Source: Trujillonella endophytica
GTDB taxonomy: Bacteria > Actinomycetota > Actinomycetes > Mycobacteriales > Geodermatophilaceae
Length of the DNA: 64,000 bases
Assembly: GCF_900110555.1 (NCBI RefSeq)
Contig: NZ_FOEE01000019.1
Span: forward strand, 1 to 64,000
Direction of reading: 5' to 3'
The translations under genes and the position numbers were made by a program. The notes under the pieces were generated by a model that was not told the DNA's origin, did no database searches, and saw nothing but the letters and a program-made list of their open reading frames with translations. Each line of letters starts with the position of its first letter. Positions within the stretch are counted from its first letter, which is position 1. Below are positions 1 to 64,000 of this stretch, in pieces.

Positions 1-93
1 CGCTCGCTTCCCCACACCACCTCATCGGCGTTGTGATGATCAAGCGACACATGTCATGAGACTTCAGGACTGACAGATGTCCTCGGACTCAAC

Positions 94-110
94 AGCGAGG
101 AAACCTCGCT
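94..110 (-). terminator. Small hairpin after the hydrolase gene
   Basis: A perfect 7-bp inverted repeat (AGCGAGG / CCTCGCT, loop of 3) begins 14 bp past the stop codon of the leftward hydrolase. There is no T tract, so it is a plausible but weak terminator, as is common in high-GC actinobacteria. Confidence 0.4.
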
Positions 111-123
111 CCTCGCACTCCGC

Positions 124-837
124 TCAGGGTCGGCGGAGGTCCAGCGCGACGGCGAGACCCTCGGGCGCCGGGGCGTCCAGCGCGGCACGGACGTCGGGCC
201 GCTCGGGTGCGAACCCCGCTCCGGCGAGGACGACGTCGCGCACCAGCCCGTGCCACACCCGCGACCGCCGCACCATCGAGTGCCCCCCGGCGACGGTGAA
301 GCGGGCGATCCGCGCCCCCGCCCGCCGGGCCCGCACCGCGTATTCGGCCGAGAGCGAGGCCGGCACCCAGCGGTCCCCCCGGCCGTGCAGCAGGACGGCG
401 GTGTGCCCCCGCAGGTGCCCGACCGGCTCGCCCGGCGGCGTCCAGGGCGCGAGCGCGCACACCGCCGCCACGCCGGGCTCGCCTCCGGCGCGCAGCACCG
501 CCCGGCCGCCCATCGAGTGCCCGACCAGCACCACCGGCACCCCGTCCCCGTGCCGGTCGCGGATCTGCTCCAGCGCCCACCGGACGTCGGCGAACGCGTC
601 CGCGGCGAGCCCGTTCCAGCCGGCCACCCGGTAGCGCAGCAGGTAGGTGTCCAACCCGCGCGGGCCGACGTCGCGGCGGACGTGCTCCTCGACGGCGCGC
701 ATCCGCAGCAGCGACAGCGCCCGCTCGCGCGGCGGCTGCACGCTCTCCACGGTGCCGCCGTGGCAGAACAGGGCGACGGCGCGGGCGGGCACCGGCGCCG
801 CGGCGTGCTCCAGCGCCGGTGCGGCGGCAGCCGTCAC
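124..837 (-). CDS. Alpha/beta hydrolase (237 aa)
   Basis: Small alpha/beta-hydrolase-fold protein of unknown substrate, presumably a cytoplasmic esterase or acyl hydrolase. The nucleophile elbow GHSMGG lies near residue 105, a candidate acid in GRGDRWVP near residue 160, and the catalytic His in GGHSM near residue 190. An oxyanion-type HGG (FCHGG) lies near the N-terminus, so the triad looks complete. The GTG start overlaps the TGA of the upstream oxidoreductase in a GTGA junction, so the two genes are translationally coupled in one leftward operon. Family membership is clear; substrate cannot be told from sequence. Confidence 0.82.
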   Translation of the reverse strand: MTAAAAPALEHAAAPVPARAVALFCHGGTVESVQPPRERALSLLRMRAVEEHVRRDVGPRGLDTYLLRYRVAGWNGLAADAFADVRWALEQIRDRHGDGVPVVLVGHSMGGRAVLRAGGEPGVAAVCALAPWTPPGEPVGHLRGHTAVLLHGRGDRWVPASLSAEYAVRARRAGARIARFTVAGGHSMVRRSRVWHGLVRDVVLAGAGFAPERPDVRAALDAPAPEGLAVALDLRRP

Positions 838-1862
838 GGGCGGGCGGGGTCCGGGGCGAGGCGGACGACCATCTTGCCGGTGTTGGCCCCGCGCAGGAGG
901 TCGAGGAAGGCGGGGACGGCGGCCTCGAGCCCCTCGTACACCGTCTCGCGGGCGACGAGCTCGCCGGACCGCAGCCAGCCGGCGATCGCCGCGGTGGCCT
1001 CGTCGCGCAGGTCGCCGTGGTCGCCGACGAGGAGACCGCGCAGGGTCAGCCGCTTGGTGACCAGCAGGCTCATGTTCCGCGGGCCGGGAGGTGGCTCCGT
1101 GGCGTTGTAGCCGGAGATGGAGCCGCACAGCGCCGCGCGGCCGTGCACCCGCAGCGCGCCGATCGCGGCCTCGAGGTGCTCCCCACCGACGTTGTCGAAG
1201 TAGACGCTGATGCCGTCCGGCGCGGCCGCGCGCAGCTGCCGCGCGACCGGGCCGTCGTGGTAGTCGAAGGCCGCGGTGAAGCCCAGCTCGCCGGTCAGCC
1301 ACGCCACCTTCTCCGGGCTGCCGGCGCTGCCGACCACCGAGCGGGCGCCGCGCAGCCGGGCGAACTGGCCGACGAGGCTGCCGACGGCTCCGGCGGCTCC
1401 GGAGACGAAGACGTCGTCGCCCGGGGTGAACGCCGCGACCCGGAACAGCCCCGCGTACGCGGTGAGCCCCGGCATGCCGAGGACGCCGAGGTGATGGGTG
1501 GGCGAGACGTCGTCCAGCGCCGGCAGCACCCGGACCTCGCGCGCGGGCAGGACGGCGACGTCGCGCCAGCCGGCGTCGGCGAGCACGAGCGCCCCCACCG
1601 GGACGTCCGGGGAGCGGGAGTCGACCACCCGGCCGACCGCACCGCCCCGCATGACCTCGCCGATCTCCCAGGGCGCGGCGTAGGAGGGCTCCGGGCGCAT
1701 CCGGCCCCGCATGTACGGGTCGACCGACATCGCGATCATCGCGACGACGACCTGGCCCTCGGCGGGGTCGGGGTGCTCTACCTCGACCAGCCGGAAGTCC
1801 CCGGGCGTGGGCTCTCCGTGCGGGGTGGCGGCGAGGTGCCACTCGCGGGCGGTCACGGGCAC
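834..1862 (-). CDS. NADP-dependent zinc-free medium-chain oxidoreductase (342 aa)
   Basis: MDR-superfamily enone/alkenal reductase of the leukotriene B4 dehydrogenase / CurA / prostaglandin reductase type, expected to reduce alpha,beta-unsaturated carbonyls with NADPH. Seen directly: an N-terminal GroES-like part with [10 protein letters not shown], a Rossmann fold with [13 protein letters not shown], and [13 protein letters not shown], all typical of this family. The structural and catalytic zinc Cys ligands of alcohol dehydrogenases are absent. The GTG at 1862 is chosen because GGAGG sits 6 nt upstream and the resulting length is usual; the frame stays open about 30 codons further upstream. 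It leads the pair with the hydrolase and diverges from msrA. Confidence 0.85.
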
Positions 1863-1963
1863 GGGGCGCCTCCGGCGGGGGTGGTCGGACGGAGTGGGCG
1901 GTGGAGGCCATCGATCCTCCATCTCCCGCGCCCGCGGCGCCGTTCCGGGTGGCACGACCGGCC

Positions 1964-1969
1964 TACGCT
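1964..1969 (+). promoter_or_regulatory. Leaderless -10 hexamer of msrA
   Basis: TACGCT ends 7 nt before the A of the msrA ATG and no Shine-Dalgarno sequence lies between. This is the spacing expected when the transcript begins at the start codon. Confidence 0.55.
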
Positions 1970-1975
1970 GGGGGT

Positions 1976-2632
1976 ATGTCGCTGTTCTCGCGGTACAAGA
2001 CCGAGCCCGTGGCGCGCGAGGACGCGCTGCCCGGCCGTCCCGACGCCCTGCCCTTCGTCCCGGAGACCCACGCGGTCAACGGCAACCGGATCCAGCCGCC
2101 GTTCCCCGAGGGCATGCGGACCGCCGTCTTCGGCGCGGGCTGCTTCTGGGGCGTGGAGAAGGTCTTCTGGCAGCTGCCCGGGGTCTACTCGACCGCCGCC
2201 GGCTACGCGGGCGGGTACACGCCGAACCCGACCTACGAGGAGGTCTGCTCGGCGCGGACCGGACACACCGAGGTCGTGCTCGTCGTGTACGACCCGGCGG
2301 TCACCTCCTACGAGCAGCTGCTCAAGGCCTTCTGGGAGGACCACGACCCGACCCAGGGCGCGCGCCAGGGCAACGACGTCGGCACCCAGTACCGGTCGGC
2401 GATCTACTACGCCGACCCCGAGCAGGAGGCGGCTGCGCGGGCCACGCGCGACGCCTACCAGGAGCGGCTGAAGGCCGCCGGCTACGGCGAGATCACCACC
2501 GAGATCGCCCCGCTCGGGGAGTTCTTCTACGCCGAGGACTACCACCAGCAGTACCTGTACAAGGTGCCGCACGGCTACTGCCCGGTGAACTCCACCGGCG
2601 TCTCCTGCCCGGTGGGTCTCCCCGGCGTCTGA
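1976..2632 (+). CDS. msrA: Peptide-methionine (S)-S-oxide reductase MsrA (218 aa)
   Basis: Repairs methionine-S-sulfoxide in proteins and free methionine, using thioredoxin as reductant. The hallmark GCFWG with the catalytic Cys lies near residue 52, followed by GYAGG and later a GHTEVV segment. The C-terminal [11 protein letters not shown] holds the resolving cysteines. Length is normal for the long actinobacterial form. The ATG at 1976 is preferred over an upstream in-frame start because the family's N-terminus begins there and a -10 element is correctly placed for leaderless transcription. Diverges from the oxidoreductase operon. Confidence 0.95.
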
Positions 2633-2645
2633 CGCGACCGGCCGC

Positions 2646-2840
2646 GGGGCCCTGGTCGCGCGGGCGGTCCGGCCGCCGCCCGCGCCCGGCCGGCCCAGCC
2701 CCGACCCCCCGCGGACCCTCGGCATAGGAAGCACTGCCCACGTCTCGGGCCCCGGAACGTGGGCAAAGCTTCCTATGCCGGGGCCCTGTTCGCGCGGGCG
2801 GTCAGGCCGCCGGCGCCTCGACCCGCGCGAACAGGGCCCG
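2646..2840. repeat. Nested direct and inverted repeats at the msrA/esterase junction
   Basis: Two 33-bp direct repeats (2646-2678 and 2780-2812, 31 of 33 identical) flank a 24-bp inverted repeat. The core of the second copy (2781-2798) recurs as a perfect 18-bp inverted copy at 2822-2839 inside the 3' end of the esterase gene. The whole region lies between convergent genes. Confidence 0.6.
2720..2780. terminator. Bidirectional hairpin between msrA and esterase
   Basis: Arms 2720-2743 and 2757-2780 pair over 24 bp with a 2-base mismatch (GT against AA), around a 13-nt loop. It lies between two convergent genes, so a two-way transcription terminator is the simplest reading. Confidence 0.6.
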
Positions 2841-3719
2841 CACCCAGGTGCCGATCCCGTCGTAGGCCGCCGCGGCGGCCGGGTGCCCGTAGTTCAGGAA
2901 CCCGTGGATCTGGCCCGGGTGGAGCACGTCGTCGACCTCCACGCCGTCCGCCCGCAGCTTCTCGGCGTACAGGCGGCCCTCGTCGCGCAGGAAGTCGCAG
3001 CCACCGAGCACGACGAGCGCCGGGGGCAGCCCCGCCAGGGAGTCGGCGTGCAGCGGCGCCGCGAACGGGTCGCCGCGCAGGTCGCGGCCGCCGGTGTAGG
3101 CCTCCCAGATCCAGTCCATCTCGCCCTCGGGCATGGTCAGCCCGGCGAACTCGGTCCGCGAGGGGAGCGGCGTCGTGCCGTCGTCGACCGCGGGGTAGAT
3201 CAGCACCTGCCCGGCCAGCCGGGCGGCCGGGTCGTCGCGCAGCCGCAGGGTGACGCCGGCGGCGAGCGACCCGCCGGCGCTCTCCCCGGAGACGGCGACC
3301 CGGCTCGGCGGCACCCCGAAGCGCGTGCTGTTCGCCAGAGCCCAGCGGGTGACCGCCTCGGTGTCGTCGAGACCGGCCGGGAACGGGTTCTCCGGCGCCA
3401 GCCGGTAGTCCACGGACACCACGACCGCCCCGGTGGCGTGCGTGAGCTCGCGGGCGACGTTGTCCATGAGCGCCACGCTGCCGACGCAGTGGGCGCCGCC
3501 GTGGGCGTACACGAGCAGCCCGGTCGGCGCCTCCAGCGGCTGGTAGATCCGGACGGGGACGCCGGCCGCCACCTCGTCGGCCACGGGCCCCACCTCGCGG
3601 GTGACCGGGATCGTCATGGGCTGCCGCGCGAACGGGAGACCGTCGCGCAGGGCGAACCCCTGCGGGTTCTCCTGCAACCACCGGGCCACCCACGGGTCGA
3701 GCACGCCGTCGTCGGACAC
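2802..3719 (-). CDS. HSL-family alpha/beta hydrolase / esterase (305 aa)
   Basis: Carboxylesterase of the hormone-sensitive-lipase family (lipase family IV), acting on short or medium acyl esters. The oxyanion motif appears as AHGGAHCVGS, a GGG-to-GGA variant of HGGG. The nucleophile motif is GESAGG, and a catalytic His is in GQIHGF. The GTG at 3719 is chosen because GAGGAGG lies 5 nt upstream; another GTG 6 bp earlier would overlap that RBS. Its last codons carry one copy of the local inverted repeat, so the C-terminal RALFAR segment is encoded by repeat DNA. Confidence 0.85.
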   Translation of the reverse strand: MSDDGVLDPWVARWLQENPQGFALRDGLPFARQPMTIPVTREVGPVADEVAAGVPVRIYQPLEAPTGLLVYAHGGAHCVGSVALMDNVARELTHATGAVVVSVDYRLAPENPFPAGLDDTEAVTRWALANSTRFGVPPSRVAVSGESAGGSLAAGVTLRLRDDPAARLAGQVLIYPAVDDGTTPLPSRTEFAGLTMPEGEMDWIWEAYTGGRDLRGDPFAAPLHADSLAGLPPALVVLGGCDFLRDEGRLYAEKLRADGVEVDDVLHPGQIHGFLNYGHPAAAAAYDGIGTWVRALFARVEAPAA

Positions 3720-3762
3720 CGCCACCTCCTCGTCGAAAACCGCCGGGGGGAGACTAGGGCCG

Positions 3763-4911
3763 ATGACCGTGGAGCAGGGGAGTCGGGACCGGGACCGGTT
3801 CTGGGCGCAGCTGCGCCGGGAGCCCGACGTCGAGGCGCCCGACCTGGTCGCGGTGGACGCCACCGACCGGCTGCTGCTCGACGAGGCCGCCCCGCTGCTG
3901 GCCGCCGCGGCGCCCGGCGAGGTGGTCGTCGTCGACGACTCCCACGGCGCGCTCACCCTCGGTGCCGCCGGGCTGCACGGGGTGCGCGACCTGCGCGTGC
4001 ACCAGGACCTGCGGGTGGGCGAGCTCGCGCTCGCCGCGAACGCCGAGCGGACGGGGCTGACCGGCGTCCACCGCTCCCTCCCGCTGGACGGCGACCTGTT
4101 CGCCGGCGCCCGCGTGGTGCTCGCCAAGGCGCCCAAGGCCCTCGACGCCCTGCGCGAGCTGACCGAGCTGGCCGCCGCGCACGCCGCCCCGGACGTCACC
4201 GTGCTGGTCGGCGGGCGGGTCAAGCACATGACCCACGCGATGAACGACGTGCTGCGCCTCGGGTTCACCGACGTCTCGGCCACGCTGGCGCGGCAGAAGT
4301 CGCGGCTGCTGGTCGCCCGCGACCCGCGCCCCGGCATCGCGCCGTCGTTCCCGCGCTGCCGGCCCGACGAGGCCACGGGCCTCACGGTGTGCGCGCACGG
4401 CGGGGCCTTCGCCGGCAACCGGGTGGACGACGGCACCCGCGCGCTGCTGCAGGTCCTGGCCGGCGCGGCCCCCGAGGCGGCCACCGCGCTCGACCTGGGC
4501 TGCGGCACCGGTGTGCTCGCCGCCGCCCTGGCCCGCGACCGTCCGGGGCTGACCGTGCTCGCCTCCGACCAGTCCGCAGCCGCGGCGGAATCGGCGACGG
4601 CGACGGCGGCGGCCAACGGGGTCGGCGACCGGGTCCGGGTCACCCGGGACGACGCCGCGGCGGGGATCCCGGACGGCGGCGTGGACCTCGTCGTCTGCAA
4701 CCCGCCGTTCCACCTGGGCACCTCGGTGGTGACGGGGGCGGCCGACCGGCTCTTCGTCGCCGCCGCGCGGGTGCTGCGGCCCGGTGGCGAGCTGTGGACG
4801 GTCTACAACAACCGGCTGCCGCACCGCGCGACGCTGCGCCGGCTGGTCGGGCCCACCCGCGTGGCGAGCGCCGGCCGGCAGTTCACCGTGACGGTCTCCA
4901 CCCGCAGCTGA
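3763..4911 (+). CDS. RsmC/RlmG-type methyltransferase (382 aa)
   Basis: SAM-dependent methyltransferase of the class that makes N2-methylguanine in rRNA. Architecture fits RsmC/RlmG: an N-terminal degenerate methyltransferase-like half (about 1-190) and a catalytic C-terminal half with DLGCGTG (SAM binding, near 245) and the NPPFH catalytic signature (near 310) diagnostic of N2-guanine and related exocyclic-amine methylases. Begins 43 bp from the divergent esterase. Which rRNA guanine is modified cannot be decided here; a small-molecule substrate is possible but less likely. Confidence 0.8.
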   Translation: MTVEQGSRDRDRFWAQLRREPDVEAPDLVAVDATDRLLLDEAAPLLAAAAPGEVVVVDDSHGALTLGAAGLHGVRDLRVHQDLRVGELALAANAERTGLTGVHRSLPLDGDLFAGARVVLAKAPKALDALRELTELAAAHAAPDVTVLVGGRVKHMTHAMNDVLRLGFTDVSATLARQKSRLLVARDPRPGIAPSFPRCRPDEATGLTVCAHGGAFAGNRVDDGTRALLQVLAGAAPEAATALDLGCGTGVLAAALARDRPGLTVLASDQSAAAAESATATAAANGVGDRVRVTRDDAAAGIPDGGVDLVVCNPPFHLGTSVVTGAADRLFVAAARVLRPGGELWTVYNNRLPHRATLRRLVGPTRVASAGRQFTVTVSTRS

Positions 4912-5035
4912 GCCCGGCCGCCGGCGGCAGCCCGACTCCGACGCGGTTCGGCTGGAGTGACTCCACCCATCGGCCGAGATAGTCGCCACGGTGCCCGTGC
5001 TCGCGGCGCCGCCGCCGGCTTCCCCGGAGATCCCC

Positions 5036-6619
5036 ATGGCGCGCTACTGGTCCGACCGTCCGCTCGGCGTGAAGCTGGCGGCGCTGGTCGCCGCGGGTGC
5101 CGGGGCCCTGGCGGTCTTCGCCCTCGTCACGCTGCAGGCGCTGGCGGGCACCGGCGAGACGGCCGACGAGCTGCTGGCCGGCTCGGAGGCGGCCCAGGAC
5201 GCGCTGCTCGCCGACATGATGCACGACGCCGTCCGCGGTGACGTGCTCCAGGCGCTGGTCAGCGGCGGGCAGGGCGAGCTCTACACCGGCGCCGTCGCCG
5301 ACCTGGCCGAGCACGACGAGGTCTTCCGCGGGCTGCTCGTCGAGGTGCGCGCGGACGGCCTCGGCCCGGAGGTCGTGGCCGCGCTGGACGCGGTCACCCC
5401 CGCCGTCGAGGCCTACCTGGCCGCGGCCGCGCAGATCGTCGGCGGCGCGGGCCAGGACCTGCCGGCCGCCCAGGCCGCCTACCCGGCCTTCGCCGCGGCC
5501 TTCGGGGCGCTGGAGGACCAGCTGCCCACGCTCGGCGACGCGGTCAACGACGTCGCCGCGGGTGCCGCCGAGCGGTCGGCGGACCAGCGGTCGACCGCGG
5601 TCGCGCTCTCCCTCGTGGTCGCGGTGGCCGGTGTCGCCGTCCTGGCGCTGCTCGGCTGGGTCGTCACGCGCTCGGTCGTGGGCCCGCTGCGCCGGGTGGG
5701 CGCGCTGGTCGCCTCCCTCGCCGAGGGCGACCTGCGCGGCACGGCGGAGGTGACCAGCCGGGACGAGGTCGGGCGCATGGCGGTCGCGCTCGAGCAGTCG
5801 ATGGCGAGCATGCGCGCCGTCCTCACCGCCATCGGGGACAGCTCGACGACCCTCGCCTCGGCCACCGAGGAGCTCTCGGCCTCCGCGCAGGACCTGGGGC
5901 GGCTGGCCGGCGAGTCCTCCGCGCAGTCGGAGGTGGTCGCCGACGCCGCCGGGCAGGTGTCGCGGAACGTCCAGACCGTCGCGGCCGGCTCGGAGCAGAT
6001 GGGCGCCTCCATCCGGGAGATCGCGCAGAACGCCGCGGAGGTCGCCCGGGTCGCCGGCCAGGCCGTGGGCGTCGCCGACGCGACGACCGAGACCGTGGCG
6101 AAGCTGGGGCAGTCCTCGCAGGAGATCGCCGGTGTAGTGAAGGTGATCACCGGCATCGCGGAGCAGACGAACCTGCTGGCGCTCAACGCGACGATCGAGG
6201 CCGCGCGGGCGGGGGAGGCGGGCAAGGGCTTCGCCGTCGTCGCCAACGAGGTCAAGGAACTGGCCCAGGAGACCGCCCGGGCCACCCAGGACATCACGGC
6301 CCGGGTCACGGCCATCCAGGACGACACCGAGGGCGCCGTGGTGGCGATCCGCCGGATCGCGGAGATCATCGGCCTGATCAACGACTCGCAGGCCACCATC
6401 GCCGCGGCCGTCGAGGAGCAGACGGCGACGACGACCGAGATGAACCGCAACGTCGGCGAGGCAGCGGTCTCGGCCGGCCGGATCGCCGAGAACATCACCG
6501 CGGTCGCCGACGCCGGCACCGCCACCACGCGGGCGATGGACGACGCGCGGGTCGCCATCGACGAGGTGGCGCGGATGGCCACCTCGCTCTCGGCCTCGGT
6601 GGCGCACTTCCGCTACTGA
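5036..6619 (+). CDS. Methyl-accepting chemotaxis protein (527 aa)
   Basis: Transmembrane chemoreceptor that feeds a CheA/CheW array. TM helix near residues 13-35, a helical periplasmic ligand domain (about 36-185), a second TM helix (about 187-212), a HAMP domain ([11 protein letters not shown] onward), then the long cytoplasmic coiled coil. The signalling tip [18 protein letters not shown] is intact. No C-terminal CheR tether is visible. The ATG at 5036 has GGAGA upstream; an upstream GTG at 4991 would add 15 residues. It stands alone without che genes, so it probably joins a distant array; its presence suggests motility. The ligand is unknown. Confidence 0.9.
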
Positions 6620-6647
6620 GCCGCCGCCACCGGCGGGACGGCCCGCC

Positions 6648-7142
6648 TCAGTGCGCGGGGCGGTCGCTGCGCGAGCGGACCGGCGGCTGCGACGACCACG
6701 GGAAGTCGATCCACCGGTCGGTGTGCCGCCACACGTAGTCGCAGCGGACCGCCGACCGCGGCTTCTCGTAGATCACGGCCGTCCGCACCTCGGAGACGTA
6801 ACCGGTGCAGAAGTCGCGGACCAGTTCGAGGGTCTTGCCCGTGTCGGCCACGTCGTCGGCGACCAGCACGTTCGCGCCCGTGATGTCGACCTGGTCCAGG
6901 GTCGGCGGAAGGACGACGGGCAGATCCAGCCGCTCGTCGACGCCGGTGTAGAACTCCACGTTCATCACGAAGAGGTTCTTCACGTCGAGGGCGTAGCCCA
7001 GCGCCCCGCCGAGGAAGAGCCCCCCGCGCGCGATCGCGAGGATCAGGTCCGGCTCGAAGCCGTCGGCGGCCACCTGCTCGGCCAGCTCGCGGCCGGCCGT
7101 TCCGAACAGCTCGTAGGTCAGCGTCTCGCGCTCAGCGGTCAC
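6648..7142 (-). CDS. Phosphoribosyltransferase (164 aa)
   Basis: Type I PRTase of the hypoxanthine/xanthine phosphoribosyltransferase group. The PRPP-binding loop VADDVADTGKT is intact near residue 95. It is the last gene of the leftward purine-degradation operon, 10 bp beyond urate oxidase, which suggests a salvage activity on xanthine, hypoxanthine or guanine at the branch with degradation; this is inferred from context. The GTG at 7142 is preferred over one at 7151 because GAGGTGG lies 6 nt ahead of it. Convergent with the chemoreceptor gene. Confidence 0.8.
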   Translation of the reverse strand: MTAERETLTYELFGTAGRELAEQVAADGFEPDLILAIARGGLFLGGALGYALDVKNLFVMNVEFYTGVDERLDLPVVLPPTLDQVDITGANVLVADDVADTGKTLELVRDFCTGYVSEVRTAVIYEKPRSAVRCDYVWRHTDRWIDFPWSSQPPVRSRSDRPAH

Positions 7143-7152
7143 GGCGCCCACC

Positions 7153-8043
7153 TCAGCAGAAGCCCGGGGTGCCCTGCCACGCGACCTCGTCGGCCGGCAC
7201 GTCGTCCCGCAGCACCTGGGCCTCGATCAGCCCGTAGGGCCGGTCGTCGGCGTGGTAGACGACGTCGGGGTTGTCCAGGCCGAAGGCCGACAGGTCCTGC
7301 AGGAAGTGGTGCTTGTTCGGCATCGACATCCGCACCTCGGCGACGTCGGGGAACCGCTCCAGCACCGCCTCGCCCATCGCGTAGAGGGTCTGCTGCAGGG
7401 CCAGGGAGTGCGTGGCGGCGAAGGTCTCGAGCAGCGTCGCCCGGACGCCGGCGAACAGGTTGTCCCACGGCAGGTCGGTGCCGGTGCAGCGCCAGCGGGC
7501 GGTCACCGCGGTGGCCAGGATGCGGTCCCGCGTCTCGGCCAGGGTCGTGTACCCGTCGCGGGGGAAGCCCCAGAACTCGGAGCCGGTCGTCTTGAGGACG
7601 ACGAGGTCGCCCAGGCCGGCCAGCACGTGCGCCCGGCCGCCGTCCACCGTGACCACCGCCGTCCGCACCTCCCCGCCCGGCCGCCGGAAGGCGTGGTCGT
7701 GCGGCGCGCCCCCGACGGCGATGCGCTCCCAGGGATAGGACTCCACGGCGATCCGCGCCCCGGTGATCCACGGGTAGGAGCCGGCGAAGTGGCGGGCCAG
7801 CCGCAGCGCGAACGCCTCGGGGGAGCCGATCCCGTCGCGGGCGAAGGCGAAGACGGTGTTCTTCTGCGCGTCGGTGGCGAGCACGTGCGCGTTGTCGCCG
7901 GCGGTGTGCGCGGCGGCGAAGTCCCCGCGTAGCGCGGTGGAGACGTTCAGGTCGACGATCTCGTGCCGCGGCGCGCTCCGGTCCACCGCGACGACGCGGA
8001 CCTCCGCCTTGCCGTACTGGTTCGCCCCGAGCCTGATCACCAT
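7153..8043 (-). CDS. Urate oxidase (uricase, 296 aa)
   Basis: Cofactor-free oxidase converting urate plus O2 to 5-hydroxyisourate and H2O2. Recognised by the N-terminal NQYGKAEVR segment, the DNAHVLATDAQKNTV block (catalytic Thr-Lys region), FWGFPRDGYTTL, and the SMPNKHHFLQDL segment near the C-terminus. Length matches the family. The ATG at 8043 is preferred over a GTG at 8052 because of an AAGG upstream. The 69-bp gap from the upstream arginase-like gene holds a tandem 14-bp repeat and is the only sizeable gap in the operon, so it may hold a separate promoter or operator. Confidence 0.93.
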   Translation of the reverse strand: MVIRLGANQYGKAEVRVVAVDRSAPRHEIVDLNVSTALRGDFAAAHTAGDNAHVLATDAQKNTVFAFARDGIGSPEAFALRLARHFAGSYPWITGARIAVESYPWERIAVGGAPHDHAFRRPGGEVRTAVVTVDGGRAHVLAGLGDLVVLKTTGSEFWGFPRDGYTTLAETRDRILATAVTARWRCTGTDLPWDNLFAGVRATLLETFAATHSLALQQTLYAMGEAVLERFPDVAEVRMSMPNKHHFLQDLSAFGLDNPDVVYHADDRPYGLIEAQVLRDDVPADEVAWQGTPGFC

Positions 8044-8070
8044 GCGGAACACCTTCGCTGCCGGAGGTTG

Positions 8071-8098
8071 CCGGGATGTTGCACCCGGGATGTTGCAC
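8071..8098. repeat. Two perfect tandem 14-bp repeats upstream of uricase
   Basis: CCGGGATGTTGCAC occurs twice, head to tail without a spacer (8071-8084, 8085-8098), 28-55 bp ahead of the uricase start. A direct-repeat regulator site is likely, but the protein is unknown. Confidence 0.5.
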
Positions 8099-8112
8099 GT
8101 GGAACCCGCGGG

Positions 8113-9015
8113 TCAGCCGAGGACGGCGGCGACGCGCTCCGCCAGCCGGACGACGTCCGCCGCGCAGTCGCCGGTGGGGTCCTGCTCGGGGTCGTAGATG
8201 GCCACGCTCCAGCCGGCGCAGCCGGGCACCTCGAGGGCGCCCAGCAGCAGGTCGGTGAGCGCTGCCCAGCTCAGCCCGCCGGGCTCGTCCGGGACGCCGG
8301 GCAGGCCCTGCGCGGGGAACACGTCGGGGTCCAGCACGTCGAGGTCCACGTGCAGCCACCACCGGGCCGACGCCGCGACCACGTGCTCCGCCGCCGCGCG
8401 CCCCGCCGCCCGCGGCGCGGTCGCCACCTCCTCGGCCTCGCGCAGCCACACCCCCGCGTCGCGCAGCGAGCCGACGGCGAAGCCCGCCCGCCACTCGCGG
8501 TCCCGGGTGCCGAGCACGGCCAGCGCCGACCGGTCCAGGACCCCTCGACGACGGGCGAGCGGGCCGGTCAGCAACCGGCCGGTCAACCCCAGCAGCAGGC
8601 CGATCTCGGTGTTGGCCGCCTCGCCGTCCTCGGAGACGTCGAGGGGTATCGCGTCCTCGTGGCCGTCGACGAACACCAGACCGGCGGCCCCGGTCGCGGT
8701 CCGCAGGCCGCCGACGGTGCCGAGCAGCGTGGCGCAGTCGCCGCCGTGGACGACCGGGAACCGGCCGCCGGCGACCGCCGCCGCGACGCGGACGGCGAGC
8801 TGGTCGGTGGCCGAGATCAGCGCCGGCTCGTTGAGCAGGCCGCCGGCCGGGCCGCGCTCCGCGACCGGCCCGGGGAGCGGCAGTACCGCGTCGTGCTCCG
8901 GGGAGCCGAGGGCCGCTGCGAGCCCCGCCCGGCGCAGGGCCCCGGCGGCGAGCGCCTGGTTGCCGCGCCGTCCGTAGCCGTCGAACGGCACGCCGATGAG
9001 CTCGATCTCCGCCAT
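8113..9015 (-). CDS. Arginase/agmatinase-family ureohydrolase (300 aa)
   Basis: Binuclear-metal ureohydrolase fold. Three ligand motifs are visible: GGDCATL (GGDHS in arginase and agmatinase, so the first His ligand is Cys here), VDGHED (equivalent of DAHxD) and HVDLDVLDP (DxDxxDP). The gene lies inside the urate-breakdown operon between HIU hydrolase and uricase with GGAGG before its ATG. A role on a guanidino or ureido intermediate is therefore more likely than arginine metabolism. No allantoinase or allantoicase gene is in the window, so a step downstream of allantoin is conceivable. Formiminoglutamase is an alternative assignment. Confidence 0.75.
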   Translation of the reverse strand: MAEIELIGVPFDGYGRRGNQALAAGALRRAGLAAALGSPEHDAVLPLPGPVAERGPAGGLLNEPALISATDQLAVRVAAAVAGGRFPVVHGGDCATLLGTVGGLRTATGAAGLVFVDGHEDAIPLDVSEDGEAANTEIGLLLGLTGRLLTGPLARRRGVLDRSALAVLGTRDREWRAGFAVGSLRDAGVWLREAEEVATAPRAAGRAAAEHVVAASARWWLHVDLDVLDPDVFPAQGLPGVPDEPGGLSWAALTDLLLGALEVPGCAGWSVAIYDPEQDPTGDCAADVVRLAERVAAVLG

Positions 9016-9028
9016 GGCGGTCCTCCGG

Positions 9029-9346
9029 TCAGCTGCCCCGATAGGTGGAGTACGCGAACGGGGAGAGCAGCAGCGGCACGTGGTGGTGCGCTCCCGGCTC
9101 GGCGACGGTGAACGTGAGCGTGACCTCGGGCCAGAAGGCGGGCGCCCCGCGCTCGGCGAACCAGGCGCCGGTGGCGAAGACCAGCCGGTGCGGCCCGAGG
9201 GCGGTCGCCTCCTCGGTGAGCCGGCACCGGCCGTCGGCATCGGTGACCCCCTGGGTGACCAGGTCCTCGCCCACGAACAGCCGGACGGCGACCCCGGCCG
9301 CGGGGCATCCGGCCACCGCGTCCAGCACGTGGGTCGACACGCTCAC
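9029..9346 (-). CDS. uraH: 5-hydroxyisourate hydrolase (105 aa)
   Basis: Transthyretin-like enzyme hydrolysing 5-hydroxyisourate, the uricase product, to OHCU. The N-terminal STHVLD with a catalytic His and the C-terminal YRGS tetrapeptide, both family hallmarks, are present. HHHVPLLLSPFAYSTYRGS matches the usual end. Its GTG overlaps the TGA of the decarboxylase gene by 4 bp (GTGA), so the second and third pathway enzymes are coupled. Confidence 0.93.
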   Translation of the reverse strand: MSVSTHVLDAVAGCPAAGVAVRLFVGEDLVTQGVTDADGRCRLTEEATALGPHRLVFATGAWFAERGAPAFWPEVTLTFTVAEPGAHHHVPLLLSPFAYSTYRGS

Positions 9347-9843
9347 GCCGCCACCAGCCCGCGCACCCGCAGCTCGGTGATCTGCGCCAGCTGCTCGGTG
9401 GTCTCGGCCCGCTCGGCGGCCTCGTCGGCGTCCAGCCGGCGGCGCAGCTCGGCCAGCATCTCCTCCGGCGACCGCCCCGCCGCACGGATGAGGAAGACGT
9501 GCCCGAAGCGCTCCTCGTAGGCCCGGTTGCCCTCGACCAGTGCCACCCGCGTCCGCTCGTCGGCCCCGCCCATCGCCGCCTGCTCCCGGCGGGAGGCCGC
9601 GGCCTCGGCGGAGGCGCCGTCGACCCGGTCGCCGATCCGCGGGTGCGCGGCCAGCGCGATCGACACCTCGTCCCAGGCGAGGCCGCGGGCGACCTCGCCG
9701 GCGCGGCGCACCAGCGTCGCGACGTCCGGGTACGGCCGGCCCGCGGCGATCTCGGCCGCGAACCGCGCGGCGGCGTTACAGGACCGCAACGCCTCCACGG
9801 CACGGTCGGCGGGCTCGGAGTTGAACTCGTCGAGGCTGGCCAC
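9343..9843 (-). CDS. uraD: 2-oxo-4-hydroxy-4-carboxy-5-ureidoimidazoline decarboxylase (166 aa)
   Basis: OHCU decarboxylase, yielding S-allantoin stereospecifically. Signature AAHPRIGDRV holds the catalytic His; YEERFGHVFLIRAAGRS is the conserved second block. First gene of the leftward purine operon. The GTG at 9841-9843 fits the family's N-terminus, but no Shine-Dalgarno site precedes it at normal distance; CATCCT lies about 7 nt ahead and could serve a leaderless transcript. Only 40 bp separate it from divergent aceB, so the two promoters must overlap. Confidence 0.9.
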   Translation of the reverse strand: MASLDEFNSEPADRAVEALRSCNAAARFAAEIAAGRPYPDVATLVRRAGEVARGLAWDEVSIALAAHPRIGDRVDGASAEAAASRREQAAMGGADERTRVALVEGNRAYEERFGHVFLIRAAGRSPEEMLAELRRRLDADEAAERAETTEQLAQITELRVRGLVAA

Positions 9844-9883
9844 GGTGAGAGGATGCCAGCCTCCGCAGACGGCAGGAGGCCGA

Positions 9884-11455
9884 ATGACCGACGTACGCGT
9901 GGTCGGACCGGACGTCGACCGGGCCGGGGAGGTGCTCACCCCGGAGGCACTGGCCTTCGTCGCCGACCTCCAGGTCCGCTTCGGCGCCCAGCGCGATGCG
10001 CTGCTGGCCGCCCGCGGCGCGCGGCGGGCCGAGATCGCCGCTGCCCGGACGATCGACTTCCGGCCCGGGACGGCGGCGATCCGCGAGGGCGACTGGCGGG
10101 TTCCCCCGCCGCCGCCGGGGTTGGTGGACCGCCGCGTGGAGATCACCGGCCCGACCGAGCCCAAGATGGCGGTCAACGCCCTCAACTGCGGCGCCGACGT
10201 CTGGCTGGCCGACCTCGAGGACGCCAACACCCCGCACTGGCGCAACGTCGTCGGCGGGCAGGTGGTGCTGCGCGACGCCGTCCGCCGGACGCTCGCCGTC
10301 ACCACCCCCGAGGGCCGCGAGTACCGGCTGCGCGAGGACGGCGTCCTGCCCACGATCGTGCCGCGCCCGCGGGGCTGGCACCTGCCCGAGCGGCACCTGC
10401 TGGTCGACGGCGAGCCGGCCGTCGGCGCGCTGGTCGACGCCGGCCTGTACCTGTTCCACAACGCGGCCGAGCAGCTGGCGCGCGGCAGCGGCCCCTACTT
10501 CTACCTGCCGAAGATGGAGGGCCATCTCGAGGCGGCGCTGTGGAAGCTCGTCTTCGACCACGCCGAGCAGGTGCTGGACCTCCCGGCCGGGTCGATCCGG
10601 GCCACGATGCTCGTCGAGACCATCCCGGCGGCGTTCGAGATGGAGGAGATGCTGCACGCGCTCGGCGACCACGCCACCGGGCTGAACGCCGGCCGGTGGG
10701 ACTACCTGTTCAGCATCATCAAGACGTTCCGCGACGCGGGGCCGCAGTTCGTGCTGCCCGACCGGGGCGCGGTGACGATGACCGCGCCGATGATGCGGGC
10801 CTACACCGAGCAGCTCGTCGCGGTCTGCCACCGGCGCGGCGCGATGGCGATCGGCGGGATGGCCGCCGCCATCCCCAGCCGCCGCGACGCCGAGGCCAAC
10901 GCCCGCGCGGTCGCGAAGGTCCGCGAGGACAAGACCCGGGAGGCCGGCGATGGCTTCGACGGCTCCTGGGTCGCCCACCCCGACCTGGTGCCGGTCTGCC
11001 GCGAGGCGTTCGACGCGGTGCTCGGCGACCGGCCCAACCAGCTCGACCGGCAGCGGCCCGAGGTCTCGGTGACCCCGGCCCAGCTGCTCGACGTCGCCGG
11101 CGTGCCCGGGGGGCGCACCCTGGCCGGCCTGCGGTCGAACGTGGAGGTGGCGCTGCGCTACCTGGCGGCCTGGCTGGGCGGCAACGGCGCGGTCGGCATC
11201 CACGGGCTGATGGAGGACGCCGCCACCGCCGAGATCAGCCGCTCGCAGGTCTGGCAGTGGGCGCACAACGCCGTCGAGCTCGACACCGGGGACGTGGTCA
11301 CCGCGGAGCTGGTCCGCCGGGTGGTGGCCGAGGAGGTCGTCGCCATCGGCGAGCTGCCGCGCCTGGACGACGCCCGCCGCCTGTTCGAGCAGGTGGCGCT
11401 GGCCGAGGACTTCCCGGACTTCCTGACCCTCCCCGCCTACGAGCTCATCAAATGA
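9884..11455 (+). CDS. aceB: Malate synthase A (523 aa)
   Basis: Condenses glyoxylate with acetyl-CoA to malate. Motifs of the short A form are clear: GPTEPKMAVNALN, DLEDANTPHW (metal and catalytic acid region), MLVETIPAAFEMEE, GLNAGRWDY and GVHGL-like GIHGLMEDAATAE near the C-terminus. AGGAGG lies 4 nt before the ATG. No isocitrate lyase is adjacent; instead the gene diverges from the urate-degradation operon, whose pathway ends in glyoxylate, so this copy may serve purine catabolism. Confidence 0.95.
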   Translation: MTDVRVVGPDVDRAGEVLTPEALAFVADLQVRFGAQRDALLAARGARRAEIAAARTIDFRPGTAAIREGDWRVPPPPPGLVDRRVEITGPTEPKMAVNALNCGADVWLADLEDANTPHWRNVVGGQVVLRDAVRRTLAVTTPEGREYRLREDGVLPTIVPRPRGWHLPERHLLVDGEPAVGALVDAGLYLFHNAAEQLARGSGPYFYLPKMEGHLEAALWKLVFDHAEQVLDLPAGSIRATMLVETIPAAFEMEEMLHALGDHATGLNAGRWDYLFSIIKTFRDAGPQFVLPDRGAVTMTAPMMRAYTEQLVAVCHRRGAMAIGGMAAAIPSRRDAEANARAVAKVREDKTREAGDGFDGSWVAHPDLVPVCREAFDAVLGDRPNQLDRQRPEVSVTPAQLLDVAGVPGGRTLAGLRSNVEVALRYLAAWLGGNGAVGIHGLMEDAATAEISRSQVWQWAHNAVELDTGDVVTAELVRRVVAEEVVAIGELPRLDDARRLFEQVALAEDFPDFLTLPAYELIK

Positions 11456-11459
11456 AGAA

Positions 11460-11516
11460 GGACCCCCGTGCCCCCCACCACTCGCAGGCTCGCGGTGGGC
11501 CCCTGCACGAGGGCCG
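11460..11516 (+). terminator. Two-part hairpin between aceB and the next gene
   Basis: Outer arms CCCCCGTGC (11463-11471) and GCACGAGGG (11505-11513) pair with one mismatch, and an inner 6-bp stem CCCACC/GGTGGG (11474-11479, 11494-11499) sits inside. It starts 5 bp after the aceB stop and lacks a T tract. It could be a terminator or an attenuator that lowers expression of the downstream gene. Confidence 0.45.
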
Positions 11517-11534
11517 CCCGATCGGAGTGAACGC

Positions 11535-12770
11535 ATGAGCTTGGGCGAGGAGGTCTACGCGCAGCTGGACCGGCAGCTCACGCCGATCGACGCGCTGCGG
11601 CTGGCCCGGTACCCGGGTGAGTGGCCGGAGCGGCAGCCCGTGCACACCTGCTACGTCCCGGCCGACGCCGTCGTCCCTGGGCTGGCGCGGCAGTGGGGGG
11701 CGGCGGCCCTCGCGGCCCTCGACGAGCACGGGCTGCCCGACCTCGGGGTGGACCCGGCGCTGCTGGAGCAGGTGCTGCCGCGCGTCCGGGCCAAGCTGGC
11801 GACCGAGCCGATCGAGGACCTCCGGGTCGACGCCGAGGACGGCTACCGCGGCGCGGCGGACCACGAGGACGGCGACGTGCAGCGGGCGGGAGCGGCGGTG
11901 GCCGCCGATCGCGCGGCCGGGGTCGCCCCGCCGTCGGTCGGGGTGCGCGCCAAGTCCCTGGAGGCGCCGACCCGCCGGCGTGGCGTCCGCTCGCTCGACC
12001 TCTTCCTCGGCGCGCTCGGGCCCGGTCGCGCCGTCGTCACACTGCCCAAGGTCACCGACGTCGAGCAGGTGCGGGCGTTCCTGCCGGTCCTGGACGCGCT
12101 GCAGGCCGCGTACGGGGTGAGCCTGGACCTGGAGCTGCAGGTCGAGACGCCGCAGGCGGTCCTCGGCCCCGACGGCACCGCCGCGCTGGCCCGCATGGTG
12201 CACATCGCCGGGCCCCGCCTGATCGGGCTGCACTACGGCACCTACGACTACAGCGCGGCCCTCGGCATCTCCGCGGAGCACCAGGCCTCGGACCACCCGG
12301 CCGCCGACTTCGCCAAGCAGGTCATGCAGGTGGCGGTCGCCGGCACCGGCGCCCACCCGGTGGACGGCTCCACGAACGTGCTCCCGGTCGGCCCCGTCGA
12401 GCACGTCCACGCGGCCTGGCAGCTGCACGCCCGGTTGGTGCGCCGGGCCCTGGAGCGCGGCTTCTACCAGGGCTGGGACCTGCACCCGGCCCAGCTGGTC
12501 ACCCGCTACACCGCGACCTACGCCTTCTTCCGCGCCGCGCTGCCGGCCGCCGCGGCCCGGCTGGCCGCGTACCTGGACCGGGTGGACGGCGGCGTGCTCG
12601 ACGAGCCGGCCACCGCCCGCGCCCTGGCCGGGGTGGTGCTGCGCGGCCTGGACTGCGGCGCGCTCGACCCCGACGAGGTGGCGCGGGCGACGGGCCGCCC
12701 GGTCGCCGACCTCGCCGCCGTGGGGGGACGCCGCGCTCAGGCGGGAGCGTCCGCGAGCACGCCGCGGTAG
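11535..12770 (+). CDS. Citrate-lyase-beta/HpcH-like aldolase, DUF6986 type (411 aa)
   Basis: TIM-barrel protein related to the HpcH/HpaI aldolase and CitE superfamily that often follows malate synthase in actinobacteria. Seen here: RVDAEDGYRG (acid/metal region, near 98), LDLELQVETPQAVLG with the conserved Glu, GLHYGTYDYSAALG, and QGWDLHPAQLVTRY. The linkage to aceB suggests a glyoxylate- or malyl-CoA-related lyase reaction; this is an inference. The 3' end overlaps the convergent CehA-like gene by 34 bp, so its last dozen low-complexity residues are encoded on both strands. Confidence 0.75.
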   Translation: MSLGEEVYAQLDRQLTPIDALRLARYPGEWPERQPVHTCYVPADAVVPGLARQWGAAALAALDEHGLPDLGVDPALLEQVLPRVRAKLATEPIEDLRVDAEDGYRGAADHEDGDVQRAGAAVAADRAAGVAPPSVGVRAKSLEAPTRRRGVRSLDLFLGALGPGRAVVTLPKVTDVEQVRAFLPVLDALQAAYGVSLDLELQVETPQAVLGPDGTAALARMVHIAGPRLIGLHYGTYDYSAALGISAEHQASDHPAADFAKQVMQVAVAGTGAHPVDGSTNVLPVGPVEHVHAAWQLHARLVRRALERGFYQGWDLHPAQLVTRYTATYAFFRAALPAAAARLAAYLDRVDGGVLDEPATARALAGVVLRGLDCGALDPDEVARATGRPVADLAAVGGRRAQAGASASTPR

Positions 12771-14743
12771 AACGCCCGGGCCCGCTCGACGACGTCCAGC
12801 AGGTCGCCCAGCTGGGCCTCCCGACGGGCGGGGTCGAACCGGCCCTCGGCCTCGGCGAGCGCCGCGAGACCGTCCAGCGCGGCCAGGCACCACCGCGCCG
12901 AGGCGGCCCGGGCCACCCGGCGGCCCGCCACCTCGACGTGGACGGGGGAGGTCGAGGCGAAGACCGGGGCGCCGAGCGTGTGCGGGTCGTCCCCGCCGTA
13001 CGCGGCAGCGGTCAGCCAGGTCGCGGCGGAGACCGGGACCTCGACCGCCAGCCGCGTGCCGTCGGTGGCGGCGAGCTCGCCGTCCGGACCGTGCAGGACG
13101 AACCGGTCCACCCCCGACCCCGCCACCGTGGCCGCCACGCGCAGCACGTCGCCGGGGCGCCGGTCCAGCACCGCCCCCGGCCCCGCGCCGTCCACCGTGA
13201 GGGTGACCCAGGGGCCGTTGGTCACCACGGTCCGCCCGGCCGCCACCGCGTCGCGGAAGGACGCGACGGTGAGGGGCGCCCCGTCCAGTCGGGCGTACAC
13301 CCGTCCCCACCCCGGCGGGTTGGACGCGACGCCCGGCCCGTGGGCGAAGGAGAGGAAGACGTCGGTGCCCGCGGTCGCCGCCGGCCGCAGCCCACAGTTG
13401 AGCAGGTGGTGCCACAGGACGACGGCGCCGCGGTCGTCGGCGCAGGAGACGACCTCGAGCGCGCCGACCAGGCCCAGCGCGGCATCGGCGACGAGCTCGC
13501 GGGCCTCCACCGAGCGGTAGGGGCCGTAGAGGGCGGCGACGTCGTCCAGCGGGGAGAACGAGGGGTGGGCGTAGGTCGGCAGTCCGCCGCGCTCGCGCAG
13601 GTCGGCGCAGGCGGCGGCGTTCGGCGGCCAGTCCCAGGGCTGCCCGGTGCCCTCGTGCCCGGTGTGCAGGACGTCGGGCACGGAGCGGTGACCCAGCGCG
13701 TGCAGGTGCCCGAGCAGGTCGTTGCGGAACTCGAGGCCGGCCACGCCCACGTGGTCGCCGGACCACAGCGGCTCGCCGGCGGTGCCCTCCAGCAGCTCCC
13801 GGTCGTAGACCAGCGCACCGCCCAGGTTGCCCGCGGCCAGCTGCACCAGGTCCAGGCCCTCGCCGGCCTGCATCCGGGCCGCGTCCGCCGGATCGAGCAC
13901 GTGGTCGCCGGAGTAGTTCAGGTGCACGTGCAGGTCGCCGGAGCGCCAGCCGTCGGCCCCGGGGTCGAACCGCCGGACCGGCGACCAGCGGACCTCCTCG
14001 TGCCCGCCGGGCGCCACCACGACGTCGACGGTGACGCGCTCGTACTCCAGGCCGCGGCACACGACGACGTGCACCGGCCCCGCCGGCACCTCGATCGTCT
14101 CGTCGGCGCCATGCCAGTACGGCCGGTCGAGCGCGTCCCACTTGGCCGGGCGGCCCGCCGGCCCCCACGGGCCGCCCGTGGGGTCGGTGACCGACCACCG
14201 CGCGCACTCGGGCGCCACCAGCCGCAGGGAGCCCGGGGTCGCCAGGTGCACGGGGAGGAGCCCCAGCTCGGAGCCCCCGGTGGCGACGGCGACGCCCGGT
14301 GCCGCGGGGTCGACGTCGACCGTGCGCAGGCCGACGCCCCCGGCCGGGACGGGCACGCCCACGCCGTCCACCGTCACCTCGAGATCGCGGTCGGCGGCGG
14401 ACAGCACCAGGACGTCGACGGGTACCGGCCGGCCGGCGATCCCCGGCCGCGACGGGCCGGTCCGCGCCGTCGCCGTCCCGTCCGCGGCCACCGTGACCAC
14501 TGCCAGGCCGGCGGGGAGCTCCCGCCCGGCGACGGCGCTGCGGACCGCCGCTGCCCAGTCCCCGGTGGAGGCGTACTCGGTGATCGAGGGGCCGAGCAGG
14601 CCGAAGCGGGCCCAGCGGAACAGGTCCGGCGGCTCCTCCTCGCCCCAGCCCCACCCCTGGTCGGCCCGCAGCCGCCGGTAGTGGGCCAGCATCTCGATGA
14701 CCGCCGGCGGCAGGTCCAGGACCTCGTCGTGCGCGCAGCACAT
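12737..14743 (-). CDS. CehA/McbA-family metallohydrolase (668 aa)
   Basis: PHP-like metallohydrolase of the family named after carbaryl hydrolases CehA and McbA. The first metal motif GDLHVHLNYSGD lies near residue 272, a second His motif LPTYAHPSF near 410, and SCADDRGAVVLWHHLLNCGL plus VTNGPWVTL further on. The first ~260 residues form beta-rich repeats with no recognised catalytic motif, so this is longer than the catalytic core alone. No signal peptide is seen. The ATG at 14743 has AGGG upstream. Carbaryl as a substrate should not be assumed. Confidence 0.72.
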   Translation of the reverse strand: MCCAHDEVLDLPPAVIEMLAHYRRLRADQGWGWGEEEPPDLFRWARFGLLGPSITEYASTGDWAAAVRSAVAGRELPAGLAVVTVAADGTATARTGPSRPGIAGRPVPVDVLVLSAADRDLEVTVDGVGVPVPAGGVGLRTVDVDPAAPGVAVATGGSELGLLPVHLATPGSLRLVAPECARWSVTDPTGGPWGPAGRPAKWDALDRPYWHGADETIEVPAGPVHVVVCRGLEYERVTVDVVVAPGGHEEVRWSPVRRFDPGADGWRSGDLHVHLNYSGDHVLDPADAARMQAGEGLDLVQLAAGNLGGALVYDRELLEGTAGEPLWSGDHVGVAGLEFRNDLLGHLHALGHRSVPDVLHTGHEGTGQPWDWPPNAAACADLRERGGLPTYAHPSFSPLDDVAALYGPYRSVEARELVADAALGLVGALEVVSCADDRGAVVLWHHLLNCGLRPAATAGTDVFLSFAHGPGVASNPPGWGRVYARLDGAPLTVASFRDAVAAGRTVVTNGPWVTLTVDGAGPGAVLDRRPGDVLRVAATVAGSGVDRFVLHGPDGELAATDGTRLAVEVPVSAATWLTAAAYGGDDPHTLGAPVFASTSPVHVEVAGRRVARAASARWCLAALDGLAALAEAEGRFDPARREAQLGDLLDVVERARAFYRGVLADAPA

Positions 14744-14903
14744 GCGCCCGACCCTGGCACCGATCGCCGTCCGGAACGAGGGGTTTCCCGTGACCTGATC
14801 GTGACGTGCGGGCCGCGGTCGGGCACACTGCTGCGTCGCAGGGGGAACTCGCCGGTACCGGGATCGGGCCGGCGCACCGTCGTCGTCCGGACGAGGAGGG
14901 CCC

Positions 14904-15572
14904 GTGTCCGCGCTTCCCACGCTTCCCGCGCTGCCGGCCGCCACCGCCGCCGAGCTCGAGTTCGACCGGCAGGTGCACGCGCTGGTGGCCACGGGCCTTC
15001 CTCCGCTGCTGGGCCTGGCCGAGGAGTGCTTCCGCGCCTGCTGCGAGCCGCTGCGCGACGTGCTCCCCACCGAGCCCGTCGGTGGCCGGGTCCCGTTCGT
15101 GGTCGTCGTCCCGGACGTGCCGGTGCTCGACGTCCTGGCCACCGTGCAGACCGCGGGCGGCGGCGGGTTCTGCACGATGGAGCCCGGCGACCTCGCGGGC
15201 TTCCGCCCGCTGCCCGAGCTCGGCGTACCGCCGGTGCCCTACCTGCTCCTGGACGTCGACACCGGCGCGGACACGCTGAACGTGCGGCCGCGCGACGTGG
15301 CGCCCCGGCTGGCGGCCGCCGGCCGCACGCCGCTGACCGTCGCCGAGGGGCTGGCCCTGCTGGTGTCCGACCCGGGCGTGCTCCGCTCGCGCGGCTGCTA
15401 CTCCCTGCTCGGCTCGCGCGCGGGGGACAAGCGGGTGCCCGCGCTGTGGGTCAGCGGCCGCCGCCCGCGGCTGGGCTGGTGCTACGAGGGAGCGCCGCAC
15501 ACCTGGCTGGGCACGGCCTCCTGCGCGGCCCGGGGCACCGGGGGACCGGCCGCCCCGGAACCCCGCGGGTGA
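14904..15572 (+). CDS. DUF5701-family protein of unknown function (222 aa)
   Basis: Soluble protein matching the actinobacterial DUF5701 pattern: VPFVVVVPDVPVLDVLATV, GFCTMEPGDLAGF, YLLLDVDTGADTLNVRPRD and a Cys-rich SRGCYSLLGS segment. No catalytic motif is evident. GAGGAGGG lies 3 nt before the GTG start. The upstream 160-bp spacer separates it from the divergent CehA-like gene and contains no other gene. Function unknown. Confidence 0.75.
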   Translation: MSALPTLPALPAATAAELEFDRQVHALVATGLPPLLGLAEECFRACCEPLRDVLPTEPVGGRVPFVVVVPDVPVLDVLATVQTAGGGGFCTMEPGDLAGFRPLPELGVPPVPYLLLDVDTGADTLNVRPRDVAPRLAAAGRTPLTVAEGLALLVSDPGVLRSRGCYSLLGSRAGDKRVPALWVSGRRPRLGWCYEGAPHTWLGTASCAARGTGGPAAPEPRG

Positions 15573-15609
15573 CCGCCGGGCGGTCGGGCGGGTCGGGCCG
15601 GGGTCGACC

Positions 15610-15615
15610 TAGTAT
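15610..15615 (+). promoter_or_regulatory. Candidate -10 for the 1703-residue signalling protein
   Basis: TAGTAT matches TAnnnT. Transcription would begin near 15621-15623, just inside the longest frame, which would favour the in-frame GTG at 15633 over the GTG at 15618. Confidence 0.4.
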
Positions 15616-15617
15616 CC

Positions 15618-18600
15618 GTGCGTGATGCCCCGGTGACGCACGACTCGCTCCACCGGAGTCCCTTCGCGGGCGGTGGTGACCTCGGGGCCGCGATGGCGGA
15701 GCGCGACTGGTCCGACACCCCGCTGGGAGCGCCCGGCACGTGGCCCGCGTCGCTGCGCAACACGGTGCGGATCGTGCTCACGTCCCGCTTCTCGATGTGG
15801 GCGGCCTGGGGCCCGGAGCTGACCGCCTTCTACAACGACGCCTACCGCCGCGACACCCTGCAGGCCAAGCACCCGTGGGCGCTGGGGCGGCCGGCGCACG
15901 AGATGTGGGCCGAGATCTGGCACGACATCGGCCCGCGGATCGCCTCGGTGCTCGAGACCGGCGTGGCGACCTGGGACGAGGACCTGCTGCTGTTCCTCGA
16001 GCGCAGCGGCTATCCCGAGGAGACGTACCACACCTTCTCCTACAGCCCCCTCGACGACGACGAGGGCGTCACCGCCGGGATGCTCTGCGTCGTCACCGAG
16101 ACCACGGACGGCGTGGTCGGTGAGCGCCGCATGGCGACGCTGCGCGACCTGGCCGCGGCGCTCGCCCCCGCCCGCACCCGGGAGGCGGTCCTCGAGGCGG
16201 CCGGGGAGCAGCTCGCGCGCAACCTCGCCGATCTGCCGTTCAGCGCCGTCTACCTCTACGACGACGACGGCACCGCCCGCGCCCGGGCCACCGCCGGCAT
16301 CGATCCGGACCGGGGGATCCTCCCGTCGGTCATCGGCCCGGACGACCCCCGCCGGGCGCGGCTGAGCAGCGACCTGCGGGCGGGCACACCCGTCGTGATC
16401 GAGGGCCTGGCGCAGCGGTTCCCCGACCTGCCCACCGGGGCCTGGCAGCGGGCGCCCGACAACGGCGTCGTCGTCCCCCTCACCTCGTCGGGTCAGGGCC
16501 CCTCCGACCTGGCCGGGTTCCTCGCCGTGGGGCTGAACCCGCACCGCCCCTACGACGAGGGCTACCGGGGCTTCGTCGACCTGGTCGCCCACCAGATCTC
16601 CTCCGCGCTGCTCAACGCCGACAGCTACGAGGCCGAGCGGGAGCGCGCGGAGGCCCTGGCCGAGCTGGACCGGGCGAAGACCGACTTCTTCAGCAACGTC
16701 AGCCACGAGTTCCGCACCCCCCTGACGCTGATCATGGGCCCGGTCGCCGAGCTGCGGGCCGCCGAGGACCTGACCACGCCCCGGGTCCGCGAGGAGCTCG
16801 AGGTCATCGAGCGCAACGCCCTGCGGCTGGGCAAGCTCGTGAACACCCTGCTCGACTTCTCGCGGCTGCAGGCCGGCCGCATCGAGGCCCGGTTCGAGCC
16901 CGTCGACCTGGCGGCCGCCACCGCCGAGCTGGCCAGCGTGTTCCGCTCCGCCGTCGGCCGGGCCGGGCTGACCTACGACGTCGACTGCGCGGCCCTGCCC
17001 GAGCCGGTGCACGTGGACCGGGACATGTGGGAGAAGGTCGTCCTCAACCTGCTGTCCAACGCGCTGAAGTACACCTTCGACGGGGGCATCACCGTCCGCC
17101 TGCGCGGCGGCCCCGAGGGCGCGGTGCTCACGGTCGCCGACACCGGCACCGGGATCCCGGCCACCGAGCTGCCCCGCCTCTTCGAGCGGTTCACCCGCAT
17201 CGCCGGCGCCCGCTCCCGGTCGGGCGAGGGCAGCGGCATCGGGCTGGCGATGGTCAAGGAGCTCGTCGGCCTGCACGGCGGCACGGTGACGGCCGACAGC
17301 GCGCCCGACGTCGGCACCACCTTCACCGTCACGCTGCCCTACGGGACGGCGCACCTGCCGGAGGACCGGCTCGCCCCCCTCACTCCCGATGCGCCCGCCG
17401 TCTCCGGCGCGGCCACGCCGTTCGTCGCCGAGGCGCTGCGCTGGCTGCCCGCGGTCGATCCCGCCGCCGGCCCCGGCGACGCGGCCGGGACGCCGGAGGA
17501 GCCGGCGCAGAGCGGGCCGGTCGGGCGCGTGCTCGTGGCCGACGACAACGCCGACATGCGCGACTACCTGGTGCGGCTGCTGGCCCCCCGGTACGCCGTC
17601 ACCGCGGTCGCCGACGGCGCGGAGGCCCTCGCGGCGGCCCGCGCCGCGCCGCCCGACCTGCTGGTCAGCGACGTGATGATGCCGCGGCTGGACGGGATGG
17701 GCCTGCTCGCCGCCCTCCGCGGCGACCCGCGCACCTCGCGCGTGCCCGTGCTCCTGCTGTCGGCGCGGGCGGGGGAGGAGGCCGCCGTCGAGGGGCTGGC
17801 CGCCGGCGCCGACGACTACCTGGTCAAGCCGTTCGCAGCGCAGGAGCTGCAGGCCCGGGTCGGCGCGCACGTGCACCTGGGCCGGGCCCGCCGCGCGGCG
17901 GAGGAGCGGTTCACCGCCATCGCCGACCTGGCGCCCGCGCTCATCTGGGTGTCCGACCGCGACGGCCGGCGGGTGCTGGTCAACGCCGGCTGGACCGCCT
18001 TCTCCGGGCGGGACAGCGGCGCCGAGCTGGGCGACGGCTGGCTGGAGGGCGTGCACCCCGACGACCGCGAGCGCTACCGGCAGGTCGTCGCCGAGGCCGC
18101 CGCGGACGAGCGGGGCTGGGAGGTCGAGTTCCGGCTGCGCCGGGCCGACGGCGCCCACGTGTGGATGCTGGAGCGGGCGGTGCCGATCGGCCTCGGCCCG
18201 GACGCCGCCGGCCACGTCGGCACCTGCACCGACATCAGCGCGCGGCACCGGGAGACCGAGCGGCTGGCGCTGTTCGCCGAGGCGGCCTCCGTCCTGGACC
18301 GGGAGCGGACGGTGGAGTCCCAGCTCGGCGCCCTGGCCCGCCTGCTGGTCGACCGCCGGGTCGCCGATTTCTGCACGGTGCGCCTGGTCGAGCCCGACGG
18401 CGGGTTGCGGTTCGTCGGCATCGCCGGTCTCGACGCCCGGGCCGAGGCGGCCCTCGCGGCCCTCGATCCGGGCACCGGCATCGGCGCGGAGGCGCTGGCC
18501 ACGGGCCGGACCGTCCGCGTCGCCCGGGTGCCGCGGATCCCCGGCGACCTCGCCATCGGGTCGGGCCTGGCCGTGCCCCTGTCGGTGGGCGGCCGGGTGC

Positions 18601-20729
18601 TGGCCGTGCTGGCGCTGGGCCGGCGGGAGGACTCGCTGCCCTACGACGACGACGACCGCGTGCTCGTCGAGGAGCTCGCCGCCCGGGCCGCGCTGGCGGT
18701 CGACAACGTCGTGCTGCTCGCCGAGGAGCGCGCCACCGCCCGGCGCCTGGCGGTGCTCCAGCGGGTGACCGCGGAGTTCTCGGCGGCGACCACCCCGGCG
18801 CAGGTGGCCGAGCTCGCCGCCCGCACGCTGCGGGAGCTCGCCGTCGACGCGGGCCAGATCGCCGTGCACGAGCTGGACCCGGCCGCCCGCCGCCTCACCT
18901 CCCTGGCCGTGCACGGCGGGCTCGGCGACGACGACCGCCAGGCGTGGACCGTCGTGCCGCTGTCCACGCCGGTGGCCTTCACGACCGCCGTCCTGGACAA
19001 CCGGGCCATCTGGCTGGAGGAGGTGGCCGACCGGATCGACCAGCGGACCGGCCTCACCCCCGGGCAGGCCCGCAGCCTCGCCACCTCACCCGTCCGGGCC
19101 GCCGCGGCGCTGCCCCTGGCGGCCGGGGGCCGCGTGTTCGGGGTGCTCAGCGTGGGGTTCGCGCGGCCACGGCGCTTCCCCCGCGCCGAGCGCGACCTGC
19201 TCCTGGCGGTGGCCGAGCAGTGCGCCCAGGCGCTCGACCGCGCCCGCCTCTACCGCGCCGAGTCCGACATCGCGACGACGCTGCAGCGCAGCCTGCTGCC
19301 GACGGAGCTGCCGCAGCTGGCCGGGCTCGCGCTGGCCGCCCAGTACCTCCCCGGCGCGGTCGGCAGCTCGGCCGGTGGCGACTGGTACGACGTCGTGGAG
19401 CTCGACGACGGCCGGGTCGCCATCGCCGTCGGGGACGTCGTCGGGCAGGGCCCCTCGGCCGCGGCCGTCATGGGGCAGCTGCGCAGCGCCCTGTCCGCGG
19501 CCCTGCTGCAGGGATGCCCCCCGGCGGCGGCACTCGAGCTGCTCGACCGGTTCGCCTCACGGCTGCCCGGGGCGCTGGCCTCCAGCGCCGCGTGCCTCGT
19601 GGTCGACCGTGCCGCCGGCCGGGTCCGCTGGGCCCGCGCCGGCCATCCCCCGCCGCTGCTGGTCACCGGCGAGGGCGTCACGCTGCTGGACGGCGCCGGG
19701 TCGGGCTCGGTGCTCGGCGTCCCCGGCCGCGCGGCCTACACCGAGGGCTCGGTCTCCGTCGCGCCCGGCACGACGCTGGTGCTCTACACCGACGGGCTGG
19801 TCGAGCGCCGGAGCGAGACCCTCGACGCCGGTCTGGCGCGGATCACCGCCGCCGCCCGCCGGCATGCTGCGGCCGATCCCGAACGGCTGGTCCAGCACCT
19901 GCTCGCCGACGTGCTGCCCGACGACGAGCGGTCCGACGACGTCGCCGTCATCGCCGTGCGCGTCGTACCTCCGCCGCTGCACGAGCGGCTGCCCGCCGAC
20001 CCGGTGCAGCTGGCCCGGGTGCGGCGCGCGGTCGGGGCCTGGACGGCGGCCGTGGGCCTGCCCCCGGACACGGTCGACGACCTGCAGCTGGCGCTCGGCG
20101 AGGCCCTGGCCAACGCCGTCGAGCACGCCTATCCCGGCCCCGGGCACGAGGGGGAGTGCGAGTACTCCCTGGAGCGCGAGCCCGACGGGTCGGTCCGCGC
20201 CGGCGTCCGCGACAGCGGCACGTGGCGGCCCGCGCCGGCCGACCGGGGGTTCCGCGGCCGGGGCATCGAGCTGATCGGTGCCCTGGCCACCGACGTCTCG
20301 ATCGGGCCGGCTCCCGGGCGGGGCACGGAGGTGCGGTTCCGCGTCGTGCCGCAGCCGGGCCCGGATCCGGCGCCGGCGACCGCCGTCGGGGCCGAGGCCG
20401 CGGTCGCGGCGGGCGAGGCCGCGCTGACCGTGCGGCCCGGACCCGCGGGGCCGCTGCTGGTGCTCTCCGGCGAGCTCGACATCGCCGGGGTGAACCGGTT
20501 GCGGCCCGAGGTGCTGGCCGCCGTGGCCGGGCCGGCGGAGGAGACGGTGCTGGACCTGCAGGCCGTGGGCTACCTGGCCAGCGCGGGGGTGGGGCTGGTG
20601 CTGGAGGCGGCCACGACCGCGCGGCAGGCGGGGAGCCGACCCCGGGTGCGGATCGTCCCGGGGAGCGCGCCGGACCGGGTGCTGCGGTTGTCGGGCCTCC
20701 CCGACGACCTGCTGGAGGACGGCGACTGA
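15618..20729 (+). CDS. Hybrid kinase / PP2C phosphatase / anti-sigma ATPase / STAS protein (1703 aa)
   Basis: One chain joins a hybrid histidine kinase to a complete sigma-factor partner-switching set. Order by rough residue: PAS-like (15-150), GAF (175-330), HisKA with phospho-His 363 in SNVSHEFRTPL, HATPase with NALKY and GEGSGIGLAM (455-575), receiver with Asp 685 in LVSDVMMP and KPF switch Lys (630-750), PAS (760-880), two GAFs (885-1040, 1045-1215), SpoIIE/PP2C phosphatase with GGDWYD (Asp 1255), RsbW-like ATPase with LGEALANAVEHAY (1465-1590), and STAS with LASAGVG (Ser 1655). All key residues are kept. No TM helix is seen. The start could instead be GTG 15633. Confidence 0.9.
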   Translation: MRDAPVTHDSLHRSPFAGGGDLGAAMAERDWSDTPLGAPGTWPASLRNTVRIVLTSRFSMWAAWGPELTAFYNDAYRRDTLQAKHPWALGRPAHEMWAEIWHDIGPRIASVLETGVATWDEDLLLFLERSGYPEETYHTFSYSPLDDDEGVTAGMLCVVTETTDGVVGERRMATLRDLAAALAPARTREAVLEAAGEQLARNLADLPFSAVYLYDDDGTARARATAGIDPDRGILPSVIGPDDPRRARLSSDLRAGTPVVIEGLAQRFPDLPTGAWQRAPDNGVVVPLTSSGQGPSDLAGFLAVGLNPHRPYDEGYRGFVDLVAHQISSALLNADSYEAERERAEALAELDRAKTDFFSNVSHEFRTPLTLIMGPVAELRAAEDLTTPRVREELEVIERNALRLGKLVNTLLDFSRLQAGRIEARFEPVDLAAATAELASVFRSAVGRAGLTYDVDCAALPEPVHVDRDMWEKVVLNLLSNALKYTFDGGITVRLRGGPEGAVLTVADTGTGIPATELPRLFERFTRIAGARSRSGEGSGIGLAMVKELVGLHGGTVTADSAPDVGTTFTVTLPYGTAHLPEDRLAPLTPDAPAVSGAATPFVAEALRWLPAVDPAAGPGDAAGTPEEPAQSGPVGRVLVADDNADMRDYLVRLLAPRYAVTAVADGAEALAAARAAPPDLLVSDVMMPRLDGMGLLAALRGDPRTSRVPVLLLSARAGEEAAVEGLAAGADDYLVKPFAAQELQARVGAHVHLGRARRAAEERFTAIADLAPALIWVSDRDGRRVLVNAGWTAFSGRDSGAELGDGWLEGVHPDDRERYRQVVAEAAADERGWEVEFRLRRADGAHVWMLERAVPIGLGPDAAGHVGTCTDISARHRETERLALFAEAASVLDRERTVESQLGALARLLVDRRVADFCTVRLVEPDGGLRFVGIAGLDARAEAALAALDPGTGIGAEALATGRTVRVARVPRIPGDLAIGSGLAVPLSVGGRVLAVLALGRREDSLPYDDDDRVLVEELAARAALAVDNVVLLAEERATARRLAVLQRVTAEFSAATTPAQVAELAARTLRELAVDAGQIAVHELDPAARRLTSLAVHGGLGDDDRQAWTVVPLSTPVAFTTAVLDNRAIWLEEVADRIDQRTGLTPGQARSLATSPVRAAAALPLAAGGRVFGVLSVGFARPRRFPRAERDLLLAVAEQCAQALDRARLYRAESDIATTLQRSLLPTELPQLAGLALAAQYLPGAVGSSAGGDWYDVVELDDGRVAIAVGDVVGQGPSAAAVMGQLRSALSAALLQGCPPAAALELLDRFASRLPGALASSAACLVVDRAAGRVRWARAGHPPPLLVTGEGVTLLDGAGSGSVLGVPGRAAYTEGSVSVAPGTTLVLYTDGLVERRSETLDAGLARITAAARRHAAADPERLVQHLLADVLPDDERSDDVAVIAVRVVPPPLHERLPADPVQLARVRRAVGAWTAAVGLPPDTVDDLQLALGEALANAVEHAYPGPGHEGECEYSLEREPDGSVRAGVRDSGTWRPAPADRGFRGRGIELIGALATDVSIGPAPGRGTEVRFRVVPQPGPDPAPATAVGAEAAVAAGEAALTVRPGPAGPLLVLSGELDIAGVNRLRPEVLAAVAGPAEETVLDLQAVGYLASAGVGLVLEAATTARQAGSRPRVRIVPGSAPDRVLRLSGLPDDLLEDGD

Positions 20730-20891
20730 CGGCGGACCCCCTCGGACGGGTGGCTCCGGGCGGGTCCGGTTTCGCCGTGCATCGCATCGGGCAGAGACCG
20801 GGTGAGACCTGCTGGCGGCTGGGCCAGAAGGATGCCGCACAATGCTCTCCGGCCGGCCGGTCGATCCGGCCCTGCAGGCGTCGAGGACCGG

Positions 20892-21896
20892 GTGAACCGA
20901 ACAGCTGCCGACGGTGGGGCGCACGCGCCCCGGTCCGCGCACGCCTGGCCGGCGGCCGATGCGGGGCACGGTCACGCCGCCCTCCTCTACGCAGACCCCG
21001 CCGGGATGCTCGCGGCCACCACCCCGTTCCTCCAGGCCGGCCTGGACGCCGGTGACCTGACCGTCCTGGCGCTGCGTCCCGAGATGGCGGAGCTGGTCGG
21101 CGGGGCCCTGGGCGAGCGCGTCGGCGCCGTGGAGTCCGACGTGCGGCTGTGCCTGCTCGGCGCCCGCGCCCCCGACGCCTTCACCGCGGTCCGCCGGGCG
21201 GTCGAGCGGTCCGCGGCCACCGGCAACGGGCGGCTGCGGGTGGTCGGCGAGCCGGGTCTGGGCCGCCCCGATGTCGACGCCCGCGAGGCGGTCCGGTTCG
21301 AGGCGGCGGTCAACTCCGTCCTCGCCGGCGCCCCCGTGTGGGCGTTGTGCCTCTACGACCGCCAGCTCCTCGACGAGACGCAGGTGGCGCAGGTGGTGGC
21401 CACCCACCCCCAGCTGGCCGTCGGTGACGCGCTGCTGGACAACCCGCGGTTCCGCGAGCCGGCCTCGGTGATCCGGTCGCTGCCGGTGCCCCGCGATCCG
21501 CTCGAGAGGACCCCGCCGGTGCTCGCGGTCGACGGGGCCACCGTGCTGGCCGAGCTCCGCAGCAGGCTCCGGGTGGCCCTCGTGGCGGCCGTCGCCGACC
21601 GGGCGCTGCACGAGGACCTGCTCCTGGCCGTCAGCGAGGTGGCCGCGAACGCCTTCCGGCACGGCAGCCCGCCGGTGTCGGCCCGCCTCTGGGGCGACGG
21701 TCGCAGGCTGGTCTGCACCATCACCGACTCCGGGCGCGGTTTCGACGACCCCCTGGCCGGTTTCCGGCCCGCCCACGGCGAGGACCTCGGCCGCGGCGGC
21801 ATGGGGCTGTGGCTGGCCCGCAAGCTCTGGGACTCCGTCGACCTGATCGACGGCGGCCGCGGGCTCACCGTCCGGATGTCCACGACCCTGGGCTGA
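20892..21896 (+). CDS. MEDS-domain protein with HATPase (anti-sigma-like, 334 aa)
   Basis: The N-terminal half (HAALLYADPAGMLAATTPFLQAG onward in two blocks) is the MEDS/DcmR-like sensory domain thought to bind small ligands. The C-terminal ~110 residues are an RsbW-type HATPase with SEVAANAFRHG (N-box) and DSGRGFDDP (G1), then GGMGLWLARKL. Such proteins phosphorylate STAS anti-sigma antagonists. It follows the giant phosphatase/STAS protein by 162 bp on the same strand, so a shared general-stress pathway is likely. GAGG lies 5 nt before the GTG at 20892; an upstream start at 20802 would add 30 unconserved residues. Confidence 0.82.
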   Translation: MNRTAADGGAHAPRSAHAWPAADAGHGHAALLYADPAGMLAATTPFLQAGLDAGDLTVLALRPEMAELVGGALGERVGAVESDVRLCLLGARAPDAFTAVRRAVERSAATGNGRLRVVGEPGLGRPDVDAREAVRFEAAVNSVLAGAPVWALCLYDRQLLDETQVAQVVATHPQLAVGDALLDNPRFREPASVIRSLPVPRDPLERTPPVLAVDGATVLAELRSRLRVALVAAVADRALHEDLLLAVSEVAANAFRHGSPPVSARLWGDGRRLVCTITDSGRGFDDPLAGFRPAHGEDLGRGGMGLWLARKLWDSVDLIDGGRGLTVRMSTTLG

Positions 21897-21960
21897 GCGC
21901 CGCGCCGCGCCGTCCGCCGGCCTGCTTGACCCGGCGACCCCGCGCTGTTCAGCTGGCCGG

Positions 21961-22794
21961 GTGATCGTGGTGACGGCGGCCGGTGGCCAGACGGGCACCG
22001 CCGTCGTCGCGGCGCTGCGGGCGCGGGGCCTGCCGGTCCGCGCGGTCGTCGGGCACCGCGGGCCCCGCCCCGAGCTGGCCGCGCTCGGCGCCGAGGTCGT
22101 GACGGCGGAGCTGACCCAGCCCGTGGCATGGTCCGGCGTCCTCGCCGGAGCCGACGCCCTCTACCTGATCTGGCCCAACTTCGACCCGGACGAGGCCGAG
22201 GGAGCGGCCGCCCTGTTCGCCGAGGCCCGGCGGGCCGGGGTGGGCCGGGTGGTCTACCACTCGGTGCTGCGTCCGCAGGCCCGCGGCATGCCGCACCACG
22301 CGGCCAAGGACCGCGCCGAGCAGGCGCTGGACACCGCCGGCCTGGCCTGGCGGGTGCTCCAGCCGTGCGCCTACGCGCAGAACCTCGACGAGGAGGTGCG
22401 GCGGGCCGCCGACACCGGGGTGCTGCGCAGCTTCTGGGGCGTGCGGACGGCGCAGTCGCTGGTCGCCCTGTCCGACGTCGCCGAGGCCGCCGCCGTGCTG
22501 CTCACCGAGGCCGGCCTGGACGGCGGCACGTTCGAGGTGGCCGGGCCCGAGCCGCTGACCGCGCCGCGGGTGGCGGACCTGCTGGGGGAGGCGCTGGGTC
22601 GCGAGGTCGTCGCCGACGACGTCGTCCCCGCGGGGGAGGTGCCCGTCTCCTACCGGGCCCGCTGCCGGCGGCTCATGCTCGACCACTACCGCGCGCACGG
22701 CTTCGCCGGCAGCCCCCGCGTGGCCACCGCTCTCCTGGGCCGGCCGCCGCGGACCTACGCCGAGCACCTCGCCGACCTGCTGGGCCCGGCCTGA
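21961..22794 (+). CDS. NmrA-like NAD(P)-binding protein (277 aa)
   Basis: Atypical short-chain dehydrogenase-like Rossmann protein, often a quinone reductase or redox sensor. The nucleotide-binding start VTAAGGQTGTAVVAALRARG is intact; LRPQARGMPHHAAKDRAE and LQPCAYAQNLDEE match the NmrA/QOR2 pattern. The Tyr-x-x-x-Lys catalytic pair of classical SDRs is not evident. No Shine-Dalgarno sequence precedes the GTG. Convergent with the DNA ligase gene, with 15 bp between. Confidence 0.8.
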   Translation: MIVVTAAGGQTGTAVVAALRARGLPVRAVVGHRGPRPELAALGAEVVTAELTQPVAWSGVLAGADALYLIWPNFDPDEAEGAAALFAEARRAGVGRVVYHSVLRPQARGMPHHAAKDRAEQALDTAGLAWRVLQPCAYAQNLDEEVRRAADTGVLRSFWGVRTAQSLVALSDVAEAAAVLLTEAGLDGGTFEVAGPEPLTAPRVADLLGEALGREVVADDVVPAGEVPVSYRARCRRLMLDHYRAHGFAGSPRVATALLGRPPRTYAEHLADLLGPA

Positions 22795-22809
22795 CCGGCG
22801 GCCGGCCGC

Positions 22810-23892
22810 TCAGCCGATCGGCGGGACGTCGTCGGCCTGCAGGTCGGGGCGGGTGCGCACGAAGCGCAAGGGGTGCCGGAAGACGCCGGCCTGCAGGGCG
22901 GCGTCGGCGCTGACCTCGACGACGACGTCGGGCCGCACCCGGGTCAGCGGCACGCTCAGCCGTCCGCCGCCGAAGCGGCCGGTGCCGATCCGGTCGGGCC
23001 ACGGGTGGTCGGGGCCGGCGGGCGTCAGGACGGCGGCCAGTTCCTCGGCGGCGGCCGGGGTCAGCGGGCCGGTGCGGCCGACGACGACCAGCTCGCCGTC
23101 CCGGTAGCGGGCCGCGACCAGCTGGCTCGGGCGGTCCAGGGAGCCGATCACCCCGCCGGCGAGGACCTCGGTGGTCTCCCACGACTTGACCTTCACCCAC
23201 TCCCGCCGTCCGGGCGCGTACCGGGTGCCGGCGCCCTTGGCGACCAGCCCCTCGACCCCGGCGGCGCGGAAGTCCGCCGACCACTGCCGGGCCTCGTCGG
23301 GATCCGTCGTGACGGGGGAGAGCTGCAGCGGCGGGGCCCAGTGCGCGGCGAGGCGTTCCAGCTCCGCGCGACGGCGGCGCAGCGGACGCCGGCGCAGGTC
23401 GGCACCGCCGGCGGCGAGGAGGTCGAAGGCCACGTAGGACGCGGGGGCGGCCGCCACCTGCGCCGCGATCCGGCCGGGCGCGGTGACCATGCGCCGCTGC
23501 AGGAGGCCGAAGTCCAGCCGGTCGTCGTGCCAGACGACGACCTCGCCGTCGACGACGGTTCCGGCCGGCAGCTGCGCGAGTGCGGCGGCGGCGATGTCGG
23601 GAAAGCGGTCGGTGAGGTCCCGTCCCTGCTTGGACCACAGCCGGGTGCTGCGCGCGGTGCGGACGACGACCAGCCGGTAGCCGTCCCACTTGGGCTCGTA
23701 CAGGCACCCGCCCGGGAGCGCGGAGGGCGCCGGGAGGCTGCGGGTGGGCTTGGCCAGCTGCACCGCGACGGGACCGGCCAGCTCCGGCGGCAGGTCCGGA
23801 GGGTGGGCGGGGAATGCCCCAGCGGTCAGCGGCACGACGTCCAGCCTGGGGGCTGCGGGCAGCCGCCGCAGCGCCGCGGCGGGCCGGCTCAC
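22810..23892 (-). CDS. ligC: ATP-dependent DNA ligase, LigC type (360 aa)
   Basis: Seals nicks using ATP. The adenylation motif EPKWDGYR holds the nucleophilic Lys near residue 65, followed by VDGEVVVW (motif III), YVAFDLLA, VEGLVAKG (motif IV) and WVKVKSW (motif V). The OB-fold follows. There is no polymerase or nuclease domain, so it matches stand-alone LigC rather than LigD; in mycobacteria LigC is linked to backup base-excision repair. Its GTG overlaps the NUDIX TGA by 4 bp, so the pair is coupled and may pair ligation with nucleotide-pool cleaning. Confidence 0.9.
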   Translation of the reverse strand: MSRPAAALRRLPAAPRLDVVPLTAGAFPAHPPDLPPELAGPVAVQLAKPTRSLPAPSALPGGCLYEPKWDGYRLVVVRTARSTRLWSKQGRDLTDRFPDIAAAALAQLPAGTVVDGEVVVWHDDRLDFGLLQRRMVTAPGRIAAQVAAAPASYVAFDLLAAGGADLRRRPLRRRRAELERLAAHWAPPLQLSPVTTDPDEARQWSADFRAAGVEGLVAKGAGTRYAPGRREWVKVKSWETTEVLAGGVIGSLDRPSQLVAARYRDGELVVVGRTGPLTPAAAEELAAVLTPAGPDHPWPDRIGTGRFGGGRLSVPLTRVRPDVVVEVSADAALQAGVFRHPLRFVRTRPDLQADDVPPIG

Positions 23893-24428
23893 CCGTTCGG
23901 TGGAGCGCCGTCCAGGAGCAGGAGGGAGTACGCCGACAGGGACGGGGCGTCGGTGAAGCGGCCCGCGCGGATCATCGCCCGGAGCTCGTCCTCGGGCACC
24001 CACGCCGACCGCATGTCGGCCTCGCTCTCCTCGCGGGCGGTCGGGCCCGGCGTGAGGTCGGTGGCCAGCCAGACGTCGAACTCCTGCGTCGACAGCCCCG
24101 ATGCGAGGTCGAGGTGGCCGAGGTGGCGCAGCTCGCCCGCACGCAGGCCCGTCTCCTCCGCGAGCTCCGCGCGGGCCAGCTCCTCCGGCGTCCCGTCGGC
24201 AGCCGAGCCCCACGTGCCCTGCGGGAACTCCCAGGCCCGGCGGCCCACCGGGTAGCGGTACTGCTCGACCAGCCAGAAGCCGTTCCGTTCGCGGGGCAGG
24301 ACGAGGGCGAAGTGCGGCTTCTCGACGACGCCGTAGACGCCGGTGCTGCCGTCCTCGCGCTCGACGGTGTCCTCGCGGACCCGGATCCACGCGTTGCGGT
24401 ACACCTCGCGGCTGCTCGTCGCCCTCAT
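23889..24428 (-). CDS. NUDIX hydrolase (179 aa)
   Basis: Pyrophosphohydrolase of the ADP-ribose pyrophosphatase-like branch, suggested by LVEQYRYPVGRRAWEFPQG before the NUDIX box. The box reads GTPEELARAELAEETGL: the catalytic Glu residues are kept, although the usual Arg of REL is Ala. The ATG at 24428 gives a normal length; an upstream GTG would add 14 residues. It is the first gene of the pair with the DNA ligase. Confidence 0.85.
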   Translation of the reverse strand: MRATSSREVYRNAWIRVREDTVEREDGSTGVYGVVEKPHFALVLPRERNGFWLVEQYRYPVGRRAWEFPQGTWGSAADGTPEELARAELAEETGLRAGELRHLGHLDLASGLSTQEFDVWLATDLTPGPTAREESEADMRSAWVPEDELRAMIRAGRFTDAPSLSAYSLLLLDGAPPNG

Positions 24429-24478
24429 GCTCCTGCCCTCATGGACCGACCCTCTCAGAGCGCGGACCATGGGACGTG

Positions 24479-24958
24479 ATGACCGAGCGGAAGCCGACCG
24501 GCGTCTCGTTCGAGACGTGGGTGGAACGGCAGATCAGGCAGGCGCAGGAGCGCGGGGCGTTCACCGGCCTGCCGGGCGCGGGCGAGCCCCTGCGGATCGA
24601 CCCCGAGAAGACCGCCTACGACTGGGCGCTGGACAAGGCCCGCCGCGAGGGCGTGGAGACGGCGGAGATGCTGCCGCCCGGCCTGCGGCTGCGCCGGGAG
24701 CGCGACGAGCTGCCTCAGCGGGCGGCGCGGCTGGCGAGCGAGGCCGCCGTCCGGGCGCTGGCCGAGGACTACGACGACCGGGTGCAGGCGTTCTGGCGCC
24801 GGCCGCAGGAGAGCCGCTGGGCGCCGGTCCCCGGCCTGGCCGACGTCGAGGCGCTCGTCGAGGGCTGGCGGCGCGACCGGCCGCCGCCCCCGCCACCGCA
24901 GCCGGCGCCGGAGCCGCCCGCGGCGCGCCGCCGGTGGTGGCACCGGCGGCGCGCCTGA
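24479..24958 (+). CDS. DUF1992 / DnaJC28-like protein (159 aa)
   Basis: Small protein with the DUF1992 pattern: FETWVERQIRQAQERGAF, LPGAGEPLRID, then helical segments. Relatives include the human DnaJ homologue subfamily C member 28, but there is no J domain here. The C-terminus is a Pro-rich, Arg-rich low-complexity tail ending in WWHRRRA. It starts 50 bp from the divergent NUDIX gene. Function unknown. Confidence 0.75.
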   Translation: MTERKPTGVSFETWVERQIRQAQERGAFTGLPGAGEPLRIDPEKTAYDWALDKARREGVETAEMLPPGLRLRRERDELPQRAARLASEAAVRALAEDYDDRVQAFWRRPQESRWAPVPGLADVEALVEGWRRDRPPPPPPQPAPEPPAARRRWWHRRRA

Positions 24959-24964
24959 CGGCTC

Positions 24965-25333
24965 TCACGCGGCGGCCGGCACGCGGTCCAGGAAGCCGAG
25001 GACGGTGGTGATCCGCCCCTCGTCGTCGACGACCGCGGCGTCGAAGCCGGTGATCGGCGGCTCCGCGCCCTCGGGGCCGAGGTGCCACGTGAAACGCAGC
25101 TGGTGGTGGTGGGCGTCCACCGGCCCGGCGAGCCGGAACACGAACCCGGGGAACTGCTGCTGGACGGCGGCGATGGTCGCGTCGATCGCGTCGTGGCCCC
25201 GGACGTCCACCAGCGGGTCGGTGTAGCGGGCGGCGTCGGCGAAGACTTCCTCGACGGCGGCCCGGCGGGCGGCCGGGTCGGTGGTGTTCCAGGCCGCGAG
25301 GTAGCGCTCGGCGTGGATGGCGGTGGCGGTCAT
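24965..25333 (-). CDS. NTF2/SnoaL-fold protein (122 aa)
   Basis: Small alpha+beta barrel protein of the nuclear transport factor 2 / SnoaL-like superfamily: AERYLAAWNTTDPAARRAAVEEVFADAARYTDPL is typical of the helical start. No polyketide cyclase neighbours are present, so a SnoaL function is not implied. GGAGC lies 5 nt before the ATG at 25333. Divergent from an MmyB-like regulator across a 111-bp spacer with a palindromic site, so it is probably that regulator's target. Confidence 0.78.
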   Translation of the reverse strand: MTATAIHAERYLAAWNTTDPAARRAAVEEVFADAARYTDPLVDVRGHDAIDATIAAVQQQFPGFVFRLAGPVDAHHHQLRFTWHLGPEGAEPPITGFDAAVVDDEGRITTVLGFLDRVPAAA

Positions 25334-25387
25334 GGGGTGCTCCTCGGTCGTGGTCATGGCGACGACCGTGGCGGCCGCAGGGACGGG

Positions 25388-25414
25388 CGTCGATTACCTC
25401 CGGGGTAGGCGACG
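25388..25414. promoter_or_regulatory. Candidate operator of the MmyB-like regulator
   Basis: CGTCG (25388-25392) and CGACG (25410-25414) flank an imperfect palindrome centred on TACCTCCGGGGTA. It lies just upstream of the regulator's -10 and faces the divergent NTF2-fold gene, a position suited to controlling both. Confidence 0.45.
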
Positions 25415-25431
25415 GCGCGACGACCCGTCGC

Positions 25432-25437
25432 TAGCGT
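25432..25437 (+). promoter_or_regulatory. Leaderless -10 of the MmyB-like regulator
   Basis: TAGCGT ends 8 nt before the first base of the GTG start and there is no Shine-Dalgarno site. Confidence 0.5.
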
Positions 25438-25444
25438 CGCCGCC

Positions 25445-26227
25445 GTGACCACCACCGCCGTCCGCCCGCCCGTCGGGGGGCTGCTGCGCGACTGGCGGCA
25501 GCGCCGCCGGCTCTCCCAGCTGGAGCTCGCGACCGAGGCGGGCGTCTCGGCCCGGCACCTGAGCTTCGTCGAGACCGGCCGCGCCCGGCCCAGCCGCGAC
25601 ATGGTGCTGCACCTGGCCGAGCAGCTGGAGGTGCCGCTGCGGGAGCGCAACGAGCTGCTGCTGGCCGCCGGGTTCGCCCCCGCCTTCGGCCACCGCGGGC
25701 TGGACCATCCCGACATGGCGGCGGTCACCCGCGCCCTGGACCTGGTGCTGCGGGCCTACGAGCCCTATCCGGCGCTGGTCGTCGACCGCGCGTGGGAGCT
25801 CGTCATGGCCAACGCGACGGTCGCCCTGCTGACCGAGGGCGCGGCCGCGCACCTGCTGGAGCCGCCGGTGAACGTGCTGAGACTGAGCCTGCACCCCGAT
25901 GGCCTGGCCCCGCGGATCGCGAACCTGCCGCAGTGGCGCGGGCACGTGCTGCACCGACTCGGCCGGGAGGCGCACCTGACCGGCGACCCCGGGCTGGCCG
26001 CGCTGCACCGGGAGCTGGCCGCGCTGCCCGGTGCGGTGGACCGGTCGACCCCGGACGGCATCGTCGTCCCGCTGCGGCTGCGCACCGACGACGGCGTGCT
26101 CTCGTTCGTCAGCACCGTGACCACCTTCGGCACCGCCGTCGACGTGACCGCCGCCGAGCTCAGCGTCGAGGCGTTCCTGCCCGGCGACGCCGCGACCGCC
26201 GGAGCCCTGCGCCGGGCCGCGGGCTAA
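25445..26227 (+). CDS. XRE-family regulator with MmyB-like ligand domain (260 aa)
   Basis: DNA-binding regulator. An N-terminal helix-turn-helix (about 12-65: LRDWRQRRRLSQLELATEAG, HLSFVETGRARPSRDM) is followed by a PAS-like MmyB domain (about 95-255) with ALVVDRAWELVMANA, which in this family binds fatty acids or other small hydrophobic ligands. Divergent from the NTF2-fold gene, its likely target. The 3' end overlaps the convergent small gene by 4 bp. Confidence 0.88.
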   Translation: MTTTAVRPPVGGLLRDWRQRRRLSQLELATEAGVSARHLSFVETGRARPSRDMVLHLAEQLEVPLRERNELLLAAGFAPAFGHRGLDHPDMAAVTRALDLVLRAYEPYPALVVDRAWELVMANATVALLTEGAAAHLLEPPVNVLRLSLHPDGLAPRIANLPQWRGHVLHRLGREAHLTGDPGLAALHRELAALPGAVDRSTPDGIVVPLRLRTDDGVLSFVSTVTTFGTAVDVTAAELSVEAFLPGDAATAGALRRAAG

Positions 26228-26361
26228 CCGGGCTCCTCGGCCTGCGCCTCCTCGCGCTCCTTCGCCTCGAGCTCCCGCGTGGCCATGCCGCCGTGCCCGC
26301 CCTCGTCGTGCTGGCCCGGGCGGAGGTTGTTGCCCTCGGTCTCCTCGCGCGGTTCGCTCAT
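26224..26361 (-). CDS. Small acidic hydrophilic protein (45 aa), hypothetical
   Basis: Short frame rich in Glu, Gly and His, with no hydrophobic core: it begins MSEPREETEGNNLRPGQH and ends EEAQAEEPG. CACGCT lies 7 nt ahead of the ATG, close to the leaderless promoter pattern used elsewhere in the window. Probably disordered. It overlaps the convergent regulator by 4 bp. Plausible as a real small gene because its composition is unlike a chance high-GC frame, but no family is recognised. Confidence 0.45.
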   Translation of the reverse strand: MSEPREETEGNNLRPGQHDEGGHGGMATRELEAKEREEAQAEEPG

Positions 26362-26425
26362 GCGCCCAGCGTGCGCCCCGCCGGGCGGCGCGGCCACGCG
26401 ACGGGCCGGAGCCCCCGGTGTCGTC

Positions 26426-26496
26426 GTGCTCTGCGTACCCGGGGAGGCACAGCACAGTGATTGCCTGTGCTCTGCGTACTCGGGGAGGCAGAGCAC
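26426..26496. repeat. Two tandem palindromic hairpins
   Basis: Two near-identical 30-bp units at 26426-26455 and 26467-26496 (41-bp period). Each has 9-bp arms GTGCTCTGC and GCAGAGCAC (one mismatch in the first unit) around a 12-nt loop. They lie between the ends of hyuB and the start of the small hypothetical gene, downstream of hyuB, so they could act as a double terminator or be a mobile palindromic repeat. Confidence 0.6.
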
Positions 26497-26557
26497 GAGC
26501 GGGCGGGACCGCGTGGCGCCGCCCGCGGGCGGCCGGCGGCGGTGCGGAGCCGCCCGG

Positions 26558-28420
26558 CTACAGAACGTCGAACTCGTTGAACGCCGCCCCGCCGGACAGC
26601 CGGGCGTAGCCGGGACCGCGGTCGAAGAACGGCTCGTCGCCGGTCCGGGCGGCCCGCATCGACGCCCGGAGCGCCTCGGTGGCCTCGAGGTCCGCCGCGC
26701 CGTCGTTCCCCACGACCACCCCGTAGTCCGCCCGCGCCCCCGCGACCGACACCTTCCGCCAGGCGACGTCGCGCAGGACCTCCTCGATCGGCCGGGCGAG
26801 CGGATCGCCCCAGCCACCGCCGCCCGTGGTGCGGATCCGCACCACCGTGCCGGCCGGCAGCGGTTCGGCGTCGGCGAGGGCGTCGACCTCGCGCTCGTCC
26901 GGTCCGCCGGGATCGACGGTGATGGAGAACGGCCGGCCCGCCCGGCCCCCGGCGACGCCCCAGCAGGCGAGGATCGAGCGGTCGGCGATCGACATGAAGT
27001 GCGCGTCGCGCAGCACCCGGATGTGCTTCTCGTAGCCGCAGCCCCCGCGGTGGCGCCCCGGCCCGCCCGAGTCCACGGCCAGGCCCAGCCGCTCCACCCG
27101 CAGCGGGAACCGCGACTCGGTGAACTCCGTCGGCAGGTTCCGGGAGTCGGGGACGACGTGGATCGTGTCCTCGCCGTCGGCGTAGTACCGCCCGCCGGAG
27201 CCGCCGCCGAGCACCTCGCGCATGAGGTAGGGCTCGCCGGCGGCGTCGGTGCCGTAGACGCCGGTGTAGCGGATCGTCTCCTGGTCGGCCGGCATGCGCC
27301 CGCCGGTGGCCTTGGCCAGCACCCCGGCCAGCACGCCGAGCAGCCGGAGGATGACGAACGTCCGCGCGTTGGTCGGCGCCGGGAAGACCGGCGTCAGCAG
27401 GGTGCCCTTCTCCGGGAAGCGCATCTCGATCAGCGGGACGACGCCCTCGTTGACGTCCAGCTGTGCCATCCGTTCCGGCGTGGCCGCCAGGTTGCGCAGG
27501 ATCGGCGCCAGCCACTTCTTCAGGAAGTTGCCGTCGGCGTAGTCCCCGCAGTGGTTGATCGGCCCCTTGGCCTGCGGGCCGGTGCCGGTGAAGTCGATGA
27601 CCAGCGGCACCTCGGCCGTGCCGTCCATGGTGAGCGTGATCCGCTGCCGGTGGAGCTTCGGCTCGTCGACGCCGTCGTGCTCGGCGTAGTCCTCCCAGAC
27701 GTAGGTGCCGTCGGGGATCTGCGAGAGCACCTCCCGCCGGTACACCTCGGTCGAGCTGGTCAGGATCGCCTCGAAGCACTCCTCGACGGCCGCCACCCCG
27801 TAGCGGTCGAACAGCTCGCCGAGCCGCCGGGCGCCGGCCAGGCAGGCCGAGCACTCGGCGTCCAGGTCGGCGGCGAGGGAGTCCGGCATCCGCGAGTTCC
27901 GCGTCATGATCGTCAGCGCCGCCTCGTTGCGCACCCCGCGGTCCCAGAGCTTGATCGGCGGGACCATCAGGCCCTCCTGGAACACGCTCGTGGCGCTCGA
28001 GGGCATCGACCCGGGCACCGAGCCGCCGATGTCGTCGTGGTGACCGAAGGCCTGCACGAACGCGACCACCCGGGGTTCCGCCGAATCGGGCGAGGCCGCG
28101 AACACCGGCACGGTCACGCACAGGTCGGGCAGGTGCCCGATCCCGCCCTCGGAGAGGTAGACGTCGTTGTGGAAGAAGACGTCGCCCACGTTCATCGTCT
28201 CGATCGGGTGGTCGCGCACCACGGGGTGCACCAGCGCCGAGTAGGAGCGGCCGGTGAGCTTGCGCAGCCGCCGGTCGTGGATGCCGGCCCGGAAGTCGTG
28301 CGCGTCGCGGATCATCGGCGAGCGCGACGTCCGCCCGATCGCCGTCTCCACCTCCCGCTCGATCGCGGCGAGCGTGCCCGCGACGATCTCCACGAGCACC
28401 GGGTCGGCGGTTCCGGTCAC
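26558..28420 (-). CDS. hyuB: Hydantoinase B / oxoprolinase-type subunit (620 aa)
   Basis: Beta-type subunit of an ATP-dependent N-methylhydantoinase, acetone carboxylase or 5-oxoprolinase-like amidohydrolase. Seen: the N-terminal block SPMIRDAHDFRAGIHD, VGDVFFHNDVYLSEGGIGHLPD, FVQAFGHHDDIGGSVPGSM and a C-terminal GGGGWGDPLARP, all characteristic. Full length for the family. The GTG overlaps the hyuA stop by 4 bp. No racemase or transporter is nearby, so the substrate (hydantoin, oxoproline or another cyclic amide) is undecided. Confidence 0.88.
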   Translation of the reverse strand: MTGTADPVLVEIVAGTLAAIEREVETAIGRTSRSPMIRDAHDFRAGIHDRRLRKLTGRSYSALVHPVVRDHPIETMNVGDVFFHNDVYLSEGGIGHLPDLCVTVPVFAASPDSAEPRVVAFVQAFGHHDDIGGSVPGSMPSSATSVFQEGLMVPPIKLWDRGVRNEAALTIMTRNSRMPDSLAADLDAECSACLAGARRLGELFDRYGVAAVEECFEAILTSSTEVYRREVLSQIPDGTYVWEDYAEHDGVDEPKLHRQRITLTMDGTAEVPLVIDFTGTGPQAKGPINHCGDYADGNFLKKWLAPILRNLAATPERMAQLDVNEGVVPLIEMRFPEKGTLLTPVFPAPTNARTFVILRLLGVLAGVLAKATGGRMPADQETIRYTGVYGTDAAGEPYLMREVLGGGSGGRYYADGEDTIHVVPDSRNLPTEFTESRFPLRVERLGLAVDSGGPGRHRGGCGYEKHIRVLRDAHFMSIADRSILACWGVAGGRAGRPFSITVDPGGPDEREVDALADAEPLPAGTVVRIRTTGGGGWGDPLARPIEEVLRDVAWRKVSVAGARADYGVVVGNDGAADLEATEALRASMRAARTGDEPFFDRGPGYARLSGGAAFNEFDVL

Positions 28421-30501
28421 GAGGCGTCCTCCCGGGTGAGCAGCAGGTTCCCGTAGGTGTCGACGGTGGCGGCGAACCCCGGGTGCACCGGCACGGTCGC
28501 CCCGAACTCCGCGACGACCGCCGGGCCCGCCACCACGTCGCCGGGGGCCAGCCGGGACCGGGCGTAGGTGGGGGTGTCGCGCCACTCGTCGAAGAACACC
28601 CGACGCGAGCCCGTGACGGCCCGGTCCGTCCCGCCCGCGGCCGGGGACAGCCGCACCAGGTCCGGACGGCGGATCGGCCCGATCCCGCTCACCCGCAGGT
28701 TCACCCACTCGACGGCCTGCCGGGGGTCGGTGGCGAAGTCGTAGCCGTAGAGCTGCCGGTGCGCGGCGTGGAAGGCCTGCGCGACCTCCTCCGCCGCCGC
28801 GCCGTCCAGTTCCCCGCCGCCCACCGGCACCCGCACCTCGAACGCCTGGCCGACGTAGCGCAGGTCCGCCGACCGCTGCAGGCGCTGCTCGCCGCGCGCG
28901 AAGCCCTCGCCGTCCAGGGCTCGCCGCGCGTCGGCCTCGAGCCCGGCGACCACGGCGCGCACCCGGGCCAGATCCAGCTCGGCGTGCCGCGCGATGGCGG
29001 TCCGCACGTGGTCGTTGCGGACGTCGACGGTGAGCAGGCCGAACGCGCTCACGTTGCCGGGGTCGACGGGCACCAGCGTGCGGGGCAGGCCGAGGAGGTC
29101 CATCAGCCGGCAGGCGAGCAGCGAGCCGGAGCCGCCGAACGTGGTCAGCGTGAAGTCGCGGACGTCGAGCCCGCGGGCGACGGTGACCTGCCGCAGCGCG
29201 TTGGCCTGGTTCCACGCGGAGATCTCGAGGATGCCGGTGGCGGTCCGCTCCAGCGAGAGGCCGAGCTCCGCACCGAGCCGCTCGAGCCCGGCGCGGGCGG
29301 CCGGGACCGACAGCGGGATCTCGCCGCCGAGCAGGTGCGGCGGGATCCGCCCGAGGACGACGTGCGCGTCGGTCACGGTCGGCCGGTCGCCGCCGTCGGG
29401 GTAGCAGATCGGGCCGGGGTCGGCGCCGGCCGACTGCGGCCCCACCTTGAGCGCGCCCTCCGGCGACAGCCAGGCGATCGACCCGCCCCCGGCGCCCACG
29501 GTGACGACGTCGATCATCGGGATCTTGCTCGGGTAGGCGCCGACGGAGCCCTCGGTGGTCAGCGTCGGCTCGCCGTCGACGACGACGGCGACGTCGGTCG
29601 AGGTGCCGCCGCCGTCGCAGGTCAGCACCCGGTCGAAGCCGGCGGCGCCCGCGACGAGGGCCGCGCCGAGCGCCCCGGCCGCCGGGCCCGAGAGCATCGT
29701 GGTGATCGGCTGGTGCACGACCTCCTCGGCCGACAGCACCCCGCCGTTGCTCTTCATCACGTAGAACGGCACGCCCGGCGCGATGCCCTCGAGCCGCTCG
29801 CGGATCGCCGAGACGTACGCGCCGACCCGGGGCTTCACCGCGGCGTCCACCAGCGTCGTCACCGACCGCTCGTACTCCCGGTACTCGCGCAGCACCTGCG
29901 AGCTGATCGACACGACGGCGCCGGGGAGCTCCTCGCGCAGCACCTCCAGCATCGCGCGCTCGTGGGCGTCGTCGGCGTAGGAGTGCAGGAAGCAGACGCC
30001 CACGGTGGTGATGCCGGCGTCGCGGAAGAAGCGCGCCGCGGCGACCGCGTCGTCCCGGTCGAAGGGCCGGACCTCGGCGCCGCCGACGTCCAGGCGGCCG
30101 CGCACCGTGCGCACCAGGTCGGCCGGCACGATCCGCGGCGGCTTGACCCAGAAGTAGCTGTTGCCGTAGCCGTCGGGGACCGACTGGCGGGCGATCTCCA
30201 GCACCGACTCGTAGCCCTCGGTGGTGACGAACCCGATCCGGTCCAGCCGCCCCTCCAGCAGCTGGTTGGTCGCGACCGTCGTCCCGTGGCTGACCGCGGT
30301 GACCGACTCCCCGGTCAGCCCCAGCAGGCCGAGCACCTTGGAGACCCCGGCGAGGAACCCCTCGGCCGGGTCGGCGGGGGTGGACGGCGTCTTGGTGGTC
30401 GCCGTCCGCCCGGTCTCCTCGTCCACGGCGACGACGTCGGTGAAGGTGCCGCCCGTGTCGATGCCGATCCGGATCCGGCGCGCGACGGGCGGGGCGCTCA
30501 T
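28417..30501 (-). CDS. hyuA: Hydantoinase A / oxoprolinase-type subunit (694 aa)
   Basis: ATP-binding subunit of the same complex, with an actin/ASKHA-like phosphate-binding fold: IGIDTGGTFTDVV near residue 12, SHGTTVATNQLLEG, LSGPAAGALGAA, DGGGTSTDVAVV and VGAGGGSIAWL. A complete hyuA family protein. The ATG at 30501 lies 7 nt after TAGGGT, the leaderless arrangement. It heads the two-gene operon and diverges from a thioredoxin gene. Confidence 0.9.
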   Translation of the reverse strand: MSAPPVARRIRIGIDTGGTFTDVVAVDEETGRTATTKTPSTPADPAEGFLAGVSKVLGLLGLTGESVTAVSHGTTVATNQLLEGRLDRIGFVTTEGYESVLEIARQSVPDGYGNSYFWVKPPRIVPADLVRTVRGRLDVGGAEVRPFDRDDAVAAARFFRDAGITTVGVCFLHSYADDAHERAMLEVLREELPGAVVSISSQVLREYREYERSVTTLVDAAVKPRVGAYVSAIRERLEGIAPGVPFYVMKSNGGVLSAEEVVHQPITTMLSGPAAGALGAALVAGAAGFDRVLTCDGGGTSTDVAVVVDGEPTLTTEGSVGAYPSKIPMIDVVTVGAGGGSIAWLSPEGALKVGPQSAGADPGPICYPDGGDRPTVTDAHVVLGRIPPHLLGGEIPLSVPAARAGLERLGAELGLSLERTATGILEISAWNQANALRQVTVARGLDVRDFTLTTFGGSGSLLACRLMDLLGLPRTLVPVDPGNVSAFGLLTVDVRNDHVRTAIARHAELDLARVRAVVAGLEADARRALDGEGFARGEQRLQRSADLRYVGQAFEVRVPVGGGELDGAAAEEVAQAFHAAHRQLYGYDFATDPRQAVEWVNLRVSGIGPIRRPDLVRLSPAAGGTDRAVTGSRRVFFDEWRDTPTYARSRLAPGDVVAGPAVVAEFGATVPVHPGFAATVDTYGNLLLTREDAS

Positions 30502-30507
30502 GGCGGG

Positions 30508-30513
30508 ACCCTA
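30508..30513 (-). promoter_or_regulatory. Leaderless -10 of hyuA
   Basis: Read leftward, TAGGGT is followed by 6 nt and then the ATG of hyuA; no Shine-Dalgarno sequence is present. Confidence 0.5.
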
Positions 30514-30635
30514 GCCACTCGGGCCGGGGAGCCGCAGCGGCGGAGCGCAGGTCCCGCGAGCGCGGTACTAGCGCGGCGCAAGCGGCGCGCGGACCCTCGT
30601 TCTCCGACAGACCCCCTCACGGCCGAGGAGCCCCG

Positions 30636-30968
30636 ATGCCCGCCTCCGTCACCACCGACGCGACGTTCGCCGCCGACGTCCTGCAGAGCCCGCTGCCCGT
30701 GCTGGTCGACTTCAGCGCGGACTGGTGCGCGCCCTGCCGGATGCTCGCGCCGACGATCGACCGGCTCGCCGACGACCAGGCCGGCCGGCTGCGGGTGGTG
30801 GTCCTCGACGTCGACGCCAACCCCGAGACCCCCCGGCGCTACGGGGTCATGGGGATGCCCACGATGGGCCTGTTCGTCGGCGGTGAGCTGGTCGAGACCC
30901 TGGTCGGCGGCCGCCCGGGCTGGGCGATCATGGAGGCGTTGGCCCCGCACCTGCCCGTCTCGGCCTGA
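30636..30968 (+). CDS. Thioredoxin (110 aa)
   Basis: Dithiol oxidoreductase with the classic active site DWCAPCRM near residue 32 and the cis-Pro segment MGMPTMGLF near residue 73. Full-length single thioredoxin domain without a signal peptide, so cytoplasmic. GAGGAG lies 5 nt before the ATG. A close paralogue with a WCPPC site is encoded at 42142-42483. Confidence 0.92.
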   Translation: MPASVTTDATFAADVLQSPLPVLVDFSADWCAPCRMLAPTIDRLADDQAGRLRVVVLDVDANPETPRRYGVMGMPTMGLFVGGELVETLVGGRPGWAIMEALAPHLPVSA

Positions 30969-30983
30969 GGCCCGCCACCCGAC

Positions 30984-32066
30984 TCAGGCGTGCTCGACGG
31001 CCTTGAGCCGGACACCGCGCAAGGCCGCCAGCCGCTCGGCCTGCTCCTCGACCGCCGCGCGCTGCGCCGCGGTCCACCGCGCCCACGCCTCGACGCCGAC
31101 GGTCAGCGAGTTCCCGGCCTTGCGCGGCCGCCACGTGCCCGCGAGCGCGCCGCCCGACAGGACCGCGCCGGGGCGCCCCAGCACCGGCCAGAGCGCCTTC
31201 CGGTGCGCCGGATCGGGCGCCAGCAGCTCGCGGTCGCGGGCCTGCAGGAACAGGTCGAAGGGTCCGAGCAGGCGGGTGGCCCCGGGTGGGCCGGCGGGCA
31301 GGCCGTCGGCGTCCAGGGTCCACCGCCGCTCGCCGTCCACGTCGACCTCGACGGCGTCGCCCGGCCAGTGGGCCCGGACCTCCTTCACCGGCGCGTCGAG
31401 GTAGCCGGCGACGTGCTGCGGCGTCGCCGGGCCGAGCAGCCGCAGGTAGGCCCGGACGACGTCGAACCGCTCGGGAACGCTGTCGGCCGGGACGAGGCCG
31501 GGCACGGGCCGGAGCACCGGCGGCGAGGTCCCCGGCTCCAGCTCCAGGCCGGCCCGCAGGGCGGCGAGCCGGAACGGCTGCTCGTAGGCGTGGATCGCGT
31601 CGCAGGGGCGGCAGTAGCGCAGGTACGGCTCCGCCAGCGTCTCGCTCAGCCGGCCGGACATCTCGCCCTTGACCACCGGCCCGGTCGCGATGGAGCGCAT
31701 GGCGGCGGCGACGGTGTCCAGCGCCGTCAGCACCGGGATGCCCGCGGCCTTCAGCGGCTTCGCGGCGTCGTAGATCCGCTTGGCCGCGTCGGCCTCGGAG
31801 AACGGCGCGGTCGCCGCCGCCACCGCGGGCAGGTCGCCCCGGCGGTAGAGGTGCGGGGCGCCGCGGATCGTCCAGACGGTGGCCAGGTCCTCCGGCGCCG
31901 GGGTCAGGCCGCGCAGGGCGAGGGCCCACCGGCCGCCGTCGGGCCCGGTGTCCTGGACCCCGATGTCCAGGACGGCGGTGTCGGCGATCGTGCCGGCGTC
32001 GCGGTCCAGTTGCTGCGCCCGCGCCCGGGCGCCCAGGACCTGGCCGGCGGTCGCGGAGAGCGTCAT
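30984..32066 (-). CDS. Winged-helix AlkZ/YcaQ-like DNA-binding protein (360 aa)
   Basis: Member of the HTH_42 winged-helix family that includes the DNA glycosylases AlkZ and YcaQ/AlkX, which unhook interstrand crosslinks or bulky alkyl adducts. Seen: LGARARAQQLDRD near residue 15, TIRGAPHLYRRGDLPAVAAA, LLGPFDLFLQARDRELL and GVLSGG-like GAVLSGGALAGTWRPRK. A Q-hydrophobic-Asp triplet (QLD) is present, but whether it aligns with the catalytic motif of the characterised enzymes cannot be settled by eye. TACGGT lies 8 nt before the ATG. Confidence 0.7.
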   Translation of the reverse strand: MTLSATAGQVLGARARAQQLDRDAGTIADTAVLDIGVQDTGPDGGRWALALRGLTPAPEDLATVWTIRGAPHLYRRGDLPAVAAATAPFSEADAAKRIYDAAKPLKAAGIPVLTALDTVAAAMRSIATGPVVKGEMSGRLSETLAEPYLRYCRPCDAIHAYEQPFRLAALRAGLELEPGTSPPVLRPVPGLVPADSVPERFDVVRAYLRLLGPATPQHVAGYLDAPVKEVRAHWPGDAVEVDVDGERRWTLDADGLPAGPPGATRLLGPFDLFLQARDRELLAPDPAHRKALWPVLGRPGAVLSGGALAGTWRPRKAGNSLTVGVEAWARWTAAQRAAVEEQAERLAALRGVRLKAVEHA

Positions 32067-32073
32067 GGCGCCG

Positions 32074-32079
32074 ACCGTA
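32074..32079 (-). promoter_or_regulatory. Leaderless -10 of the AlkZ-like gene
   Basis: Read leftward, TACGGT, 7 nt and then ATG, with no Shine-Dalgarno site. It lies in the 26-bp gap behind the EAL gene, so the AlkZ-like gene can be expressed separately. Confidence 0.45.
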
Positions 32080-32092
32080 GGACCGATCGGTG

Positions 32093-33307
32093 TCAGGCTG
32101 TGACCGCGATGGGCCCGGACACCGACTGATCCACCGGCGCGAGGGCGGCGGCGGGCCCGGGTCGGCCGAAGAGCCAGCCCTGGCCGGCGTCGACGCCCAG
32201 CGCGAGCAGGGCGGCGGCGTCCTCGGCGGTCTCGATGCCCTCGGCGACGAGCGAGGCGCCGCAGCCGTGCCCGAAGGTGACCAGCGAGCCCACGAGCGTC
32301 CGCAGCACCGGATCGGTGGCCACCCCGGCGACGATGCTGCGGTCGAGCTTCAGCACGTCGGGCGCGGTGAGCACGATGTGCCGCAGCGAGGAGAAGCCCG
32401 CGCCGACGTCGTCCACGGCCAGCCGCAGGCCGGCGGCGCGGAACGGCAGCAGCGCGGCGGTCAGCGCGTCGTAGTCCTCGACCGGGTCGTGCTCGGAGAG
32501 CTCGAGCAGGACGCGGTGCAGGGGCAGCGTGGTCAGCAGCCGCGCGAAGGGCGCGGTCATCAGCGTGGCGGGGGAGACGTTCATCGCGACGTACCCGGCG
32601 ACGGAGTCCAGGTGGGCCGCGGCGCCGGCCAGCGCGAGCAGCTCCAGCTCGTGCCCGCGCCCGACGCTGTGCGCCTCGGCGAACACGACGTCGGGGGCGC
32701 GGCCCCAGTCGGCGGGGAAGCGGCTGAGCGCCTCGGCGCCGACGCGGACGCCGGTGGCGAGGTCGACCACCGGCTGCAGGACGACGGTCGGCCCGCCACC
32801 GGCGACGACCGGGTCGAGGCGGCCGTCGATCTCGTCGCGCCGCTCCTGGTCGCGCACCCCGGGCTCGACGATCACGGCCGCCGCCCCGGCGAGGACCTCC
32901 ATGAGCGCCCGGTCCCGCTCGCCGAGCTCGGCGTCGGAGGTGAACCCGAAGGCGCAGAAGGTGCCGTACAGGCGGCCGTCGCCCAGCCGGACGGGCGCCG
33001 ACACGTAGCTGCGGATGCGCGGGATGCGCGCCGAGGGCAGGGACATGGCCAGGGCGTCGCGCCGCACGTCGGGGATCACCGCGGGCAGCCGGCCGTCGAG
33101 GATGGCCTGGCAGAACGACGTCTCCTGCACGACGCGGGCGCCCTCGTGCACGAGCACCGACGCCGGCGCCGAGGCCTCCACGACCTCGAGGTGCTGCGTG
33201 GTCCCGTCCAACCGGCTGAGGAAGGCGACGCTCATGCCCAGCGACCGCCGGGCCGTCCTCAGCAGATCGGCGATCTGCTGGTCTGCGGCGGACCGCTGTC
33301 GGCGCAC
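32093..33307 (-). CDS. GAF-EAL cyclic-di-GMP phosphodiesterase (404 aa)
   Basis: Hydrolyses cyclic di-GMP under control of an N-terminal GAF sensor (about 5-150, with ETSFCQAIL). The EAL domain (about 165-395) keeps the catalytic set: EAL in VGAEALSRF, Asn in MNVSPATLM, Glu in LLELSEHD, the DD pair in AVDDVGAGFSSL, Lys in LKLDRSIV, the Glu of VAEGIET and QGWLFGRP. It is therefore likely active. The GTG at 33307 is preferred over one at 33361 because GGAAAGGGG lies 6 nt upstream. No GGDEF domain and no TM helix are seen, so it is a soluble sensor-effector. Confidence 0.88.
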   Translation of the reverse strand: MRRQRSAADQQIADLLRTARRSLGMSVAFLSRLDGTTQHLEVVEASAPASVLVHEGARVVQETSFCQAILDGRLPAVIPDVRRDALAMSLPSARIPRIRSYVSAPVRLGDGRLYGTFCAFGFTSDAELGERDRALMEVLAGAAAVIVEPGVRDQERRDEIDGRLDPVVAGGGPTVVLQPVVDLATGVRVGAEALSRFPADWGRAPDVVFAEAHSVGRGHELELLALAGAAAHLDSVAGYVAMNVSPATLMTAPFARLLTTLPLHRVLLELSEHDPVEDYDALTAALLPFRAAGLRLAVDDVGAGFSSLRHIVLTAPDVLKLDRSIVAGVATDPVLRTLVGSLVTFGHGCGASLVAEGIETAEDAAALLALGVDAGQGWLFGRPGPAAALAPVDQSVSGPIAVTA

Positions 33308-33450
33308 GGAGAGCCCCTTTCCGAGAGATGTGCAGCCTCCATCGGCATGAGTGGCGCACAACTGGATCCCTCCACCCCGATCGGGCGAGCCGGGCCGCGC
33401 CGCGCCGGGACCCAGCGCCGCGTGCCGGCCGGGCGCCTGTCACAGTCGAA

Positions 33451-33465
33451 GTTGTCCGGGACAAC
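33451..33465. promoter_or_regulatory. Palindromic candidate operator before MFS exporter 1
   Basis: GTTGTCCGGGACAAC is a perfect palindrome with 7-bp arms about one central base, ending 27 bp before the GTG of the first MFS gene. Size and position suit a dimeric repressor. Confidence 0.5.
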
Positions 33466-33492
33466 CACCCGACGAGCCGGAGGAGGGACGAC

Positions 33493-34947
33493 GTGGCGCG
33501 AGAGGCGGGCCTGCGATCGCGGCGGGCGACGTTCGCCGTGCTCGTCGCCGGCCTGTGCTCCTACTCGCTGCTGCAGTCGATGGTCATCCCCGTGCTCCCG
33601 GCGCTGCAGGAGGAGCTGGGCACGACGCAGGCCGACATCACGTGGGTCCTGACCGCCAACCTGCTGGCCGCCTCGGTGGCGACGCCGATCGCCGGCCGGC
33701 TGGGCGACATGTTCGGCAAGCGGCGGATGTTCGTCGCCGTCCTCACGGCGCTGAGCCTGGGCTGCCTGCTGTCGGCGCTGGCCGGCGCCCTGCCGCTGAT
33801 GATCGTCGGGCGGGTCCTGCAGGGCATCGGCGGCGGCGTGATCCCGCTGGGCTACAGCATCGTGCGCGACGAGTTCCCCGACGCGTCGGTGCCCAGCGCC
33901 ATCGGCGCCCTCTCCTCGCTGATCGCCGTCGGCTCCGGTGCCGGCCTGGTGATCGCCGGCCCGATCGACGAGACGCTGGGCCTGCCGTGGCTGTTCTGGC
34001 TGCCCATGGTGGTCGGCGCCGTCGCCGCCCTGTTCGCCTTCCTGGTCGTGCCGGAGTCCCAGGTCCGCACCCCCGGCCGCGTCAACCTGCCCGCGGCCCT
34101 GCTGCTGTCGGGCTGGCTGGTGTGCGTGCTGCTCGCGGTCAGCCGCGGCACCGTCTGGGGCTGGGGCTCGCCCCGGGTGCTCGGGCTGCTGGCCGGCGCC
34201 GCCGTGCTGCTCGTGGCCTGGATCGCCGTGGAGACGCGCTCGGCCGTGCCGCTGATCGACATGCGGATGATGCGGCTGCGGGCGGTGTGGACGGCGAACC
34301 TGGTCGCCTTCCTCGTGGGGCTGACCGTCTTCGCCGCGTTCGCCTTCATCCCGCAGTTCCTGCAGACCTCGCCGGAGGCCGGCTACGGGTTCGGCGCGAG
34401 CATCGGCGAGGTCGGGCTCGCGATGCTGCCGCAGACCCTGGCCGGATTCGCCGCCGGGCTGTGCTCCGGCGGCCTGGTCCGGCGCTTCGGGGCGCGCAAC
34501 GTCGTGACCGTGGGAACGCTGCTCGCCGCGATCGCCTACGGGCTGGTCACCGTCGCCCACGACCAGTACTGGCACCTGCAGGTGGCGTTCGTGATCATGG
34601 GCGCCGGCATGGGGACGACGCAGGCGTCCATGGCCACCGTCGTCGTCTCCGCGGTCCCCCGCACCCAGACCGGCGCCATGAGCGGGATGAACGCCAACAT
34701 CCGCACCATCGGCGGCGCGATCGGGTCCGCGGTGATGGCCACCGTGGTCACCGCCAGCGCCCCGGTTCCCGGCGGCCTGCCGACCGAGTCGGGCTACGTG
34801 ACCGGGTTCGGCATGCTCACCGTCGGCATGCTCGCCTGCGCCGCGGCCACGCGGGCCATCCCGGGCACGGGCCGGCGACGGCGGGCCCCCGTCGGCTCCG
34901 GGGAGGTGGCGGCCACTCCGCTGGCCCCGCTGCCCAACGACCCGTGA
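33493..34947 (+). CDS. MFS exporter 1, DHA2-like (484 aa)
   Basis: Proton-driven drug or metabolite exporter, with about 14 hydrophobic segments. Family marks: GTTQADITWVLTANLLAAS (TM2), the loop 2-3 motif GRLGDMFGKRRMF, LQGIGGGVIPLGYSIVRDEF (motif C region), and a C-terminal SGMNANIRTIGGAIGSA repeated in the two next genes. AGGAGG lies before GTG 33493; an upstream frame extension is unrelated to the family. The TGA overlaps the next gene's GTG. A palindrome lies 28 bp upstream. Confidence 0.88.
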   Translation: MAREAGLRSRRATFAVLVAGLCSYSLLQSMVIPVLPALQEELGTTQADITWVLTANLLAASVATPIAGRLGDMFGKRRMFVAVLTALSLGCLLSALAGALPLMIVGRVLQGIGGGVIPLGYSIVRDEFPDASVPSAIGALSSLIAVGSGAGLVIAGPIDETLGLPWLFWLPMVVGAVAALFAFLVVPESQVRTPGRVNLPAALLLSGWLVCVLLAVSRGTVWGWGSPRVLGLLAGAAVLLVAWIAVETRSAVPLIDMRMMRLRAVWTANLVAFLVGLTVFAAFAFIPQFLQTSPEAGYGFGASIGEVGLAMLPQTLAGFAAGLCSGGLVRRFGARNVVTVGTLLAAIAYGLVTVAHDQYWHLQVAFVIMGAGMGTTQASMATVVVSAVPRTQTGAMSGMNANIRTIGGAIGSAVMATVVTASAPVPGGLPTESGYVTGFGMLTVGMLACAAATRAIPGTGRRRRAPVGSGEVAATPLAPLPNDP

Positions 34948-36416
34948 GCCGCTCCCCCGGCGGCGCCTCGCACCGGGTGACCTTCCTCGTCCTCGCCGTC
35001 GGCATGACCGCCGGGGCGCTGCTGCAGTCGCTGGTCATCCCCGCGCTCGCCACCTTCCAGGAGGCGCTGGACACCACCCAGGCCGACGCGACCTGGATCC
35101 TCACCGCCACCCTGCTGGCCGCGGCGATCGGCACGCCCATCGCCGGCCGGCTCGGCGACATGCTCGGCCGCAAGCAGGTGTTCGTCGCCGTCCTGTCGGT
35201 GACCGCGGTCGGGTGCCTGCTGTCGGCCGTGGCCACCTCCCTGCCGCTGATGCTGGCCGGCCGGGTCGTCCAGGGGCTCGGCGCCGGGGTGCTGCCGCTG
35301 GCCTTCGGGATCGTCCGCGACTCCTTCCCCGCCGCGCGGCTCGCCGGCGCGATCAGCACCCTCGCCACGCTGGCCGCCGTGGGGTCGGGGGCGGGGGTCG
35401 CCCTGGCCGGCCCGATCGAGGGCGCGTTCGGGATCTCCGGCCTGTTCTGGGTGCCGCTGGTGCTGCTCGTGCTGGCGGTCGCCGCCGCCGTGCTGTTCCT
35501 GCCGTCGGGGGGCACCCGCGCCCCCGGCGGGGTGAGCTGGACCGCCGCCGCGCTGCTGTCGGCCTGGCTGGTCTGCCTCCTGCTCGGCCTGAGCCGGGCG
35601 CCGGAGTGGGGCTGGGGCTCGGGTCGGGTGCTGGGCCTGCTCGCGGGGGCGGTGCTGTTCCTCGCGCTGTGGCTGCTCGTGGAGTCCCGCGCCCGCTACC
35701 CCCTGGTCGACCTGCGGATGATGCGGCTGCGCGGCGTGTGGACGGCGAACCTGGTCGGCTTCCTCGCCGGCGTCGGGATGTACGCCTCGTTCGCGTTCCT
35801 GCCGCAGTTCCTGCAGACGCCGCCGTCGGCGGGGTACGGCTTCGGCTCGACGGTGAGCGAGTCGGGTCTGGTCATGCTCATCCAGACCGGCTCGTCGTTC
35901 GTCACCGGGCTGGTGGCAGGGCGCCTGGCGCATCGGATCAGCCCGCGCTCGCTCCTGCTGGTCGGCGTCCTGACCGGGGCGGCCGGCTACGCGGTCATGA
36001 GCCTCGCGCACGAGCACTTCTGGCAGGCCTGCCTCGCGGTGGTGCTGATCGGCATCGGCTTCGGCGGCACCTTCGCCGCGATGGCCAACCTGGTGGTGGC
36101 CGCCGTCCCGCCGGAGCAGACCGGCGTCGCCAGCGGGATGAACGCCAACATCCGCACCGTGGGCGGCGCGATCGGCTCGGCGCTGATGTCCACGGTCGTC
36201 ACGGCCTCGAACGGCCCGACGGGGCTGCCCGCGGAGGGCGGCTACACCACCGGGTTCGGGCTGCTGGCGCTGGCGACGCTGGCCGCGGCCGCCGCCGCGC
36301 TGCTGGTCCCGCGGGCGCGCCGCGAACCGGTCGTCCCCCGCCGGCCCGAGGTCCCGACCCATCCGCAGGCCGCCCTCGTGCCCGGGGGGACCCTGGCGGG
36401 CTCGGGCGAGGAGTAG
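34944..36416 (+). CDS. MFS exporter 2, DHA2-like (490 aa)
   Basis: Paralogue of its two neighbours: DTTQADATWILTATLLAAA, GRLGDMLGRKQVF, GLGAGVLPLAFGIVRDSF, DLRMMRLRGVWTANLVGFL and SGMNANIRTVGGAIGSA. About 14 TM segments. The GTG start overlaps the stop of exporter 1 (GTGA), so the two are co-translated. The C-terminal tail ends in a cytoplasmic segment PQAALVPGGTLAGSGEE that recurs in exporter 3 as PQAGTIPGATLVGDGRE. Substrate unknown. Confidence 0.87.
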   Translation: MSRSPGGASHRVTFLVLAVGMTAGALLQSLVIPALATFQEALDTTQADATWILTATLLAAAIGTPIAGRLGDMLGRKQVFVAVLSVTAVGCLLSAVATSLPLMLAGRVVQGLGAGVLPLAFGIVRDSFPAARLAGAISTLATLAAVGSGAGVALAGPIEGAFGISGLFWVPLVLLVLAVAAAVLFLPSGGTRAPGGVSWTAAALLSAWLVCLLLGLSRAPEWGWGSGRVLGLLAGAVLFLALWLLVESRARYPLVDLRMMRLRGVWTANLVGFLAGVGMYASFAFLPQFLQTPPSAGYGFGSTVSESGLVMLIQTGSSFVTGLVAGRLAHRISPRSLLLVGVLTGAAGYAVMSLAHEHFWQACLAVVLIGIGFGGTFAAMANLVVAAVPPEQTGVASGMNANIRTVGGAIGSALMSTVVTASNGPTGLPAEGGYTTGFGLLALATLAAAAAALLVPRARREPVVPRRPEVPTHPQAALVPGGTLAGSGEE

Positions 36417-36458
36417 CGCTCCTCACGTTCGGGCCCATATCGACAGCCATCCCGTATC

Positions 36459-36481
36459 TTCGGTTGCGCTCAGCAACCGAA
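36459..36481. promoter_or_regulatory. Inverted repeat before MFS exporter 3
   Basis: TTCGGTTGC and GCAACCGAA are perfect 9-bp arms around a 5-nt spacer, 17 bp before the exporter start. TATCTT (36455-36460), a possible -10, abuts the left arm, so a bound repressor would block transcription. Confidence 0.5.
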
Positions 36482-36498
36482 CAGGGGACCAGCAGCAC

Positions 36499-37980
36499 GT
36501 GACGTCGGACCAGGCCCCACCGCGGGTCCGCTACCAGGTGACCTACGCCGTCCTGGCCGCGGCCGTGATCTCGTTCGTGCTCCAGCAGACGATGCTCAAC
36601 CCGGTGCTGCCCACCCTGCAGCGCGAGCTGGACACGACCCAGGCCGACATCGCGTGGGTGCTCACGGCCAACTTCCTGGCGACCGCGGTGTTCACCCCGA
36701 TCCTGGGCCGGCTCGGCGACATGGTCGGCAAGAAGCGGGTCCTCGTCGGGGCGCTGGTCGCCGTCGCCGTCGGCAGCGCGATCGCGGCGCTGGCCACCAC
36801 GCTGCCGGTGATGGTGCTCGCCCGCGTCGTGCAGGGCGTCGGGGGCGGGGTGATCCCGCTGGCCTTCGGCGTCATCCGCGACGAGTTCCCGCCCAGCCGG
36901 GTGCCCGGCGCGATCGGCACGATCTCCTCGCTCATGGCCGTCGGCGGCGGCATCGGCACGATCGTCGCCGGCCCGATCGTCGACGGGCTGGGCTACGAGT
37001 GGCTGTTCTGGCTGCCGTGCCTCGCCGTGGCCGCGGCCGCGGTCGGCGCCCACCTGGTCATCCCCGAGTCGCGCACGCGCACCGGCGGGTCGATCAACCT
37101 GGTCGCCGCCCTGCTGCTGTCGAGCTGGCTGGTCTGCCTGCTGCTGGCGCTGACCCAGGCGCCGAAGTGGGGCTGGGGGTCGCCCACCGTCGTCGCGATG
37201 CTGATCGGCGGCGTCGTCCTGCTCGTCGTGTGGATCACCGTGGAGACCCGGGCCCGGCAGCCGCTGATCGACATGCGGATGATGCGGCTGCGCGGTGTCT
37301 GGACGGCGAACGTGGTCGGCCTGCTGTTCGGCGCGGCCATGTACGCCGGCTTCGCCTTCATCCCGCAGTTCCTGCAGACGCCGGAGTCCACGGGCTACGG
37401 GCTCCAGGCGTCCATCACCCTGTCCGGGCTGGTGCTGCTGCCGCAGTCGGTGGTGTCGTTCCTGACCGGGCTGGCGTCGGGACGGCTGGTCGCGCGGTTC
37501 GGGTCGAAGCTCGTCCTCATCGTCGGCGCGCTCAGCTGCAGCATCGGCTTCGCCCTCTTCGCCCGCTTCAACGACTCGCTGTGGGAGGTCTCGATCATCG
37601 GGATCCTCATGGGCGTGGGCTTCGGGCTCGCGTTCTCGGCGATGGCGAACCTGGTGGTGGCCGCCGTGCCGTCGTCGCAGACCGGCGTGGCCAGCGGCAT
37701 GAACACCAACATCCGCACGATCGGTGGAGCGGTCGGCACCGCCCTGCTGGCCGGTGTCGTGACGGCGGACCTGCAGCCGTCGGGCTACCCGGCCGAGTCC
37801 GGCTACACCAGCGCATTCGTGCTGGCCGCCGCCGGGCTGCTGCTCGCCGCGCTGGCGGCGCTGCTGGTCCCGGCCGTGCGGCGCGACCCGATCACGCACG
37901 AGGAGCCGGCGGCGCCGCTGCGCCACCCCCAGGCCGGCACCATCCCCGGGGCCACGCTGGTGGGCGACGGCCGGGAGTAG
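36499..37980 (+). CDS. MFS exporter 3, DHA2-like (493 aa)
   Basis: Third member of the tandem set: DTTQADIAWVLTANFLATA, GRLGDMVGKKRVL, VGGGVIPLAFGVIRDEF, DMRMMRLRGVWTANVVGLL and SGMNTNIRTIGGAVGTA. About 14 TM segments. Unlike exporters 1 and 2 it is separated by 82 bp and has its own promoter-operator region, so it may respond to a different signal. Convergent with the response regulator gene, with only 12 bp between stops. Confidence 0.88.
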   Translation: MTSDQAPPRVRYQVTYAVLAAAVISFVLQQTMLNPVLPTLQRELDTTQADIAWVLTANFLATAVFTPILGRLGDMVGKKRVLVGALVAVAVGSAIAALATTLPVMVLARVVQGVGGGVIPLAFGVIRDEFPPSRVPGAIGTISSLMAVGGGIGTIVAGPIVDGLGYEWLFWLPCLAVAAAAVGAHLVIPESRTRTGGSINLVAALLLSSWLVCLLLALTQAPKWGWGSPTVVAMLIGGVVLLVVWITVETRARQPLIDMRMMRLRGVWTANVVGLLFGAAMYAGFAFIPQFLQTPESTGYGLQASITLSGLVLLPQSVVSFLTGLASGRLVARFGSKLVLIVGALSCSIGFALFARFNDSLWEVSIIGILMGVGFGLAFSAMANLVVAAVPSSQTGVASGMNTNIRTIGGAVGTALLAGVVTADLQPSGYPAESGYTSAFVLAAAGLLLAALAALLVPAVRRDPITHEEPAAPLRHPQAGTIPGATLVGDGRE

Positions 37981-37992
37981 CGCGCCCGGCCC

Positions 37993-38676
37993 TCAGCCCT
38001 CGAGCAGCCCCGCCTCGTGGGCGAGGATCGCCGCCTGCGTGCGGTTGGCCAGGTCCAGCTTGGTGAGCAGCCGGCTGACGTAGGTCTTCACCGTCGCCTC
38101 GCTGACGAACAGCGCGCGGGCCAGGTCGGCGTTGGACCCGCCGCCGCCGAGCAGCACGAGCACCTCGCGCTCCCGGTCCGACAGCGCGCCCACCCGCGCG
38201 AGGGCGGCCATCCGCCGGGGGGCGGCGCGGCGCTCGACGTAGGAGTCGATGAGGGTCGCGGTCACCGCGGGGGACAGCGACGCCGTCCCGTCGGCGACGG
38301 CCCGCACCGCCGCGGCGATCTCCCGCGGCGGGGTGTCCTTGAGCAGGAATCCGGCGGCGCCGGCGGCCAGCGCCGCGAAGACGTACTCGTCGAGGTGGAA
38401 GGTCGTCAGGACGGCGACCTGCGGCGGATCCGGCAGCGCCAGGATCTGCCGGGTCGCCTCCAGCCCGTCGAGCACGGGCATCCGGATGTCGGTGAGGACG
38501 ACGTCGGGCCGCAGCTCCCGCGCTCCGCGCACGCCCGCCGCGCCGTCGGCCGCCTCCCCCACGACCTCGAACCCGCCGCTGGCCTCCAGCACGGTCCGCA
38601 GGCCGAACCGGACGAGCTCCTCGTCGTCGACCAGCAGCACCCGGATGGGCCTGCCCGTGCCGTCGATCGCCGTCAC
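37993..38676 (-). CDS. NarL/FixJ-family response regulator (227 aa)
   Basis: Receiver (about 8-125) with acidic pair DDEE, phospho-acceptor Asp in VVLTDIRMP near residue 62, Thr in VLTTF and switch Lys in FLLKDTP, so phosphorylation competent. C-terminal LuxR-type helix-turn-helix (about 155-220): LSDREREVLVLLGGGGSNADLARALFVSEATVKTYVSRLL. The GTG overlaps the stop of its kinase gene. The ABC exporter just upstream on the other strand is the likely target. Confidence 0.92.
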   Translation of the reverse strand: MTAIDGTGRPIRVLLVDDEELVRFGLRTVLEASGGFEVVGEAADGAAGVRGARELRPDVVLTDIRMPVLDGLEATRQILALPDPPQVAVLTTFHLDEYVFAALAAGAAGFLLKDTPPREIAAAVRAVADGTASLSPAVTATLIDSYVERRAAPRRMAALARVGALSDREREVLVLLGGGGSNADLARALFVSEATVKTYVSRLLTKLDLANRTQAAILAHEAGLLEG

Positions 38677-39803
38677 GAGGGCAGCACCGCCTCGACCGCG
38701 AACCCGCCGTCCAGCCGCGGGCCGGCGGCCAGCCGCCCGTCCAGGGTGCGCACGCGCTCGGCCAGCCCGACCAGGCCGTAGCCGCCCGACGGCGCCCCGG
38801 CGGCCGGTTCCCGCCCCGGGCCGTTCACGATCCGGACCACCAGCTCCTCCTGCTGCCGGGCCAGCTCGACGCAGACCGCCGCACCGGGCGCGTGCTTGGC
38901 CGCGTTGGTCAGCGCCTCCTGCACGATCCGGTAGGCGGCCCGGCCGACGGCGGGGTCCACGTCACCGTCCGGGGGCGACCGCAGCTCGACGTCCATCCCG
39001 GCCGCCCGGCCCTGCTCGACCAGCGCGGGCACGCTCTCCAGCCCCGGCTGCGGGGCCAGGGGCACGCCGTCGTCGGCGCGCAGGACGCCCACCATCGAGC
39101 GCAGCTCCTCCAGCGCCCGGCGGCCGGCCTCCTGCACGTGCGCCGCCAGCTGCTCCACCCGCTCCCGGTCCGCGGCGGCGACCTCGATCGCGCCGGCCTG
39201 CAGCACCATGAGGCTCACCCGGTGCCCGACGACGTCGTGCATCTCGCGCGCGATGCGGGTGCGCTCGCCGATCACCGCCTCCCGGGCCAGCAGCTCGCGC
39301 TCGGTCTCGGCCCGCTCGGCGCGCTCGCGCAGCGCCTCGAGCAGCTGCGCCCGCGTGCGCGCCCACGCGCCCAGCGCCCCGGGGAGCAGGACGACGAGGG
39401 CGGCGCCCGCGGTCGAGGTGATCGCCTCGTCGCCGCCGTCCACCGCCCACGGTCGGCTGACCGCGACGAGGCCGGCGACGGCGGCGACCGCCCGCGCCGG
39501 CCAGCGCCCGACGTAGCGGCCCACCGCGTAGGCGGTGATCAGCAGCGCGCCGGTGACCGCGGTCGACAGGACGGCCAGGACGACGCTCGCGGCGTAGGGG
39601 ACCAGCGGAGCGCGGCGGCGCAGGACGACCAGCACGCCCGCGAGGACCAGGCTCCCGGCGACCAGCGCCGGATCGGGGACCAGCCCGGCCTCCGGGGTGG
39701 CGGCGCCGATCGCGACGAAGCCGAGGGAGCCCAGCGCCAGGAGGACCTCCAGCGCGACGGACCGCGCGGAGAGGCCCGGCCACAGGCGTGCGCGGATCCC
39801 CAT
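38673..39803 (-). CDS. Sensor histidine kinase, HisKA_3 type (376 aa)
   Basis: Membrane sensor with four to five TM helices in the first ~140 residues and no large extracytoplasmic domain, so an intramembrane-sensing type. The dimerisation/phospho-acceptor helix reads REMHDVVGHRVSLMVLQAG; the ATPase lobe shows EALTNAAKHAPG and GGYGLVGLAERV. The ATG at 39803 lies 8 nt after TACGCT, a leaderless arrangement. It is coupled to the response regulator by a GTGA overlap and diverges from the ABC transporter genes across 180 bp. Confidence 0.92.
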   Translation of the reverse strand: MGIRARLWPGLSARSVALEVLLALGSLGFVAIGAATPEAGLVPDPALVAGSLVLAGVLVVLRRRAPLVPYAASVVLAVLSTAVTGALLITAYAVGRYVGRWPARAVAAVAGLVAVSRPWAVDGGDEAITSTAGAALVVLLPGALGAWARTRAQLLEALRERAERAETERELLAREAVIGERTRIAREMHDVVGHRVSLMVLQAGAIEVAAADRERVEQLAAHVQEAGRRALEELRSMVGVLRADDGVPLAPQPGLESVPALVEQGRAAGMDVELRSPPDGDVDPAVGRAAYRIVQEALTNAAKHAPGAAVCVELARQQEELVVRIVNGPGREPAAGAPSGGYGLVGLAERVRTLDGRLAAGPRLDGGFAVEAVLPS

Positions 39804-39810
39804 GCCGGGG

Positions 39811-39816
39811 AGCGTA
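39811..39816 (-). promoter_or_regulatory. Leaderless -10 of the histidine kinase
   Basis: Read leftward, TACGCT, 7 nt and then the ATG of the kinase; no Shine-Dalgarno site. Confidence 0.5.
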
Positions 39817-39983
39817 GGACCGCGGCGGGGGAGTCCGGGTCGGCCGTCGGTAGGGCCCGGTGTCCTCTTTCGGATGACGGCCGGTCCCCCTCCGGAGGCG
39901 CGGGATCGCTGCCTCCGGCCGACGCGGGGAGCGCGGCCGGGCGAGCAGGTTGGACGCCGACAGCCCGACCCCAGGAGGCAGAC

Positions 39984-40853
39984 GTGATCACGGCCCACGG
40001 ACTCACCAAGCGCTACGGCCCCCGGACCGTCGTCGACGACGTGTCCTTCACCCTCGAGCCCGGCACGGTGACCGGCTTCCTGGGCCCGAACGGCGCCGGC
40101 AAGAGCACCACGCTGCGGATGCTGACCGGCCTGGTGCCGGTGTCGGCCGGCTCGGCGCTCGTGGACGGCCGGCCCTACGCCGGGCTGCCGAACCCCGGCG
40201 CGGTCGTCGGGACCCTGCTCGACGCCTCGGCCGTGCACCCCGGCCGCACCGGCCGCGCGCACCTGCGGCTGCTGGCCGACGCGGTCGGCGTCGCGCGGCC
40301 GCGGGTGGAGGAGGTGCTCGCGCTCGTCGGGCTGGCCGACGCCGGAGGGCGCCGGATCGGCGGCTACTCCCTCGGCATGCGGCAGCGGCTGGGCATCGCC
40401 GGCGCGCTGCTGGCCGACCCCCCGGTGCTGGTGTTCGACGAGCCGGCCAACGGGCTGGACCCGGAGGGCATCCGCTGGCTGCGGGACCTGCTGCGCGGGC
40501 ACGCCGCCCGCGGCGGCACCGTGCTGCTGTCCAGCCACCTGCTGGGCGAGGTCGAGCACACGGTCGACCGGCTGCTCGTCATCGGGCAGGGCCGGATGGT
40601 GGCCGACGGCTCGGTCGCCACGCTGCTCGGCGCCGAGGGTGCCGTCGTCCGCGCCGCGGACCCGGCCCGGCTCGCCGCCGCACTGGAGGCCGCCGGGCTC
40701 CCCGTCCGGCACGGCGACGACGGGGCGCTCGTCGTCCCGGGCGCCGATCCGGCCGCGGTGGGCGCAGTCGCCGCCGCGGGCGGGCACGCGCTGGTCGACC
40801 TGCGCCCGGTCTCCCGCCACCTCGAGGACCTCTTCTTCTCCCTCACCGCCTGA
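39984..40853 (+). CDS. ABC transporter ATP-binding protein (289 aa)
   Basis: ATPase of a DrrA/CcmA-type exporter. Walker A GPNGAGKST near residue 40, Q-loop region altered (VVGTLLDASAVHPGRTG), signature YSLGMRQRLGIA, Walker B VLVFDEPANGLDPEG and H-loop SSHLLGEVEHT. The C-terminal ~80 residues are an extension typical of this class. AGGAGG lies 5 nt before GTG 39984. Operon with the permease that follows 25 bp later; the divergent two-component system probably controls it. Substrate unknown; a peptide antibiotic or lipid is typical of such pairs. Confidence 0.92.
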   Translation: MITAHGLTKRYGPRTVVDDVSFTLEPGTVTGFLGPNGAGKSTTLRMLTGLVPVSAGSALVDGRPYAGLPNPGAVVGTLLDASAVHPGRTGRAHLRLLADAVGVARPRVEEVLALVGLADAGGRRIGGYSLGMRQRLGIAGALLADPPVLVFDEPANGLDPEGIRWLRDLLRGHAARGGTVLLSSHLLGEVEHTVDRLLVIGQGRMVADGSVATLLGAEGAVVRAADPARLAAALEAAGLPVRHGDDGALVVPGADPAAVGAVAAAGGHALVDLRPVSRHLEDLFFSLTA

Positions 40854-40878
40854 ATCCCGACACCCCTTGGAGCCCGCC

Positions 40879-41646
40879 ATGACCACCACCCACTCCCCGC
40901 AGACCGGCGCGATCCCGACCCGCCCCGCCGTCCGCGCCGGGGCCGCCGCGCCCGCCACCCTCGTCGCCCTCGAGGTGCGCAAGTCCCTGTCCACGCGCTC
41001 GGGCAAGGCGCTCGCGGTCGTCTCGGTGCTGCTGGCGCCGGTCGCGGGCGTACTGGCCTCGGCCGCGAGCGAGGAGTCGCTCGGGTCGGTGACCGGGCCG
41101 ATCGGCGCCATGGGAATGCTGACGGCGCTGATCCTGCTGTCGCTCGGGGTGCTGTCGACCGCCGGCGAGTGGACCCACCGCACGGTGCAGACCACCTTCC
41201 TGCTCACCCCGCGCCGCGGCCGGGTGCTCGCCGCCAAGGCCACCGCGGTGGCGCTGCTGGGCGGCGCGTTCGCCGCCGTCTCGGCGGGCCTGACCGCGGG
41301 CGTTCTCGCCACGATGGAGGAGGGCGTCTCGTGGTCGGGCGTCGGCGGGGCGCTCGTCGCGGTCGTCGCCTCGGGCGCGGCCTTCGCGGTGATCGGCGCC
41401 GGCGTGGGCGCCGCGCTGACCAACACCCCGGCCGCGCTGACCGGCCTCTACCTGGTGATCCTCGGCGCCCTTCCGGTCGCGCGGACCTTCGCGCCCGAGG
41501 TCGGTGCCCGGCTGGACCCCGCGGAGGCGGTGCTCGCGCTGGCCCAGGGGAACGCGGTCGCCTCGTCGGTCGCCGTCCTCGCCACCTGGACGGTCCTCGC
41601 GCTGACCGCCGGCGCCGTCGTCACCTCCCGCCGCGCCGTGGCGTGA
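40879..41646 (+). CDS. ABC-2 type permease (255 aa)
   Basis: Membrane partner of the preceding ATPase: a short cytoplasmic N-terminus (ALEVRKSLSTRSGK) and about six TM segments, with GEWTHRTVQTTFLLTPRRGRVLAAK as the typical cytosolic loop. Lengths and order match small ABC-2 exporters of the bacitracin/lantibiotic-resistance kind. Starts 25 bp after the ATPase gene. Confidence 0.85.
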   Translation: MTTTHSPQTGAIPTRPAVRAGAAAPATLVALEVRKSLSTRSGKALAVVSVLLAPVAGVLASAASEESLGSVTGPIGAMGMLTALILLSLGVLSTAGEWTHRTVQTTFLLTPRRGRVLAAKATAVALLGGAFAAVSAGLTAGVLATMEEGVSWSGVGGALVAVVASGAAFAVIGAGVGAALTNTPAALTGLYLVILGALPVARTFAPEVGARLDPAEAVLALAQGNAVASSVAVLATWTVLALTAGAVVTSRRAVA

Positions 41647-41652
41647 ATCCCG

Positions 41653-41682
41653 TCGACAACGGCTGGATCCTGGATCTAGACT
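41653..41682 (+). promoter_or_regulatory. Promoter of the HxlR regulator
   Basis: TCGACA (41653-41658) and TAGACT (41677-41682) are 18 bp apart, and the -10 ends 8 nt before the GTG, giving a leaderless transcript. Confidence 0.5.
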
Positions 41683-41689
41683 CAGGACT

Positions 41690-42115
41690 GTGCGAGAGAG
41701 GGTGGCCGAGGTGCTGACGCTGGTGGGAGAGCGCTGGGCCCTGCTCGTCGTCCGCGAGGTGTCGCTGGGCCTGCGGCGGTTCGACGAGCTCGAGGCGGCG
41801 ACCGGGGCCTCCCGGACCGTGCTCTCCGACCGCCTGCGCCGGCTCACCGAGGCCGGCGTCCTCGGCACCCGGCCCTACCGGCTGCCGGGCAGCCGGGCCC
41901 GCTCGGAGTACGTGCTGACCGAGGCCGGCTACGACCTGCTGCCGCTGCTGGCGGCCCTGTCGGACTGGGGCGAGCGGCACCTGGGCGCGACCACGCAGGC
42001 CGACGTCGTCTACCGGCACGGCGGCTGCGGCGGTCGGGTGACCGCCCGGCTGACCTGCGAGTGCGGGGCGCAGCTCGCCCCGCGGGAACGGCTCGTCGCC
42101 CAGGTCAACCGCTGA
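41690..42115 (+). CDS. HxlR-family transcriptional regulator (141 aa)
   Basis: Winged-helix regulator: LTLVGERWALLVVREVSLGLRRFDEL and LSDRLRRLTEAGVLG are the HxlR core. The N-terminal Cys found in many redox-sensing members is absent, but a C-terminal cluster of four Cys (GGCGGRV, LTCECGAQL) could bind metal or sense thiol stress. The start is fixed by the -10 placement. The thioredoxin gene follows 26 bp downstream, in line with a redox role; that link is an inference. Confidence 0.87.
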   Translation: MRERVAEVLTLVGERWALLVVREVSLGLRRFDELEAATGASRTVLSDRLRRLTEAGVLGTRPYRLPGSRARSEYVLTEAGYDLLPLLAALSDWGERHLGATTQADVVYRHGGCGGRVTARLTCECGAQLAPRERLVAQVNR

Positions 42116-42141
42116 CCGGGCCCGTCGAAGAGGAGAGCTCC

Positions 42142-42483
42142 ATGGCTGCCGCCCTGCCCACCACCACCGATGCCGGCTTCGCCGCGGACGTCCTCGCGAG
42201 CGAGCTCCCGGTCCTCGTCGAGTTCACCGCCTCCTGGTGCCCGCCGTGCCGGATGATCGCGCCCGTCCTCGCGCGGATCGCCGAGGAGGAGGCCGGCCGG
42301 CTGCGGGTGCTGGCCCTCGACGTGGACGAGAACCCGCAGGCGACCCGCCGATACGGCGTCCTGGGCATGCCGACGCTGGCGCTGTTCGTCCGCGGCGAGG
42401 TGGTGGCGACCGTCGTCGGCGCCCGCCCGCAGGCGATGATCATGCAGGCGCTCGAGCCGCACCTGACGGCCGCCGCGGCCTGA
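42142..42483 (+). CDS. Thioredoxin (113 aa)
   Basis: Active site SWCPPCRM near residue 34, a Pro-Pro variant of WCGPC; cis-Pro in LGMPTLALF. GAGGAG before the ATG. It shares most of its C-terminal half with the thioredoxin at 30636 (both have AGRLRV, DVD, RRYGV, MIM/IME plus EPHL/APHL ends), so the two are paralogues. Likely co-transcribed with the HxlR gene. The altered active-site dipeptide should shift redox potential relative to standard thioredoxin. Confidence 0.92.
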   Translation: MAAALPTTTDAGFAADVLASELPVLVEFTASWCPPCRMIAPVLARIAEEEAGRLRVLALDVDENPQATRRYGVLGMPTLALFVRGEVVATVVGARPQAMIMQALEPHLTAAAA

Positions 42484-42509
42484 GCCGGGCGGCCGTCGGT
42501 GGACCGTTC

Positions 42510-42944
42510 TCACCCGGCGGCGGCCGGGGCGGCGTCAGTCCGGTCGAGGACCTCGAGGTAGTGCGGGTTGTGCATGATCCCGATGACGTTGCCGAACGGG
42601 TCCGTCACCGCCGCGGTGACCACCGGCCCGTGCGGGGTGACCGGCTGGTACTCCGTGGCCCCCGCGGCGAGCAGCCGGGCCAGGGTGCCGTCGAAGTCGT
42701 CGACGTGCCAGTGCACGATCGCGCCGCCCGGCCCGGCGGCCGCCGCCGGGTCGAACGACCGGTGGGCGATGGCCACCTCGGCGTCGAGGTCGCCGGTGCG
42801 GAACTTGGCGTACTGCAGCCCCCCGCCCGGGCCGGGCCGGGTGAAGTAGGGCGCTGCGCCCAGCAGGTCGGCGTACCAGTCCGCGGCCGCGGTCACGTCG
42901 TCGGCCCACAGGGTCAGCGTGGACATCCCGCGCAGGGTGGTCAC
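42510..42944 (-). CDS. VOC/glyoxalase-family protein (144 aa)
   Basis: Vicinal-oxygen-chelate fold protein built of two beta-alpha-beta-beta-beta units: MSTLTLWADDVTAAADWYADLLGA and HWHVDDFDGTLARLLAAGATE, ending DPFGNVIGIMHNP. Such proteins act as dioxygenases, isomerases or drug-binding resistance proteins. It is the last gene of the polyketide operon, 10 bp after the double-TcmI cyclase, with GAGGG before its GTG; tailoring or self-resistance are both possible. Confidence 0.8.
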   Translation of the reverse strand: MTTLRGMSTLTLWADDVTAAADWYADLLGAAPYFTRPGPGGGLQYAKFRTGDLDAEVAIAHRSFDPAAAAGPGGAIVHWHVDDFDGTLARLLAAGATEYQPVTPHGPVVTAAVTDPFGNVIGIMHNPHYLEVLDRTDAAPAAAG

Positions 42945-42954
42945 GGCGGGGCCC

Positions 42955-43647
42955 TCAGTCGACCGGCTGCCAGTCGGGGACGACCCACCGGTAGAACGGG
43001 TGGGCGACCGAGTCCGCCGGCGTCTGCCACGTGTCGGGGCGGTACGGGCTCAGGTACGGGCTGAGCTCGTCCATGATCCTGGCGAAGGCCGGCCGGTGGG
43101 ACTCGTGGTCGGCCCGCACGGCCGCCGCCGTCTCGGGGTCCTGCTCGAGCAGGTGCACCATCACGTCGTCGATGGCGTACAGCCAGCGGCCGGTCACCCC
43201 GGTGCTGATCGGCAGCGGCCCGGCGTCGGAGTCGGCGAACACCCGTGCGATGTCCTCCTCGCTGCCGGGCTTCATCCGCTGCACGATCACCGTGAGCTCG
43301 CGGTCCGGGGGCACGTCGCCCTCGGGCAGCCAGCTGTAGAACTCCTTGGCGACCGAGTGGGAGGGGTTCTCCCAGTAGCTCGGGTACGGCGTCACGTAGG
43401 GCGCGATCAGCTCGGCGATCTTCTCGAAGGCGGGCAGCCCCCGGCGCTGACCGGAGACCGCCGGGTCCTCCTTGCGCTCGATGACGTGGATGTAGAGGTC
43501 GTCGTGCGAGAGCAGGATCCGGCCGATGACGCCGAGGTCCTGCGGCCGGGTGACGTGGTCGAAGTGGGCGAAGACCGGCCCCACCCGGTCCTCGCTCCCG
43601 GGGACCATGTGGCAGACGATCACGTTGCGGAACGGTCGGAAGGCCAT
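42955..43647 (-). CDS. Tandem TcmI-family polyketide cyclase (230 aa)
   Basis: Two TcmI-type dimeric alpha+beta barrel domains in one chain (about 1-113 and 114-230), whereas the usual protein has one domain of ~110 residues. Each half begins with an I/V-V-x-x-M strand (VIVCHMVPGSED; TVIVQRMKPGSEED), has a DLYIHVIE- or DVMVHLLE-like strand and ends W-x-x-P-x-x-S-V-A-x-x-F-Y-x-W (WENPSHSVAKEFYSW; WQTPADSVAHPFYRW). Expected to cyclise a poly-beta-ketone. AGGAGAG lies 4 nt before the ATG. Confidence 0.85.
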   Translation of the reverse strand: MAFRPFRNVIVCHMVPGSEDRVGPVFAHFDHVTRPQDLGVIGRILLSHDDLYIHVIERKEDPAVSGQRRGLPAFEKIAELIAPYVTPYPSYWENPSHSVAKEFYSWLPEGDVPPDRELTVIVQRMKPGSEEDIARVFADSDAGPLPISTGVTGRWLYAIDDVMVHLLEQDPETAAAVRADHESHRPAFARIMDELSPYLSPYRPDTWQTPADSVAHPFYRWVVPDWQPVD

Positions 43648-43683
43648 GGCGCTCTCCTGTGCGCTCGGGGGACGGAACTTCGG

Positions 43684-44961
43684 TCAGGTGCGGGGAACGG
43701 GCGTGAATCGCAGCGGGAGCTCGAGCAGCCCGCGGAAGGCCGATGCGGCGGGCAGCCACAGCAGCTCCTCCACTCCGACGTCGAGCCGCAGGTCGGGCAG
43801 GCGGACGAGGATCCGGCGCAGCGCCGTCGTGGCCTCCATCCGCGCCAGGGCGGTCCCCAGGCAGTAGTGCAGGCCGTGGCCGAAGGCCAGGTGGGGGACG
43901 TCGACCCGGGTGAGGTCGAGCCGCTCCGGGTCGGGGGTGACCGCCGGGTCGTGGTTGGCCGAGCTCAGCACGACCGTGACGATCGAACCGGCCGGGATCG
44001 GCACCCCGCCGATCTCCATGTCCTCGGTGGCGAACCGGAAGCTCGACACCGGGACCGAGCAGTCGAAGCGGAGCAGCTCCTCGACCGCGTCGGGCAGGCG
44101 CTCGGGCTCCCGGCGCAGCAGCTCCAGCTGCTCCGGATGGGTCAGCAGCGCCACGACGGCGTTGCCGAGGAAGTCCGAGGTGGTCTGGTAGCCGGCGAAC
44201 AGCAGCAGGAACGACGTCGACACCAGCTCGGCCTCCGACAGGCGCCCCTGCTCGTCGCGCGCGGCGATCAGCGAGCTGACGAGGTCGTCGGCCGGTGCCC
44301 GCCGCTTGGCGGCGACGAGGCCGGCGAAGTAGGCGTGCAGCCCCTCCTGGGCCGCCGCGATGGCCGCGCGGTCCTCCTGCGGGCTGCGGCCGCCGGTGCC
44401 GACGGTGCGGATCACCTGGGTGCCGCGCAGGATCTCCTCGTGGTCGGCCGGGGGGATCCCCAGCAGGTCCCCGATGACGGCCAGCGGCAGCCGCAGCGCG
44501 ACGTCGTCGACGAAGTCGGTGCGGCCCGTCGGGGCGATCCGGTCGAGCAGCGTCTCGACCACCTGCTCGACGCGCGGGCGCATCGCCTCGATCCGCCGCG
44601 GCGTGAACGCCTGGCTCACCAGCCGGCGCAGCCGGGTGTGCTCGGGCGGGTCGGAGTTGAGCATGTTCGTGTTGATCTGCCGGGCCTTCATGCCGAAGAC
44701 CTCCAGGTAGGTGTCGCCCGCCCGGTACAGGTCCTTGGACAGCCGCGGGTCCGACAGCGCGGCGCGGGCGTCGTGGTACCGGGTGACCAGGTAGGAGTCG
44801 AAGCGCGGCGTCCGCACCTTCACCACCGGCCGCTCGGCGCGGAGCCGGGCGTAGGTCGGGAACGGGTCGGCCCGGAAGGCGGGCGTGTAGATCTCCGCGC
44901 CGGGAACGGGGTCGGCGTCGCTCCCGGCGGAGCATGGTGGCCGGTCGGTCGTCACGGACAT
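43684..44961 (-). CDS. Cytochrome P450 (425 aa)
   Basis: Bacterial class I P450, probably a tailoring hydroxylase for the polyketide. The heme-binding loop FGHGLHYCLG with Cys ligand lies near residue 360 and the ExxR pair is in EELLRFD/SSFRFA context. In the I helix AGYQTT replaces the usual acidic residue before Thr with Gln, which may affect proton delivery. SDPPEHTRLRRLV is the C-helix motif. It lacks a membrane anchor and no ferredoxin gene is adjacent. GGGAG precedes the ATG; 31 bp separate it from the monooxygenase gene. Confidence 0.92.
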   Translation of the reverse strand: MSVTTDRPPCSAGSDADPVPGAEIYTPAFRADPFPTYARLRAERPVVKVRTPRFDSYLVTRYHDARAALSDPRLSKDLYRAGDTYLEVFGMKARQINTNMLNSDPPEHTRLRRLVSQAFTPRRIEAMRPRVEQVVETLLDRIAPTGRTDFVDDVALRLPLAVIGDLLGIPPADHEEILRGTQVIRTVGTGGRSPQEDRAAIAAAQEGLHAYFAGLVAAKRRAPADDLVSSLIAARDEQGRLSEAELVSTSFLLLFAGYQTTSDFLGNAVVALLTHPEQLELLRREPERLPDAVEELLRFDCSVPVSSFRFATEDMEIGGVPIPAGSIVTVVLSSANHDPAVTPDPERLDLTRVDVPHLAFGHGLHYCLGTALARMEATTALRRILVRLPDLRLDVGVEELLWLPAASAFRGLLELPLRFTPVPRT

Positions 44962-44992
44962 GGGGTCTCCCTGGTCGGTCGTGGGGTCGGGG

Positions 44993-47482
44993 TCACGGCG
45001 CGAACACCCGCCCGAGGTGGGCCAGCAGCGCGTCGTCGGTCACCGGCCGGGCCCGGAAGCCGACGTGGCCGTCGGGGCGCACCACGTAGCCGGCAGGGCC
45101 CGCGGGGTCGCCGCCGGCCAGCCCGTAGGCGGCCCGGAACGCGGCGGGGGCGCGGAGCACCGGCAGGTCGACCAGCGCGGGCAGCCGGGCGGCGGCGTCG
45201 GCGAGCAGGTACGGCCGCACCTGCCCCCGGGACGCCTGCCGGACGGCGGCGGTCAGCTTCTCCAGCTCGAGCACCTGCTCCCGGGGAACGTCCGCGTCGA
45301 CGGCGAGCAGCAGCGTCGTGTGCGTGCCCCGGGTCAGGTCGAACAGCCGCAGGTCGTGCGCCACGCCGAAGCGGCGCAGCCCGTGCACGTCCGGCGCCCG
45401 GTGCCCCGGCTCGGGACCGCCGGTGAACCCCGCGTCGTCGGCCGCCTGACCGACCAGGGGGCTGCCGGCGTAGTTCATCGTCATCTGCATCTCGAGCAGG
45501 AACTGGGCCTTCTCGTCGTCCATGTCCATCTCGTCGGTGAACGCGATGGCCACGGCGCGGTCGACGATCGCCTTGCCGGCGGGACGGCGCTCGGCGTCGT
45601 AGCTGTCGAGCAGGCCGGGCGCGGCGAGCCCGCGCACGGCCAGGGCCAGCTTCCAGCCCAGGTTCCAGGCGTCCTGGATGCCGGTGTTCATGCCCTGGCC
45701 GCCGGCGGGTGGGTGCAGGTGCGCCGCGTCGCCGGCGACGAACACCCGGCCGGACCGGTACCGGTCGACGATGCCGTGCTTGATGCGGAAGATCGACGAC
45801 CAGCGCAGGTTGCTCGCCGTCGTGCCGGGCGGGCCGAGGTCGTCGACGGCGGCCTGCAGGTCGGCCAGCGTCGGCGGCTCGTACTCCTGCCAGAAGCCGG
45901 CCGGCACGATCCCGGAGCCGATGGTCTCCTGCAGCCGCTGGGGGGCCAGCGTGGCGATCCGGTACCGCCGCCGGCCCTTGAGCGGGACGCACACGAGCAT
46001 CCCGGTGAACGCGCCGTCGTCCTCGATGCGCACCCAGCGCAGCAGGTGGCCGGGAGGCACGTCCTCGGGTGCCGCACCCCAGTCGACGTCGACGTCGCCG
46101 AGCATGAACAGCTGCGGGAACATCGACAGCCCGCCGACGAAGCCGAGCCCCAGGCCCGTGCGCACCGCGCTGTGCGCCCCGTCGCAGCCGACGAGGTACC
46201 GGGCGCGGGCGTCCTCGACCTCCCCCGAGGCGTGCTGCAGCCGCGCGGTGACGCCGTCGTCGTCCTGGTCGAACCCGACCAGTTCCACGCCGCGCTCGAC
46301 GGCGACACCGGCGGTGAGCAGCCGCGCGGTCAGCAACCGCTCGGTCTCGTACTGGGGCAGCCCGAGGTGGGCGTAGGGGAGCTCCTCCAGGCCGGACCAG
46401 TCGACCTGGTGGGTCTGCACGCCGTTGACGAACACCGTCTGCCCGTGCAGCCAGATGCCGGTGTCCATCGCCTCGGCGGCGATGCCCTGGTCCTCCCAGA
46501 TCTCCATGGTCCGGCAGTGGATGCCGATGGCCTTGTCCGCCTGCGTCGACGCCTCCGACCGCTTGTCGACGACCCGGACGGCGATGCCGCGGCGGGCCAG
46601 CTCGATCGCGTGGGTCAGCCCGGCCGGTCCGGCGCCGACGACGAGCACCTCGGCGTCCGCGCGGCCGGTGCGCGGGGGCGCGGGGGACGGTGCCGGCGAG
46701 GCCGGGGCCGGAGCGGGCGCCGGCGCGGTGCGGGGCGGTTCCACGAACTCCTGGACCGGTGCGCTGGGCACCGGCACCGGTGTCGGTGCCGGCATCGCCC
46801 GCGGAGGCTCGGTACGGGGTGGGGGCGGGGCGTAGCCGCCGTCCCCGCTTCCGTGCTCCGGCGGCCGGTAGCGGATCTCGTACAGCCGACGGTCGAAGTC
46901 GACCGACAGCCACCGGACGAGCGTGGCGGTCTGGTCGGCGTGCGAGGGGTCGTCCACCCAGTTGGTGAAGTCCTGCTCGGTCTCCCACTCGGCGAAGATG
47001 TGGTAGATCGGCTCGGCCGGCTCCTTGAGCAGCTCCTCCCGGATCAGCCCGGGGGTGCCGCGCAGCCGCTCCACCGTGGTCCGGTACGCGCGCTCGAACA
47101 GCTCCTCCTCGCCGGGCCCGACCACCGTGCGGATGTCGACCCGCACGTGGGGTCCCCGGTCGCCGGGCACCTCGTACAGCACCTCGTAGGTGCTGCGGGA
47201 GGCGTCCTCGCGCAGGTCGCGCAACGCCGCGGTGAGGAACTCCCGCGCGCTGCTGCGGCCGAAGGCGTCGACCGCGGCCCGGTCCACCCAGTCGCTGGTG
47301 ATGAGGAAGGTGCGGGGATCGTCGGCGTCGCGCACCAGCTCCTGCCGCAGGTTCCCGGGCACCCGGCTGATCTCCGCGGCGGCCGCCCGCCACGCCTCCT
47401 CGAACCGCTCCTCGCAGCCCTCCCGCGTGCGCATCCGCAGCAGCGTCCGCACGCCCGCCCGGTCACCGCTGCCCGCGCTCAT
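44993..47482 (-). CDS. ABM-ABM-FAD monooxygenase fusion (829 aa)
   Basis: Three-part enzyme. Two antibiotic-biosynthesis monooxygenase domains (about 8-105 and 108-210; FLITSDWVDRAAVDAF and YHIFAEWETEQDFTNWV) precede a ~75-residue Pro/Ala-rich linker. A class A FAD aromatic hydroxylase follows, with VVGAGPAGLTHAIELARRG (about 293), CDGAHSAVR and GDAAHLHPPAGGQGMN, then a thioredoxin-like C-terminal domain as in PgaE or RdmE. The ABM parts could act as a quinone-forming oxygenase and the FAD part as an aromatic hydroxylase. The ATG overlaps the KS-beta stop (ATGA). From memory, XanO4-type fusions in xanthone pathways are a precedent. Confidence 0.9.
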   Translation of the reverse strand: MSAGSGDRAGVRTLLRMRTREGCEERFEEAWRAAAAEISRVPGNLRQELVRDADDPRTFLITSDWVDRAAVDAFGRSSAREFLTAALRDLREDASRSTYEVLYEVPGDRGPHVRVDIRTVVGPGEEELFERAYRTTVERLRGTPGLIREELLKEPAEPIYHIFAEWETEQDFTNWVDDPSHADQTATLVRWLSVDFDRRLYEIRYRPPEHGSGDGGYAPPPPRTEPPRAMPAPTPVPVPSAPVQEFVEPPRTAPAPAPAPASPAPSPAPPRTGRADAEVLVVGAGPAGLTHAIELARRGIAVRVVDKRSEASTQADKAIGIHCRTMEIWEDQGIAAEAMDTGIWLHGQTVFVNGVQTHQVDWSGLEELPYAHLGLPQYETERLLTARLLTAGVAVERGVELVGFDQDDDGVTARLQHASGEVEDARARYLVGCDGAHSAVRTGLGLGFVGGLSMFPQLFMLGDVDVDWGAAPEDVPPGHLLRWVRIEDDGAFTGMLVCVPLKGRRRYRIATLAPQRLQETIGSGIVPAGFWQEYEPPTLADLQAAVDDLGPPGTTASNLRWSSIFRIKHGIVDRYRSGRVFVAGDAAHLHPPAGGQGMNTGIQDAWNLGWKLALAVRGLAAPGLLDSYDAERRPAGKAIVDRAVAIAFTDEMDMDDEKAQFLLEMQMTMNYAGSPLVGQAADDAGFTGGPEPGHRAPDVHGLRRFGVAHDLRLFDLTRGTHTTLLLAVDADVPREQVLELEKLTAAVRQASRGQVRPYLLADAAARLPALVDLPVLRAPAAFRAAYGLAGGDPAGPAGYVVRPDGHVGFRARPVTDDALLAHLGRVFAP

Positions 47483-48720
47483 GCCGTCGCGCCTCCCTCG
47501 TACCGGCGCAGCACCAGGCTGCTGTTGAAGCCGCCGAAGCCGCGGGCGAGCACGACGACGGTCGAGACGGGCTGCACCCGCGGCCGGCGCAGCAGCTCGA
47601 CGCCCGGCGCGTCGACGGGGTCGTCGAGGTGGGCGGTCCCCGGCGCGATGCCGTCGCGCATCGCCAGCACGGCGGTGGCCACGGCCAGCGCGGAGCCCCC
47701 GGCCATCAGCCGCCCGGTCCAGGACGACGGCGCGCTGACCGGCACGGGCGTCGAGCGCGACGCGAAGGCCTCGCCGATCGCCGCGAGCTCCAGCGCGTCG
47801 AGCTCCGGGGTCCCCGCGCCGTCGGCGAGGACCAGGTCCACCTCCTCCGGGGTCACGCCGGCGTCGGCGAGGGACAGCCGGATCGCGCGCGCGTACTGGC
47901 CGGCGTCCGGGGCCGGGTCCTCGTGGTGGTGGGCGTCGTGGGTCGCGCCGTAGCCGCAGACCTCGCCCCACACCCGCCCGACGCCGCGGGCCCGGGCCGC
48001 GCCCGGTTCCTCGAGCAGCAGGATGGCGCCGCCCTCGCCGACGACGTGCCCGTTCGCCCGCCGGTCGAACGGCAGGTACGCGGCCTCCGGCCGGGTCGCG
48101 GTCGACAGCCGGCCGCTGGTGGCCTGGCACAGCAGCGCGTACGGGCACATGCCGGCCTCGGTGCCGCCGACCAGGATCGCCGGCGTCCCCCGCCTCGCCA
48201 CGCGCCGGGCCCAGCCGATGCTGTCCAGCCCGCCGGCGGCCTCGCTGACCACGACACCGGAGGGCCCCTTGTACCCGTCGCGGATGGAGATCTGACCGGT
48301 GCTCGCGGCGTAGAACCAGGCGATCGACTGGTAGGCGCCCACCGACCGGGGCCCCTTGGCCCACAGTCCCTGGATCTCGTGCTGGCTGAACTCGTTGCCG
48401 CCGGAGCCGGCCGCCAGGAAGACGGAAGTGGCATAGGCGTCCTCGGGGGCGGAGTACCCGGCGTCCTCGGCGGCCAGCGTGGCCGCGGCCAGCGACATCC
48501 AGGTCCACCGGTCGGTCTGCACCATGAGCCGGGAGTCCACGTGGTCGGCGGGGCGGAAGTCGCGGACCTGACCGGCCAGCGAGATCCCGTACGCGGTCGG
48601 GTCGAACCCCTCGATCGGCCCGATCGCCGCCTCCTCGCGGAGCACGGACGACCAGTGGGCCTCGGCGCCGACGCCGGTCGGCGCCACGACCCCCAGCCCG
48701 GTGACGAGCAGGCCGGTCAC
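47479..48720 (-). CDS. Type II PKS ketosynthase beta / chain-length factor (413 aa)
   Basis: Partner of KS-alpha; sets chain length and supports priming. Thiolase fold throughout ([11 protein letters not shown] at the start, [28 protein letters not shown] at the end). The active-site Cys is absent, as expected for a chain-length factor, but the segment reads [10 protein letters not shown] with Ala where most such proteins have Gln. The catalytic His positions of KS-alpha are not conserved. GTGA overlap with KS-alpha upstream and ATGA overlap with the monooxygenase downstream give strict coupling of the heterodimer. Confidence 0.93.
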
Positions 48721-50006
48721 GGGGTCCTCCGGGACGGCCGGGACAGCACGATGGCCGACTGGAAGCCGCCGAAGCCGCTGCCCACCGACACCGCGACGTC
48801 GACCTTCTGCTCGCGCGCGGTGTTGGGGATGTAGTCGAGGTCGCACTCGGGGTCGGGCACCTCGTAGTTGGCGGTCGGCGGCAGCACCCCGCGCTGCAGG
48901 GCCAGCGCGGTCGCCGCGACCTCGATCGACCCGATGGCGCCGAGGGAGTGGCCGACCATCGACTTGATCGAGCTCATCGCCACCCGCTGCGCGGCCGGCC
49001 CGAGGCTGCGCTTGACCGCGGCGGTCTCGTGCCGGTCGTTCTGCTTGGTCCCCGAGCCGTGCGCGTTCACGTACCCGACCTCGTCGGGGGCGGTGCGGCC
49101 CTGGGCCAGCGCCTGCCGGATCGCCTCGGCCATCTCGACGCCGTCGGGCTTGAGCCCGGTCATGTGGAAGGCGTTGCAGCGGTTGGCGTAGCCGGTGATC
49201 TCGCAGTAGACCTCGGCGTCCCGTCGCCGGGCGCTCTCCAGCTCCTCCAGCACCAGCACCGCCGCGCCCTCGCCCATGACGAAGCCGTCCCGCCGGGCGT
49301 CGAAGGGCCGGGCCGCGTGCTCGGGGTCGTCGTTGTTGCCGGTGGTCGCCCGGATGGTGTCGAAGCAGGCCATGGAGATCGGCGAGATCGGTGCGTCGCT
49401 CGCGCCGGAGACGACGACGTCGGCGTCGCCGTCCTCGATGAGCTGGCTGGCGTAGCCGACCGCGTCGATGCCGGACGTGCACCCGGTGGAGACGACGACG
49501 GCCGGCCCGTGCGCGCCGAAGCGGACCGCGAGCTCGGTGGCGCCGCAGCTGGGCACCAGCGCGTGGTGCAGGAAGGAGGAGGCGTAGCGCGGGTCGACCA
49601 GCCAGTGGGTGCCGGCGTCGCTCACCGCCACGTACTCCTGTTCCAGCCGCATGGTCGCCCCGACCGCGCTGCCGAGGGCCACCCCCACCCGGTCGGGGTC
49701 GGGGGCGCCGGCGGCGCCGGAGCCGAGGGGGAGCCCGCTGTCGGCGACGGCCTCGTCCGCGGCCACCATGGCCATCTGCACGAACCGGTCGTTGCGGTGC
49801 ACCTCGTGGGCGGTCAGCCCGAGCAGCCGGCCGTCGAAGTCCACCTCCGCGGCCACCTGGGAGCGGAACAGGGCGGGATCGAAGAACGTGATCCGCCGGG
49901 TCGCCGTCCGGCCGGCGGTGAGCATGTCCCAGAAGCCCTCCCGGCCCATCGAGCCGGGGGCGACCACGCCGATGCCGGTGACGACGACCCGGCGGCGGTC
50001 GCTCAC
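48717..50006 (-). CDS. Type II PKS ketosynthase alpha (429 aa)
   Basis: Catalyses decarboxylative Claisen condensation of malonyl-ACP. Catalytic Cys in [14 protein letters not shown] near residue 173, His in [14 protein letters not shown] and His in [13 protein letters not shown], with [15 protein letters not shown] and a closing [14 protein letters not shown] complete active-site triad. The order KS-alpha then KS-beta is conserved in type II systems; the ACP is not in its usual place after KS-beta but several genes upstream, fused to biotin carboxylase. Overlaps the cupin gene by 4 bp. Confidence 0.95.
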
Positions 50007-50425
50007 CGGAGATCCGGGGCGGGCTCGGTGTCGACGTGGCCGAGCTCCGGTCGCGGGGCCAGCGGCCCGTTGCAGAACACGAAGAACGCCGCGGTGTCGC
50101 CGTCGTTGACGATCCGGTGGCGGACGCCGATCGGGATGTGCACGGCGGACTCCGCCCCGAGCCGGCGCGGCTCGCCGTCCAGGGTGACCAGCACGTCCCC
50201 GCGCTGGCAGTAGAGGAACTCCTCGGAGTACGGGTGCCAGTGCTCCCGCACGACCTCGCCGGGCTCGAGGGTCAGCGTGCCCATGAAGGCGGCGGTGGTC
50301 CCCACGTTCGCCGGGGACAGCAGGACGCGGATGTCGCCGCCGCGGCGGCGGTTGGGCGGGGTGGCGGCGCGGGAGACCGTCGGGCCGACCCGTACCGCGC
50401 TCGGGGCGTGCTGGATGGTGGTCAT
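50003..50425 (-). CDS. Cupin-domain polyketide protein (140 aa)
   Basis: Single conserved beta-barrel cupin with motif 1 [18 protein letters not shown] (metal-ligand His-x-His and Glu) near residue 63 and motif 2 [14 protein letters not shown]. This resembles the WhiE-ORFII / CurC-type cupins found beside KS-alpha in spore-pigment and pentangular clusters, where they are thought to assist cyclisation or oxidation. ATGA overlap with the acyltransferase-like gene and GTGA overlap with KS-alpha. Confidence 0.87.
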
Positions 50426-51402
50426 GTCCCTCCTCGGACGGGAGCCGTGCCGGCGAGCGCCGGCGCGGGGGCGGCAGCGGGCGGAGCGGGAGCGGTGAGG
50501 GGCGACGCCGGGCCGGTGACCAGGCGGACCGGGAGCCGGGGGTGGACCTGGCGGACGAGCGGGCCGAGCACGGGGGCGCCCCCCACCTCGAGGACCTCGA
50601 CGGCTCCCGCGGACACGAGGGCGCGGGACGTCTCCTCCCAGCGGACCGGCGCGGTCAGGTGGTCGGCCAGGCTCTGGGCCAGCCGTTCCGGGTCCTGGCT
50701 GGGCACCGGGTCGGCGTTGGGCACGACGGGGACGGCGGGCACGCTCCAGGTCAGCTCGGCGAGGGCGGCCGCCAGGTGCTCGGCCACCGGCCGGGCCAGC
50801 GGCCCGTGGCACGCGGGGCGGCCGGGCAGCCGCACCAGGTCCAGCCCGGCGGCCAGCACGCCCCAGCGCGCCCGGGCCAGCTCCTCGCGCTCGCCGCAGA
50901 GCACGGCCTGGGCGGGGCCGTCGTAGCAGGCGACGGCCAGCGTCCCGCCCCCGGAACGGGCGACGACGGCGCGGGCGACCTCGGCGGCGCCGTCGCCGAC
51001 GACGGCGGCCATGCCGGCGCGGGAGGGCCGGGGGGCCAGCGCCATGAGGTCGGCGCGCCAGCGGACCAGCTCCACGACCTGCTCCAGGTCCAGGGCGCCG
51101 GCGGCGACCAGCGCCGCGTACTCCCCGACCCCGTGCCCGGCGACGGCGACCGGCCGGAGGCCGCGCGCGGTGAGGCTGCGCCAGGCCGCGACGCCGGTGA
51201 CCACGACCTCGAGGTCGGCCGCCTCCCGGTCGGGAAGGGCGAGCGGCTCCCGCCACCAGCGGGCGAGGTCGCGGCCGGCGACGGCGGAGGCCCGGGCCAC
51301 CACCTCGGCGGCGACCGGGTCGAGCAGCCAGGGGTCGGCCAGGCCGGGGAGGGCGCCGCCCTCGCCCGGCAGGACGACGGCGACACCCGGGACGGAGCTC
51401 AC
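50422..51402 (-). CDS. Acyltransferase-like protein lacking the catalytic Ser (326 aa)
   Basis: FabD/malonyl-CoA:ACP transacylase fold: [12 protein letters not shown] (start loop), a nucleophile elbow reading [20 protein letters not shown] with the carboxylate-binding Arg region, and [15 protein letters not shown] with the catalytic-type His. In active enzymes the elbow is GHSxGE; here the codon is GGG, so Ser is replaced by Gly and transacylase chemistry by the usual mechanism should be impossible. The rest is well kept and a Pro/Ala-rich tail ends the protein. It may be a structural or decoy partner. Coupled by 4-bp overlaps on both sides. Confidence 0.82.
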
Positions 51403-51911
51403 GGGCTCCGCTCCGCCGCCCGGGCGGCGGCCTCCACCTTGTCCTTGATGACGGCCATCTGGATCTTGCTGTTGGCGTCGATCCGCCGGGTCATGCCTTC
51501 TGTGTCCACCGGTGCGTCGGGGAGCATCCGGAAGTCCTGCACCCAGCGCATCCGGGTGCCGCTGCCCTCCGGGGTGTAGCTCCAGCGGATGTGCATGAAC
51601 TCGAAGGGCCGGGTCTCGAGGCGGCGGGCCACGACCTCGTGCGCGGCCTCGTCGAGGGTGCGCTCGGAGATCCAGCTCCAGACGCGGCCCGCCTCGTCGG
51701 GGACCATGGTCAGCCGGAAGCGGAACGTCGTCCCGTACCGGGCCAGGATCTCGACCGCGCTGTACTCGGTGAACAGCTCCGGCCACGAGGCCAGGTCGTT
51801 CGTCATCCGCCAGACGTGGTCGAGATCGGCGTCGATGACGATCGAGTTGTCGGTGTGCCCGATGGTCGGGCCCTCGTGCCGGAGGTCGTCGGTGCGCTCG
51901 ACGGTGCTCAT
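51399..51911 (-). CDS. Polyketide aromatase/cyclase, SRPBCC fold (170 aa)
   Basis: Single START/Bet v1-like domain of the TcmN / WhiE-ORFVI mono-domain type, expected to guide first-ring cyclisation and aromatisation. Signature features: TDNSIVIDADLDHVWRMTND, LASWPELFTEYS, VWSWISERTLDE with the conserved W-x-S-E-R segment and IRWSYTPEGSGTRMRWVQDF. Downstream of the fused ACP by 11 bp with GAGGGAG before its ATG. TcmN-type aromatases usually act on unreduced chains, in line with no ketoreductase gene in this operon. Confidence 0.9.
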   Translation of the reverse strand: MSTVERTDDLRHEGPTIGHTDNSIVIDADLDHVWRMTNDLASWPELFTEYSAVEILARYGTTFRFRLTMVPDEAGRVWSWISERTLDEAAHEVVARRLETRPFEFMHIRWSYTPEGSGTRMRWVQDFRMLPDAPVDTEGMTRRIDANSKIQMAVIKDKVEAAARAAERSP

Positions 51912-51922
51912 CGCCGGCTCCC

Positions 51923-52183
51923 TCAGGCCATCCGGGCCGAGTCGGGGGCGCCGGCGACGGTCGCGACGATCTCGCCGAACGTGTACCGGTCGGGGCTGTC
52001 GTCGGGCATCTCGGTCCTGTAGCGGTCGTGCAGCTCGGTCTGCATCGACAGGAAGGCCAGGGAGTCCAGGCCGATGTCGGAGAACCGGGCGGCCGGGTCG
52101 GAGGTGCGCGCCGTCGGCGACAGCCCCGCCTTCTCGGTGAGCAGGTCCATGAGGTCGTCGAGGGTGAACGACGGGTCGGGCAT
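51923..52183 (-). other. ACP module with own ribosome binding site (86 aa if internally started)
   Basis: Internal ATG at 52183 begins MPDPSFTLDDLMDLLTEKAG and gives an ACP of standard type II length with the DSL modification site. AGGAGAGG at 52193-52200 lies 9 nt ahead. Internal initiation would supply free ACP in addition to the fused form. Confidence 0.6.
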
Positions 52184-53668
52184 GGGACTGGTCCTCTCCT
52201 GATCGGGACGGTCCGGCGCCGGGGGATCCGGTGCCGGCGCGCGGACGAGCTGCAGGGGGCCGCGGGTCGCGGGGACGTCGAACGCCGGGTCCTCGGCCAG
52301 CGAGGCGGTGCGGGCGATCAGCTCCGGCAGGGTGCGGTCGAGGAACTGGACGTCGTGCTGGTCGGCGATCACGGCGGGGTGGCGCAGCAGCGCGCGGTGC
52401 AGGGCGACGGTGGTGTGCACCCCGGGCCCCTCGACCCGCAGCTCGCTCAGCGCGCGGTCCATCCGGCGGATCGCCTGGTCGCGGTCGGGGGCCCAGACGA
52501 CGAGCTTCCCGAGCAGGGAGTCGTAGTGCGGGCTGATCTCGTCGCCCTGCCGGTACCCGGTGTCGAACCGCGTCCAGGGACCGCCGGGGACGTGCAGGAC
52601 GTCGAGCCGGCCGGGCGCCGGCGCGAACCCGCGGGCGGGGTCCTCCGCGTTGATCCGGCACTCGATCGCCGCCCCGCGGGGGACGACGTCCTCCTGCTGG
52701 AACTGCAGCCGGCGGCCGTCGGCGACGAGGATCTGCTCGCGCACCAGGTCGATCCCGGTGAGCAGCTCGGTGACCGGGTGCTCCACCTGGATGCGGGCGT
52801 TCATCTCCATGAAGTAGGCCCGCCCGGTGCCGTCGACGAGGAACTCCACGGTCCCGGCGCCGGTGTAGCCGACCGAGAGCGCGCCGTGCACCGCCATCGC
52901 CCCGAGCCCCGCACGCTGGGCCGGGGGGAGATGCGCCGCCGGCCCCTCCTCCAGCAGCTTCTGGTGCCTGCGCTGCAGCGAGCAGTCGCGCTCGCCGAGG
53001 GAGACGCCGTTGCCGTGGGCGTCGCAGAGGATCTGCACCTCGACGTGTCGGGCCGAGGGGAGGAAGCGCTCGACGTAGACGGAGGGGTCGCGGAAGACGG
53101 CGCGGGCGGTGGCGCGGGTGCTGACGAAGGCCGCGGCGAAGTCGGCCGGGCCCGTCACGACGGTCATCCCGCGACCGCCCCCGCCGGCCGCCGCCTTGAT
53201 GATCACCGGGTAGCCGATCCGGTCGGCCACCTCGCGCCCCTCGTCCGCGGTGCGGACCGGCTCGACGACCCCGGGCAGCAACGGGAGGCCGGCGTCGGCC
53301 ATCAGGCGGCGTGCGGTCGCCTTGTTGCCCATCTGCTGCATGACCTCGGGCGGCGGGCCGACGAAGGTGAGTCCCTCGGCCGCGCAGATCTCGGCGAAGT
53401 CCGGGTCCTCGGACAGGAACCCGTACCCGGGGTGCACCGCGTCCGCGCCGGTGCGCAGCGCGGCCTCCACGATGTTGGGCACGTGCAGGTAGCTGCACCG
53501 GGGGGCCGCGGGGCCGATGTGCACGGCCTCGTCGGCGAGGGCGACGACGGCGGAGTCGCGGTCCGACGTCGAGTGGACGGCGACCACCTCGATGCCGAGC
53601 TCGCGGCAGGCCCGGGCGACGCGGACGGCGATCTCGCCGCGGTTGGCGATGAGCAGGCGGTTGATCAT
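51923..53668 (-). CDS. accC: Biotin carboxylase in frame with acyl carrier protein (581 aa)
   Basis: Residues 1 to about 450 are a complete biotin carboxylase: MINRLLIANRGEIAVRVARA, GYGFLSED, the glycine-rich ATP-grasp loop KAAAGGGGRGM, and MEMNARIQVEHPVTE. A ~45-residue Pro-rich linker then leads, without a stop codon, into an 86-residue ACP with the phosphopantetheine Ser in DIGLDSLAFL (Ser near residue 535). The ATG overlaps the biotin carrier stop (ATGA). Either a real AccC-ACP fusion is made, or ACP is also produced from the internal ATG at 52183, which has AGGAGAGG 9 nt upstream. Confidence 0.9.
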   Translation of the reverse strand: MINRLLIANRGEIAVRVARACRELGIEVVAVHSTSDRDSAVVALADEAVHIGPAAPRCSYLHVPNIVEAALRTGADAVHPGYGFLSEDPDFAEICAAEGLTFVGPPPEVMQQMGNKATARRLMADAGLPLLPGVVEPVRTADEGREVADRIGYPVIIKAAAGGGGRGMTVVTGPADFAAAFVSTRATARAVFRDPSVYVERFLPSARHVEVQILCDAHGNGVSLGERDCSLQRRHQKLLEEGPAAHLPPAQRAGLGAMAVHGALSVGYTGAGTVEFLVDGTGRAYFMEMNARIQVEHPVTELLTGIDLVREQILVADGRRLQFQQEDVVPRGAAIECRINAEDPARGFAPAPGRLDVLHVPGGPWTRFDTGYRQGDEISPHYDSLLGKLVVWAPDRDQAIRRMDRALSELRVEGPGVHTTVALHRALLRHPAVIADQHDVQFLDRTLPELIARTASLAEDPAFDVPATRGPLQLVRAPAPDPPAPDRPDQERTSPMPDPSFTLDDLMDLLTEKAGLSPTARTSDPAARFSDIGLDSLAFLSMQTELHDRYRTEMPDDSPDRYTFGEIVATVAGAPDSARMA

Positions 53669-54186
53669 CGCGGCCGTCCCGCGGGCCGCAGCAGCATGAG
53701 GACCTGGTCGTACTCGACCGAGTTCGCGTCGGCGACCCGGATCTCGGCCACCACCGCCTGCTCGTCGGCGACGATCGGGTTCATCAGCTTCATCGCCTCG
53801 ACGATCCCGACGGTCTGGCCGACCTCGACCTCGTCGCCCTCGCGGACGAAGGGGTCGGCGTCCGGGGACGGCGCCGCGTAGAACGTGCCGACCAGCGGCG
53901 CGCGCACCGCCGTCATGCCCTCGGGCACCTCCGGCTCGACGCCCTCGTCGGCCGGCGGGGCGGCGGTCGCGGCGGTCGCGATCGGGGCCGGCGGGGCGGG
54001 GGTCGCGGTCGCCCACTCGACCTCGATCGCCCGCTCCCCGCTGCGCACGGTCAGCCGGCGGAGGTCGCCCGGCAGGGCCTGCGCGAGCTCGACCACCTCG
54101 TCGCGCAGCGCCCGCGGGCTGTCGTCGGGGGACGGCGGCGCGTCGGCGGCCTTCGCGGTCCGCGGGGGCAGCTCGGTCGGTTGCAC
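53665..54186 (-). CDS. accB: Biotin carboxyl carrier protein of the pathway carboxylase (173 aa)
   Basis: C-terminal biotinyl domain with the biotinylated Lys in VEAMKLMNPI near residue 138 and an APLVGTFYAAPSPDADPFV thumb-like segment. The N-terminal ~90 residues are a helical region followed by a Pro/Ala-rich linker, as in AccB. GTG 54186 lies one base past the AccD-AccA stop, with AGGAGGG inside the end of that gene. Shuttles carboxybiotin between AccC and the carboxyltransferase. Confidence 0.92.
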   Translation of the reverse strand: MQPTELPPRTAKAADAPPSPDDSPRALRDEVVELAQALPGDLRRLTVRSGERAIEVEWATATPAPPAPIATAATAAPPADEGVEPEVPEGMTAVRAPLVGTFYAAPSPDADPFVREGDEVEVGQTVGIVEAMKLMNPIVADEQAVVAEIRVADANSVEYDQVLMLLRPAGRPR

Positions 54187-54187
54187 G

Positions 54188-55915
54188 TCAGCCCTCCTGC
54201 GCAACGGTCGGAACGGCGCGCAGGGCCTGGGTGTCGCCCCCGCCGATGCGGGCCAGCCGCCGCACCCGGGCCTCGAGCAGGTCGGCGACGTCGAGCCGGG
54301 CCAGCTCCTCCAGGTGCCGCAGCAGCGCGGCCCGGAGGGCCTGCCCGGCCGCGTCCACGTCGGCGGCCGCACCACCCGCGGGCTCGGGGACGACGGCGTC
54401 GGCGATGCCGGAGTCGCGCAGGTGGGCCGCGCCGAGGCGCATGGCGCGGGCCGCGGTGGGAGCCGCGGTGGCGGTGCGCCACAGGATGGCGGCGCAGCCC
54501 TCGGGGCTGATCACCGACAGGAAGGCGTTCTCCAGCACGAGCAGCCGGTCGGAGGTGCACAGGGCGAGCGCGCCGCCGCTGCCGCCCTCGCCGGTCACCA
54601 CCGACACGATGGGGACCCGCAGCCGGCTGCTGCGCTGGATGATCTCGGCGATCGCGTGGGACTGGCCGCGCTCCTCGGCCTCGGGCCCGGGATGCGCGCC
54701 CGGGGTGTCCACGAGCGTGACCACCGGGAGCCCGAAGGTCTCGGCGTGCCCGAGCAGCCGCATGGCCTTGCGGTAGCCCTCGGGGTGCGCCATCCCGAAG
54801 TTGCGGGCCACCCGCTCGCGCACGGTGTGCCCCTTCTCGTGGCCGATCACGACGACCGTGCGGCCGGCGAGGGAGGCGACGCCCCCGACGACGGCGGGGT
54901 CGTCGGAGAACGCCCGGTCACCGTGCAGCTCGACGAAGTCGTCGAACGCGGAGGCCAGGTAGTCCAGCGTCGTCGGCCGCTCGACCGCCCGCGCCCGCTG
55001 GACGACCTCCCACGGGTCGGGGCCCGCCACGGCCCGGGACTGCGGGGGCGCAGGCGCGGGCCGGGTGCCGCCACCGCCCCGGCGTCCGTGGTGCAGGGCC
55101 AGCAGCCGGGTGAGCACCGGTCGCAGCTCCGCCCTGGTCTCGACCCGGTCGACCAGGCCGTGGGCCAGCAGGAACTCGGCGGTCTGGAAGTCCGACGGCA
55201 GATCGGCGCCGATGGTCTCCTGCACCACCCGCCGTCCGGCGAAGCCGACGTGCGCTCCGCGCTCGCCGACCAGGACGGAGGCCAGGGTGGCGAAGGAGGC
55301 GGAGACCCCGCCGTAGGTCGGGTCCGTGAGCACGCAGACGCTGAGCAGGCCGGCCTCGCGCACCTGGGCGAAGGCGGCGCTGGTCCGCGCCATCTGGAAC
55401 AGCGAGAAGACGCCCTCCTGCATCCGGGCGCCGCCGCTGGCGCAGACGGTGATCAACGGCAGCTGCCGCTCCACGGCCAGCGCGGCCGCCGCGCTCACCC
55501 GGCGGCCCACCTCCACGCCCATGCTGCCGCCGAGGAAGCCGAAGTCCATGACGGCGACGACGACCGCGGTCCCCCCGATCGCGGCCGTGCCGACCACGAC
55601 GGCCTCGGACTCGCCGGAGCGGCGCGCGGCCTCCTGCAGGCGGTCGGTGTAGTCGCGGAGGTCGGTGAAGATCAGCGGGTCGCGGTGGCCGGAGCCGGAG
55701 ACCGTCTCGGCGAAGCTGCCGGGATCGACGAGCAGCTCGATGCGCGCACGGGCGCTCAGCCGCAGGTGGTGGTCGCACTCGGGGCACACGGACAGGTTCC
55801 GGTCCAGCCGCTTGCGGTACAGCAGCCAGCCGCACTCGGGGCAGGAGACCCAGCCGGCGTGTGCGGCGGGTGGGCGGCCGAGCGCAGGGGCCGTGGTCGT
55901 CGACGTCGGGGACAT
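54188..55915 (-). CDS. Acetyl-CoA carboxyltransferase AccD-AccA fusion (575 aa)
   Basis: Both carboxyltransferase subunits in one chain. The AccD part (about 1-280) has the zinc ribbon CPECGWLLYRKRLDRNLSVC (C-x2-C-x15-C-x2-C) near residue 25 and ASGGARMQEGV. The AccA part (about 300-575) has LASAFDDFVELHGDR, RNFGMAHPEGYRKAMRLL, TPGAHPGPEAEERGQ and GEGGSGGALAL. With AccB and AccC it completes a dedicated acetyl-CoA carboxylase that should raise malonyl-CoA for chain extension. Such fused AccDA proteins occur in several aromatic polyketide clusters. Confidence 0.92.
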   Translation of the reverse strand: MSPTSTTTAPALGRPPAAHAGWVSCPECGWLLYRKRLDRNLSVCPECDHHLRLSARARIELLVDPGSFAETVSGSGHRDPLIFTDLRDYTDRLQEAARRSGESEAVVVGTAAIGGTAVVVAVMDFGFLGGSMGVEVGRRVSAAAALAVERQLPLITVCASGGARMQEGVFSLFQMARTSAAFAQVREAGLLSVCVLTDPTYGGVSASFATLASVLVGERGAHVGFAGRRVVQETIGADLPSDFQTAEFLLAHGLVDRVETRAELRPVLTRLLALHHGRRGGGGTRPAPAPPQSRAVAGPDPWEVVQRARAVERPTTLDYLASAFDDFVELHGDRAFSDDPAVVGGVASLAGRTVVVIGHEKGHTVRERVARNFGMAHPEGYRKAMRLLGHAETFGLPVVTLVDTPGAHPGPEAEERGQSHAIAEIIQRSSRLRVPIVSVVTGEGGSGGALALCTSDRLLVLENAFLSVISPEGCAAILWRTATAAPTAARAMRLGAAHLRDSGIADAVVPEPAGGAAADVDAAGQALRAALLRHLEELARLDVADLLEARVRRLARIGGGDTQALRAVPTVAQEG

Positions 55916-55945
55916 CGCGTCCTTCCCTGGGGAGGAGACGGCTGG

Positions 55946-56293
55946 TCAGCGGGCGGGGCGGGGCGCGGACCCGGCCGCGGCCGTCCAGTGGTAGAACCGC
56001 TCGGCCATCGCGTCCTGGGGCGAGCGCCAGTCCGACGCGTAGGCCTGGATGTAGGGCCGCAGGTCCTCGCTCACCGCGCGGAAGGCCGGCAGCGACTGGG
56101 CGATCCGCATGGCGTGCGGCGCGGGGCGGTCGAAGTCGATCAGGTGGACGTAGAGCCCCCGGAACCGGAACAGCGACCGCGCCTGCACGCCGATCTCGTG
56201 CGGCATGGAGGTCTCGTCATACCGGCCGAAGACGGCGGCGACGTCGTCGGCGTCCTCCGGGGCCATCCTCGCGATGATCATCGTCTGGTCCAC
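55946..56293 (-). CDS. TcmI-family polyketide cyclase (115 aa)
   Basis: Single-domain TcmI-type cyclase: MIIARMAPEDADDVAAVFGRYD, EIGVQARSLFRFRGLYVHLID and a C-terminal WRSPQDAMAERFYHW that matches both halves of the tandem protein at 42955-43647. First gene of the 13-gene operon. GGAGG lies 5 nt before GTG 56293; an ATG at 56281 is an alternative. Probably closes later rings of the polyketide. Confidence 0.88.
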   Translation of the reverse strand: MDQTMIIARMAPEDADDVAAVFGRYDETSMPHEIGVQARSLFRFRGLYVHLIDFDRPAPHAMRIAQSLPAFRAVSEDLRPYIQAYASDWRSPQDAMAERFYHWTAAAGSAPRPAR

Positions 56294-56608
56294 GGGGGCC
56301 TCCAGCGGTCGCGCGGGGTGGGGATGCGCGGACGGGGCAACGCTAGGAGCGGGCCGGCACCGGGGGCATCGACCGCGGGGGGGAGATCGGGCCCGCGCCC
56401 GGGGGAGCGGGGACCCGCTCCCGGCGGACCCCAGACCCCCCTCCAGGTCGGCCCCCACCCCTACCCGGGTATGAACCCTGGACGGAATCGCCGTGCTCGC
56501 GACCGGCCTTGTGGCGGGTCGGCCGGGCGAGGGCCACACTTCGTCCGGTCCCACCAGAGAAGATGGCGAGGCTGCGACGGCCGCCGCACCGGACGGGAGC
56601 TGACGCTC
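56294..56608. promoter_or_regulatory. Divergent control region of the polyketide operon
   Basis: This 315-bp gap between the first polyketide gene and the first atypical regulator holds no gene. Read leftward, TAGCGT (56345-56340) is a possible -10 giving a ~40-nt leader for the operon. A perfect 9-bp inverted repeat, GGGAGCGGG / CCCGCTCCC with a 2-nt centre (56403-56422), and a TACCCGGGTA palindrome (56462-56471) are candidate operators. Confidence 0.5.
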
Positions 56609-57340
56609 ATGGTCGGCGGACCGGGTACACGCGGCTCTGCGGAGACCGGACGCGAGGGTGGCCCCCGGGTGGGCGTCCTCGTGTGCGACGACCACGACGT
56701 GCTGCGCCGCGGCCTGCGCACGGTCCTCGCCCGGGCGCCCGGCCTCGTCGTCGTCGCCGAGGCGGCCGGTGCCGACGAGGCCCTCGCTCTTGCGAGCCGG
56801 CTGCGCCCCGACGTCGTCCTGGTCGGTCTCGGCGCCCGCGGCCCGGTGGTGCAGCGGCTGGTGGGCGCGCTCTCGGCCCTGGGCATCCGGGTGGTCCTGC
56901 TCGGCGAGGCCGGCCCGGCCAGCGGCGACTTCGTCGAGGCGCTGCGGGCCGGGGCCCGCGGCTACATGTACACGACGGTCAGCCCGGAGCGGCTGATCGA
57001 GGGCGTGCGGGCGGTGGCCAACGGCGCGACCGTCCTCGACGGGGCCGTCACCGGCGAGCTGCTGCACCGGCTCGAGGGGGCCGGCTCGGGGGCGGCCCTG
57101 CCGAGCTCGAGCCCGCTGACGGCGCGGCAGTGGGCGGTGGCGGAGCTGGTGGCGGAGGGGCTGTCCAACGCCGAGATCGCCGAGCGGCTGCAGCTGAGCC
57201 GGGCGACGGTCAAGGCACACATCACGGTGGCCCTGCGCCGGTTGGGGCTGCGGGACCGTACCCAGCTCGCCATCCATGTCCACCACATGACGCAGGGTGA
57301 TTACGGTAGCGAAGAGTCAGTGGGTGACCGCGGACAGTGA
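56609..57340 (+). CDS. Atypical NarL-type response regulator 1 (243 aa)
   Basis: Receiver-like domain (about 20-145) plus LuxR-type helix-turn-helix (about 165-230: LTARQWAVAELVAEGLSNAEIAERLQLSRATVKAHI). The acidic pocket CDDHD is kept, but the phospho-acceptor strand reads DVVLVGLGARGP, with Gly in place of Asp, and the switch Lys region reads GYMYTTV. Conventional phosphorylation is therefore excluded. No kinase gene is nearby. Divergent from the polyketide operon, so a pathway-specific activator or repressor sensing a ligand is likely. Confidence 0.88.
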   Translation: MVGGPGTRGSAETGREGGPRVGVLVCDDHDVLRRGLRTVLARAPGLVVVAEAAGADEALALASRLRPDVVLVGLGARGPVVQRLVGALSALGIRVVLLGEAGPASGDFVEALRAGARGYMYTTVSPERLIEGVRAVANGATVLDGAVTGELLHRLEGAGSGAALPSSSPLTARQWAVAELVAEGLSNAEIAERLQLSRATVKAHITVALRRLGLRDRTQLAIHVHHMTQGDYGSEESVGDRGQ

Positions 57341-57400
57341 GGCACGTCCGAGACTCCGGTCCGTGACCCTCCCGTTCCTGTGTGCTCGTTGTGACTTCGC

Positions 57401-57431
57401 TGGACATCGGGGTTCGGTCCTGCGCTACCTT
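57401..57431 (+). promoter_or_regulatory. Candidate promoter of atypical regulator 2
   Basis: TGGACA (57401-57406) and TACCTT (57426-57431) with 19-bp spacing, in a locally less GC-rich part of the 212-bp gap between the two regulator genes. The leader would be about 115 nt. Confidence 0.35.
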
Positions 57432-57552
57432 CGCGCCGGCAGTCGTCTCCGTGCCCAGAGGTGCCGGAACCGTCGAGTTCGCGCTCCGCGCGAGCCGGCC
57501 CTATGCGTGATCCGGCTCCGGCCGGTCGTCAGTCCCTGCAGGGGGTTGCCGC

Positions 57553-58338
57553 ATGAGTCAGAACGACAACGGGGTCAGGACAGGTCAGCTGCGGTCGTCC
57601 TCGGAGCGGCAGGACGTGCGGGTTCCGGGCGGTGCGGGGCCACCCCGCGTGCGCGGGCCGGTCCGGCCCGGGGGGATCCGGCCGCCGACGGCGCTGCTCG
57701 GCGTGGTCCTCTGCGAGGACCACGAGGTCTTCCGCCTGGGTCTCCGGGTGGTCCTGGAGGCGCAGCCCGACATCGCGGTGGTCGCGGAGACCGCGCAGCT
57801 CCCCGAGGCGGTGGCCGCGGCGGCGGGCGGCGGGACGGCGGTCGTCGTCGTCCGCCAGGGGCTCATCGGCGAGGCCACCCGCCCGCTGCTGCGGGAGCTG
57901 TGCCGGTGCGGGCCGGCGGTCCTCGTGCTGGCCGAGCCGGGCGAGGACGCCGAGGTGGACCTGGTGGAGGTGCTGCAGGCCGGGGTCCGCGGTTACCTCC
58001 CGCGCCGGTCGGCGGCCCACCGGCTGGTCGAGGCGGTGCGGGCCCTGGCCCGGCACGAGGCCGCGCTCGACCCGGAGGCCACCGGCCAGCTCGTCCGCCG
58101 CCTGACGGCGATGCCGGACCGGGCCGACGCGTGCCCGCTGGACCGGCTCACGGAGCGGCAGCGCGAGGTGACCGCGCTGGTGGCGCGCGGTCTGAGCAAC
58201 GAGGAGATCGCGGGCCGGCTCTTCGTCAGCCTGGCGACCGTCAAGAGCCACCTGACCGCGTCGATGCGGCGGCTGGGGGTCCGGACCCGCACGCAGCTGG
58301 CGATCCTGGTGACCCGGGAGGGGTCGACCGTGGCGTGA
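57553..58338 (+). CDS. Atypical NarL-type response regulator 2 (261 aa)
   Basis: Second regulator of the same design with a ~48-residue Arg/Pro/Gly-rich N-terminal extension, receiver-like domain (about 50-175) and LuxR helix-turn-helix (about 195-255: LTERQREVTALVARGLSNEEIAGRLFVSLATVKSHL). The pocket CEDHE is kept, but the acceptor position reads AVVVVRQGLIG (Arg for Asp) and the switch Lys is Arg (GYLPRRS). Alike in order and spacing to the gene before it, so probably a duplicate. Has its own 212-bp upstream region. Confidence 0.88.
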   Translation: MSQNDNGVRTGQLRSSSERQDVRVPGGAGPPRVRGPVRPGGIRPPTALLGVVLCEDHEVFRLGLRVVLEAQPDIAVVAETAQLPEAVAAAAGGGTAVVVVRQGLIGEATRPLLRELCRCGPAVLVLAEPGEDAEVDLVEVLQAGVRGYLPRRSAAHRLVEAVRALARHEAALDPEATGQLVRRLTAMPDRADACPLDRLTERQREVTALVARGLSNEEIAGRLFVSLATVKSHLTASMRRLGVRTRTQLAILVTREGSTVA

Positions 58339-58344
58339 GGCGCC

Positions 58345-58379
58345 GCGCCGCACCGCCCCCGGCGGGGACGGTGCGGCGC
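58345..58379. terminator. Strong bidirectional terminator hairpin
   Basis: Perfect 11-bp arms GCGCCGCACCG (58345-58355) and CGGTGCGGCGC (58369-58379), with a further inner CCCC/GGGG stem, lie exactly between two convergent genes (regulator 2 and MMPL exporter). Confidence 0.7.
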
Positions 58380-58383
58380 AGTC

Positions 58384-60585
58384 TCAGCGCTGCGCGGCGA
58401 CCAGCTCGCCGTCCGGCACGGCGGCGGTGCGGCGCTCGAGGGCCGAGCCCTCGATGTCCACGTCGGGCAGCGCGCGGTCCAGCCAGCGGGGCAGGTACCA
58501 GGCGCGGCGGCCGAGCAGCGTCATGACCGCGGGCACGATCGCCATCCGGACGACGAACGCGTCGACCAGCACACCGAACGCCAGCGCGAAGCCGATGCTC
58601 TTCACCGTCGCGTCGTCGCCGAGGATGAAGCCGGCGAACACCGAACCCATGATCAGCGCGGCCGCGGTGACCACCCGGGCGCCGTGCCGGAAGCCGCCGA
58701 TCACGGCCTCGGTCGGGGCGGCGCCGTGGACGTGCTCCTCGCGCATGCGGCTGACCAGGAACACCTCGTAGTCCATGGCCAGGCCGAACAGCAGCCCGAT
58801 GAGCAGGATCGGCAGGAAGCTCAGCACCGGACCGGTCTGCTCGACGCCGATCAGCTCGGCCAGCCAGCCCCACTGGAACACCGCGACGAGGGCGCCGAAG
58901 GTGGCGGCCAGGCTGAGCAGGAAGCCCAGCACGGCCTTGATCGGCACCAGGATCGACCGGAAGGCCAGCATCAGCAGCAGGATCGCCAGGCCGACCACGA
59001 CCAGCAGGAACACCGGCAGCGCGGCGCCGAGCTTCTCGGAGATGTCGATGCCCAGCGCGGTGTTGCCGGTGACCGCGAGCTCGGACCCGGTGTCGTCGGT
59101 CAGGCCCGGGCGCAGGTCGCGGATGTCGTGCACGAGCTGCTCGGTGCCGGCGTCCGCGGGCCCGGCGTCGGGGATGACGGCGAGGATCGCGGTGTCGCCC
59201 GCGTCGTTCGGCTGCGGCTGGGCGACCGTGGCCACGCCGTCCAGGTCGCCGACGGCCGCGGCGGTGGCGGCGAAGGCGGCCTCCGGGTCGGCGGCGTCGG
59301 TGGCGTCGACCAGCACGGTGAGCGGGCCGTTGAAGCCGGGACCGAACGCGCCGGCGAGCAGGTCGTAGGCCTGCCGCTGGGTCGTCTCGGTGCCCAGGTC
59401 GCCCTCGGTGGGCAGGCCCAGGCGCAGGTCCAGGGCGGGGAGGGCGACGACGCCGAGGCCGACGGCGCCGACCAGCAGGACGGGGAGCGGGCGGCGGGTG
59501 ACCCAGCGCGCCCAGCGGGTGCCGGCGGAGTCCTTCGTGGCCAGCGCGGCCTGCCGGCGGCGCAGCCCCGGCACGGCCCAGCGGTCGAACCGGTCGCCGG
59601 CGAAGCCCAGCATGGCCGGCACGAGGGTCAGCGCGACGAGGACGGCGACGCCCACCATCCCGGCGGCGACCAGGCCCATCGTGGTGAGGAACGGGATGCC
59701 GACGACCGTCAGGCCGGCGAGGGCGATCATGACCGTCAGCCCGGCGAAGACCACCGCGCTGCCGGCCGTGCCGACCGCCCGGCCGGCGGACTCGCGGGCG
59801 TCGACCCCCGCGGCCAGCTGCTCCTTGTGCCGGATCGCGATGAACAGGGCGTAGTCGATGCCGACGGCCAGGCCGATCATCAGCCCCAGGGTCGGGGTGG
59901 TGCTGGTCAGGTCGACGACCGAGGACAGCGCCAGGACGCCGGCCATGCCCGCGCCGACGCCGATGATCGCGGTGAGCAGCGGCAGCCCGGCGGCGAGCAG
60001 GGAGCCGAAGGTGACGGCGAGGACGAGCATCGCCACCAGGACGCCGAGCGCCTCCGCCGCGCCCTGGGCCGCCACCGCCTGGGTGGCCTCGCCGCCGAAC
60101 TCGACCTGCAGGCCGGCGTCCTCGGCGGCGTCGGCGACCGCGAGCAGTTCCTCGCGCGCGGTGTCGGTGATCTCGTCGATCTGCGCGTCGTAGCTGACCG
60201 TGGCGTAGGCGACCCGGCCGTCGGGCGAGACGCCCTGCCGCTCGAACGGGTCGGTGACCGCCGCGACCTGCTCGGCCGCGGCCGCCTCGGCGAGGGCCTG
60301 CTCGACCGCGGCGCGGTACGCCGGGTCGGTGATCGCCCCACCCTCGGGGGCGGCGAAGACCACGCGCGCCGAGGCGCCTGCCGCGCCGCTCTCGGGGAAG
60401 CGCTCGTCGAGGGTCTCCAGGGCGGTGACCGACTCGACGCCCGGGATGCTCAGCTGCGCGTCGGCGTCCTTGCCGAAGGCGCCGGCGAGGGCGCCGAGGC
60501 CGATGAGGGCGGCCACCCAGGCGAACAGGACGGTCTTGCGGCGATGGAAGGCCCAGCGTCCGAGACGGTGGAGGAAGACGGCCAC
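58384..60585 (-). CDS. MMPL-family RND transporter (733 aa)
   Basis: Integral membrane exporter with two repeats, each of a TM helix, an extracytoplasmic domain and five more helices (about 12 TM in all). Marks: GRWAFHRRKTVLFAWVAAL at the start, LMIGLAVGIDYALFIAIRHKEQL and GLLFGLAMDYEVFLVSRMREE, which carry the Asp/Tyr proton-relay pairs of MMPL proteins, and RRAWYLPRWLDRALP near the end. Length is usual for actinobacterial MMPL exporters. Divergent from a TetR regulator with two operators between, so substrate-inducible efflux is likely. GTG start with AGGAG 10 nt upstream. Confidence 0.92.
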   Translation of the reverse strand: MAVFLHRLGRWAFHRRKTVLFAWVAALIGLGALAGAFGKDADAQLSIPGVESVTALETLDERFPESGAAGASARVVFAAPEGGAITDPAYRAAVEQALAEAAAAEQVAAVTDPFERQGVSPDGRVAYATVSYDAQIDEITDTAREELLAVADAAEDAGLQVEFGGEATQAVAAQGAAEALGVLVAMLVLAVTFGSLLAAGLPLLTAIIGVGAGMAGVLALSSVVDLTSTTPTLGLMIGLAVGIDYALFIAIRHKEQLAAGVDARESAGRAVGTAGSAVVFAGLTVMIALAGLTVVGIPFLTTMGLVAAGMVGVAVLVALTLVPAMLGFAGDRFDRWAVPGLRRRQAALATKDSAGTRWARWVTRRPLPVLLVGAVGLGVVALPALDLRLGLPTEGDLGTETTQRQAYDLLAGAFGPGFNGPLTVLVDATDAADPEAAFAATAAAVGDLDGVATVAQPQPNDAGDTAILAVIPDAGPADAGTEQLVHDIRDLRPGLTDDTGSELAVTGNTALGIDISEKLGAALPVFLLVVVGLAILLLMLAFRSILVPIKAVLGFLLSLAATFGALVAVFQWGWLAELIGVEQTGPVLSFLPILLIGLLFGLAMDYEVFLVSRMREEHVHGAAPTEAVIGGFRHGARVVTAAALIMGSVFAGFILGDDATVKSIGFALAFGVLVDAFVVRMAIVPAVMTLLGRRAWYLPRWLDRALPDVDIEGSALERRTAAVPDGELVAAQR

Positions 60586-60637
60586 GAGAAGGTGCTCCTG
60601 GAGCTCGGTGGATCAGAGGACGGGCGCGACGCGGCAC

Positions 60638-60676
60638 CTAGCCGATCGGCAAGGAGACTACTAGCCGAACGGCTAG
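60638..60676. promoter_or_regulatory. Two TetR operator palindromes
   Basis: CTAGCCGAACGGCTAG (60661-60676) is a perfect palindrome with 7-bp arms, and CTAGCCGATCGGCAAG (60638-60653) differs by one base in its right arm. Centres are 23 bp apart. A leftward -10-like TAGTCT (60660-60655) lies between them, so occupancy would block the exporter promoter. Confidence 0.68.
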
Positions 60677-60711
60677 GGGGTGGGATGACTCGCGTCACGC
60701 CCTGGGCCGTC

Positions 60712-60717
60712 TACGCT
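60712..60717 (+). promoter_or_regulatory. Leaderless -10 of the TetR regulator
   Basis: TACGCT ends 7 nt before the first base of the GTG; no Shine-Dalgarno site. Same hexamer and spacing as msrA. Confidence 0.55.
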
Positions 60718-60723
60718 GCGGCC

Positions 60724-61335
60724 GTGACCAGCACCGTCCCCGCGCGTTCCGGGCCCGCGTCGATGCCCGCCGCACGCTCGGCCGGCTCCCAGCGGGTCCT
60801 GGACGCAGCGCTGGAACTGTTCGCCGAGCACGGCTTCGACGGCACGAGCCTGCAGGACATCGCCGACCGCCTCGGCGTCACCAAGGCGGCGGTCTACTAC
60901 CACTTCCACACGAAGGACGAGATCCTGCGGGCGCTCGTGCAGCCGGCGTTCGCGGAGCTCATGGCGATCGTGACGGAGGAGGAGCGCCGTCCGGCCCGCG
61001 CCGGCCGGGTGGTCGAGGTGGGCCGGTACGTGGACTACCTGCTTCGGCACCGCCGGGTGGCGGTCTGGCTGGCGCGCGATGCCGCGGCGATGACCCGCGC
61101 GGTCGTCACCGACCAGGCGACCGAGGTGCGCGAGCGGACCGAGGCGATGCTGGTCGGGTCCGAGGCGGACGGGCTGAGCCGGATCTGGGCGGCCGCGACG
61201 CTGCAGGCGCTGGCCGGAGGGCTGGTCGCCGCGCCGCCGGATGCCACGGACGCGTGGCTGCGCGAGGAGCTCACCGAGGTCGGCGCCCACCTGATCGCGG
61301 GCTACCGGAAGGCCGTGCGCCGCCGGGAGGGGTGA
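60724..61335 (+). CDS. TetR-family transcriptional regulator (203 aa)
   Basis: N-terminal TetR helix-turn-helix (about 20-68: AALELFAEHGFDGTSLQDIADRLGVTKAAVYYHFHTKDEIL) and a helical ligand-binding domain. Divergent from the MMPL exporter, with two matching palindromes in the intergenic space, so it is very probably the repressor of that exporter and of itself. The GTG at 60724 is supported by the -10 placement. Convergent with the HNH endonuclease gene; stops are 4 bp apart. Confidence 0.93.
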   Translation: MTSTVPARSGPASMPAARSAGSQRVLDAALELFAEHGFDGTSLQDIADRLGVTKAAVYYHFHTKDEILRALVQPAFAELMAIVTEEERRPARAGRVVEVGRYVDYLLRHRRVAVWLARDAAAMTRAVVTDQATEVRERTEAMLVGSEADGLSRIWAAATLQALAGGLVAAPPDATDAWLREELTEVGAHLIAGYRKAVRRREG

Positions 61336-61339
61336 CCGG

Positions 61340-62929
61340 TCACGCGGCCGCCGCCCCGAGGTCGGTGTCCGTGTTCCCGGTGTCGTTCTCGGCCGCGAGT
61401 CGGCGGGCGAGGTCGCGCTGGCCGAGCAGCGCCCAGACGACGAACTCGAGGTCCATCCGTTCGCCGTTCACGTGCAGGGCGTCGGGGAGCCGGTCGATCG
61501 GGTCGAGGGCGAGCAGCCGGCCGATGTCGGTCGGAGCCGGTGGGTGCTGATCGTTCGCCTGCGCGGCCGGCGGCGTTCCCGCGGAAGCGCTGGGCCGTCG
61601 TCCGCGGGCCTGGTCGATGGGGTGCACCCCGACGAAGGTGTCGGTGTCGGTGTAGTCGGGAAGGCCGGCCAGACCGGTGGTGAAGGCGGCGTCGGGGCGG
61701 CCCCAGATTCGGCGGCCGTCCGGGGTGAGGGCGATCAGGCCGTCGTGACGCAGGTGCAGCAGGAGGTCCTCGTCGTGCACGAGGGCGTGGTCGATATCGC
61801 AGAGCAGCACCATGTTGGTGATGTCGGTGGGGCCGCCGAACAGCCAGTGCCGGATGTGGTGGGCGTGCAGGCGTTCGGGGCGGGTCTCGGTGCAGCCGGG
61901 GCGGGCGCAGCCGCGGTCGCGGCGGTAGAGGGCGCGGCGCTGGGCGCGGGTGGCGAACCGGTGGGCGTGGCCGAGGGCCAGGGGGTGGTGGCCGTTGCTC
62001 AGCATGGTCAGGACGGTGGCCTCGCAGAGCATCCGGCGGACGGTGGCGGGGTGCAGCGCCGGCCCGCCCTCGATGTAGGCGGCGGTGTCGTCGGCGAGCA
62101 CGGCGGCGTCGACGTGCACGACGACCTCGCGGCGTGGTGGGTCACCGGCGCGACGGTCGGCGTCGGCGGCCGCCGAGGCGAGCCGGCCCAGGGTGGCGCA
62201 GCGGCGGGCGGTGCTGCGGTCGCGGGCGGCGGCGACCTCGTCGATCTCCCGCCGCCGGGCGACCCGGAGCTTCTCCTGCTCGGTCGGCGGACCGGCGTCG
62301 GCGTCATCGGGCGGGGCGACCGTCGCTGCTGCTCCGTCAGCCCCCTCGGTCGCTGCGCGCTTCTCGGCAGCGCGTTCGCGACGGGCGTCACGTTCGACCA
62401 GGGACTCCACGCCGGCCAGGAACGCCGCACCCGTCTCGGCGTCCAGGCAGATGCGCAGGTGGAGATTGCCGGCCTCGTCCCAGTGGTGGTCGAAGCGCTG
62501 CTTGGCCGCCACCTCGCGGGGGTTGGGCTTCTCGTCCCGGCGCCATTCATGCACGACGGATTCCAGCTGGGCGGCGGTGAGCTCGTGCGCCAGCTCCAGC
62601 AGCACCGGCTCGGTGACCGGATCGGCGACCCGGGTGAGGGCCCGGACCTTGGAGTAGGTCAGCCGCCCGGCGGCGAACGCCGTCGCGGTCGCCGGCAGCT
62701 CGGCCAGCGCGCGGGCCACCCGTACGTGCTCGCGGGCGGTGCCGGTGGACAGTCCGCACTGCCAGGCCAGCCACTGGGCGCAGGAGCGGATGCCGTAGCC
62801 GCCCCAGCCCTCGCGGCGGTCGAACTCCGCGATCAGCGCCAGCCACGCCGCGGTCGCCGCGGCCAGCCGCACTGCCGCGGACGTGATCCGCTTCGCCAGC
62901 TCGTCCATCGGCAACTCCGTCGGTGCCAT
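61340..62929 (-). CDS. DUF222/HNH endonuclease of the 13E12-repeat family (529 aa)
   Basis: N-terminal DUF222 domain (about 5-370; LALIAEFDRREGWGGYGIRS, GRLTYSKVRALTRVADP) followed by an HNH nuclease domain (about 385-450: CARPGCTETRPERLHAHHI, GGPTDITNMVLLCDIDHALVH). These actinobacterial proteins exist in many diverging copies and their role is unknown; HNH suggests DNA cleavage. The segment usually ending HHHxxVH reads DIDHALVH here, so one His is lost. A C-terminal ~90 residues of low conservation follow. A LexA-like box lies 17 bp upstream. ATG 62929 has GGAGGGG ahead. Confidence 0.9.
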   Translation of the reverse strand: MAPTELPMDELAKRITSAAVRLAAATAAWLALIAEFDRREGWGGYGIRSCAQWLAWQCGLSTGTAREHVRVARALAELPATATAFAAGRLTYSKVRALTRVADPVTEPVLLELAHELTAAQLESVVHEWRRDEKPNPREVAAKQRFDHHWDEAGNLHLRICLDAETGAAFLAGVESLVERDARRERAAEKRAATEGADGAAATVAPPDDADAGPPTEQEKLRVARRREIDEVAAARDRSTARRCATLGRLASAAADADRRAGDPPRREVVVHVDAAVLADDTAAYIEGGPALHPATVRRMLCEATVLTMLSNGHHPLALGHAHRFATRAQRRALYRRDRGCARPGCTETRPERLHAHHIRHWLFGGPTDITNMVLLCDIDHALVHDEDLLLHLRHDGLIALTPDGRRIWGRPDAAFTTGLAGLPDYTDTDTFVGVHPIDQARGRRPSASAGTPPAAQANDQHPPAPTDIGRLLALDPIDRLPDALHVNGERMDLEFVVWALLGQRDLARRLAAENDTGNTDTDLGAAAA

Positions 62930-62945
62930 CGGCCCCTCCACCTCT

Positions 62946-62961
62946 CCGAACGTGTGTTCGA
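62946..62961. promoter_or_regulatory. LexA/SOS box before the HNH gene
   Basis: CCGAACGTGTGTTCGA matches the actinobacterial SOS-box consensus TCGAAC-N4-GTTCGA at 11 of the 12 fixed positions. It lies 17 bp upstream of the HNH gene start, where it would cover the promoter or transcription start. Confidence 0.65.
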
Positions 62962-63009
62962 AGAATGCCGCAGCGGTCCGACAGTTCCTGCAGGTCCGCT
63001 GATCGGACG

Positions 63010-63055
63010 CGTTCCCGCGGGAACGACACGAACCAACGACGTTCCCGCGGGAACG
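63010..63055. repeat. Two identical 16-bp palindromes, 30 bp apart
   Basis: CGTTCCCGCGGGAACG occurs at 63010-63025 and 63040-63055, each a perfect palindrome, with a start-to-start distance of 30 bp (about three helical turns). They lie between the SDR stop and the HNH gene. Confidence 0.65.
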
Positions 63056-63063
63056 CCGCGGGG

Positions 63064-63867
63064 TCAGCCCCGGCCGCGTCCCGTCGCGGCGGCGAGCTTG
63101 CGGACCAGGCCCATCGGCACGATCCGGCTGGCCACGTAGATGCCCTTGTAGACCGCGCCCGGGATGGACAGCACGCGACCGCGGGCCAGGTCGGCGAGGG
63201 CGTCGTCCACCACGCGATCGGCGTCGAACCACAGCCATGCCGGGCCGGGACGCTCCTGCCCCAGCCGCTCGTGGAACTCGGTGCGCGTGAACCCCGGGCA
63301 CAGCGCCATGACCCGCACCCCGTGCTGCGCGGCGCTGCCGGCCAGGCTCTGGGAGAGCGTGGTGACGTAGGCCTTGCCGGCGCCGTAGACCGAGCCGCGG
63401 CCGGGCAGGAAGCCGGCGACGCTCGAGACGTTGACGATCGCCCCGGCGCCGCGCCGCTGCATCCCCGGCAGCGCCGCCCGGGTCAGGGCCAGCACCGCCC
63501 CCACGTTGACCTCGAGATTCGCCGTCAGCACCTCGGGCGGGGTGTCGACGAAGTCGCCGGGCGTCGCGTACCCGGCGTTGTTGATCAGCAGGTCGACCGG
63601 CGCGGCCTCGCCGGGGTCGGCCAGCCGCTGCTCGACCGCGCGGCGCCGGACGGGATCGGACAGGTCGGCCACGAGGACGTCGGCGCGCACGCCGCGGTCG
63701 GCGACCAGCCGGGCGGCGAGGGCGTCGAGGCGGCCGCGGTCACGGGCGACCAGCACGAGGTCGTACCCGTCGGCGGCGAGCCGCTCGGCGAAGGCGAGGC
63801 CGATGCCGGAGCTGGCCCCGGTCACCAGCGCGGTCGGACGGCTCGCGGTGTCGGAGGAGGCAGCCAC
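63064..63867 (-). CDS. Short-chain dehydrogenase/reductase (267 aa)
   Basis: Classical SDR: cofactor motif TGASSGIG near residue 18, NNAG at LINNAGYAT, catalytic Ser in VNVSSVAGF and Tyr-x-x-x-Lys as YGAGKAYV near residue 155. The Arg after the second strand (VARDRGRL) suggests NADP(H). The C-terminal GAVYKGIYVASRIVPMGLVRKL is typical of the DltE/oxidoreductase branch acting on acyl or lipid substrates. GTG 63867 follows TAGCCT by 7 nt, a leaderless arrangement. Confidence 0.9.
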   Translation of the reverse strand: MAASSDTASRPTALVTGASSGIGLAFAERLAADGYDLVLVARDRGRLDALAARLVADRGVRADVLVADLSDPVRRRAVEQRLADPGEAAPVDLLINNAGYATPGDFVDTPPEVLTANLEVNVGAVLALTRAALPGMQRRGAGAIVNVSSVAGFLPGRGSVYGAGKAYVTTLSQSLAGSAAQHGVRVMALCPGFTRTEFHERLGQERPGPAWLWFDADRVVDDALADLARGRVLSIPGAVYKGIYVASRIVPMGLVRKLAAATGRGRG

Positions 63868-63873
63868 GCGCGG

Positions 63874-63879
63874 AGGCTA
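63874..63879 (-). promoter_or_regulatory. Leaderless -10 of the SDR gene
   Basis: Read leftward, TAGCCT, 6 nt and then the GTG; no Shine-Dalgarno sequence. Confidence 0.45.
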
Positions 63880-63905
63880 CCGGCGCCGGGTGCGCGACGC
63901 GGGGT

Positions 63906-63937
63906 GCTGACTACCCGGCCGGATCCGGGTAGGCAGC
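63906..63937. promoter_or_regulatory. Inverted repeat between divergent SDR and esterase genes
   Basis: Arms of 13 bp (63906-63918 and 63925-63937, one mismatch; core CTACCCGG / CCGGGTAG) with a 6-nt spacer lie between two divergent genes, ending 4 bp before the rightward ATG. A shared operator is possible. Confidence 0.45.
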
Positions 63938-63941
63938 GGTC

Positions 63942-64000
63942 ATGGGCGATGTGCGAGGCAGCTGCGACGACAGGTTCACCGGCGTCCGGAAGGCGCTCGA
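63942..64000 (+). CDS. Class C beta-lactamase-like esterase, 5' end only
   Basis: The frame starts at ATG 63942 and runs off the window after 19 complete codons. MGDVRGSCDDRFTGVRKAL strongly resembles the conserved start of the EstB-like serine hydrolases (beta-lactamase family), which read V-x-G-x-C-x-x-R-F-x-x-V-R. The catalytic SxxK lies beyond the window. The call rests on this short N-terminus only. Confidence 0.5.
   Translation, partial: MGDVRGSCDDRFTGVRKAL

What the first reader, a model, noticed from the sequence alone, without database searches (positions are those of the whole stretch)
51923..53668. Biotin carboxylase translated in frame into the acyl carrier protein
The accC frame has no stop before the ACP: 495 codons (carboxylase plus a Pro-rich linker) lead directly into an 86-residue ACP. 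Two cofactor-dependent functions, carboxybiotin formation and polyketide chain carriage, may be physically joined, which could channel malonyl units. The internal ATG at 52183 has its own AGGAGAGG, so the cell might make both fused and free ACP from one gene. I know of no standard type II system with this arrangement.
Basis: partly seen in the sequence, partly recalled or inferred. Interest (0 to 1): 0.78.

Follow-up and report, generated by a model that had tools for sequence, protein, structure and literature searches.

The report
Carboxylase gene running into carrier gene
In some soil and stone bacteria a gene for a carbon-adding enzyme runs without a stop into the gene for the carrier protein of a polyketide pathway, while sister species keep the two genes in different frames; probably the cell makes both a joined and a free carrier protein.

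Summary
In detail: window 51923-53668 (minus) is one 581-codon frame, biotin carboxylase (BC) + 48-residue linker + 86-residue ACP, with AGGAGAGG and an ATG before the ACP. It is not a base error: 17 of 36 non-redundant Geodermatophilaceae loci have the in-frame join; in the other 19 the ACP is in another frame and accC stops between 2 nt before and 61 nt after the first base of the ACP start. No in-frame join was seen in 72 loci from outside the family. The fused loci are not one clade (AU p 6e-7; at least 2 switches within the family). A start codon with a purine-rich stretch precedes the ACP in 36 of 36 (by eye). Best reading: an overlapping, translationally coupled gene pair lost its stop by a linker frame change, so these species probably make BC-ACP plus free ACP from the internal start. 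Linker phase is conserved (2 phase changes in 14 length changes, versus 17 in 29 at the next junction; p 0.009), but in both states alike, so nothing here shows that the fusion has its own function. Malonyl channelling is untested and not favoured. New variant of a known kind.

The parts
52328..53668 (-). biotin carboxylase domain (AccC), residues 1-447 of the 581-aa frame
   Evidence: Pfam PF00289, PF02786, PF02785; NCBIfam PRK08591 611.8 bits over its cut-off 597, TIGR00514 599.4 under its 626.5
52184..52327 (-). Pro/Ala-rich linker, residues 448-495, with a recurring RGxLxLV-like patch; the unfused BCs have a similar C-terminal tail
   Evidence: pooled over 17 fused loci GC1/2/3 0.83/0.60/0.92, omega 0.46 over 9 pairs (linker counted there from codon 441)
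52193..52200 (-). internal Shine-Dalgarno-like sequence AGGAGAGG
   Evidence: sequence; duplex energy -9.3 kcal/mol, reached by 8.7% of sampled accC positions
51923..52183 (-). acyl carrier protein, 86 aa, internal ATG start at 52183; one of three PP-binding matches over the cut-off in the genome and the only one on this contig
52061..52063 (-). Ser536 of the GLDSL motif (presumed 4'-phosphopantetheine site)
   Evidence: G533 L534 D535 S536 L537 invariant in 17 of 17; motif meaning recalled
53665..54186 (-). biotin carboxyl carrier protein, ATGA overlap with accC
   Evidence: TIGR00531 114.4 bits, just under its cut-off 115.2
54188..55915 (-). carboxyltransferase, AccD and AccA in one chain
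   Evidence: TIGR00515 and TIGR00513 both over cut-off
55946..56281 (-). polyketide cyclase, PF04673
51399..51911 (-). polyketide cyclase/aromatase (PF10604/PF03364)
50422..51402 (-). acyl transferase, probably malonyl (PF00698; nearest NCBIfam MdcH and FabD, both under cut-off)
50003..50425 (-). cupin
48717..50006 (-). ketosynthase
47479..48720 (-). second ketosynthase-like protein (chain length factor by position; role inferred)

Best explanation
An operon for a type II polyketide carries its own acetyl-CoA carboxylase. BC and ACP were an overlapping, translationally coupled pair (ATGA-type stop/start in the nearest outgroup and in two unfused loci of the family). A frame-changing indel in the loosely constrained BC tail put the two genes in one frame in several Geodermatophilaceae lineages, so ribosomes no longer stop at the ACP start. 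The cell then makes a 581-aa BC-ACP protein by reading on, and free 86-aa ACP by initiation at the internal ATG, instead of by termination-reinitiation. Free ACP is probably the form that serves the ketosynthase; the fused ACP is probably tolerated cargo on BC that may also be usable. Shown: the frame, its recurrence, the conserved internal start, phase conservation. Inferred: both products, their roles, and the direction of the changes.
For: Frame and domains. 17 of 36 fused; in 19 of 36 accC stops -2 to +61 nt from the ACP start. Start and purine-rich stretch in 36 of 36 (by eye). ATGA in outgroup L036 (Amycolatopsis taiwanensis) and in L018 and L121. In the window 6 of 10 operon junctions are 4-nt overlaps and only BC/ACP lacks a stop. 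Linker phase: 2 phase changes in 14 length changes, versus 17 in 29 at the next junction (Fisher p 0.009), or 17 in 30 when measured to a protein motif instead of a start codon (p 0.010). The third phase, not seen in 36 of 36, would add 60-615 codons of unrelated tail. The early out-of-frame stop is present in 19 of 19 unfused but 10 of 17 fused (p 0.002; rows not independent, and its presence is what makes a short overlap). mRNA near the ACP start is predicted more unpaired (0.47 fused, 0.51 unfused) than at sampled accC positions (0.31). Coupling at overlaps is shown by experiment for other gene pairs (PMC6728339, passages seen).
Against: No protein data. SD duplex energies of some fused loci are ordinary: -5.3 to -6.5 in the five-member Modestobacter-type clade, matched or beaten by 19-43% of sampled accC positions, so free ACP synthesis could be weak there. 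Phase conservation of the fused loci taken alone (at most 2 of 9 against 17 of 29) is not significant (p 0.12). Counting fewest changes allows fusion at the base of the family with two later splits as well as repeated fusions.
Confidence: 0.66

Rival explanations
1. The fusion is the working form: ACP is tethered to the carboxylase so that malonyl made on the spot, or the state of the chain on ACP (feedback by acyl-ACP), is coupled to BC.
For: The in-frame state persists through at least 7 linker length changes among fused loci; acyl-ACPs are known to feed back on E. coli acetyl-CoA carboxylase (PMC12977641, passages seen); no other PP-binding match lies on this contig.
Against: 19 of 36 loci of the family have it unfused; linker not more constrained when fused; internal start kept in 17 of 17 fused; carboxybiotin, not malonyl, is made at BC (recalled); a transferase gene that could load malonyl lies in the same operon.
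Confidence: 0.13
2. Only free ACP and BC matter; the fused chain is made in trace amounts or is cut in the linker by a protease, giving separate proteins.
For: The linker is Pro/Ala-rich and variable; 72 of 72 loci examined outside the family have BC without an in-frame ACP, and the persiamycin cluster lists BC (465 aa) and ACP (85 aa) apart (PMC7296137, passages seen).
Against: No stop lies between the domains in 17 of 17 fused loci, so reading on is expected; no cleavage site was sought.
Confidence: 0.17
3. Sequencing or assembly error at the junction.
For: None.
Against: Same phase in 17 loci, including L008, 91% identical.
Confidence: 0.02

Closest known systems
Acetyl-CoA carboxylase genes inside type II polyketide clusters, e.g. 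persiamycin perHIJ with per3 ACP (PMC7296137, passages seen)
   Same: BC, BCCP, carboxyltransferase (507 aa there), WhiE-like cyclases, cupin protein and ACP listed in one cluster
   Different: BC (465 aa) and ACP (85 aa) are separate proteins there; L055, from the same strain name (Streptomonospora sp. PA3), shows no ACP within about 1.6 kb after BC (that L055 is the per cluster was not checked further)
Overlapping gene pairs coupled by termination-reinitiation (PMC6728339, passages seen)
   Same: Unfused loci of the family have the stop of accC at or shortly after the ACP start, with a purine-rich stretch inside accC
   Different: In the fused loci there is no stop, so reinitiation after termination is impossible and new initiation is needed
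Internal in-frame translation, Cas8b/Cas11b (PMC11899642, abstract and section 4.1 seen)
   Same: One gene giving a long protein and its free C-terminal part from an internal AUG with a possible SD
   Different: There the abstract reports that the short product is made and needed; here it is predicted only, and carrier and enzyme belong to different steps of a pathway

Membership tests
bacterial acetyl-CoA carboxylase, biotin carboxylase subunit | full BC domain set and subfamily score | tested here: met
   three Pfam domains over cut-off; PRK08591 611.8 over 597, but TIGR00514 599.4 under its 626.5
bacterial acetyl-CoA carboxylase, biotin carboxylase subunit | BCCP and carboxyltransferase partners encoded beside it | tested here: met
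   (PF00364 over cut-off, TIGR00531 114.4 just under 115.2; AccD and AccA over cut-off)
type II PKS acyl carrier protein | PP-binding domain with DSL serine, in an operon with a ketosynthase pair | tested here: met
   PF00550 26.1 bits over 20.8; ketosynthase pair. NCBIfam ACP models are all under cut-off
type II PKS acyl carrier protein | discrete, separately translated protein | tested here: inconclusive
   in frame with BC, but own start and purine-rich stretch kept in 17 of 17 fused loci
termination-reinitiation gene pair | stop of first gene at or near the start of the second | tested here: not met
   no stop between BC and ACP in the window; present -2 to +61 nt from the ACP start in 19 of 36 loci
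gene with internal in-frame initiation (two products) | internal start with SD, in frame | tested here: met
gene with internal in-frame initiation (two products) | both products detected | not testable with these tools
   needs protein or ribosome data

The most novel reading that the evidence does not exclude
BC-ACP is a selected two-form system: a carboxylase-tethered ACP that loads malonyl locally or reports chain status to the carboxylase, plus free ACP for the ketosynthase, with sister lineages switching between tethered and untethered states by single linker frame changes.
Probability: 0.12. Interest if true: 0.72.

Novelty: new variant of a known kind. Interest (0 to 1): 0.42.

Why it matters
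If both products are made, the family is a natural comparison of two ways to set the BC:ACP ratio (termination-reinitiation versus internal initiation) at one junction of related operons. It also shows how an enzyme-carrier fusion can arise by a frame change in a coupled operon, and it warns annotators that a 581-aa 'biotin carboxylase' can hide the ACP of a polyketide cluster.

Tried and rejected
Stop-free linker as proof of selection: rejected, only about 0.4 stop gains expected (fused 0.41, unfused 0.44; 8 pairs per class, 16 of 17 fused and 16 of 19 unfused loci used; two fused pairs, L012-L102 and L033-L089, are not sister loci).

Stronger SD or more ATG as compensation in fused loci: mean duplex energy -8.9 versus -6.3 kcal/mol and ATG in 16 of 17 versus 7 of 19, but only 2 independent pairs exist on the tree, so no conclusion. 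The coupling paper itself reports that in several groups SD motifs matter more for reinitiation than for new initiation (PMC6728339, passages), so the expected direction is not clear either.

Programmed -1 frameshifting that would make the fusion in unfused species: slippery heptamers in 1 of 19 unfused family loci (L120), so rejected. An RNA structure at the window's junction: z +1.22, nothing.

Fusions on plasmids: 1226 records match; in the 60 rows listed no match goes beyond query residue 467, so none reaches the ACP; 1166 records were not listed.

Papers: searches (listings and the abstract openings printed with them) showed no described BC-ACP fusion. A type II PKS review has 0 occurrences of 'fusion' and of 'carboxylase' (PMC12664062, term search and passages only); the frankiamicin paper has 0 of 'carboxylase' (PMC4383371, likewise). 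The library lacks most subscription journals.

Structure prediction of the fused protein could not be run.

Full report
What is there. On the minus strand, 53668 to 51923 reads as one frame of 581 codons. Residues 1-447 are a biotin carboxylase, 448-495 a Pro/Ala-rich linker, and 496-581 an acyl carrier protein with GLDSL. AGGAGAGG lies nine bases before the internal ATG at 52183. The surrounding operon encodes a cyclase (PF04673), an AccD-AccA carboxyltransferase in one chain, BCCP, BC-ACP, a second cyclase, an acyltransferase, a cupin, two ketosynthase-type proteins and an ABM-ABM-FAD monooxygenase. Six of its ten junctions are 4-nt overlaps; BC/ACP is the only one with no stop. The own genome has three PP-binding matches over the cut-off, one of them here.

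Is it real and shared? A scan of genome contigs kept 80 of 133 related loci, and 35 of 112 genomes of the family, the window's own included, match at E up to 1e-150. In 17 of 36 BC and ACP share a frame; in 19 of 36 the ACP is in another phase and accC stops between 2 nt before and 61 nt after the first base of the ACP start. So it is no base error, and not universal either. Of 72 loci from outside the family (53, 19, not checked for duplicates between the two sets) none has an ACP in frame with BC; four have an ACP-like frame after BC (L034, L036, L058, and L136 about 480 bases away). These loci were chosen by likeness to BC: the list is cut at 80, and the class search kept matches with E up to 1e-150 (47 of 394 genomes). 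More distant BC-ACP fusions could be missed.

History. On a tree of the BC coding DNA the fused loci are not one clade (AU p 6.4e-7). The fewest changes are 3 with the two outgroups and 2 within the family. Ten of 35 inner branches have weak support. The nearest outgroup, Amycolatopsis taiwanensis, has an ATGA overlap of accC and ACP, as have L018 and L121. This points to a coupled overlapping pair as the older form; whether fusion came once and was undone, or came several times, is open.

Is ACP still made free? In 36 of 36 loci an ATG or GTG with a purine-rich stretch lies at the ACP start (by eye). The mRNA around it is predicted more unpaired than at sampled accC positions, in both classes (0.47 and 0.51 versus 0.31, Mann-Whitney p 4e-7 and 2e-9; related loci, so p values are too small). 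Duplex energies with the anti-SD tail range from -5.3 to -11.8 in fused and -5.7 to -8.8 kcal/mol in unfused family loci; the weaker ones are not exceptional against sampled accC positions. I take free ACP as likely, not shown.

Is the joined state selected? For: the BC-to-ACP phase is held. From the RGxLxLV-like patch to the ACP start, at least 14 length changes include only 2 phase changes (7 length changes within fused, 6 within unfused). The next junction, ACP to cyclase, has 29 length changes with 17 phase changes on the same tree (35 of 36 loci, L012 not found; start codons assigned by rule); Fisher p 0.009. Measured to a conserved protein motif instead of a start it is 17 of 30, p 0.010. 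Against: unfused loci hold their phase as well; fused loci alone give p 0.12; linker omega is 0.46 fused and 0.33 unfused (9 and 10 pairs, not all independent), BC 0.145 and 0.139, ACP 0.54 and 0.55; and absence of stops is expected by chance. A simple reading is that two phases are tolerable and the third is not, because it would add 60-615 codons of unrelated sequence. In fused loci the early out-of-frame stop is gone in 7 of 17, against 0 of 19 unfused, as expected once it is no longer used; the rows are related, and a stop near the start is part of what was seen as unfused.

Mechanism. In the unfused loci the arrangement fits termination-reinitiation coupling, shown for other pairs in E. 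coli and Haloferax (PMC6728339, passages; one of five E. coli pairs there was not coupled). Without a stop that route is closed, and free ACP must come from new initiation inside a translated gene, as reported for Cas11b inside cas8b (PMC11899642, abstract and one section). The fused chain should be made whenever accC is translated. BC forms carboxybiotin; malonyl is formed at the carboxyltransferase and moved by a transferase (established enzymology, recalled), so direct hand-over from BC to ACP is not expected. Sensing of acyl-ACP by the carboxylase is conceivable, since acyl-ACPs inhibit the E. coli enzyme (PMC12977641, passages).

Verdict. Observation confirmed; two-product idea plausible and the best reading; channelling unproven. 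A related cluster with separate proteins is published (persiamycin, PMC7296137, passages). I found no description of a BC-ACP fusion in the searches, in an open-access library only.

Noticed in passing
window 44993-47482 (-): Two antibiotic-biosynthesis-monooxygenase (ABM) stretches joined to a FAD monooxygenase in one 829-aa frame at the end of the same operon.
   Followed up: no
window 54188-55915 (-): AccD and AccA halves of the carboxyltransferase in one chain, both over their NCBIfam cut-offs.
   Followed up: partly
L009 9748-9758, L022 9777-9787, L024 9753-9763 and others, between ACP and cyclase genes: A short motif GGACCCCGTCC, palindromic but for its centre, recurs just after the ACP gene in several relatives whose ACP-cyclase gap is long; not found in L001, which covers this place in the window.
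   Followed up: partly
window 56658-57340 and 57553-58338 (+): Two neighbouring frames that look by eye like LuxR-type response regulators, divergent from the polyketide operon (no family search made).
   Followed up: no
L022 and L021, ACP start (about 9488-9535): The N-terminus of the ACP is lengthened by repeated Met-containing units in some unfused Modestobacter loci, giving several possible starts.
   Followed up: no
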